Source: Hyphomicrobiales bacterium (lineage in GTDB: Bacteria > Pseudomonadota > Alphaproteobacteria > Rhizobiales > Methyloligellaceae). From it: a stretch of DNA of 36,855 nucleotides. The notes beneath the pieces are model-generated. The model searched no databases. It was not told the DNA's origin and was given only the letters and a program-made list of their open reading frames with translations. The DNA lies in NCBI GenBank assembly GCA_028280515.1, contig JANQLP010000154.1, positions 1 to 36,855 of the forward strand. The letters run 5' to 3'. Below are positions 1 through 36,855 of this stretch, one piece after another. Position numbers and translations under genes: made by a program. The stretch's first letter is position 1. Every line of letters begins with the position of its first letter.

Positions 1-88
1 CGGCGTTCGGCGCGGGCGACGGCTTTTTCGGGTTGATCGAAGTGGTCGGCTCGTTGGAGGGGCCGGTCCCCTCTTCAGTTATCGACAT
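1..88 (-). CDS. Partial CDS: N-terminus of a protein encoded downstream of argS (possibly SPOR-domain protein)
   Basis: Only the first 29 codons lie in the window; the gene runs off the left edge. The ATG at 86-88 (minus strand) follows a purine-rich GAGGGAAG about 8 nt upstream, which supports this start. It begins 50 bp after the argS stop on the same strand, so it is probably in the same transcript. The visible residues are hydrophilic and rich in Pro, Ser, Thr and Asn, with no signal peptide or helix in this fragment. In Hyphomicrobiales, argS is commonly followed by a SPOR-domain, peptidoglycan-binding protein with a low-complexity N-terminal region. That identity is inferred from gene order only. 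Confidence 0.5.
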   Translation of the reverse strand, partial: MSITEEGTGPSNEPTTSINPKKPSPAPNA

Positions 89-138
89 GTTGATACTTCC
101 CTCGAACTCAACTCCGTCGGCCTCGTCAGAGTCATTTG

Positions 139-1899
139 TTAGCGCATTTCGCGGATTGGTTGGACACCAAGGATTCGCAGCCCATTTGCCAACACCTCGG
201 CAATCGATGATACAAGCGCAATTCGAGCCTCGGTCAAATCTCGGTTCCCATCGTTAATAAAACGTAATTGTGGCAACTCTTTGCCTCGGTTCCAGAAGCT
301 GTGAAAGTCTCCCGCAAGTTCATGCAAGTAAAACGCGATCCTGTGCGGCTCATGCGCAAGCGCAGATGACTCGACGACGCGCGGAAATTGAGAAATCCTC
401 TTCACGAGTGATAGCTCTTCTTCGCTCTCCAAAAGAGAAAGCTTCAATTTTACTGGGTCTAAACTTTCCGGTTTGAGGTCCGGAAAAACCTCAAGGGTGT
501 TCCGGAACACGGAGTACGCGCGCGCATGTGCATATTGCACGTAGAAAACCGGGTTGTCACGAGACTGTTCGGTCACCTTCACAAAATCGAAATCAAGCGG
601 TGCATCGTTCTTGCGGTAGAGCATCATGAACCGCACCGGGCCGGGCCCCACTTCGTCCACCACTTCACGCAGGGTGACGAACTCGCCAGCGCGTTTTGAC
701 ATCTTGACCGGCTCGCCACCACGAAACAGCCGTACCAGCTGGCAGATCTTCACGTCCAACGCCGCCTCGCCTCCGGTCACCGCCTTGACCGCCGCCTGCA
801 TGCGTTTGACGTACCCGCCGTGGTCCGCGCCCCACACGTCGATCATGTTCCGGAAGCCGCGTTTGAACTTGTCGTTGTGATACGCGATGTCCGACGCGAA
901 ATAGGTGTATGTGCCGTCGGACTTCATCAGGGCGCGGTCGACGTCGTCTCCGAACTCCGTCGCCCGGAACAGGGTCTGTTCGCGGTCCTCCCAGTCGTCC
1001 GGCAGTTTGCCCTTGGGCGGTGGAAGGCGCCCCTCGTAAATCAGTCCCTTCTCCCGCAACTCCTCGATCGTCTCCGCGACCTTGTCGGTCTCCCCCGCGA
1101 TCAACGAGCGCTCCGAAAAGAAGTGCTCCTGGGTGATATCGAGCGCGGCGAGATCGTCCTTGATGAGCGCGAGCATGGCATCGATCGCTTCGGCGCGGAT
1201 GAGGGGAAGCCATTCTGTCTCGTCCGCATCCAGCAAGCTCTCACGATACTTTTCGGCGAGCTGCTCGCCCACCGGCTTCAGATAGTCGCCGGGATAATGG
1301 CCTTCGGGTATATCGCCGATATCGTGTCCGAGCGCCTCGCGATAACGCATGTATGTTGAACGGGCGAGCACGTCGACCTGGGTGCCGGCATCATTGACGT
1401 AGTACTCCGTCGTCACGTCGAAGCCGGTGAATTCGAGCAGCGCGGCCAGCGCATCTCCGAAGACGGCGCCCCTGACATGGCCGACGTGAAGCGGCCCGGT
1501 GGGATTGGCCGAGACATATTCAACGTTGACCGCCTCGCCTGCGCCGATCTTGCTGCGGCCGAAATCGCCGCGCAGCTCCAGCACGGACGTCAGAACCCGC
1601 GGCCAGAACGTGGGCGCAACGCGGACATTGATGAAACCGGGACCCGCAACCTCGACATGCGCCACGTCCTCGTCCTGCCCAAGGATCGCAGCAAGCTTTT
1701 CCGCCAAGTCCCGCGGCGGCATTTTGGCCTGCTTGGCGAGGACCATGGCCGCGTTGGTGGCGACGTCACCGTGCGCCGAGTCGCGCGGCGGCTCCGCCGT
1801 GATCCCCTGGACCTTTACATCGTCCGGCAGGGTGCCATCGGCCTTGAGCGCATCGAGCGCCGCGAAAATGCGGTCGGAAAAGTATGCATAGAGGTTCAT
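139..1899 (-). CDS. argS: Arginyl-tRNA synthetase
   Basis: Class I aminoacyl-tRNA synthetase that charges tRNA-Arg with arginine using ATP in the cytoplasm. The 586-residue length is normal for bacterial ArgRS. The N-terminal Add1 tRNA-binding domain covers roughly residues 1-110. The HIGH signature appears as HVGH (138-141) in the context [20 protein letters not shown] loop follows near residue 400, and the C-terminal third is the helical anticodon-binding (DALR) domain, ending in the family-typical [11 protein letters not shown]. The ATG lies 11 bp after the dgt stop on the same strand, so dgt-argS look co-transcribed. No defects were seen. Confidence 0.98.
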
Positions 1900-1910
1900 G
1901 GCAGCGGCGG

Positions 1911-3134
1911 TTAGCGCAAATCGGGGGTGCGGTCAAACAGTCGCCGATGCTCGCGAATCGCATATCTGTCCGTCATGCCGGCGATGAAGTCGCAGATGTG
2001 CGTTGCCCGTTCGAGCTCCCCGGTTCCTTGTACCCGGGCAAACCAGTGATCCGGCATCGCATCGGGCTGCGTCATGTACCTTGAGAACAGGTCCCGCACG
2101 ATCTGCGCCGCGTCGTCCATGATGCGCATGATCCTGTCGCTGCGATACACCCACGACATGAGAAAGGACCGCAGCTCGTCGCACGCATCGTTCATGCGGC
2201 CGGAGAAGGACACAACGGCAGAGCCGGCATTGCGAATGTCATCGGCACTGGCGGGTTTGAGTTTGCCGAACCGGATACGGGCCTCCGCCACCGCATCATT
2301 AACCATATGCGTGATCAGGCGGCGATTGATCTCGTATATCAGCCGGGTCTTCTCCAGTTCGGGATAGCCGGAACGAATCTCGTCGATCACCTCTCCGGCA
2401 AGCGGCACCTGGGCAAGGTCTTCAAGCGCGTAGGCGCCTGCGCGAAACCCGTCGTCGATATCGTGGTTGTTGTAGGCGATGTCGTCGGCGAGCGCGGCCA
2501 CTTGTGCTTCGGCGCCGGGATAAGATGCAAGCTTGAGGTCCTGGATTGCATTGTATGACTTCAGGGCCCGCGGCACGCCGGTTTCGGCATAGGCGCCGGC
2601 CGGCGCACCTTCGGCGTCGATCACCGGACCGTTGTGCTTCGCCAGGCCTTCAAGGCACTCCCATGTCAGGTTCAGCCCGTCATAGGCGGCGTATTTGCGC
2701 TCCAGTGCGGTCACGACCCGCAAGCTCTGCCCGTTGTGATCGAACCCGCCATAGTCCGCCATGACGCCATCGAGCGCACGTTCGCCGGCGTGTCCGAACG
2801 GCGGATGGCCGAGATCGTGCGCCAGCGCAATCGCTTCCGCCAGGTCCTCATCGAGCGCAAGGGTGCGCGCGATTGCCCGTGCGATCTGGGCCACCTCCAG
2901 CGAATGCGTCAGCCGGGAGCGGTAGTGATCTCCCTCGTGATAGACGAACACCTGGGTCTTGAGGTAGAGCCGCGGAAACGCCGTGCAATGGACGATGCGA
3001 TCGCGGTCGCGCTGGAAGTCGGATCGCGTCGGACTGGGCTGCTCGTCATACAGCCGGCCCCGGCTCTGCGCTGCATGGCAGGCGAAATTCGCAAGCCGTC
3101 TGCCCACCGCGTCTTCACATTGTTCCGCCATCAC
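1911..3134 (-). CDS. dgt: Deoxyguanosinetriphosphate triphosphohydrolase-like protein (HD domain)
   Basis: HD-superfamily dNTP triphosphohydrolase, 407 aa, expected to cleave dGTP or other dNTPs to the deoxynucleoside plus triphosphate and so trim the dNTP pool. The metal-binding set is visible: His77 in [11 protein letters not shown], His106-Asp107 in [14 protein letters not shown], and a later Asp in [10 protein letters not shown]. The N-terminus contains the typical [15 protein letters not shown] segment that precedes the HD domain. The length fits the shorter alphaproteobacterial (type 2) Dgt group rather than the roughly 500-aa E. coli enzyme. It lies immediately upstream of argS. It is divergent from the Fe-S carrier gene at 3258, with 123 bp between for both promoters. 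Confidence 0.93.
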
Positions 3135-3257
3135 CGATTGACAACCACTTCCTGGTACTTATCTTCAGAAGACAAACACGCGCGACGCATCACAGAAACG
3201 CGGCGATCAACCGCATTCGATATGCGACGCAGAGTAACGACAAAGACCTAACGCCAC

Positions 3258-3590
3258 ATGGACGCCAAAGCCATCACCGTTTCCGACCGCGCCGCGACCC
3301 AGATCGCGCGCATCATCGCGAGCGAGAACGAAAACAGCATGTTCCGGGTAACCGTTGAAGGCGGCGGATGCTCGGGCTTCCAGTACAAGTTCGAGCTCGT
3401 CAGCGCACGGGAAGCCGACGACCTCGCCATCGAAAAGGGTGGCGTGACCGTTCTGGTCGATTCCGTATCGCAGATGTACATGGAAGGCAGCGAGATCGAT
3501 TTTGCCGACGAACTCATTGGCGCGGCCTTCAAGGTCAACAACCCGAACGCGACCGCATCGTGCGGCTGCGGCACGAGTTTTTCGCTTTAA
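3258..3590 (+). CDS. erpA: A-type iron-sulfur cluster carrier/insertion protein (ErpA/IscA family)
   Basis: Small cytoplasmic carrier (110 aa) that receives a nascent Fe-S cluster and passes it to apo-enzymes. The three conserved cysteines of the HesB/IscA fold are present: Cys38 in GGGCSGFQYKFEL, and Cys102 and Cys104 in the C-terminal SCGCGTSFSL. The PNATASCGCG form is the one usual for ErpA-like proteins in alphaproteobacteria, but IscA, SufA and ErpA cannot be told apart with certainty from one sequence. It stands alone, divergent from dgt and convergent with the GST gene 27 bp downstream, so it is not in an isc or suf operon here. That isolated position is usual for erpA. Confidence 0.92.
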   Translation: MDAKAITVSDRAATQIARIIASENENSMFRVTVEGGGCSGFQYKFELVSAREADDLAIEKGGVTVLVDSVSQMYMEGSEIDFADELIGAAFKVNNPNATASCGCGTSFSL

Positions 3591-3617
3591 GACAAGCCTT
3601 CAACCGGCCGATCTGGT

Positions 3618-4253
3618 TCACTTTTTCGGATAGTTGCGCACCCAGACGTCGCCAAAACGCGCGATGTCTCTTGCTGCATCGGCAATCGCAACGAGGTCCG
3701 GCGTGTTCTCCTCAAACCATGGCCGCCCCGGCAGCCAATGGGTCATCGCGCAGATATAGATGTCGATCGCGGAGAATCGAGGTCCCAGGAACCAGGGGCC
3801 GGCCGTCTCCCCGCTCAACGCCAGATAGAGGCCCTTGGCGCGGTCGCACACCGCATCGGCAAATCCGGCGCGTGCATTCTCGACGCCGACGAACCGTTCC
3901 GGCGCATCCATGTATGTATATGCGGGATAGATGTTGGCCACGATGAACAACAGCCACCTGAGGAACTGCGCGCGCTCGGCGGCACCGGGTGACGGAACCA
4001 GATCGTCGCTTCCCTGCGCTTCCGCGAGCCAGAGCGTGATGGCCGCGCTCTCGGTCATCACCTGGCCATCCGGCAGAACAAGCACAGGCACCTGACCCGC
4101 CGGGTTCAACTTCCTGAGCTCTGAAAGCGCGGCATCGTCCTTAAACAGATTGCCGGTGTCCACAAGCTCGAACTCGCGCTGATACCAGACGAGCTGCGCC
4201 TCGATCAGTGCCGAACCCCATCCCGCATGACCATATAGCCGGTACATTCCCAT
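3618..4253 (-). CDS. Glutathione S-transferase family protein
   Basis: Cytosolic GST-like protein of 211 aa. The N-terminal thioredoxin-like domain covers about residues 1-80, with the cis-proline and glutathione gamma-glutamyl contact region in GQVPVLVLPDGQVMTESAAI. The C-terminal all-helical domain includes a WFLGPRFSAIDIYI segment, the usual N-capping box region. The likely role is glutathione conjugation or reduction of an unknown electrophile, or a stringent-starvation-like structural role. The substrate class cannot be read from sequence. It converges on erpA and diverges from the ATP-grasp cluster, with 163 bp between the starts. The ATG at 4251-4253 encodes MGMYRLYGH; a start at the third codon is equally possible. 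Confidence 0.9.
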   Translation of the reverse strand: MGMYRLYGHAGWGSALIEAQLVWYQREFELVDTGNLFKDDAALSELRKLNPAGQVPVLVLPDGQVMTESAAITLWLAEAQGSDDLVPSPGAAERAQFLRWLLFIVANIYPAYTYMDAPERFVGVENARAGFADAVCDRAKGLYLALSGETAGPWFLGPRFSAIDIYICAMTHWLPGRPWFEENTPDLVAIADAARDIARFGDVWVRNYPKK

Positions 4254-4416
4254 CCGCGGAGCCTACCATTCGACAGATAGTGTGCAAACGAACATCGCTT
4301 CTGCACATCTTTGAGGCTTGGAGAAGTCAGCAAACCGTTGTTAAGGTTCGGGTTATGCTCATCGGCGACGCGCGATCGGACCACAAGATGGCGGCCACGA
4401 CGGAAAGGCCGCATTC

Positions 4417-5877
4417 TTGAAGCACGCAGCAACGCCCAAACCCGCGCCTCCGCCGCTGCTGTCCGAATATGACGCGAACGACTTCTATTGCGAGATCATG
4501 GGCCTCGATGGCCTGCCGCATACCCAGGATATCAGGAACCGGTTGAACGCGCTCGATGTCCCTGCGATGCGCCAGCGCGCCAGGTCCGCCGAACAGGAAC
4601 TGTTCGATCTCGGCATCACGTTCACGGTCTACTCCGACCGCGATGCAATTGACAGGGTGCTGCCGTTCGACGTAATTCCGCGGGTGCTGTCGCCGGACGA
4701 CTGGAACACCATCGAGACCGGCGTCAAACAAAGGGTGGCGGCGCTCAACGCGTTTCTCCACGACATCTACCACGATCAGCATGTCCTCAAGGACGGCATC
4801 ATTCCGGCCGAGCTGGTGCTCGGCAACGATGATTTCAGAGAGGAGATGTGCGGTGTCCACGTGCCCCAGGGCACCTATGTCCACATCTGCGGCACCGACA
4901 TCGTGCGTGATGAGAAAGGCGCCTTCCGCGTCCTGGAAGACAATGCCCGCTGTCCGTCCGGCGTCTCCTACGTGATCGAAAACCGGCATCTGATGATGCG
5001 CGCGTTTCCCGATCTCGCCGACGGCATCTCGATCGCCGACGTCGACTCCTACGGCGCCCAGCTCGCCCGGGCGATGGCCGCCGTCGCGCCGAGGGGCGTG
5101 TCCTACCCGACCGTCGTGCTGCTCTCGCCGGGCGTCTACAATTCGGCGTACTTCGAGCACGTGTATCTGGCGCGCGAGATGGGCGCCCCACTGGTCGAGG
5201 GGCAGGACCTGATCGTCGAAAACGACAAGGTCTATATGCGGACGACCAACGGCCTCGAAGAAGTGCACGTCATCTATCGCCGCATCGACGACGCGTTTCT
5301 CGATCCGGAGGCGTTCCGGCCGGATTCGATGCTCGGCGTGCCCGGGCTGTTCACGGCATACCGCAAGGGGAATGTGACGCTGGCAAACGCCATCGGCACC
5401 GGCGTCGCCGACGACAAGGCCGTATACGCCTACATGCCGCGGATCATCCGTTACTATCTGAACGAAGACCCGATCCTGGAAAACGTGCCGACCAACATCT
5501 GCCGGGAGTCCGAAGGGTTGAAACTGACGCTCGACAAACTGGACCAACTCGTCACCAAGCCGGTGGGCGAAGCCGGCGGATACGGCGTCGTCATCGGACC
5601 GCGGGCGTCGAAGCGTGAGCTGAGGGAACTGCGAGCCAAGCTTAAGAAGGACCCTGCCAACTATATCAGCCAACCGATGGTGCGCCTGTCGGTCTGTCCG
5701 ACACTTGTCGGGCGCGCGATCGAGCCCCGTCACGTAGACCTGCGCCCGTTCGCACTGACCGGCGATTCCACCTGGGTGCTGCCCGGGGGCCTCACCCGCG
5801 TGGCGCTCAAGCGCGGCTCCCTCGTCGTCAACTCGTCGCAAGGCGGCGGCTCAAAGGATACCTGGGTCCTTGTCTAG
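4417..5877 (+). CDS. Circularly permuted ATP-grasp protein (COG2308-type)
   Basis: Uncharacterised circularly permuted ATP-grasp family protein, 486 aa, found across proteobacteria beside alpha-E and transglutaminase-like genes. Members are predicted to be ATP-dependent peptide-bond-forming (amidoligase-type) enzymes; the substrate is not known. Family motifs include LNAFLHDIYHDQHVLKDG, VHICGTDIVRDEKG, LEDNARCPSGVSYVIENR and, near the end, the FALTGDSTWVLPGGLTRVA segment. The start is a TTG preceded by GGAAAGG about 10 nt upstream. The two nearby ATGs (4355, 4388) are out of frame, and the TTG gives the usual family N-terminus ending in YDANDFYCEI. The stop overlaps the next gene's start by 8 bp (TTGTCTAG), indicating translational coupling. 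Confidence 0.93.
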   Translation: MKHAATPKPAPPPLLSEYDANDFYCEIMGLDGLPHTQDIRNRLNALDVPAMRQRARSAEQELFDLGITFTVYSDRDAIDRVLPFDVIPRVLSPDDWNTIETGVKQRVAALNAFLHDIYHDQHVLKDGIIPAELVLGNDDFREEMCGVHVPQGTYVHICGTDIVRDEKGAFRVLEDNARCPSGVSYVIENRHLMMRAFPDLADGISIADVDSYGAQLARAMAAVAPRGVSYPTVVLLSPGVYNSAYFEHVYLAREMGAPLVEGQDLIVENDKVYMRTTNGLEEVHVIYRRIDDAFLDPEAFRPDSMLGVPGLFTAYRKGNVTLANAIGTGVADDKAVYAYMPRIIRYYLNEDPILENVPTNICRESEGLKLTLDKLDQLVTKPVGEAGGYGVVIGPRASKRELRELRAKLKKDPANYISQPMVRLSVCPTLVGRAIEPRHVDLRPFALTGDSTWVLPGGLTRVALKRGSLVVNSSQGGGSKDTWVLV

Positions 5878-6805
5878 TCTGCTTGCACGTTTCGCCGGCA
5901 ACATCTTCTGGCTCGGCCGGTATCTGGAGCGGGCCGAGAACATCGCCCGCATTCTGCACATCAACGAGACCTACGGCCGGGACGACCCCCAGGGTCCCGA
6001 CTGGCGCCGTGTGCTGCGGCTCTATTCCGATGAGCAACGCTTCCTGGAGGCGCATGACGACACCAGCCCGCCGTCCGTGCTGCGCTTCTATGTGCTCGAC
6101 CGGAACAATCCCTCCTCGATCGCGGCAGCCATTGCCGCCGCACGGGAGAATGCACGTTCGGTGCGCCATCTCATCAGCACCGAGATGTGGACCCAGCTCA
6201 ACATCTTCGCCAGCGAGGTGCGCACGCTCGGGCAACGCGATCTGCGCGTCAACACGCTCTCATCCGCCGCCAATCTGGTGGTCACCGGCTGCCAGACCTT
6301 CGAAGGCATTGCCGAGGGTACCTTCTTCCGCGGCGAGCCGTGGTGCTTCTACCAGATCGGCAAATATATCGAGCGCGCCGATCAGACGACACGGGTACTC
6401 GATATCAGCTTCGACCGGTTGCTGCTCGACAAGGATGACGCCATCGCGCTCGTGCAGTGGAACCTCCTGCTGCGGTCGGTTTCCGCCTACCATGCGTACC
6501 GCAGCCGGCATCCGGGCATCTCGAGACCGCACGACATCGCCGCCTTCCTGCTCTACGATTCCGAATTCCCGCGCGCGGTCGCCCTGTGCGTCCAGCGCCT
6601 GACGGAGCGGCTGCAGGACATCGAAACCCGCCATGGCAGCAGACGCGACGCCGGCGTCGAAACTGCGCGCCGGGCGCTGGAATTCTCCCTTGAGACGGGA
6701 CCGGGATCGGAACTGACGCCGGACCGGTTGCACGGTTTCCTTGACGGTCTGCAGGTCGAGCTCGGCAACGTCTCCAGTGCGATCAGGCAGGCCTATTTTG
6801 TCTAG
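5870..6805 (+). CDS. Alpha-E domain-containing protein (COG2307-type)
   Basis: All-helical alpha-E family protein of 311 aa, the standard partner of the circularly permuted ATP-grasp protein encoded just upstream. The N-terminus shows the diagnostic FAGNIFWLGRYLERAENIARIL. The middle repeats the theme with FFRGEPWCFYQIGKYIERADQTTRVLD, where Glu/Arg pairs on the same helix face give the family its name. Its biochemical role is unknown; comparative genomics predicts a helper or second component in peptide modification by the ATP-grasp enzyme. The TTG start lies inside the last codons of the upstream gene (8-bp overlap), so expression is probably coupled. After the stop there is a 137-bp gap before the transglutaminase gene. 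Confidence 0.93.
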   Translation: MSSLLARFAGNIFWLGRYLERAENIARILHINETYGRDDPQGPDWRRVLRLYSDEQRFLEAHDDTSPPSVLRFYVLDRNNPSSIAAAIAAARENARSVRHLISTEMWTQLNIFASEVRTLGQRDLRVNTLSSAANLVVTGCQTFEGIAEGTFFRGEPWCFYQIGKYIERADQTTRVLDISFDRLLLDKDDAIALVQWNLLLRSVSAYHAYRSRHPGISRPHDIAAFLLYDSEFPRAVALCVQRLTERLQDIETRHGSRRDAGVETARRALEFSLETGPGSELTPDRLHGFLDGLQVELGNVSSAIRQAYFV

Positions 6806-6942
6806 CTCAGGTCACACAGCGGGTGGCGGCGGCATATCAGCCCTGCTGCTCATCGGCCAAGATCATGATTGCGCCCTGAAAGAGCGCTCTGATAAAAATT
6901 GTCCGCGCGGAGAAAGATTCGTTGGGGCGATGAGGGACTGAC

Positions 6943-7839
6943 GTGCAACGGCTGACTGTCACACACCGGACGAACTATCGATACCGCCGGCCGGTGAACT
7001 TCGGCGAGCACCGGCTGATGTTCCGCCCGCGCGACACGCACGATCTGCGTCTGCTCGACGCCACCCTCGCCATCGAACCGCAGGCCGAATTGCGCTGGCT
7101 CCACGACGTGTTCGGCAATTCCGTGACCGTCGCCACCTTTCTGGGGCCGTCGGAATCCCTGCGGTTTGAGTCGCAGATCGTCATCGACCGCTATCCGCTG
7201 CCGGACGTCGAGTTCTCGATCGAGCCTTTCGCGCGGCAGATCCCCTTCAGCTATCCAGCAAGCGAAATCCCCGACCTCGGCCGGACGATAGAGCGCCACT
7301 ATGCCGACGCCGACCGGATCGTCACCGAATGGACCCGCAGTGTGCTGGAACGCAACAGATCGAACGATACGGAAGCCTTCCTGCGCGCGGTGAACACCGC
7401 GATCCGCGATGAGTTCACCTACCGGCGCCGCGAGGAACCGGGTGTGCAGTCTCCCGTCGTGACGCTTAAGTCCCGCAGCGGATCATGCCGCGACTATGCG
7501 CTGTTCATGATGGAGGCCGTCCGCAGCGTCGGCCTCGCGGCACGCTTCGTCAGCGGGTACCTGTATGACCCGGCGCTGGACGGGATGGAGAGCGATATCA
7601 CCGGCGCCGGCTCGACCCACGCCTGGATTCAGGTTTACCTGCCGGGCGCAGGATGGATCGAATTCGACCCGACCAACGCGACCGTCGGCGGGCACAATCT
7701 CGTGCCGGTCGCCGTCGCCCGCGAGCCGGGACAGGCGATGCCCGTTGCCGGCACCTTCGACGGATCGCCGGAAGACTTCATGGAAATGAACGTCGACGTG
7801 ACGGTCCACTCCCTGCGCATCATGGAAAGCGTGGCTTAG
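6943..7839 (+). CDS. Transglutaminase-like cysteine protease family protein (COG1305)
   Basis: Protein of 298 aa with an N-terminal beta-rich bacterial transglutaminase-like domain (from TVTHRTNYRYRRPVNFGEHRL) and a papain-fold transglutaminase core. A complete Cys-His-Asp triad is visible: Cys182 in SRSGSCRDYALFM, His226 in GSTHAWIQVYLPG and Asp242 in WIEFDPTNA. It is predicted to cleave or form isopeptide/amide bonds. There is no signal peptide, so it is likely cytoplasmic. It completes the ATP-grasp/alpha-E/transglutaminase trio, in which synthesis and cleavage of an unidentified peptide adduct have been proposed. The GTG start encodes MQRLTVTHR, and the 137-bp gap before it may hold a separate promoter. 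Confidence 0.92.
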   Translation: MQRLTVTHRTNYRYRRPVNFGEHRLMFRPRDTHDLRLLDATLAIEPQAELRWLHDVFGNSVTVATFLGPSESLRFESQIVIDRYPLPDVEFSIEPFARQIPFSYPASEIPDLGRTIERHYADADRIVTEWTRSVLERNRSNDTEAFLRAVNTAIRDEFTYRRREEPGVQSPVVTLKSRSGSCRDYALFMMEAVRSVGLAARFVSGYLYDPALDGMESDITGAGSTHAWIQVYLPGAGWIEFDPTNATVGGHNLVPVAVAREPGQAMPVAGTFDGSPEDFMEMNVDVTVHSLRIMESVA

Positions 7840-7952
7840 CTGCCGGAATTCCGAACGGCGGGACCACCAACGCATATCAGGACAACGCCTTGGTTGGCGG
7901 GGGTTTGAGCCCGTGCTATGAGCGTGGCGGACTTCAGGAACCTGAGATTCCC

Positions 7953-8738
7953 ATGAAAATCGCCACCTGGAACATCAACGGCATCAAGGCACGCCTCGAC
8001 GGTCTGGTCACATGGCTGGAGCAGGCCAACCCGGATGTGGCATGCCTGCAGGAGATCAAGTCCCAGGATGAAAGTTTCCCGTCCGAGCGGTTCGAGGAGC
8101 TCGGATACAACGTCGCGGTGCACGGCCAGAAGGGCTTCAACGGCGTCGCGCTTCTCTCAAAGAGGCCGTTCGACGAAGTGAACTCCGGACTGCCCGGAGA
8201 CGAAAGCGACGAGCAGGCGCGTTATCTCGAAGGCGTCTTCTCGGTCGACGGCGGCGTCGTGCGCGTGGCGTCGATCTATCTGCCCAACGGCAATCCGACC
8301 GACAGCGACAAGTTCCCCTACAAGCTGGGCTGGATGGAGCGCCTGCGCGATCATGCGCGCCACCTGCTGACGCTGGAGGAACCGTTTGTCCTGGCCGGCG
8401 ACTACAACGCGATCCCCACGCCGGAAGATGTCCACGACCCAAAGGCGTGGGAGGACGACGCCCTCTTTCGCCCGGAAACGCGCGGACAGTTTCATGCTCT
8501 GCTCAATCTCGGGCTGACGGACGCCTACAGGGCCTGTCACCACGAGGCGCACCAGTACACTTTCTGGGATTATCAGCGCGGCTCTTGGCAGAAGGACAAT
8601 GGCATCCGCATCGACCACCTGCTCCTGTCACCGCAGGCGACGGACCGTTTGCAAGCGTGCGAGATCGACCGTTTCACGCGCGGCTGGGAGAAGCCGTCCG
8701 ATCACGTTCCGGTGTGGATTGAACTGAAAACCGGTTGA
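7953..8738 (+). CDS. xthA: Exodeoxyribonuclease III (AP endonuclease)
   Basis: Mg-dependent endonuclease/exonuclease/phosphatase-fold enzyme of 261 aa that cuts DNA 5' to abasic sites and degrades 3' ends during base-excision repair. The ATG at 7953 gives the canonical N-terminus MKIATWNINGIKARL; the frame is open further upstream, but those residues do not look like ExoIII. Motifs in order are CLQEIKSQD (metal-binding Glu), NGVALLSKRP, IYLPNGNP, LAGDYNAIPTPEDVHDP (catalytic Asp/Asn), IRIDHLLLSP and the terminal GWEKPSDHVPVWIEL (catalytic His). It is convergent with the Sel1-repeat gene, with 7 bp between stop codons. It lies 113 bp after the transglutaminase gene but is functionally unrelated. 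Confidence 0.96.
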   Translation: MKIATWNINGIKARLDGLVTWLEQANPDVACLQEIKSQDESFPSERFEELGYNVAVHGQKGFNGVALLSKRPFDEVNSGLPGDESDEQARYLEGVFSVDGGVVRVASIYLPNGNPTDSDKFPYKLGWMERLRDHARHLLTLEEPFVLAGDYNAIPTPEDVHDPKAWEDDALFRPETRGQFHALLNLGLTDAYRACHHEAHQYTFWDYQRGSWQKDNGIRIDHLLLSPQATDRLQACEIDRFTRGWEKPSDHVPVWIELKTG

Positions 8739-8745
8739 TTTGCGC

Positions 8746-9735
8746 TCAGCGCGGCGCAGGCGGGTCCGCACCTTCGACGCCCGCCTTGGTCAGGTCGGCC
8801 GCCGCGGTAGCTTTCTCTTCGGTTTCATCCGTGCTCGGCTCACCCTTCGCAACGTCCTCTTCGACACGGTTGTCGACCTTCTTCGGCGTTACGTCTGCCG
8901 CCGTTGTCACGGCTTTCGGATTGCCCATATGGCCCTGCCAGGTTGCGACGAGCTTGGCCGCGCCGTCACGCTCCGGCTGTTGTGCGCTGGCCAGCGCACC
9001 GGCGTACAGATCCTCGATCCAGCGCGCTTCGTTGCCGGCAGACGCATTCTGCCGCGCCAGCGCCAGCAGGGCGAGACCCTTTGCCGGTTGACGCGGCACA
9101 TCCTCCGCACCGCGCCACAGCAGATTGCCAAGCAAGGCCTGGGACTTCGCATGGCGTTTCTTGGCCGCGTTGGCGAGCCAGTTCATGGCGAGCCGCGAGT
9201 TCCGCTCAACGCCCTCACCATCGAGATACATCTGCGCCAGATTGCTCTGCGCCTCGGCGTTGCCAAAGTAGCTGGCGGCGTAACGCAGGACGCTGACCGC
9301 CTGTTGCGCGTCGGGTTTGACCGCGCTGCCGGGAATGCCGGTGCGATAATAGTTGCCGAGCGCCACGAAAGCCTGCGCAAGTCCCGCCGCCTTCGGTTCG
9401 TACGGCCGCACATTCACGTGCTCGGTGATGATCTTGAGATAGAGCTCGAACGCCTTGACGTCGTCATGTTCGACGCCGATCCCGGCGGCATACATCTGCG
9501 CGAGCTTGATCTGGGAATCGAAGTCCCCGCGCCGGGCCGCAGACTCAAGGTCGCGCCGCGCCGCATCGCGTTGGCTATTCGCCGTGTTGCCCAGAGCGCC
9601 GGCCTGACTCATCTCGGCGGCCGCAAGCTGCGGCTTGGAACCGGGCCAGCTCAACGTGCCGATCAGTCCGGCGACCGCCAGCGTCGCAACGGATGCTGTC
9701 AGCCATCTAGACATTGGCGTAACACTCGACTTCAC
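8746..9735 (-). CDS. Sel1-repeat (TPR-like) protein, probably membrane-anchored or secreted
   Basis: Protein of about 329 aa with one N-terminal hydrophobic segment ([18 protein letters not shown]) serving as an uncleaved anchor or signal peptide. Several Sel1-like repeats follow, each with a form like [13 protein letters not shown] or [13 protein letters not shown], so the body is probably periplasmic. The C-terminal 50 residues are charged low complexity. Two starts are possible. A GTG at 9733-9735 follows a GGAGG with 5-nt spacing. An in-frame ATG at 9712-9714 overlaps the ilvD stop as ATGTCTAG. In both cases the gene begins inside the end of ilvD. The GTG is chosen for its Shine-Dalgarno. 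Sel1 proteins act as protein-protein scaffolds; the partner is unknown. Confidence 0.85.
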
Positions 9736-11434
9736 TTTTGCCTCCAGGATGGGTCACGGCGCCCGTCCGGGCCGCCCCGACCTGGTCTGCATACTTCCAC
9801 AAAACGCCACTCTGGTAGGGGTTGTCGTTCGGCGCCTCCCAAGCTTTGCGACGTTCTTCTAATTCCTCGTCGCTAAGCTCGACGTCGAGCGTACCCTCTA
9901 TAGCATCTATGGTGATCACATCGCCGTCTTTCAAGAGTGCGATGGGTCCGCCGACCGCCGCTTCCGGCCCGACATGGCCGATACAGAAGCCCCTCGTGGC
10001 CCCGGAAAACCGCCCATCTGTGATCAGCGCGACCTTGTCGCCCATGCCCTGGCCATACAGCGCCGCCGTCGTCGCCAGCATCTCGCGCATTCCCGGACCG
10101 CCCTTGGGCCCTTCGTACCGGATGACGAGGACGTCGCCTTCCTTGTAGTTGCGGTTGGTCACCGCCTCGAAGCAGGCCTCCTCGTGGTCGAAGCAGCGCG
10201 CGGGGCCCGAGAACTTCTGTTTTGCAAGGCCGGCGACCTTCACGATCGCACCGTCCGGCGCAAGATTGCCCTTCAGCCCGACCACACCACCGGTCGGCGT
10301 GATCGGTTTGTTGGCCGGATAGACCACGTCCTGCTGGTCGTTCCACTCCACGTTCTTGAGGTTCTCGGCCATCGAGCGTCCCGTCACCGTCATGCAGTCG
10401 CCGTGCATGAAGCCGTGATCGAGCAGCGTCTTCATCAGGAGCGGAATGCCGCCCGCCTCGAACAAGTCCTTCGCCACATACTTCCCGCCGGGCTTGAGAT
10501 CGGCGATGTAAGGCGTCTTCTTGAAGATCTCCGCCACGTCGAACAGGTCGAAATCGATCCCGCATTCGTGGGCAATGGCCGGCAGGTGCAGGGCCGCATT
10601 GGTCGAACCACCAGAGGCCGCAACAACCGTCGCCGCGTTCTCCAGCGCCTTGAGCGTCACGATATCCCGAGGCCGGATTTCCCGCGCGAGCAACTCCATG
10701 ATCTTCTCGCCCGCAGCCATGCAAAACTGGTCGCGCATCTCGTAAGGTGCTGGCGCACCAGCGGAATATGGCAACGCAAGTCCGATCGCTTCGGAGACCG
10801 TCGCCATCGTGTTGGCCGTGAACTGAGCACCGCATGCACCGGCCGACGGACAGGCCACCTGCTCCAGTTCTGCCAAATCCTCGTCCGACATTTCACCGAC
10901 GGAGTGCATTCCGACGGCCTCATAGACATCCTGAACGGTGACCTGCTTGCCCTTGAATGTTCCCGGCAGAATTGAACCGCCATAGATAAAGACGGACGGT
11001 ACGTTCAAACGACACATGGCCATCATCATACCCGGAAGCGACTTGTCACACCCGGCAAGGCCAACCAGCGCATCGTAACAGTGTCCCCGCATGGAAAGCT
11101 CGACAGAGTCGGCGATGACTTCTCGCGAGGCGAGTGAAGACTTCATGCCCTGGTGGCCCATGGCAATGCCATCGGTCACGGTGATCGTGCAGAATTCGCG
11201 CGGCGTGCCGCTGGCGTGCGCGACACCCTTCTTCACCACCTGTGCCTGACGCATCAGCGCGATATTGCATGGCGCGGACTCGTTCCAGCACGTGGCAACA
11301 CCGACGAGTGGCTGGTGAATCTCCTCACCGCTCAGCCCCATCGCGTACAGGAAAGCGCGGTGCGGAGCCCTTTCCGGTCCCTCCGTTACATGCCGGCTCG
11401 GCAAACGGGACTTATCGAACGTTCTGGCGTCCAT
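9707..11434 (-). CDS. ilvD: Dihydroxy-acid dehydratase
   Basis: Fe-S dehydratase (575 aa) that converts 2,3-dihydroxy-isovalerate and 2,3-dihydroxy-3-methylvalerate to the 2-oxo acid precursors of valine, leucine and isoleucine. Conserved cysteine motifs are visible: [11 protein letters not shown] (Cys49/56), [11 protein letters not shown] (Cys129) and [12 protein letters not shown] (Cys195/201). The C-terminal [12 protein letters not shown] and [20 protein letters not shown] segments are typical of IlvD rather than sugar-acid dehydratases, though paralogues of the family are hard to separate. It is followed on the same strand by the Sel1-repeat gene, which overlaps its end. No attenuator or leader peptide was recognised in the upstream gap. 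Confidence 0.95.
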
Positions 11435-11878
11435 TGACGGCGTCGGCCTCCTCAGATCCTTTTTGTGTCCATCTTGGCGCCGTATCCGGCGCGGTTGCTT
11501 TCCTACAATCTACCCGCTTCAAGCTCAGCAGAACACTTCTGCGTGAGCGGAAAGCCGCGTCGGACGCCTTCAGGACACGTATCGCCCGCCGACTTAAGGC
11601 GGATAATTGTGTGAGTTTATGGCGCAATAGAGGCGTAATGTTGCGTCTATGCAACAGCTTGGCAAAAAAACAACACGGATGTGCCGACGGCAGGAATTCC
11701 ACGCTCAAACTGGCATATCCGGGTAAAGAAAGCGCGAAAGACGCGAAATTTGGATTCCAATGAAGTCCAAACTGTCCTATTTCTCCCGCCATCGCCGGAT
11801 AAACAAGAATGGCAAGGCAAATGTGCGCTCGCCCATGGCGCGGCGTGTTTTTTGAAGCTCACATATCTTGACGCTCAA
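11435..11878. other. Gene-poor 444-bp gap between ilvD and the membrane protein gene
   Basis: This stretch separates two divergently transcribed genes and is more AT-rich than its flanks. It contains a small inverted repeat GTTGC-N6-GCAAC near 11641-11656 followed by seven A residues, and the reading frame of the downstream gene stays open through part of it. No convincing conserved gene, RNA or repeat was recognised. It must hold the promoters of ilvD (leftward) and of the membrane protein gene (rightward), but no strong consensus could be picked out. Confidence 0.4.
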
Positions 11879-12667
11879 ATGTCTCTGAACGCCACACTCT
11901 CAGCGGGCCCGCAAAAAGGGCATCTGTCGGATTCCATGCGCCGCGACGGGCCATTTCGACCATTCGCGTCCGATCCGGGCTGGAGCGAAGCTTGGTGGTG
12001 GCTCGGTATTCCGGTGATCGTCGCCGTTCTACTGGTTCTGACGGCGACACTCGCCCCGGAGTTTTATCTCCGGCGCATCCTGCCCGAGGGCTACGGAGCC
12101 CTTGAGGTCTCGCACTTTTTCATTCCGCTTGCGGGTTTGATCATTGCGGTGCGGTTGCTGTTTCGGCCGTTCGTGCGGCAGCGCAAACTCGTTGTCGTGT
12201 TTCTGTGTTTTGCCGCGCTTGCCTGCTTGTACATTGCCGGGGAAGAGCACAGCTGGGGCCAGCACTTCTTCAACTGGGAAACACCGGAATACTGGGCGCA
12301 GATCAATCGCCAGCAGGAAACGAACCTGCACAACACGCTGCACCTTTTCGACAAGAAGCCACGCATTCTGCTTGAGTTGGGTGTGGTGATCGGCGGGCTG
12401 ATCATTCCCGTGCTCGCGCGATTCTACGGGCAGATTCGCCGCAACCGCTGGTCTTTGTTCCTGCCTGCCGATGCGCTGGTACCAACGGCGCTCGGAGCCG
12501 TGTTGTTCAAGATCTCCGACAAGATGCTGAACACGCTCGGGATTGCCCCGCTGGTCCCCCGACCGTCAGAGGCGATAGAGTTCTTCCTGTACCTGTTCAT
12601 TCTCTACTACCTGATCGTTTTTGCGCGCCGAATCAGGGAATTGGAGCGTGAAGCTCAATCAGGATAG
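11879..12667 (+). CDS. Conserved six-helix membrane protein with GEEHSWGQ motif, function unknown
   Basis: Not recognised as a characterised family. The chosen ATG gives 262 aa; a second ATG at 11936 (MRRDGPFRPF) and upstream in-frame codons are alternatives, and none has a clear ribosome-binding site. Six hydrophobic segments are visible at about residues 39-60, 75-95, 103-120, 162-181, 195-212 and 232-250. The third runs into IAGEEHSWGQHFFNWETPE (119-137), followed by NRQQETNLHN (143-152). From memory, a similar GEExSWGQ...ETPE...E-NLHN signature recurs in uncharacterised bacterial membrane proteins. The paired glutamates, histidines and tryptophan suggest a metal- or proton-linked membrane activity, but that is inference. 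It is convergent with valS, with 16 bp between stops. Confidence 0.75.
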   Translation: MSLNATLSAGPQKGHLSDSMRRDGPFRPFASDPGWSEAWWWLGIPVIVAVLLVLTATLAPEFYLRRILPEGYGALEVSHFFIPLAGLIIAVRLLFRPFVRQRKLVVVFLCFAALACLYIAGEEHSWGQHFFNWETPEYWAQINRQQETNLHNTLHLFDKKPRILLELGVVIGGLIIPVLARFYGQIRRNRWSLFLPADALVPTALGAVLFKISDKMLNTLGIAPLVPRPSEAIEFFLYLFILYYLIVFARRIRELEREAQSG

Positions 12668-12683
12668 CACTTGAGGTGAAAGG

Positions 12684-15509
12684 TCAGCCTGCCGCTTCGA
12701 GACGTTTCAGAGCATCATTGAGTTTTGCCGCGGTCGCCTCCGCATCGGCCTTGCGCTGACGCTGTTCCTCGACCACATGCTCGGGCGCACGCGAGACAAA
12801 GTTCTCATTGTCGAGCTTGGCAGACAGTTGCTTGATCTCCGCGCCCACCTTGCCGATTTCTCGGTTCAGCCGCTCGGTCTCCGCGGAGATGTCGATCACG
12901 CCTTCGAGCGGCAGCGCAAACGTCGTTTCGTCGAGAACGAACTGCACTGAGCCTTTCGGCGCTTCGTCGGCCCCGGTGATGCCATCCAGGCGGGCCAATG
13001 TCCTCAACGCCTCGGCATTAGCGTCCATGCGATTGCGCGTGGTCTCGCCAGCGCCAACTGCAACGACGGGGATGCGGGCGCCGGCGGGCACGTTCATTTC
13101 CGCGCGCACGGACCGGATTTCACTGACCATCCGGGTAACCCAGTCGAACTCGGCATCCGCCTGCGGGTCGATCAGTCCCCGTTCCGCCGGCCACTCGGCG
13201 AGAATCAGCATCGTCTCGCGCTTTGGCCCCTTTTCGCCCAGCCGCTCCCACAATTCCTCGGTGATGAACGGCATGAAGGGATGCAGCAGAGCCAGCGCCT
13301 TGTCGAACGCCCAAGCGGCCGTGGCGCGCGTTTCCGCCTTCGCCGCCTCATCTTCACCCTGCAACGCCGGCTTTATCAGCTCGACGTACCAGTCACAGAA
13401 GACATGCCAGATGAAATGGTAGATGGCACCTGCAGCGTCGTTGAAACGATACGCTTCGATGCCGGACGTCACGGCGGCGGCGGTCTTTTCGACCTCACCG
13501 GCGATCCAGCGGTTGACCCCCTGGCTCAGGTTCTTCGGATCGAAGTCCGCCGCGCGGACACACTCGTTCATTTCCAGAAAGCGCGCCGCGTTCCAGATCT
13601 TGGTGCCGAAGTTGCGGTATCCCTCGACCCGGCTGTTGGCGATCTTGACGTCACGTCCCTGCGCCGCCATCGCCGCCATGGTGAAACGCAGCGCATCCGC
13701 GCCGTAATCGTCGATCAGCACAAGGGGATCGATGATGTTCCCCTTGGACTTGGACATTTTCTGCCCCTTCTCGTCCTTGACGATGGCGTGGATGTAGACC
13801 GTGTGGAACGGCACCTCCTTCATGAAGTGCAGCCCCATCATCATCATGCGCGCGACCCAGAAAAAGATGATGTCGTGGGCGGTGCTGAGCACGTCGGTCT
13901 TGTAGTAGCGCTTGAGCTCCGGCGTATCATCCGGCCAGCCGAGCGTGGAAAACGGCCAAAGTGCTGAGGAAAACCACGTATCGAGGACATCGGGATCGCG
14001 TTCCAGCGGCTTGTCCTCGCCATAGCGCGCGCGAGCGAGCGCCCGCGCCTCGTCCTCGTCATGGGCCACGAACACCTCGCCGTCCGGCCCGTACCAGGCC
14101 GGGATCCGGTGTCCCCACCACAACTGGCGCGAGACGCACCAGGGCTGGATGTTCCGCATCCACTCGAAATAGGTTTTTTCCCAGTTCCTGGGCACGAAGA
14201 CCGTCTCGCCCTTATCAACCGCCTCGATGGCCGGTTTGGCGAGCGTCTCGGCATCTGCGAACCACTGATCCGTCAGCATTGGCTCAATCACGTCATTCGA
14301 GCGGTCGCCAAAGGGCTGCATGATTCGCTTGTCTTCGACCTCAATCATCAATCCTTCCGCATCGATGTCGGCGACAACGCGCTTGCGTGCATTCAGCCGG
14401 TCGAGGCCGCGATACTCGTCGGGCACAAGGTTGATCGTGTCGACATGCTTGACATCCGGCTCGCCGCCGTCCCGAACGAGCGCCATAGCCGCCGCGGCAG
14501 CCTCGGCGTAGGGCGCGCCGTCGTCCCGCATATGCGCCTTCGTATCCATCAAGCGATACAGCGGAATCTTGTTACGCCGCGCGACGGCATAGTCGTTGAA
14601 ATCATGCGCGCCGGTTATTTTGACGGCGCCAGATCCAAAGTCGGGATCGGGATAATCGTCCGTAATGATCGGAATGAGGCGTCGATGCTCTTTCGGACCA
14701 ACCGGAATTTCACAGAGTTTACCGACAATTGGCGCATAACGTGAATCTGAAGGATGAACCGCGACCGCTCCATCTCCCAGCATCGTCTCCGGGCGCGTGG
14801 TGGCAATTGAAATATAATCGCGGGTCTCGCTTAAAACGACATTCCCCTCGGCATCTTTCTCCACATATTCGTATGTCTCTCCACCCTCCAGAGGATACTT
14901 GAAATGCCACATATTGCCGTCGACCTCGGTGTTCTCCACCTCAAGGTCTGAAATCGCCGTCTCGAGCGTCGGGTCCCAGTTGACGAGACGCTTGTCCTTG
15001 TAGATCAGGCCTTCGCGGTACAGATCGACGAACACCTTGAGCACCGCGGCGCTCAACCCCTCATCCATGGTGAAGCGTTCGCGCGACCAGTCGCACGAGG
15101 CGCCGAGGCGCCGGAGCTGATTGGTGATCGTTCCGCCGGACTCTTCCTTCCAGGCCCACACCCGCTCGATGAACGCCTCGCGTCCCATCGCGCGCCGGTC
15201 CGGCTCCTGTTTTTCCATAAGCTGCCGCTCGACAACCATCTGCGTTGCGATACCCGCGTGATCCGTACCCGGTTGCCAGAGCACGTCTTTCCCGCGCATC
15301 CGCTCGAAACGTATGAGAATGTCCTGAAGCGTATTGTTCAGCGCATGGCCCATATGCAGCGAGCCGGTGACGTTCGGGGGCGGAATGACGATGCAATAGG
15401 GCTCGGCATCGGCGCGGTCGGGACGGCCGCACGCGAAGGTGCCCGCCTCCTCCCACGCAGCGTAGATTCTGCTCTCGATGTCTGCGGGCTTGTAGGTCTT
15501 GTCGAGCAT
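12684..15509 (-). CDS. valS: Valyl-tRNA synthetase
   Basis: Class Ia synthetase of 941 aa that charges tRNA-Val and edits mis-activated threonine. The HIGH motif appears as HMGH (52-55) in [22 protein letters not shown] lies near residue 583 in [14 protein letters not shown], followed by the anticodon-binding domain and the C-terminal coiled coil (from [15 protein letters not shown] to LKRLEAAG) that marks ValRS. The frame is open a further 39 codons upstream, but family members start at [12 protein letters not shown], so the ATG at 15507-15509 is preferred even though its Shine-Dalgarno is weak. It lies downstream of popZ but is separated from it by a terminator hairpin, so it probably has its own promoter. 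Confidence 0.96.
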
Positions 15510-15631
15510 GATACCGGGCGCCGGAATTGCGGCTGAGTTGATGGGACGCGGTGTGGTGGTAAGCCATGTCCCGGCTGACGTGTCAACAGTCGCGACCCGT
15601 GAATCGGGCAACTGATAAACGGGCAAACAAA

Positions 15632-15655
15632 AACCGGGGCACGGAGGCCCCGGTT
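15632..15655 (-). terminator. Rho-independent terminator after popZ
   Basis: Read on the minus strand this is a perfect 9-bp stem (AACCGGGGC / GCCCCGGTT) with a 6-nt loop, followed at once by TTTG and a further T-rich run. It lies 46 bp past the popZ stop codon and about 120 bp before the valS start. It should therefore end the tolC/popZ-side transcript and make valS an independent unit. Confidence 0.85.
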
Positions 15656-15701
15656 CATGGTCTCAAACCGCGTCGGCGGCCTGAGACAAACGTTCTGATT
15701 G

Positions 15702-16868
15702 TCAGCCCTTGTCCGGCTTCGAGCCTTCTGGCGTCACCTCGTCTTTGACCGCGTCCTGGACAATGCGCTCCATGTTGTCATCGAGCCATTCGCGCAGCAT
15801 CGGCCGCAGCATGTCCTTGACGCTGTCTTCCAGCGTCTTGCCGCCCTCGGATGCGGACGCCGCCATGTCCTCGGCTTCCGGCTCTTCGGCAACGGACGGT
15901 TCGTCGGCAGCTTCCGCAACCGCCGCCACGGCAACCGCTTCCGTTGCAGCGACTTCCATAGCGGCGCTTTCGGCCTCGACGGCTATCTCTTCCTCCTTCA
16001 CGGAAATCTCTGCTTCCGCCGGGGCTTCAGGTGCAAAGTCCGGCATGCTCATCAGCGGATCTTCAGCGCCCTGCGGGGCTTCACCCATGATCGCATCCAC
16101 CGCCTCATCGGCCTCGAGGCCGGCGGCCGGTACATCCGCCATCACGCTCGTTGCTTCCTCGTCCGCAGCAACGTCTGCCAGCGGCACGTCGGGCAGGTCT
16201 ATTGAGGGAGGCTGCGTGGCCTGATCAGCAGCCGCTTCCGCCGCACCAAGGCCCGGTTCGTTCAACGCGGCGAAGTCTGCGTCCAGGTCCAGATCCGGCG
16301 TCGGTGCGGCCGCTTCCGGTTCCGGCGGCGCAACGCCCTCGGCTTGTCCGAGAAGAGCACTCAACTCATCGCCGCTCGGCGGGCCGGCGGACGGCTCCGG
16401 AACGGGCGGGACATCGGCCGCCGGCGCATCCTGAACGCCTGCTTCGGCCAAAAGGTCGGAGATATTCGGTTCGCCTCCGGCTTCAGGCGGCGCGGGAGGC
16501 GCGCCGGCCTCGGCAACGGTTGCCGCGAGCGCGTCCTGCAAAGCGTCGCCCTGAGGCGGTGCGGGCGGTCCATCCGCCGGCGGCACCGGCGGGGCCTCAG
16601 CCGGGGCGGCCGCCTCGTTTTCGACAACCCTGGTCAGATCGAGAATATCGTCAACCGGCTCAGACGGTTCCGGCGCTTCATTCAGTGCATTGGCAAGATC
16701 ATCGGACAGGACATCGCCTTTCGGCTCCTCGCTTGCCGGTGCGGCAGTCTGCGCTGTCTCGCCTTCCGGTTTTGCCCCCTCACCCGGCTCGTCATCCGAG
16801 ATAATCTTGCGAATCGACGCCAAGATTTCATCCATTGTCGGCTCTGGCGCCTGCTCTGAACTGCTCAT
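15702..16868 (-). CDS. popZ: Polar organizing protein PopZ (DUF2497 family)
   Basis: Self-assembling pole-organising protein that, in Caulobacter and rhizobial relatives, forms a polar matrix anchoring chromosome-segregation and cell-cycle proteins. The two conserved ends are present: an N-terminal helix EPTMDEILASIRKIISDDE (residues 9-27) that binds clients, and C-terminal oligomerisation helices with LEDSVKDMLRPMLREWLDDN. Between them lie about 300 residues of acidic, proline- and alanine-rich low complexity (many PPAPPEA, VPPVPEP types), expected to be disordered. At 388 aa it is about twice the 177 aa of Caulobacter PopZ, all in the linker. The start follows AAGGA with 8-nt spacing. It sits between tolC and valS, the usual place in Hyphomicrobiales. 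Confidence 0.92.
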   Translation of the reverse strand: MSSSEQAPEPTMDEILASIRKIISDDEPGEGAKPEGETAQTAAPASEEPKGDVLSDDLANALNEAPEPSEPVDDILDLTRVVENEAAAPAEAPPVPPADGPPAPPQGDALQDALAATVAEAGAPPAPPEAGGEPNISDLLAEAGVQDAPAADVPPVPEPSAGPPSGDELSALLGQAEGVAPPEPEAAAPTPDLDLDADFAALNEPGLGAAEAAADQATQPPSIDLPDVPLADVAADEEATSVMADVPAAGLEADEAVDAIMGEAPQGAEDPLMSMPDFAPEAPAEAEISVKEEEIAVEAESAAMEVAATEAVAVAAVAEAADEPSVAEEPEAEDMAASASEGGKTLEDSVKDMLRPMLREWLDDNMERIVQDAVKDEVTPEGSKPDKG

Positions 16869-16994
16869 CGTGAATTCCTTGTGCCGCGTCTTTCAGCCAC
16901 CGCCCCCGTCGGGTGGCTTTCATCGTGAATACCTTAACACACACGTTAACCGCAAGTCATGCGAACGGGCGAAGGCCTTCCGCCTCGATTATGG

Positions 16995-18452
16995 TTAACG
17001 CTGCCCCGTTTCGCGCTTGAACTGATCGCGTTCGGCCCTGTCGGCATAGGTTCCGAACAGCTTGTATTTGATCTTGTCGTAGTACGCCATCGGATCATAG
17101 TACTGGACCGGCAGTCGCAGGAAATGCGCGTCGAGCCGTCCGATTGCGGCCAGCAGCGTGTAGGCGGCGACCACCCGGTCGCGCTGCGTGCTGACCAACG
17201 CGACCTGCGCGTCGAGCAGTTCCTGTTCCGCATCGAGAACGTCGAGAAGCGTGCGTTGCCCGACCTTTTCCTCTTCCTTCACGCCGTTCAGTGCGATCTT
17301 GTTGGCGCGCACCTGCTCCTGGTCGGAGATGATCTGCGCCCGGGCCGCGACCAGCCGGCCCCATGCGGCGATTACATCGGCCTGGGCCTGGGCGCGGGCT
17401 TCGTCGATCTCACGTCTGCGTTGCGCGTTGACCTGCCGCGCCTGACGCGCACGCGAGGAAGGCTCGCCGCGCGTGTAAAGCGGCACGCGGAGACGGCCCG
17501 TAATGCGGCGTTCGCTCTGTTTCTCAAGCGTCACAGATGGCTCGAAGGAATCCGATATCGTCGCCTCGACGCTCAGCTCGGGCAGCATCTCGCCAATGAT
17601 CTGCTTGATCGCATATCGCGATGCTTCTTCGGAAAAGAGCGCTGCGACAATGTTCGGGTTTTCCCCGCCCGAGATACCGAGCGCACCCTGCAAGCCGCGC
17701 GGCAGCAGGGATTCGATCGAGGGCGGCTCAACCAGGTTGCTCGGCGGGTGGCCGATGATCTGCTGATAGGCGGCCCGGCTGGTCTTGAGATTGGATTGCG
17801 CGAGGCTGAGATCGGAAACGGCACCGCTCCGCCGCGCTTCGGCCTGGGCCACGTCGGTCTTGGTCACCTCCCCGACCTCGAACCGGTCCTTCGTGGCCTT
17901 CTGCTGTTCGGAGAGAACGCGCACGTTGCTTTCCTGCAGACGGACGATGGCCTGATCGCGATAGACATCCATATAGGCGGTGACCCCGTCGAGCAGCACC
18001 GTTTGCTCGGTGTCGCGCAAGGCGGCGCGACCGGACTGGATTGTCGCCTCGGCCTCGCGAATGGCGTTCAGCGTGCGAAAGCCCCTGAACAGCGATTGGT
18101 TGAGCGTCAGAACAAGGCTCTTGGGATGATGCGTTCCGCCGGCGTTGAAACCGCCGGTCGTCGTAGACCGGTTCTTGGGAGTGGGATTGGTGTTGCGATA
18201 GCCCGTATCCGCGTCACCTGTGAGCGACGGCCGGAAATTCGACCGTGCCTGCGAGATTTCCTCATCCGTTGCGCGCAGGGCCGCACGCTCGGCATTGAGG
18301 GTCGGGTTGGTCATGTAGGCGGATGCCAGCGCCTGGGCGAGCGATTCGGCGCCTGCAGGCGAATTCATGGCGAGAACCAGAAGCGCCATCGCAAGACACA
18401 GGAACGCACGTCGTGCAAAGCACGTACGACCCTTACTCAGTTGAGAACGCAT
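16995..18452 (-). CDS. tolC: TolC-family type I secretion outer membrane protein
   Basis: Outer-membrane channel protein of the OMF/TolC family, 485 aa, which forms the trimeric beta-barrel and periplasmic alpha-tunnel used by type I secretion and RND/ABC efflux systems. A signal peptide is evident (FLCLAMALLVLAMNSPAGAES). The mature part shows the duplicated helical TolC repeats, with segments such as SLAQALASAYMTNPTLNAERAA and, in the second half, NKIALNGVKEEEKVGQRTLLDVLDAEQELLDA, which are diagnostic of the TolC subfamily. No inner-membrane pump genes are adjacent, so it probably serves several systems. It lies between the pcm-like gene and popZ; the gap to the pcm-like gene is 250 bp. Confidence 0.95.
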   Translation of the reverse strand: MRSQLSKGRTCFARRAFLCLAMALLVLAMNSPAGAESLAQALASAYMTNPTLNAERAALRATDEEISQARSNFRPSLTGDADTGYRNTNPTPKNRSTTTGGFNAGGTHHPKSLVLTLNQSLFRGFRTLNAIREAEATIQSGRAALRDTEQTVLLDGVTAYMDVYRDQAIVRLQESNVRVLSEQQKATKDRFEVGEVTKTDVAQAEARRSGAVSDLSLAQSNLKTSRAAYQQIIGHPPSNLVEPPSIESLLPRGLQGALGISGGENPNIVAALFSEEASRYAIKQIIGEMLPELSVEATISDSFEPSVTLEKQSERRITGRLRVPLYTRGEPSSRARQARQVNAQRRREIDEARAQAQADVIAAWGRLVAARAQIISDQEQVRANKIALNGVKEEEKVGQRTLLDVLDAEQELLDAQVALVSTQRDRVVAAYTLLAAIGRLDAHFLRLPVQYYDPMAYYDKIKYKLFGTYADRAERDQFKRETGQR

Positions 18453-18702
18453 GATTGTGCCCTGACCAAAGACCTATCCTCATCACCTGCAATTCAGCGC
18501 GCGCAGGTGCCCGGATGTCCCGTCCAAACATTTGGCCAGCAGGATAGTCATTCGCATGCCTGCGCGAAAGAACTTTTCCCTTTCCGCGCGCAGACGAATC
18601 TTCAGGTGTGGAGTTCGCGCAACACTCAATCGGCTATTGTGGCGCGTTTCTGCCGATTGCGCGGCAAGGCATGGGTGAAATGTCGCAGGCTGCGGACAAA
18701 CG

Positions 18703-19356
18703 CTAGAAAACGAATGCTTTTTCCGTTGCGAATCCGGGCAATTGCGGAGCGCCGGCATCGAACGCGGGGCGGTGACTGATCCGCGAACCGCTTTTGCGGT
18801 ACAGATATGCCTGCCCGAAATGGTGCTCCGCAACGATCGTCACCAGCCGTCCACCGTCCTTGAGTTGATCCAGCAGGCCCTTCGGAACGACGGGAACAGA
18901 CCCGTTCAGGAGAATCACATCGAATGGACCTTCGCTCTCATAGCCTTCATTGAGCGGCCCGGTCACGATGGCGGCATTGTCCACTTCCAGGTCCATCAGC
19001 GCTTCGCCGGCCTGTTCGCCAAGCCGGTCGTCCGACTCAAGGCCGACCACCGATTCGGCCAACCGGGCGAGAACGGCCGTTGAGTAACCGGTCGCGCAGC
19101 CGACATCGAGGACCAGATCGCCCGAGCCGACGGCCGAAAGCTGAATGAGCCGTGCAAGCGGCATCGGTGCGAGAAGATGGCGCGACGGCGCAACCTCGAT
19201 ATCTTCTTCCATGTAGGCCAGTGGCTGCAGCGCCGTGGGAACGAAGCGTTCCCGGGGCACCTCCGACAATGCGCGCAACAGATTCTCGTCGGTGACCTCA
19301 TTCGGCCGAACCTGCGACTCAACCATATTGTATCGCGCGACCGCGTATTCGCTCAT
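18703..19356 (-). CDS. pcm: Protein-L-isoaspartate O-methyltransferase family protein
   Basis: SAM-dependent methyltransferase of 217 aa related to PIMT, which repairs isoaspartyl residues. The Rossmann glycine loop is DLVLDVGCATGYSTAVLARL, and the acidic ribose-binding residue follows in VVGLESD. The N-terminus (YNMVESQVRPNEVTDENLL, VPRERFVP) belongs to the divergent alphaproteobacterial group encoded next to tolC. Whether this group keeps true isoaspartyl repair activity is uncertain, so the symbol is provisional. The ATG is preceded by GGGAGAG at good spacing. It is the first gene of the minus-strand run pcm-tolC-popZ, and is divergent from the tRNA-Cys gene 151 bp away. Confidence 0.88.
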   Translation of the reverse strand: MSEYAVARYNMVESQVRPNEVTDENLLRALSEVPRERFVPTALQPLAYMEEDIEVAPSRHLLAPMPLARLIQLSAVGSGDLVLDVGCATGYSTAVLARLAESVVGLESDDRLGEQAGEALMDLEVDNAAIVTGPLNEGYESEGPFDVILLNGSVPVVPKGLLDQLKDGGRLVTIVAEHHFGQAYLYRKSGSRISHRPAFDAGAPQLPGFATEKAFVF

Positions 19357-19507
19357 TACAGCTCTCCCGTACCCGTTTCTCAGTTCCGGATTTGCAGCGC
19401 TTTGTCAAGCAACGCGGCAATTCGACGAACGCAGATGCACAAGATCGCCCGGTGTGACGTACCGCGCCTTGACTGCGGTTTTGCCAAGTGATTGATAGGC
19501 GCTCGAA

Positions 19508-19581
19508 GGCCACGTGGCGGAGTGGTTACGCAGCGGACTGCAAATCCGTTTACCCCGGTTCGATTCCGGGCGTGGCCTCCA
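19508..19581 (+). tRNA. tRNA-Cys (GCA anticodon), host of the island insertion
   Basis: A complete 74-nt cloverleaf can be drawn. The acceptor stem is GGCCACG/CGTGGCC with discriminator T and an encoded CCA (19579-19581). The D arm contains AGTGGTTA. The anticodon stem GCGGA/TCCGT holds the loop CTGCAAA with GCA at 19540-19542. The T arm is CCCGG-TTCGATT-CCGGG. The last 17 nt are part of a 25-bp sequence repeated at 21320-21344, so the functional 3' end was either kept or regenerated when the neighbouring element inserted. Confidence 0.97.
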
Positions 19582-19589
19582 AAACCGAC
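19565..19589 (+). repeat. attL-like direct repeat at the 3' end of tRNA-Cys
   Basis: Left copy of a 25-bp perfect direct repeat. It starts in the 3' strand of the T stem, includes the acceptor strand and CCA (19565-19581), and continues 8 nt past the gene with AAACCGAC. Tyrosine recombinases of integrative elements typically target exactly this part of tRNA genes. Confidence 0.88.
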
Positions 19590-19629
19590 ACACTAAGTGT
19601 CCGGCGTGCCGTTTTCTTCACCGCTCCGT

Positions 19630-19659
19630 TTGCCCGTATTTAATTACTACTCCTAGTAT
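19630..19659 (+). promoter_or_regulatory. Candidate promoter of the KAP NTPase gene
   Basis: Within the element and 37 nt ahead of the start codon, TTGCCC (19630-19635) and TAGTAT (19654-19659) are separated by 18 bp in a locally AT-rich stretch, resembling -35 and -10 boxes. A GGGAAG Shine-Dalgarno follows before the ATG. The match is modest and unproven. Just left of it are two short palindromic motifs, ACACTAAGTGT and CGGCGTGCCG. Confidence 0.4.
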
Positions 19660-19695
19660 CAAGGAGAAGCGGGCTAAGAGTCGGGAAGCGAACCG

Positions 19696-21255
19696 ATGTC
19701 AGACGAGACTGGAACCCAACAAAACGCAACACCGGTCAAAGACGAAGATATTTGGGATGACGACCTTCTCGGGAGGGAGGCGGACGCCAACTTCCTGATC
19801 GAGTTCTTGAAGAACCGAATCGAAGAACGCAGAGCGGTAGGTCTAAGCAAGTCGTATGTCCTAAACATTGATGCAGCGTGGGGCCAAGGCAAAACGTTTT
19901 TTCTTCAACGACTGCGACAACAATTGGAAGCAAATCAGTTTCTAGTTGCTTATGTGAATGCTTGGGAAGATGACCACGCGGACGACCCGCTTGTCGCCGT
20001 CATAGCGTCTCTAGATTCTGTTATCGAGGCGAACTTCGCCAGAGATAGCCCCCTTGTGTCGGCGTGGACAGCGGTGCGGAAATACGGTCTCGAGATTGCT
20101 GTAACCGGGGCGAAGGGCGCGCTCGTCACTCTCGCAAAGAGAGCGTTCGGAGAGGGCTTCGATGAAATTAAGGAGATTCTCGATCAGCCGGACAACTCGC
20201 AACACGAAGACGTGGATGCGGAGGTAGCAGCCGAAAAAGGCGTAGGCGAAGAAATGTTGGAGGGTGCAGAAGTTTCAGTAGGCAAATTTCTCGACAAAAA
20301 AGCAGAAGGGCTCATTGGCGACTTCAGGAGGTCCAAGGCGTCGATTAGTCGATTTCGAAACGACTTGACCGCGCTACTGGCGGCACTTGAAGAGGAAGGA
20401 AAGACGCCGCTCCCGTTTTTCGTACTAATCGATGAGCTGGATCGTTGCAGGCCAATGTATGCGATAGCCCTTTTGGAGCGCATCAAACACCTATTCGAGG
20501 TGGACAACATCGTTTTCATCATTGCAACTGATAGCCCGCAATTGCGCTCATCGATTAAGGCTGTTTACGGGTCAGATTTTGATAGCGGACGCTATCTGCT
20601 CCGATTTTTCGATCGCTCATACGTTTTCGAGAAGCCGTCATATGAAGCGTTTGTGGCATATCATTTTAAGTTGCAAAACATAGATGCATCGATCCTCTCA
20701 TCGCCCCCGGATACTGATGCTCAATCCTTTTTTGTCGAAACGATGAGTCAATTGAATTTGAGCCTGCGAGACGCTGAGCAATGCCTCGACATACTCCGCA
20801 ACATATTGACGATGTGGCCGCATCAAACCGAAGTGCAACTCATTTATCTTTTGCCTTTGATCGTCGCATTCCAACAAGGATGGTCTGAGCTATTCAGTGC
20901 ACTAGCGACACGAGACAGAACGCAGCTTCTGGAACTTCAACAAACTCTGGATTTCAAAAAATGGCGCATTTCGTACGACGATCCCACACCCCAATTACCG
21001 GATCGTACCTCAAACCTGGAAGTGTTGAACATTCTGTCAGAGAGAATCGTGGATCGTTTAGGCCAGCCGCTTCCCGCAGTTGCCGGAATTCAAGCGACTG
21101 AAGACCGAATACTGCGATGGTTCTCGGAACAGGCCCGAAACGAACTTAAAATGGTTCATGGCACTTACGATCATGAGAATCCGCCGAAGAGCATTCTTCT
21201 GAGCTACCCGCAATTGGTTAGAAATGCAGGACGTTTGATCAAGTCAGCTAAATAG
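19696..21255 (+). CDS. KAP family P-loop NTPase (lone cargo of a tRNA-Cys island, possible anti-phage factor)
   Basis: STAND-related P-loop NTPase of the KAP family, 519 aa. Walker A is AWGQGKT (residues 61-67) after the family-typical VLNIDAAWG. YVNAWEDD (87-93) is the conserved KAP segment. Walker B is FFVLIDELDRCRP (241-253), followed by a sensor-like FIIATDSPQL. The usual transmembrane insertion between Walker A and B is replaced by a region (about 110-235) with only one weakly hydrophobic stretch (GLEIAVTGAKGALVTLAKR) and acidic low complexity, so the protein may be soluble or membrane-peripheral. KAP members include PifA, which excludes phage T7 from F-plasmid hosts; a defence role here is inference. 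Codon use and G+C differ from the neighbours, consistent with horizontal transfer. Confidence 0.9.
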   Translation: MSDETGTQQNATPVKDEDIWDDDLLGREADANFLIEFLKNRIEERRAVGLSKSYVLNIDAAWGQGKTFFLQRLRQQLEANQFLVAYVNAWEDDHADDPLVAVIASLDSVIEANFARDSPLVSAWTAVRKYGLEIAVTGAKGALVTLAKRAFGEGFDEIKEILDQPDNSQHEDVDAEVAAEKGVGEEMLEGAEVSVGKFLDKKAEGLIGDFRRSKASISRFRNDLTALLAALEEEGKTPLPFFVLIDELDRCRPMYAIALLERIKHLFEVDNIVFIIATDSPQLRSSIKAVYGSDFDSGRYLLRFFDRSYVFEKPSYEAFVAYHFKLQNIDASILSSPPDTDAQSFFVETMSQLNLSLRDAEQCLDILRNILTMWPHQTEVQLIYLLPLIVAFQQGWSELFSALATRDRTQLLELQQTLDFKKWRISYDDPTPQLPDRTSNLEVLNILSERIVDRLGQPLPAVAGIQATEDRILRWFSEQARNELKMVHGTYDHENPPKSILLSYPQLVRNAGRLIKSAK

Positions 21256-21270
21256 TAGGGGGTCGAATTT

Positions 21271-21304
21271 GGCCGGAGGCGCTTGGAAGCGAGGGGCTCC
21301 GGCC
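21271..21304. terminator. Nested inverted repeat at the right end of the island
   Basis: An 8-bp arm GGCCGGAG (21271-21278) pairs perfectly with CTCCGGCC (21297-21304). Inside it a second hairpin, CGCTT-GG-AAGCG (21280-21291), can form. It begins 15 bp after the KAP stop codon and ends 15 bp before the right repeat. No T run follows, so it is either a factor-assisted terminator for the KAP transcript or a structural end of the element. Confidence 0.45.
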
Positions 21305-21319
21305 TTCGCCCAAAGCAAC

Positions 21320-21344
21320 TCCGGGCGTGGCCTCCAAAACCGAC
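21320..21344 (+). repeat. attR-like direct repeat (duplicate of the tRNA-Cys 3' end)
   Basis: Right copy of the 25-bp perfect repeat; identity stops at both ends (19564 T against 21319 C, 19590 A against 21345 G). It contains the tRNA 3' 17 nt including CCA but no preceding tRNA body, as expected for the displaced target half after site-specific integration. It ends 3 bp before the stop codon of the convergent PGPGW-type gene. Confidence 0.88.
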
Positions 21345-21347
21345 GCT

Positions 21348-21614
21348 TCAGGGCCTCGTGTCGCCCGCACCGTTGCCGCCATTGCCGTTACCGCGCCGCC
21401 GGCCCCACCACACTTCGAGCCGCCGCCGCCAGCGGCGCACAATCGGCAAATCGACCGAAAGAACCAGCAGGCCAAGCGGGATCATCCAGAACCCGAGGAC
21501 GGGAAGAAAGCCGAGCAGTCCGCCGGCAATGAGCGCCAGGCCCAACGCCATGCGGATCAGCCGCGAGCGGGGAAGTTCGAATTTCCAATTACCAAGTCTG
21601 ATTTTCGCGGACAT
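21348..21614 (-). CDS. Small membrane protein resembling the PGPGW family
   Basis: The start at MSAKIRLGNWKFEL gives 88 aa. The frame is open further upstream, but those 65 codons read as cysteine- and arginine-rich noise. Two hydrophobic helices (MALGLALIAGGLLGFLPVLG and MIPLGLLVLSVDLP) are joined by a tight turn, followed by a basic tail PIVRRWRRRLEVWWGRRR and a glycine/asparagine-rich end. The helix-turn-helix with P-x-L-G-F and IPLGLLVLS resembles the PGPGW family of putative two-helix membrane proteins, with PVLGFW in place of the name-giving motif. Function is unknown. Its 3' end abuts the island's right repeat, so the insertion fell just outside the gene and left the stop codon intact. 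Confidence 0.75.
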   Translation of the reverse strand: MSAKIRLGNWKFELPRSRLIRMALGLALIAGGLLGFLPVLGFWMIPLGLLVLSVDLPIVRRWRRRLEVWWGRRRGNGNGGNGAGDTRP

Positions 21615-21813
21615 GGGAAAAGGCCCGATTTGGTTTCTCGCGCAGTGACATCGCCTTATTCGTACGCAGATGCAACGCATTTGGGTTGCCGGACCGCAGG
21701 AGACAATGACCGCGTGAAACGAGGTTGTGAAAAAGGTGCGTTTCTTGCTCTGGAATGATGCGAACGCATTTGCTATAGCGGGTGCGGCTTGCGCGCCTGA
21801 GAGGTGCACGCAT

Positions 21814-21889
21814 TCCCCGGTAGCTCAGTTGGTAGAGCAAGCGGCTGTTAACCGCTGGGTCGCTGGTTCGAGTCCGGCCCGGGGAGCCA
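21814..21889 (+). tRNA. tRNA-Asn (GTT anticodon)
   Basis: A 76-nt cloverleaf with acceptor stem TCCCCGG/CCGGGGA, discriminator G and encoded CCA (21887-21889). The D arm is GCTCAGTTGGTAGAGC. The anticodon stem AGCGG/CCGCT encloses CTGTTAA with GTT at 21847-21849, and the T arm contains GGTTCGAGTCC. No second copy of its 3' end was found in the window, so unlike tRNA-Cys it shows no insertion scar here. Confidence 0.98.
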
Positions 21890-22061
21890 ACTCTCACAAC
21901 TCAATCACATTTTCGGCAGCTTGTGCTGCGAAGTTGCGTTCGGACGCGGGTGCATATAAACCCTCCCGCACACAGACGGGGGCGCAAAAAACACCAACGG
22001 CCGTTGCTGCTCTTCAGCGGCGATTTTCTGGCGGGTCGTCTGGCGTCCAGGGTCACAGTGC

Positions 22062-23723
22062 ATGAAAGCCTTGAAGAAAAATGCAGCCGTTCCGGTAGCC
22101 GTCGCCCTTTGCATCGCCCTGATGTGGGGGCTGGGCGCGATCACCTTTGCAACGAGTTATCAGGCGGCTTCCCAGTCCACGAGCGCTTCTCGGCTGTCGG
22201 TGTTCTCCCGGACCGTGTTCGCCCTCATTCACAACTTGCAGTACGAACGGGCGGCGGCGGCCGGCTATCTCTCGACCGGCCGCAGCGCAAGTTCGGCGAA
22301 TCTGTTCAAGACATGGTCGGACCACGTCGACAACGCTCGTGCGGGGTTCAGAAAATCAATCGGTCGGTTCAACAGCGATGACTACGGTCAGGAGCTGACC
22401 TCGGCATTGAGGCGGGCAGACGAGCTGCTTGACGGTATCGGTGACATGCGCATGCGCATTTCCGAAACCACCGTGGCCCCGGATGAGGTAGTCGCATACT
22501 ACACCCAGATCATCTCGAACCTCTCTGAATCGGTTTTTCCTCTTGAAAAGCAGAAGCTTGAGCGAGCTGCTTCCGACCAATCACGGAAGGCCTATCTGGC
22601 GATCGTCAGGGTGATCGAATTGGCGTCCCGGGACATGGCGGAGGGTGCCCTCTTCCTGGACCGGTGGAACAGCGGCGCCAAACAGGACGGGGCCTGGCGG
22701 CAAATCTCCGCTGGCGAAAGCGCCTTGCTCGCGGAATACCGGTCCCTTGCAGGTGCCGAGCAACGCGCCTTGTTCGATGTCTGGTCCAATTCAAACGCCA
22801 AATCGGCAGCAGACAAGATGCGCACCGCATTGACGGAGGCACCTTCCGCAACGGCTGCCGGCGGAGATCTGACGGTCACGCGATGGCTCCAGGTGTTGGG
22901 CAGCAACATAGCGGCGCTCAATCAGATTGCATGGGCGCAGCAACGAGATTTCATCAAATCGGTCGGCGGTGACGCCGCCCGCGCGGCATACCTGTTTGTC
23001 GCACTGACAGTGGTCGCAAGTCTTGCAACGCTCGTCGCCGTGGCGTGGTTTCGCCCTGCCTCCTTTCGCCATGCCCTTCTTGCGCTGCTGCTTGTCGGAA
23101 ATCTTGCCCTCATTGCCTGGGCGCAGGCGGTCGGCCCGGACTGGCTGGTCAAGGAAAGCGGCCCGATCGAGAGCCTTCAGGCGTTCGCGCTGGCCGCCGC
23201 CTTTTTCATCTTCTGCGCCAACATCGCGGGTTCCAGGGACGCATCGCGCGTTGCCGCGATCGTCTTTACCTGCACATGTTTCCTGTTGTTTTTCAGGGAG
23301 TTTGATTTCCGGGTTTATGGCGCGCCTGAATGGCTCATCGCCGTATCAACGGGCCCGGGCCGCAGGATGCTGTATGTGGCCATCATCGCCGTCTTGCTCT
23401 TGTACGTCGCAACACAGTGGCGGCACTTCACAGCAATGGTCCGCCCATTCCTGAAATGGGGCGCGTGGCCACTGCTGCTGTGGCTGCCGCTGCTTCTGGT
23501 GGGCGAAATGATCGAGGTCGCGACCCATGCCACGCGAAAGGATGCCTTGCTGGGCTATTGGGCAAACGGAGAGTTCTGGGAAGAGCTGCTGGAACTCAAC
23601 GCCTATCTGGTGCTGTTGTTCGGGGCCTATGTGTTCGCGGAAATCTTTGGACTGCGGACCAAGCAAGACAGCGTCTCGCGCCTCACATCATTCAGGAACG
23701 CCCTGGCCGCAAAAAAGTCGTGA
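22062..23723 (+). CDS. NIT (nitrate/nitrite-sensing-like) domain fused to a polytopic membrane domain
   Basis: A 553-aa protein. TM1 lies at about residues 9-30. An extracytoplasmic helical domain follows to about residue 300; its start (VFALIHNLQYERAAAAGYLSTG, 52-73) matches the LQxER-gyl signature of the NIT sensor domain, with a second repeat-like half later. About seven further hydrophobic segments then run from residue 308 to 530. Intramembrane or flanking acidic clusters stand out: GPIESLQAF (367-375), FFREFDFRVYG, LLVGEMIEVATHATRKD and FWEELLELNAYL. NIT domains are normally joined to HAMP, kinase, cyclase/EAL or chemoreceptor modules; none is present here. Function is unknown. It stands alone after tRNA-Asn and is convergent with the TPR gene. 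Confidence 0.72.
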   Translation: MKALKKNAAVPVAVALCIALMWGLGAITFATSYQAASQSTSASRLSVFSRTVFALIHNLQYERAAAAGYLSTGRSASSANLFKTWSDHVDNARAGFRKSIGRFNSDDYGQELTSALRRADELLDGIGDMRMRISETTVAPDEVVAYYTQIISNLSESVFPLEKQKLERAASDQSRKAYLAIVRVIELASRDMAEGALFLDRWNSGAKQDGAWRQISAGESALLAEYRSLAGAEQRALFDVWSNSNAKSAADKMRTALTEAPSATAAGGDLTVTRWLQVLGSNIAALNQIAWAQQRDFIKSVGGDAARAAYLFVALTVVASLATLVAVAWFRPASFRHALLALLLVGNLALIAWAQAVGPDWLVKESGPIESLQAFALAAAFFIFCANIAGSRDASRVAAIVFTCTCFLLFFREFDFRVYGAPEWLIAVSTGPGRRMLYVAIIAVLLLYVATQWRHFTAMVRPFLKWGAWPLLLWLPLLLVGEMIEVATHATRKDALLGYWANGEFWEELLELNAYLVLLFGAYVFAEIFGLRTKQDSVSRLTSFRNALAAKKS

Positions 23724-23747
23724 CGCAGAATGCAAGCCGCGCGGGGC

Positions 23748-25451
23748 CTACCGGAACAGCCAGTCGAACAGATCGCCGCCGCTCGGCTCGCGGCGACGTT
23801 GGCGCGGCCGCTGGCGCGGTCGTGGATAAGGCTGGGCGCCCTGGGACCACCAGTTGTCTGATGAATAGAACTGATCCCCCTGCCCGTAGCTCTGCGCGGG
23901 CGCCTTTCGAAGCGTGACTTCGTTCGCGACACCGTCCGGATCCGTCACGACGACCGAGCCCAGTTTCCATTTCCATTCAGATTTCCGGTCACCCCAGGCG
24001 TGCGGCTCGACCGCAGCGACCTTGGCCTTCCAGAGGTCCACGACCGCTGTGTACTCGTAATCGCCGCCGCTTTCATCGCGCAGCACCCCCGCCCGATAGC
24101 GCAGCAGCCCGATGCCACGCAGGCTGTTGTACTTCACCAGCGACCAGTCAACGATTTCAGGCACGCCGGGACCGTACATCTCAAGCCGCGCGCGCACCTT
24201 GGGATACCGACGGTTGGTGGCGATATATCCGCCGTCCGGGGTCTCGCTGACCACCCAGCCGCGCACCGGCTCGCCCAGGGGCTCCGGCCGGGGTGGCGGC
24301 GGCACCTCGACGCCGAGCTTTCTCAGCCGCGCACGCGGCAACGGCATCCGGGGATCGACTTCCAGGGCGGTTTGATAGTCCTTGATGGCATCGTCGACGC
24401 GATCGATTTTCTGATAGATCTGTCCGCGCACCGAAAGGGCACGCGTGTGTTTCGGGTTCAGTGATACGGCCTTTTCCGCATCCGCCAGGCCTTCCTGCGG
24501 CGAACCCAGCCAGAGATGAACCGACGCGCGCTCGGCCAACGCGGCCACATTCTCAGGATCGATATCCAGGGCCGTCGACAAATCGTCACGCGCCTTGGCA
24601 AACTGCCTGACCCTGAGATACGCGGTACCACGCCGCTGATATGCTTCGGAGTTTTCCGGATTGAGCGTGATCGACTTCGACAGGTCCTTGACCGCGGAGT
24701 TGTAGCGGCGCGTGCGTGCGTAAGCGCCGCCGCGTGCGAAATACAACTCCGCCTGATCCGGTTTCAGTGCGATCAGTTCCGTATAATCCCGCACGGCCGA
24801 TCTATCGCGCCCGAGCTTCAGATAGGCAGCGCCGCGGTTTTCCCGCGCGCCCGCATACTTGGCATTGAGCGCCAGGGCGCGGGAGAAGTCGCGCACGCCG
24901 GCGAACGGCCGCCCCAAACTGGTATGCGCCTGGCCGCGCCCGTTATAGGGAACCGCATTGGTCGGCATGAGCTGCACCGCCTTGCGGAAATCCTTCAGCG
25001 CATCTTCGGTGCGCTCAAGCGCCATATAGGCATTGCCGCGATTGTTGAAGGCCGCGCCGTAGCTGGGCGCAAGTTCGATCGCACGGGTGAAGTCGAGGAT
25101 CGCCTGTTCCGCCTCCCCCAGCTCCATCAGAGCGTTACCGCGGTTGTTGTAGACAATGGCGTAGTCGGGAAACAGCTCGACCGCCCTGTTGAAGTCGGCG
25201 ATCGCCGCCCGCGCCTGCTTCAGCCGCCATTTGGCGACGCCGCGGTCGTTCAGGATGTTGGCGCGGCGCACGTCCGCCAACTGGTCGCTTTTGAGCGCTT
25301 CATCAAAAGACGTGATGGCCGCCTCGTACTTGCCGCGCAGAAGGTTTGCCGCCCCCTCACGGGCGCGCAGCACGGAGTCCTCGGTCGCCGCCTGCGCGGC
25401 CGGCGCGGCGGCCAACAGCAACGCGCTGATGATCAAAGCGATGCGTCTCAT
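23748..25451 (-). CDS. Secreted tetratricopeptide-repeat protein with an unassigned C-terminal domain
   Basis: Protein of 567 aa. A signal peptide (ALIISALLLAAAPAAQAA) is followed by roughly ten TPR units to about residue 385, with recurring forms such as YNNRGNALMELGEAEQAI and FNNRGNAYMALERTEDAL, and then PPPPRPEPLGEPVRGWVV as a linker. Residues about 400-515 form a beta-rich domain that was not recognised (RRYPKVRARLEMYGPG, EYTAVVDLWKAKVAAVEPHAWG, WKWKLGSVVVTDPDG). The end is a Tyr/Gln/Pro/Arg-rich tail finishing GGDLFDWLFR. It is likely periplasmic or outer-membrane associated and may be an assembly scaffold. It is divergent from the NagZ-like gene and convergent with the NIT protein, so it has no operon partner. 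Confidence 0.88.
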   Translation of the reverse strand: MRRIALIISALLLAAAPAAQAATEDSVLRAREGAANLLRGKYEAAITSFDEALKSDQLADVRRANILNDRGVAKWRLKQARAAIADFNRAVELFPDYAIVYNNRGNALMELGEAEQAILDFTRAIELAPSYGAAFNNRGNAYMALERTEDALKDFRKAVQLMPTNAVPYNGRGQAHTSLGRPFAGVRDFSRALALNAKYAGARENRGAAYLKLGRDRSAVRDYTELIALKPDQAELYFARGGAYARTRRYNSAVKDLSKSITLNPENSEAYQRRGTAYLRVRQFAKARDDLSTALDIDPENVAALAERASVHLWLGSPQEGLADAEKAVSLNPKHTRALSVRGQIYQKIDRVDDAIKDYQTALEVDPRMPLPRARLRKLGVEVPPPPRPEPLGEPVRGWVVSETPDGGYIATNRRYPKVRARLEMYGPGVPEIVDWSLVKYNSLRGIGLLRYRAGVLRDESGGDYEYTAVVDLWKAKVAAVEPHAWGDRKSEWKWKLGSVVVTDPDGVANEVTLRKAPAQSYGQGDQFYSSDNWWSQGAQPYPRPRQRPRQRRREPSGGDLFDWLFR

Positions 25452-25646
25452 CGCCGAACCTTCTGCCGAATCACGTAATGAAAAGCCGAACTCGCACGCA
25501 TGACACCCAATTCATTGTCATTTGCTGGCGCAGCCGTCAACAATCGGTCATAGTCGCGACCATGAATGGCCAATGCGGCCATCACGGGGCAGACGAGCCA
25601 CTTGCGTTCGTCTGCCTCCTGCTTTGAAAGGGATGAGGTTTCGGAC

Positions 25647-26795
25647 GTGAGCGTCGGACGACATATGCGTCTGCCCGTCGTGTTCCTGGCTTGTGCGATG
25701 GCCCTCGCACTGCCGGGACGCGCCAACGAACCGCGTGCGACACTCGATGAGATGATCGGTCAGATGCTGCTCGTCGGGTTCAACGGGACGTCCGCCAAGG
25801 GCGCCACCGCAAAACGGATCGCCGGGCAAATTGCCAGGGGGCAGATCGGCGGCGTGATCCTGTTCCACCGGAATATCCGCTCACCGAGGCAAGTGCGCGC
25901 CCTGACAGAAAAATTCCGAAGTACCGGACACCCGCTCGTGCCGCTCATCTCCGTCGACCAGGAAGGCGGAAAGGTGCAGCGCCTGTCGGCGAAAAACGGC
26001 TTTGCCACCTATCCCACGGCGCGAACGATGGCGCGTAGGTACACGCCGGAACAGGCGCAGCGCATCTACCGAAAGATGGCCGAGGAGCTATCGCGGGCCG
26101 GCTTCAACATGAATTACGGTCCCGTCGTCGACCTCAACCTCAACCGCGGAAATCCGATCATTGCCCGCCTGGGCCGCAGCTATGGCGCAAACCCGGCCCA
26201 GGTGACCAAGTACGCGCGCGCGTTCATTTATGCCCACCGGGAGGTCAATGTCCTGACGTCGGTCAAGCACTTCCCCGGCCACGGCAGCAGCAGCAGGGAC
26301 AGCCACAAGCAATTCGTCGACATTTCGCGAACATGGAGGGATATCGAGATCACGCCTTATCAGATGCTCGCGCGCGAGGGCGCCATCGATACCGTGATGG
26401 TCGGGCATCTTTATCACCGCGCGATCTCGGGCAAGAAAAGGGTCCCGGCGACACTCGCCGCGAACGCCATTGACGGCTGGCTGCGCGACCGGGTCGGATT
26501 TCAGGGCGTGGTGATCACGGACGATCTGGAGATGGCGGCTATCCGCAAACACAACAACCTCAAGAACACCCTGATCAAGGCCGTTCAGAGCGGCAACGAC
26601 ATTCTCCTGTTCGGCGCGTCCGGCTCGGACCCCAAATTCGTTCCCAAGGCAACGAGAATACTGCGCGAAGCCGTGAACGACGGCACCATTCCGATCGAGC
26701 GCATCGCCCTGTCCTACAACCGCATCAAACGGCTGAAGGAGGGTCTGGCGGCGCGGTCGGGGCCCACAGACGCCCGGCTCGGCGTTACCCAGTAG
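25647..26795 (+). CDS. Secreted glycoside hydrolase family 3 protein, NagZ-like (beta-N-acetylhexosaminidase)
   Basis: GH3 enzyme of 382 aa predicted to release N-acetylglucosamine from peptidoglycan fragments or other beta-GlcNAc glycosides. Conserved NagZ features are the GGVILFHRNI strand, SVDQEGGKVQRL, NMNYGPVVDLN, the KHFPGHGSSSRDSH loop carrying the His/Asp acid-base dyad, and GVVITDDLEMAAI with the nucleophilic Asp. Unlike classical cytoplasmic NagZ it has a signal peptide (MRLPVVFLACAMALALPGRANE), so it probably acts in the periplasm. The GTG at 25647 has GAGG at 8-nt spacing; an ATG at 25665, directly before the hydrophobic core, is the alternative. Its 3' end overlaps that of the convergent nnrD/E gene by 11 bp. 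Confidence 0.9.
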   Translation: MSVGRHMRLPVVFLACAMALALPGRANEPRATLDEMIGQMLLVGFNGTSAKGATAKRIAGQIARGQIGGVILFHRNIRSPRQVRALTEKFRSTGHPLVPLISVDQEGGKVQRLSAKNGFATYPTARTMARRYTPEQAQRIYRKMAEELSRAGFNMNYGPVVDLNLNRGNPIIARLGRSYGANPAQVTKYARAFIYAHREVNVLTSVKHFPGHGSSSRDSHKQFVDISRTWRDIEITPYQMLAREGAIDTVMVGHLYHRAISGKKRVPATLAANAIDGWLRDRVGFQGVVITDDLEMAAIRKHNNLKNTLIKAVQSGNDILLFGASGSDPKFVPKATRILREAVNDGTIPIERIALSYNRIKRLKEGLAARSGPTDARLGVTQ

Positions 26796-28308
26796 CCCCG
26801 CCGTAACCTTCAAGACCGGCGAGAACGGCCGGCAGCATTTCGGGCAAGTCCTCCGCGATCAGTCCGGGCCCGAACCGTGCCGCAGCTTCACCATGCAGCC
26901 ACACTGCGGCACAGGCGGCCTCGAAAGCCGGCATATGTTGCGCGAGCAACCCCGCGGCCACGCCGGCCAGCACGTCACCCGAACCCGCGGTGGCAGTCCA
27001 GGGCGGTGCGTTGGCATTGATCGCGGCGCGCCCGTCCGGCGCGGCGATCACGGTGTCCGGCCCCTTGAGCACAACGATTGCACCGCTACGCTGCGCCGCT
27101 TGGCGGGCGCTTTCAACCTTTGACTGCACCGCCGACGGCTTTCCGAACAACCGGGCGAACTCACCCTCATGCGGAGTGAGCACGACAGGCGCGATCCGCT
27201 TGGAGATTCCTCCGAACAGGGTCTTCGGACTTTTCTCAAACGACGTCAGGGCATCGGCATCCAGCACGCAACCCGCCTCGCTCTTCAGCGCTACAAGCAC
27301 AAGATCGCGCGTCGTCTTGCCGACGCCCGCGCCCGGACCGAGCATAACGGCATTCTTGCGGACGTCCTTCAGGATGGCGCCGAGCCCTTTCGCACCGGCG
27401 AAAGACTGGACCATGACGGCGGTCGAATGGGCGGCATTCACAGCCGTCGCCGCCTTGCTGCCGACAAGCGTGACGAGTCCGGCCCCGGCCCTCAGCGCGC
27501 CGCGGGCTCCCAGACGGGCCGCGCCCGTGGCCTCGGCACTCCCCGAAACGGCAACGACATGACCACGCGAATACTTGTGGCCCTCGACCTCTGTCCGCGG
27601 AAATGTCCGCTGCCACAGTTCCGGTGTGTTGGCAAACGTCCGCGGCGCGACCGTCTCGAGCACGGTCGATCCGATGCCGATATCGGCGACACGCGTCCTG
27701 CCGCAATGGGTGCGGCCCGGCAACAGCAGATGACCCGGTTTCAGTCGAAAGAACGTGATGGTCGACGTGGCGTCCACGGCGACGCCCCTCACCTGCCCCG
27801 TCGTACCGTCGATACCGCTCGGGACATCGACCGCGACGACCATCGCACCACTCTGGTTCACGGCCTTGATGGTCTGGGCCGGAACGCCCGTTACGTTCCG
27901 GGTCAGCCCCGCGCCGAATACCGCATCGACGATCACCTCGGCGCCTGCAACAGACGCAGGATCGAGCGGATCGACGGAACCGTCCCACAGGCCCGCCATG
28001 TGGGCAGCATCTCCGGTCAGAGCCTTCACGTCGCCCAGCAGCGCCAACCGCACGATGTAGCCACGCGATTTCAGAAGCCGGGCCGCCACGAACCCGTCGC
28101 CGCCATTGTTGCCGGGCCCGCACAGCACCGCGACATGGTCGGCATCGCGCGCAAGCCGGACGACCTCGTCGGCAACCGCCTGCCCCGCATTCTCCATCAG
28201 AACGAGACCCGGCGTTCCCGCCTCGATCGTCATGCGGTCGGCCTGGCCCATCTCCTGCGTCGTCAGAAGCTCAGGCCCCTCCGCCGCAATCGTCGGAGCG
28301 CGCGTCAT
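26785..28308 (-). CDS. nnrDE: Bifunctional NAD(P)H-hydrate epimerase / ADP-dependent NAD(P)H-hydrate dehydratase
   Basis: Fused repair enzyme of 507 aa that restores NAD(P)H from its hydrated, damaged forms. The N-terminal YjeF-type epimerase domain (about 1-215) shows VLCGPGNNGGDGFVAARLL, DAVFGAGLTRN and VDVPSGIDGTTG. The C-terminal ribokinase-fold dehydratase (about 225-500) shows MLGPGAGVGKTTRD, VLTPHEGEFARLFG and TATAGSGDVLAGVAAGLL, the nucleotide-binding GSGD site. The start codon overlaps the stop of the upstream VOC gene as ATGA (28305-28308), so the two are translationally coupled. The gene often neighbours glnB in Hyphomicrobiales, as here. Confidence 0.96.
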   Translation of the reverse strand: MTRAPTIAAEGPELLTTQEMGQADRMTIEAGTPGLVLMENAGQAVADEVVRLARDADHVAVLCGPGNNGGDGFVAARLLKSRGYIVRLALLGDVKALTGDAAHMAGLWDGSVDPLDPASVAGAEVIVDAVFGAGLTRNVTGVPAQTIKAVNQSGAMVVAVDVPSGIDGTTGQVRGVAVDATSTITFFRLKPGHLLLPGRTHCGRTRVADIGIGSTVLETVAPRTFANTPELWQRTFPRTEVEGHKYSRGHVVAVSGSAEATGAARLGARGALRAGAGLVTLVGSKAATAVNAAHSTAVMVQSFAGAKGLGAILKDVRKNAVMLGPGAGVGKTTRDLVLVALKSEAGCVLDADALTSFEKSPKTLFGGISKRIAPVVLTPHEGEFARLFGKPSAVQSKVESARQAAQRSGAIVVLKGPDTVIAAPDGRAAINANAPPWTATAGSGDVLAGVAAGLLAQHMPAFEAACAAVWLHGEAAARFGPGLIAEDLPEMLPAVLAGLEGYGGATG

Positions 28309-28682
28309 TGATATTGCGAAAGCTCGATGAGGTTGCCGTCCGGGTCGCGGCAGTAAATCGACCGCAGTTCCCCGGTCGCGCCCGTGCGCGAAACAGGTCC
28401 CTCGATGATCTCAACGTCGGCCGCGTCGAGCCGCAGCTTCGCGGCTTCAAGGTTGTGGACGATGAAGCAAAGATCTCCCGAACCGGGCGTCGGATGAACG
28501 GCCTTGGGTTCGAACTCGTTTCCGGCCTCGTGCAGATTGATTTTCTGCGATCCGAATTTGAGCGCGGTGCGGTCGCCCGCGAAGATCTCGCGCTGCATGC
28601 CCAGCGCCTCCACATAGAACGCGCACGTCGCCTCAATATCGGCAACCGTCAGCACCAGATGGTCGAGCCCGATGACGCTCAT
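28305..28682 (-). CDS. VOC family (glyoxalase/bleomycin-resistance/dioxygenase) protein
   Basis: Small vicinal-oxygen-chelate fold protein. Starting at MSVIGLDHLVLTV gives 125 aa; seven further in-frame codons upstream (from 28703) are possible. Two beta-alpha-beta-beta-beta modules are visible: GLDHLVLTVADIEATCAFY with the first metal His, and GDLCFIVHNLEAAKLRL followed by GELRSIYCRDPDGNLIELSQY with the C-terminal metal Glu. Substrate is unknown; the best-known relatives are lactoylglutathione-lyase-like and fosfomycin-resistance-like proteins. It is coupled to nnrD/E by a 4-bp ATGA overlap, which suggests a shared theme of metabolite damage or detoxification, but this is inference. Confidence 0.9.
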   Translation of the reverse strand: MSVIGLDHLVLTVADIEATCAFYVEALGMQREIFAGDRTALKFGSQKINLHEAGNEFEPKAVHPTPGSGDLCFIVHNLEAAKLRLDAADVEIIEGPVSRTGATGELRSIYCRDPDGNLIELSQYQ

Positions 28683-28717
28683 CGCGCGCTCCCGCAACAG
28701 CATCCCCGCCCGAGGCG

Positions 28718-28734
28718 TGCATATTTTTTATGCA
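28718..28734. promoter_or_regulatory. NtrC-like upstream activator site
   Basis: A perfect inverted repeat TGCATA-N5-TATGCA with a T5 centre, matching the geometry and outer bases of the NtrC consensus (TGCACC-N5-GGTGCA). It lies about 115 bp upstream of the sigma-54 promoter of glnB, a normal enhancer distance. A looser TTGCAC half-site follows at about 28737-28742. It also lies just upstream of the divergent VOC gene. Confidence 0.6.
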
Positions 28735-28807
28735 GATTGCACAAGAAAGCGTCACTATCTGCCGAAAAAACCGCACCACCCAGTCTTTCGGCCTTATAAC
28801 ATAATGA

Positions 28808-29254
<447 letters not shown>

Positions 29255-29319
29255 AGCGCACGCGTCCGGGCATTGACCGGGTGCGTGCAGATTTGAGTGA
29301 AACGAAAGGAAATCACTGT

Positions 29320-29335
29320 CGGGGCGCATGCCCCG
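29320..29335 (+). other. Short hairpin in the glnB-glnA spacer
   Basis: CGGGGC-GCAT-GCCCCG forms a perfect 6-bp stem with a 4-nt loop, 18 bp before the glnA ATG. No T run follows, so it is not a terminator. It could affect mRNA stability or the relative translation of glnB and glnA. The glnA Shine-Dalgarno GGGGAG comes just after it. Confidence 0.4.
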
Positions 29336-29353
29336 GATTAACAGGGGAGTAAA

Positions 29354-30763
29354 ATGGCAGACGCAAGTAAGGTTCTCAAACAAATCAAGGATGACGACGT
29401 CAAGTTCGTTGACCTGAGGTTCAGCGATCCGCGCGGCAAGATGCAGCATCTCACCATGGACGTGACCGCCATGGACGAAGCGGCATTCGCCGACGGCATC
29501 ATGTTCGACGGGTCATCGATCGCCGGCTGGAAGGACATCTCCCAGTCTGACATGGCGCTGATGCCCGATCCCGATACGGCCACGCTCGACCCGTTCTTCG
29601 CGCAAACGACGCTCGCCATCTTCTGCGACATCGTCGAGCCGACCACGGGCGAGCTCTATGAGCGCGACCCGCGCGGCACGGCGAGGAAGGCGGAGGCCTA
29701 TCTGCAGCAGACGGGCATCGGCGACACGGCCTACTTCGGGCCGGAAGCCGAGTTCTTCATCTTCGACGACGTCCGGTTTGCATCGGATCCCTACAATTGC
29801 GGGTTCAAGCTCGACTCGACCGAGCTGCCGACCAACATGGATACCGAGTACGAGATGGGCAATCTGGGGCACCGTCCGCGCACCAAGGGCGGCTACTTCC
29901 CGGTTCCGCCGATCGACTCCTGCCAGGATATCCGCTCGGAAATGCTGTCCGTCATGAGCGAGATGGGCGTCGTCGTCGAAAAGCACCACCACGAGGTGGG
30001 CGCCGCCCAGCATGAGCTCGGCATGAAGTTCGACAAGCTGGTGACAATCGCCGACCAGCTGCAGATTTACAAATATGTGGTCCACAACGTCGCCCAGGCC
30101 TACGGCAAGACGGCCACCTTCATGCCGAAGCCGGTGTTCGGTGACAACGGCACGGGCATGCACTGCCACCAGTCGATCTTCAAGGGTGGTGATGCCGTTT
30201 TCGCGGGCAACAAATATGCTGATCTGTCGGAAACCTGCCTGCACTATATCGGCGGCATCCTGAAGCACGCCAAGACGCTGAACGCCTTCACGAACCCGTC
30301 GACCAACTCCTACAAGCGTCTGGTCCCGGGCTACGAGGCGCCGGTCCTGCTCGCCTACTCGGCCCGCAACCGGTCCGCCTCATGCCGCATTCCGCATGTG
30401 GCCAATCCGAAAGGCAAGCGCGTCGAAGTGCGCTTCCCCGACCCGACCGCCAATCCGTATCTCGCCTTTGCCGCCATGCTGATGGCCGGCCTCGACGGGA
30501 TCGAGAACAAGATCGACCCGGGCGACCCGATGGACAAGAACCTTTACGATCTGCCGCCGGAAGAGCTGGAGGGCATTCCGACCGTGTGCGGCTCTCTGCG
30601 TGAAGCCTGCGACAACCTCGACGGGGACCGCGACTTCCTCAAGAAGGGCGGCGTGTTCTCGGACGACCAGATCGACGGGTATCTTGAACTCAAGATGGAA
30701 GAGGTCGAGGCCTTCGAGATGATGCCGCACCCGATCGAGTTCGACATGTACTACAGCGTCTGA
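29354..30763 (+). CDS. glnA: Glutamine synthetase, type I
   Basis: Dodecameric GSI of 469 aa that makes glutamine from glutamate, ammonia and ATP. Conserved blocks are [42 protein letters not shown] (metal Glu), [27 protein letters not shown], the ATP/glutamate loop [17 protein letters not shown] and [15 protein letters not shown]. Tyr398 in [12 protein letters not shown] corresponds to the adenylylation site, so activity is expected to be switched off by GlnE. A strong GGGGAG Shine-Dalgarno precedes the ATG. It is transcribed with glnB from the sigma-54 promoter and ends at a strong terminator. Confidence 0.98.
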
Positions 30764-30785
30764 TACGCGCGGACTCCGAAACAGG

Positions 30786-30822
30786 AAATGGGGCGGCCGT
30801 TAAACGGACCGCCCCATTTTTT
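30786..30822 (+). terminator. Rho-independent terminator after glnA
   Basis: Stem AAATGGGGCGG / CCGCCCCATTT extended inward by CCGT/ACGG with one bulged A and a short TAA loop, followed by TTT. It starts 22 bp after the glnA stop codon. The long GC-rich stem and the run of six T (30817-30822) make it a confident intrinsic terminator. Confidence 0.93.
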
Positions 30823-30947
30823 CGCCCCGCCGATGTCGGACCCTGCAGATCAGCACCTCTCGGCGCTTCCCCTCGATCTGCCCGCTTGGTCAGCGGTGAT
30901 CCGGCGTGAGGCTCCCCCCGAAAAAACGTCTGTATCCCGATGCGTTC

Positions 30948-31256
30948 TCAGGCGATGACAAACACCGCACTGATCAGGCAGACCACCGCCAGCATGGCGT
31001 AGTTGCTCCGCCTTTTTCGATCCGTCCAGTCACGCACAATCTGCGGAACCCCCGAAACCACAAACCGCGCCATCGACACGAAACCGAGCAGTCCAACCGC
31101 GGCGAGAACGTAGAACGGCAAATCGCCCGGATTCTGCATCGGATAGCCGCTGGTAGATGCGAGCATCTGACCCGTCACGGTGCTCGCGCTCACGAACGCG
31201 ACGATCGAAACGAACCCCAGCGCGAGCAGGAACGCGTATCTAAACAGGATGTACAT
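30948..31256 (-). CDS. Small three-helix membrane protein, function unknown
   Basis: Not recognised. A 102-residue protein with three hydrophobic segments: YILFRYAFLLALGFVSIVAFV (about 2-22), YVLAAVGLLGFVSMARFVVSG (about 49-69) and YAMLAVVCLISAVFVIA at the C-terminus. A basic cytoplasmic stretch, RDWTDRKRRSN, lies before the last helix. The ATG follows GGGTCGGGGTT, a plausible Shine-Dalgarno. It is a single gene, convergent with glnA and divergent from the phoX-like gene. The clear hydrophobic periodicity makes it more likely real than chance, but no role can be given. Confidence 0.65.
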   Translation of the reverse strand: MYILFRYAFLLALGFVSIVAFVSASTVTGQMLASTSGYPMQNPGDLPFYVLAAVGLLGFVSMARFVVSGVPQIVRDWTDRKRRSNYAMLAVVCLISAVFVIA

Positions 31257-31501
31257 AACCCCGACCCTTTCCCGTTTATTGGGTAGGAGCGTAGCAGGGG
31301 GACGTAAAAGAAGGCGTAACCGGTAGGGTTATCAATTCCTGAAATGGAATGCAGGGATGACACAGTCTTGATGGGCCCAAAACTCGTGTTGCACGTTACT
31401 TTCGAGGCGTAGAATGAACTGACAAGAAACTACAAAACATGCGCGCTAGAGTTGGGGCTCACCGGTTGGGATGACCGGTGGCACGATGCGAGGATCAAAC
31501 G

Positions 31502-33526
31502 ATGCGCCCAGGACACACCCCACCCAAACAAGACGCGACCATCAGCTTCGACGATGCGCTCGAAGCCATCGAGGAAATCCCGAGCAACCGCTCCGACGCG
31601 ACGCCGATTGGCGAGATCCTGGCGCGCCGGTATTCCCGCCGCATGTTGATTAAGATGGGGCTCGTGGCAGGTGTTGCCGCTACGCAGACACATCCGCTCG
31701 TTGCCATGGCATCGAATACCGGCGCCGAGCCGCCGGCATTCGACCTGCAAGGCACCACCCACGGCGTGACGGCCGACACGGCGATCTCTCCCGATCACAT
31801 CCCGCAAATCCTGCTGAGATGGGGAGACCCATTGTTCACCGATGTCCCGGAATTCGATCCGCTGAAACAGACGGCGGAGAGACAGGCGGGCCAGTTCGGT
31901 TACAACAACGACTTCATCGCCTTCTTTCCCTTGCCCGCAGGCTCCAACGCAAGTGACCGCGGCCTGCTCTGCGTGAACCACGAATATACGAGCACCGGCA
32001 TGATGTTTCCGGGCCTCGGTCACTTCAGCGACCAGGGTTTTCTTGATCGGGTCAGCGAGGAACAGGCGGAGATCGAAATGGCCGCCCACGGTGCGTCGAT
32101 TGTCGAAGTCACGCGCGGACCGGACGGCCGGTGGCAGTTCGAGAAGTCGTCACCGCTGAACCGCCGCATCACCGCAAACCGTACCTATATGCGGGTGTCC
32201 GGGCCGGCGGCAGGGCACCGCAGGATGAAGACCAGGGATGATCCGACCGGCAAACGGATCCTTGGAACGATCAACAATTGTGCGGGCGGCGTTACGCCAT
32301 GGGGCACGTATCTGATGGCCGAAGAGAACTTCAATTTCTACTTCGCCGGAGAGGTGGAGGGTCATCGCGAGGAACGCAACTACAGGCGCTTCGGCATCGG
32401 CCTTTACGGCATATATGCGGCGTGGTCGCGCTTTCACGACCGCTTCGACATCAACAAGGAACCGAACGAACCCAACCGTTTCGGCTGGATCGTGGAAGTG
32501 AACCCGTTCGACCCGAGGTCCGAACCGGTCAAGCGGACGGCGCTTGGGCGTTTCAAGCACGAGGGCGCATCGCCCATCGTCAACACGCACGACGGACGTC
32601 TGGTCGTTTACATGGGGGATGACCAGCGTTTCGACTATGTGTATCGCTTCGTCTCGGACGCAGCCGTCTCGCCCCATGCTGCGCAGAACGAGAATCTCCT
32701 CGATGAGGGCGTCCTGTACGTTGCCAAATTCTCGGAGACATCACTCGTCTGGCTGCCGCTCGTCTTTGGATACGGTCCGCTGAAACCCGCGAACGATTTT
32801 CACAGCCAGGCCGATGTGCTGATCGAAACCCGCCGCGCCGCAGACCTGCTGGGCGCGACGCCGATGGACCGGCCCGAGGACGTACAGCCCGACCCGCGCA
32901 CCGGCACCGTATACGTGATGCTCACGAACAACACTCATCGAGCTGAAGGTGGCGAGAACGCGCCCAACCCGCATGCCGACAACAAGTTCGGACACATCAT
33001 CGAACTGCTTCCGCCGAACGGCGACCATACGGCGGATACATTCAACTGGCGTATGCTCGTGAAGTGCGGTCCGCTCACATATGAGCATGCGACCTGGAAC
33101 GCGGGCACGGACCCGAAAAGTGGCTGGTTCGCAGCACCGGACAATTGTGCAATCGATCCCCAGGGGCGGCTCTGGGTGACGACGGATCAGGGCAACAAGT
33201 TCCCGCAGACCGATACCAGCGATGGTATCTGGGCTGTCGAAACGACCGGCGACCGGCGCGCGACCGCACACATGTTGTTCAGGTCTCCCGTTGGGGCCGA
33301 GATCACGGGTCCGGAGTTCACGCCGGATGGCGAAACACTCTTCATCGCCGTTCAGCATCCCGGGGTCGACGTGAAGGACGACTACACCGCACCTGATGGC
33401 ACATTGTTCAAGGGCAAGCCGTCATTCGACCAGCCGGCAACGCGCTGGCCCGATTTCAAACCGGGTATTCCGCCGCGTCCCTCGGTTGTCGCCATTACAC
33501 GCAAGGGTGGCGGCAAGATCGGATGA
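31502..33526 (+). CDS. PhoX-family (DUF839) alkaline phosphatase-like protein, Tat-exported
   Basis: Protein of 674 aa of the PhoX/DUF839 family; characterised members are Ca/Fe-dependent periplasmic phosphatases. The ATG at 31502 has GAGG at good spacing. An unusually long N-region of about 45 residues precedes a twin-arginine signal SRRMLIKMGLVAGVAA (RR at 46-47), so it is expected to be exported folded through Tat. Family features include the LLCVNHEYTSTGMM motif, CAGGVTPWGTYLMAEENFN, RYLxKFSET-like beta-propeller strands, and PDNCAIDPQGRLWVTTDQG near the end. No clear Pho box was found upstream, so phosphate control is unproven. It stands alone between the small membrane protein and the leader region of the antiporter. 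Confidence 0.9.
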   Translation: MRPGHTPPKQDATISFDDALEAIEEIPSNRSDATPIGEILARRYSRRMLIKMGLVAGVAATQTHPLVAMASNTGAEPPAFDLQGTTHGVTADTAISPDHIPQILLRWGDPLFTDVPEFDPLKQTAERQAGQFGYNNDFIAFFPLPAGSNASDRGLLCVNHEYTSTGMMFPGLGHFSDQGFLDRVSEEQAEIEMAAHGASIVEVTRGPDGRWQFEKSSPLNRRITANRTYMRVSGPAAGHRRMKTRDDPTGKRILGTINNCAGGVTPWGTYLMAEENFNFYFAGEVEGHREERNYRRFGIGLYGIYAAWSRFHDRFDINKEPNEPNRFGWIVEVNPFDPRSEPVKRTALGRFKHEGASPIVNTHDGRLVVYMGDDQRFDYVYRFVSDAAVSPHAAQNENLLDEGVLYVAKFSETSLVWLPLVFGYGPLKPANDFHSQADVLIETRRAADLLGATPMDRPEDVQPDPRTGTVYVMLTNNTHRAEGGENAPNPHADNKFGHIIELLPPNGDHTADTFNWRMLVKCGPLTYEHATWNAGTDPKSGWFAAPDNCAIDPQGRLWVTTDQGNKFPQTDTSDGIWAVETTGDRRATAHMLFRSPVGAEITGPEFTPDGETLFIAVQHPGVDVKDDYTAPDGTLFKGKPSFDQPATRWPDFKPGIPPRPSVVAITRKGGGKIG

Positions 33527-33645
33527 GGATGCCGCAGAGTGCCGATTCCCGGCCATTGTTTCCGATTGCAGCCATTTGTGAGTTGACGGACGCGCATTTT
33601 CTGCGCGACCATTCTTCATCCAACCTGACAAGGAGGTTTAAGAAA

Positions 33646-33684
33646 ATGACACCTCCGGGCCATATGAGGCCGTCCCGCGTTTAG
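33646..33684 (+). CDS. 12-codon leader ORF with a Pro-Pro-Gly motif
   Basis: ATG through TAG encodes MTPPGHMRPSRV. An AAGGAGGT, fully complementary to the 3' end of 16S rRNA, sits 8 nt upstream, among the best ribosome-binding sites in the window. Bases 33632-33637 (GGAGGT) can pair with 33651-33656 (ACCTCC) inside codons 2-4, so the Shine-Dalgarno and the peptide's proline codons are mutually complementary. Pro-Pro-Gly is a known ribosome-stalling, EF-P-dependent sequence, which fits a regulatory leader peptide. Nothing shows it is translated; the peptide itself is not recognised. Confidence 0.55.
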   Translation: MTPPGHMRPSRV

Positions 33685-33993
33685 GTCGTGCGGGCTGCTC
33701 CCGAGCAAGCCGAGCGGCCTTTCTGGGACGGCAATCCGAACCAAAATTTCATCGAAATATTGAAAAGTGCCAAGGCTGGAGTGTGTCGTCTCACTCAGCC
33801 ACGAGTTGGGAAGGCGTTGAGGGTCCCCTCTCTCCGGCAGACGCACTTGAACAGCCCGGTTTCCCGGGCGGGGCGTGACAAGAGGCAGGTCGAAAGGCCG
33901 GTGCAGCGTCGGAGTTTCGGATATCCGCACGCATGTTAGCCGAGAACCTACCCTGCAAGACGCACAAAGAGCCCCATCTCAGATGATCAACGC

Positions 33994-34028
33994 AAACCCC
34001 GCCGGGAGGGTAACTCCCGGCGGGGTTT
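33994..34028 (+). terminator. Strong terminator-like hairpin between leader and antiporter gene
   Basis: A 15-bp perfect stem (AAACCCCGCCGGGAG / CTCCCGGCGGGGTTT) with a GGTAA loop. The 3' arm ends in TTT and is followed by GTCGTG rather than a long T run, so termination may be partial. This would suit an attenuator read through into the antiporter gene 141 bp downstream. The stem is symmetric enough to work in either direction. Confidence 0.75.
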
Positions 34029-34169
34029 GTCGTGTCCGTACAGCATTTGCTTGACTTCCCGCAGATTACCGTCCAGACGCGCACACAAGATTACAGCGCG
34101 CATTGGAGAAAGAGTCGGTATAAGGAAAACATACGGGCCCCCACAAATCTGCGAGACCTTCCCCGCGCC

Positions 34170-35288
34170 ATGAATCCTTCCATCATCGTCGCACTGGTGC
34201 TTGTCGCCACCGCCGGTCTGGCGCTCGAGATCGGTTTTTCAAGCGCGATCGCCGAGATTCTCGCGGGCGTCGCGCTCGGCTACTTCTTCGAGGATATCGA
34301 CCAGCTCGAATGGGTCCGCTTTCTCGGCAATCTCGGGCTTCTGGGGTTGATGTTCCTTGCCGGTTTCGAGGTCGACATCAACCGTTTGCGCAAGACGTGG
34401 CGCGCCAGCACCGGTATCGGCATCGCGTCGTTGACCGTCCCGATGAGCGGCGTCTTCCTGGTTTGCCATTTTGCGTTCGGCCTGCCACCGAAAACCGCCA
34501 CCCTCATGGCGATCGGCATGTCGACCACGTCGCTGGCTCTCGTCTATCACACGCTCAAGGAGCGTGGTGAGTTGCGCAAGGATTTCGGCCAGACCGTATT
34601 GGGCGCAGCCACGGTGGTCGACGTGTTGAGCATGTTCGCACTCGCCTTGCTGCTCGGCGAAGTCGGCTCCGGCACCTTGATCGTTCTGCTTGTTCTGATC
34701 CCGACCATATTCGGCCTGCCGCGGATCGGCGGGTGGATTTTCCGGCGCTACAAGGGCTCGATCGTCGAGTTCGAGCTGCGTTTCCTCATGGTGCTGCTGA
34801 TCTCGATGGGCTTCATGACGGACCATGTGGGCGGGATTCATCCGGCCGTCATTGCCTTCGGCATGGGGCTCATCATGGCCGAGGTGGTGGAGAAGCATGG
34901 TGAGGTGGAGGAAAAGCTGCGCGCCATCGTGTTCGGACTTCTTGCACCGGTCTTTTTCCTGCATGCCGGCATGAAGATCGATCTGAGGCTGATGAGCAGT
35001 GACCTGCTGCTTCAGTTTGCGATCCTGCTCTGCGTGGCGGTCAGCCTGAAGTTCACCGGCACGGCCCTCGCCGCGCGGTGGCTGATCGGTCACTCTGCCG
35101 TCTATATGGGCATGTTGTTCAATTACCGCCTCGCGTTCGGTATCGCCACGGCCACGGTCGGCCTCAGGTCGGGCATCATTTCCGAGGCGCAGTATTCGAT
35201 CATTATGCTGGTGATTGTCTGCAGCGCCTTTCTGCCCGCGATCTTTCTCCGATCGAAACCCAACGAATTGGACGATCCGGAGAAATAA
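34170..35288 (+). CDS. Cation:proton antiporter (CPA2/KefB-like membrane domain)
   Basis: Integral membrane antiporter of 372 aa from the ATG at 34170 (MNPSIIVALV). The frame is open 46 codons further upstream, but those are hydrophilic and unlike the family. About a dozen hydrophobic segments are visible. Family signatures include the re-entrant EILAGVALGYFFED, FLGNLGLLGLMFLAGFEVD (typical of Kef/NapA-type exchangers) and FGLLAPVFFLHAGMKIDL. There is no C-terminal RCK/TrkA-N domain, so it is a short form. It is likely to exchange Na+ or K+ for H+; the ion cannot be told from sequence. It lies downstream of the structured leader and its terminator, so expression may depend on antitermination. 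No clear Shine-Dalgarno was seen. Confidence 0.9.
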   Translation: MNPSIIVALVLVATAGLALEIGFSSAIAEILAGVALGYFFEDIDQLEWVRFLGNLGLLGLMFLAGFEVDINRLRKTWRASTGIGIASLTVPMSGVFLVCHFAFGLPPKTATLMAIGMSTTSLALVYHTLKERGELRKDFGQTVLGAATVVDVLSMFALALLLGEVGSGTLIVLLVLIPTIFGLPRIGGWIFRRYKGSIVEFELRFLMVLLISMGFMTDHVGGIHPAVIAFGMGLIMAEVVEKHGEVEEKLRAIVFGLLAPVFFLHAGMKIDLRLMSSDLLLQFAILLCVAVSLKFTGTALAARWLIGHSAVYMGMLFNYRLAFGIATATVGLRSGIISEAQYSIIMLVIVCSAFLPAIFLRSKPNELDDPEK

Positions 35289-35447
35289 CCGCCGCGACGT
35301 CCGGCGGTTCGCCAAGGATCGCACGAGCCCGCGACTGTGCGATAGCTCGCCCCTTCCCTTCTTGAAAAACGCGCAATCGCGTGGCACCAACGGAAACGTA
35401 CCGGGCAAAAGAGATTCGCAGGCCAAGCACGGAGACACTGGCAGAAC

Positions 35448-36855
35448 ATGGCAGCATCGCGCGATCTGTTTGCAAAACTCGAAGAAGAACTGGATTCAAA
35501 GCCCATCGCGTCGAAAAAGGGCGCACGCGGCAAGGCGAAGGCAAAGGCCAAAGCCATGAAGGGCGACGGGACATATACCGCCGCCGACATTGAGGTTCTG
35601 GAAGGACTTGAGCCGGTCCGCCGCCGCCCGGCGATGTATATCGGCGGAACCGACGAAAAGGCGCTGCATCACCTGTTTGCCGAGGTCATCGACAATGCGA
35701 TGGACGAGGCGGTCGCCGGCCACGCCAACTGGATAGACGTTCATCTCGACAAGGACGGATGGCTGACCGTCACCGACAATGGCCGCGGCATCCCGGTCGA
35801 CCCCCATCCGAAATACACCGACAAATCCGCCCTGGAAGTGATCATGACGACGCTTCATGCGGGCGGCAAATTCGACTCCAAGGTTTACGACACCTCCGGT
35901 GGCCTGCATGGCGTCGGCGTTTCCGTCGTGAACGCGCTCGCGGAGCGTCTGGAGGTCGAGGTCGCCCGGTCGCGCCAGCTTTTCCGGCAAACCTACAAAC
36001 GCGGGATACCTGACGGACCGCTTGAGAATCTCGGCGAGATCAAAAACCGGCGCGGCACGAAGGTGCGCTTTCTCCCCGACAAGGAGATCTTCGGCGACAA
36101 GGCGGCGTTCAAGCCGGCCCGGCTGTTCCGCATGGCGCGCTCGAAGGCTTATCTGTTTGGCGGCGTGGAAATCCGCTGGTCCTGCGACCCCGCCCTGCTC
36201 GATGCCAAGGACGAAACGCCCGCCGAGGCGGTTTTCCATTTCCCGGGCGGTCTGAAGGATTTCCTCGAAAGCCGCATTCACGGACAGACGACGGTCACCA
36301 ACGAGGTCTTCTCCGGCAAGGTCGAGAAGAAAGGCGGGCATGGCACCGTCGAGTGGGCGGTAAGCTGGGTCGGCAGTGCGGACGGCTTCCTGAACTCGTA
36401 TTGCAACACCGTTCCGACTCCGGAGGGCGGGACGCACGAAGCCGGCTTGCGCGCGGCCCTCACCAAGGGGCTGCGCAACTACGGTGAACTCGCGGGCAAC
36501 AAACGCACCGCGCAGATCACCGCCGACGATGTTCTGGGCACCTCCGCCGGCATGCTGTCGGTGTTCATCCGCGAACCCGAGTTCCAGGGTCAGACGAAGG
36601 ACAAGCTGGCGACGACCGAAGCGACCCGCATTGTGGAGACGGCAGTGCGCGATCCCTTCGAGCACTGGCTGACGGCAAGCCCCAATCAGGCGAACAAGCT
36701 GGTGGACTGGGTGGTCGAGCGCGCCGAGGAGCGCATTCGCCGGCGGCGCGAGCGCGAGGTCAACCGGAAGACCGCCGTGCGAAAGCTGCGGCTGCCCGGA
36801 AAGCTCGCCGACTGCTCCCAGAACGCGGCCGACGGTTCCGAGATTTTCATCGTCG
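35448..36855 (+). CDS. parE: DNA topoisomerase IV subunit B (5' part; gene continues past the window)
   Basis: Type II topoisomerase ATPase subunit that, with ParC, unlinks daughter chromosomes. The window holds about 469 codons, with no in-frame stop to the right edge. After a Lys/Ala-rich N-terminal extension (KGARGKAKAKAKAMKGDG, residues about 24-41), the GHKL ATPase domain shows VLEGLEPVRRRPAMYIG, EVIDNAMDEAVAGH, TVTDNGRGIPVDPHP, ALEVIMTTLHAGGKF and GGLHGVGVSVVNALAE. The transducer domain follows with QTKDKLATTEA (the QTKxKL ATP-loop lysine). The start ATG has only a distant GGAG upstream. The wording PVDPHPK...ALEVIMTTLHAGGKFDSK fits ParE better than GyrB, but the distinction is not absolute. 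Confidence 0.93.
   Translation, partial: MAASRDLFAKLEEELDSKPIASKKGARGKAKAKAKAMKGDGTYTAADIEVLEGLEPVRRRPAMYIGGTDEKALHHLFAEVIDNAMDEAVAGHANWIDVHLDKDGWLTVTDNGRGIPVDPHPKYTDKSALEVIMTTLHAGGKFDSKVYDTSGGLHGVGVSVVNALAERLEVEVARSRQLFRQTYKRGIPDGPLENLGEIKNRRGTKVRFLPDKEIFGDKAAFKPARLFRMARSKAYLFGGVEIRWSCDPALLDAKDETPAEAVFHFPGGLKDFLESRIHGQTTVTNEVFSGKVEKKGGHGTVEWAVSWVGSADGFLNSYCNTVPTPEGGTHEAGLRAALTKGLRNYGELAGNKRTAQITADDVLGTSAGMLSVFIREPEFQGQTKDKLATTEATRIVETAVRDPFEHWLTASPNQANKLVDWVVERAEERIRRRREREVNRKTAVRKLRLPGKLADCSQNAADGSEIFIV

Follow-up and report, generated by a model that had tools for sequence, protein, structure and literature searches.

According to the portions of the four reports cited in this paragraph, CIMEs are elements whose integration and transfer genes have been lost while attL and attR remain (PMC5704250), and 15 of the 31 Dehalococcoides islands at ssrA, being without an integration module, were interpreted as possible CIMEs (PMC3146451). 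Defence-bearing islands at tmRNA genes, which were recently captured, keep their integrase (PMC12595487). The Islander survey rejects candidates without an integrase and those shorter than 2 kb, and the same report describes subsites of integration within tRNA genes, among them the junction of the T and acceptor stems (PMC4383910).

The segment considered here, which we refer to as the KAP segment, lies in a window (the whole stretch of DNA analysed) of 36,855 nucleotides. Like CIMEs, it has attL and attR in the form of repeats and is without integration or transfer genes. Unlike CIMEs and the Dehalococcoides ssrA islands, it consists of one gene in 1,755 bp, it is not in tandem with another element, and no ICE or IME with the same ends was found. 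When compared with the islands of the Islander survey, as outlined in the cited part of that report, the KAP segment likewise has an intact tRNA gene and a displaced 3' fragment in the correct order and orientation, and its short core fits the T-stem/acceptor junction type, but it has no integrase and, at 1,755 bp, stays below the length of at least 2 kb. The tRNA-Ser islands of two other genomes (G179 and G379) also hold a KAP ATPase between repeats of a tRNA 3' end, but they are 7-8 kb long, carry their own integrase and occupy tRNA-Ser instead of tRNA-Cys. PICI-like phage satellites possess their own integrase together with helper-interaction genes; the KAP segment, with its single gene, does not match this description. 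Since CIMEs and integrase-less ssrA islands have been described, the principle is already known, and what is unusual about the KAP segment is its small size and its single defence-type gene.

A one-gene segment between 25-bp repeats at tRNA-Cys

On the forward strand of the window, ARAGORN identified a tRNA-Cys (gca) gene at 19508..19581, the last 17 nt of which, together with 8 further bases, form a 25-bp attL-like repeat (19565..19589) that restores the tRNA gene. This repeat is followed on the same strand by a left non-coding end of 106 bp (19590..19695), the gene of a KAP-family P-loop ATPase of 519 aa (19696..21255), a right non-coding end of 64 bp with the G+C-rich inverted repeat GGCCGGAG..CTCCGGCC (21256..21319) and a second, attR-like copy of the 25-bp repeat (21320..21344), which corresponds to the displaced 3' end of tRNA-Cys. 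The next ORF (21348..21809) lies on the reverse strand, and its counterpart adjoins tRNA-Cys in relatives with an empty site. The name PGPGW, given to this neighbour in the original prediction, could not be upheld, as the ORF had no match in Pfam (E up to 0.001) or in NCBIfam (E up to 0.01).

The two repeat copies (19565-19589 and 21320-21344) are identical at 25 of 25 positions and are spaced 1,755 bp apart, precisely as had been predicted. They form the longest exact direct repeat in the 36,855-nt window, in which the runner-up measures 14 nt, and a chance origin was ruled out by 50 order-2 Markov simulations, where the longest repeat averaged 15.7 nt and reached 19 nt at most. Throughout the genome (5.41 Mb in 253 contigs), the 17-nt tRNA part occurs exactly twice, both times at this locus. 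The second copy is a tRNA 3' fragment in the same orientation, situated at the far edge of the segment and running 8 bases beyond the tRNA. The core begins within the T stem, on its 3' strand, and the left and right copies are preceded by different bases.

The composition of the segment is foreign to its surroundings: the G+C content inside the repeats is 0.503, compared with 0.573-0.671 in other 1,730-bp windows and about 62% in the flanks, and the GC3 value of the KAP gene is 0.53, compared with 0.68-0.79 in nine other genes of the window. The KAP ATPase gene is the only long ORF between the repeats, and collapsing the repeats in silico leaves 11 nt from tRNA-Cys to the stop codon of the neighbour gene. 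The lower G+C content, the single KAP gene and the tight junction of the original prediction were thereby borne out, as was the lack of an integrase: no integrase relic was detected in the segment ends or elsewhere in the window with 13 queries at E 0.01 (one of them, L012, is not an integrase ORF). A comparison of the two segment ends for arm-type repeats yielded a single common 8-mer, judged near chance, and a scan for promoters and terminators revealed no excess. The right end folds somewhat better than its shuffles (z -2.5).

The insertion site in related genomes

A key question is what occupies this position in related genomes. Of the 52 relatives that gave a match, the 29 with the best scores were inspected at their tRNA-Cys loci, in some cases over longer stretches. 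The neighbour gene lies 3' of tRNA-Cys in 20 of these 29 relatives; in the other nine, G016 among them, it was not seen there in the stretch used for the count. The site is empty in 13 of the 20 linked relatives (13 of the 29 inspected), including G001 of the same genus: the distance from tRNA-Cys to the end of the tblastn match of the neighbour gene is at most 150 nt, and there is no KAP gene. A genome-wide search covered nine of these 13 relatives, and the exact 17-mer is single-copy in all nine. The search for the KAP gene in 60 relatives returned one weak match. Judged from these sequence comparisons, the KAP segment is an insertion at tRNA-Cys, in line with the original prediction; that the insertion is recent, as was also proposed, would follow solely from the 25 identical bases.

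In the other seven linked relatives (loci L050, L053, L054, L040, L026, L036 and L021), the same spacer is occupied by different genes (0.55-2.9 kb), and a second full repeat is absent, which indicates that genes have also arrived by other routes, making the spacer a spot of gene acquisition independent of att recombination, or that the repeats have decayed. At L036 (G018; about 2.2 kb), an insert of 0.6 kb has, close to its distal edge, 12 nt that match part of the tRNA-Cys end, CGGGCGTGGCCT, perhaps a decayed attR or a chance match.

The KAP ATPase and its relatives as mobile cargo

The 519-aa product matches the Pfam family KAP_NTPase (PF07693) at E 7.5e-32, which agrees with the KAP NTPase of the original prediction. 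The PADLOC profile PDC-S20 matches residues 9-416 of the 519 (E 3.1e-87), that is, most of the protein, as is expected of a candidate defence protein of this type, and there is a further match to PHROG 8614, a phage family of unknown function. Residues G63, G65 and K66 of Walker A and the DELDR motif at 246-250 are invariant when 14 homologues are aligned; the gene is intact, and on account of these residues the ATPase looks functional. Its KAP P-loop domain is common to PDC-S20, PHROG 8614, QatA and PifA. The QatA profile of NCBIfam gave 46 bits against a cut-off of 600, which makes the protein distantly QatA-like only, and no qat partners are present in the segment, since no other long ORF lies inside it. 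A search of the PDB by sequence returned nothing at E 0.01. The predicted structure has a mean pLDDT of 73, and its best PDB matches are to RdrA of RADAR (E 2e-4, query TM-score at most 0.41), a likeness of the model that is too weak for assigning a mechanism. Taken at the level of profile matches, the gene probably encodes an anti-phage ATPase with a candidate defence role.

At E 1e-20, the KAP family is present in 33 of the 397 genomes of the order, the source genome included, and in 26 of 141 genera. The flanking loci were studied at the best 20 of the 35 listed places outside the source genome and at one from Jiella. Two of these 21 loci are integrase-bearing tRNA-Ser islands of 7.9 and 7.0 kb, in which the KAP gene is found near the distal att end (these are the islands of G179, locus L096, and G379, locus L105); at the other 19, no tRNA-bounded island was found in the fetched stretch, and several of the contigs are short. 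Near both ends of the island in L096 (8219-8247 and 15904-15956), there are GTTACACAGTAAG-type direct repeats that look like integrase arm sites.

The closest relative found is a lone KAP gene in G099 (L090, 8621-10409), for which no tRNA and no flanking repeat were found; the gene beside it is presumably imuA-like. The congener G253 (L126) is without the KAP gene, and part of a gene is also missing there. A single-gene insertion of KAP in G099 is doubtful, as the difference between these two genomes looks like a deletion in G253.

Viral contigs searched by a single KAP sequence gave no relatives; in the alignment search, 314 stretches were found to encode KAP relatives, and the best 80 of them, representing 79 loci, were kept. 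Nine of the 79 kept loci hold an integrase recognised by 10 queries, with the integrase match 15-83 bp from the KAP match in three and at least 1.2 kb away in the others. The three close cases (L165, L198 and L200) involve tyrosine-integrase matches and represent a recurrent integrase-KAP pairing. Five viral loci contain a tRNA gene, and in none of the five was a repeat of the tRNA 3' end found.

tRNA-Cys as an integration site and the search for a parent element

Integrase-bearing elements at tRNA-Cys were found in three other genomes (G016, G030 and G358), and in this group tRNA-Cys does serve as a site of integration. In G016, which belongs to the same family as the source genome, a Phage_integrase gene (Pfam E 2.5e-9) directly follows tRNA-Cys, at the same spot as the KAP segment; the start of another contig of this genome carries a tRNA-Cys 3' fragment, then the neighbour gene and then tRNA-Asn, and the two contigs are not joined. 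The elements of G030 (16.1 kb) and G358 (12.4 kb) are phage-like, and their integrases are 64% identical to each other. In all three genomes, the core is about 45 nt or more and reaches towards the anticodon. Such cores are longer than the T-stem core of the KAP segment, so these elements are not of the parent type, and the parent was probably of another type.

Within the order, 91 of 397 genomes contain the exact 17-mer, four of them in two copies, namely, the source genome, G030 (16.1 kb), G358 (12.4 kb) and G105 (4.5 kb). With one mismatch allowed, 229 of the 397 genomes match, and no further close pair is present among the matches listed; six further genomes with two same-strand matches were searched again, and no same-contig pair closer than 3.5 Mb was found. 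The class-wide search for attR, in which 385 genomes were scanned with a pattern covering two spellings of the tRNA-Cys end, matched two genomes, the source genome and G555. The latter was rejected as an extra attR, being a plain tRNA-Cys with another T loop. An integrase-bearing parent with a short T-stem core at tRNA-Cys was thus found neither in the 91 of 397 order genomes with the exact 17-mer nor, for the two spellings, in the 385 genomes of the class. Two core patterns (same ends or attP) had no match in viral contigs, and the check, proposed along with the original prediction, for further elements in which these ends enclose different cargo yielded none.

One additional case concerns G105, a genome of another family (76% complete). 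On its 5.4-kb contig (L111), a copy of the 17 nt of tRNA-Cys lies 4.49 kb downstream in the same orientation, and this second copy has the same start base and the same preceding AAC as that of the KAP segment. The genes in between were assigned by eye to an IS3-like fragment, a metallo-hydrolase, a MarR-type regulator, a 492-aa exported protein and a HAD phosphatase, and no ORF was recognised, again by eye, as an integrase. In the comparison with G064 of the same family, the right flank is unmatched, so that no empty site was seen. As a second integrase-less insertion at tRNA-Cys, the G105 segment is a lead only.

The source genome itself has eight tyrosine-recombinase matches, seven of them above the cut-off. 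By eye, two look like a XerC/XerD pair, given their similarity and an aroK/aroB-like neighbourhood, and two, which we take to be of the P4 type, share about 30% identity with the integrases at tRNA-Cys in G030 and G358; at L011 and L012, no ORFs were resolved. No tRNA gene was found in the fetched stretches (7.9-19.9 kb) around the eight matches, and the genome has no other exact core, so the resident integrase island at tRNA-Cys that the original prediction proposed looking for did not emerge. On contig C148 of this genome (L016), there is an integrase that is 37% identical over 234 aa to the integrase of the KAP island of G379; its C terminus looks unrelated, and it perhaps belongs to a broken element.

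Discussion

The explanation that we favour, with moderate confidence, is that the KAP segment is a CIME-like, att-bounded remnant of an ordinary tRNA island, reduced to one gene after loss of the integrase. A mobile element would have entered tRNA-Cys at its 3' end through recombination by a tyrosine integrase, probably with the crossover at the junction of the T and acceptor stems, by which the tRNA-Cys gene would have been restored and its displaced 3' end left behind as attR. This junction, and not the T loop or the anticodon, is suggested by the start of the core in the T stem and by the differing bases that precede it, provided that the right copy has not drifted. Everything else in the element, including the integrase, would then have disappeared, in the simplest case through one deletion after which the cargo gene lay beside attR: in an island like those at tRNA-Ser, a single deletion beginning close to attL and ending shortly before KAP would produce the present structure, i.e., a remnant composed of attL, the KAP ATPase gene and attR, with both att sites kept. 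Against this explanation speak the failure to find a parent with this core in the searched spellings of the order and class or, with two core patterns, in viral contigs, the lack of an integrase relic in the segment ends, and the seven linked relatives in which other genes occupy the spacer. The original prediction had offered a deletion derivative and a satellite mobilised in trans as alternatives. We prefer the former because KAP relatives ride integrase-bearing islands and because tRNA-Cys receives integrase-bearing elements; for the satellite, G105 alone can be adduced, and against it stand the absence of another core copy in the genome and of a match to two core patterns in viral contigs.

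It is conceivable, if rather unlikely, that the segment was born minimal, as a non-autonomous element with a single cargo gene that never had an integrase and on which a helper integrase acts in trans. Its compactness would suit such an origin, the joined attP amounting to 195 bp (106+25+64) and thus approaching the ~250 bp mentioned for an attP in the cited part of the Islander report (PMC4383910), and the integrase-less 4.5-kb segment in G105, with its identical start base and AAC in another family, might be a counterpart. That segment, however, comprises several genes as well as, judged by eye, an IS3-like fragment, and the comparison with G064 did not reveal an empty site for it. Moreover, neither a helper with the same core, whether in the source genome, in the searched spellings of the order and class or in viral contigs, nor another element that combines these ends with different cargo came to light. 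In the literature, nothing fitting was found on tycheposons or on single-gene elements that borrow an integrase, which is not proof of absence, and the parts of PMC9122126 and PMC11476347 drawn on here held nothing useful on KAP genes or tRNA-Cys.

Quite unlikely, in our estimation, is homologous or illegitimate recombination that carried the tRNA-Cys 3' end over from a donor in which KAP lay upstream of a tRNA-Cys fragment. Insertion by such another route would be in keeping with the seven relatives in which different genes (0.55-2.9 kb) fill the spacer in the absence of a second full repeat, and with the lone KAP gene of G099, which has neither tRNA nor flanking repeat and is missing in the congener G253. 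On the other hand, the second copy is a tRNA 3' fragment that keeps its orientation, marks the distal edge and is extended by 8 bases, which is the signature of site-specific integration, and in G253 the KAP gene seems to have been deleted together with part of a gene. A misjoin of the contig at the repeat would be highly improbable: the contig measures 36.9 kb in an assembly of 253, but a 25-bp repeat is short for such an artefact, and on either side the genes are arranged as in relatives such as G001.

If the KAP segment is the remnant of an island, its retention of both att sites means that an integrase arriving with matching specificity might in principle excise the segment or carry it along, and any remaining mobility would at most be through such a foreign integrase, possibly in trans. 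A broader proposition, which we regard as unlikely, is that integrase-less tRNA cassettes of one to a few genes form a real and overlooked class of mobile elements borrowing foreign integrases, with the KAP segment and the G105 segment as two examples at one site. Such cassettes would have gone unnoticed because island surveys of the Islander kind accept only candidates with an integrase and a length of 2 kb or more, and segments like the present one would consequently be left out of its count.

The KAP segment thus represents a clean and very small att-bounded example without an integrase, carrying one intact candidate defence gene. Its 25-bp core and the empty site make the mobility of the cassette directly testable. 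If it is true that the integrases of other elements move such segments, single defence genes could travel as cassettes that are hidden by an integrase-and-length filter.
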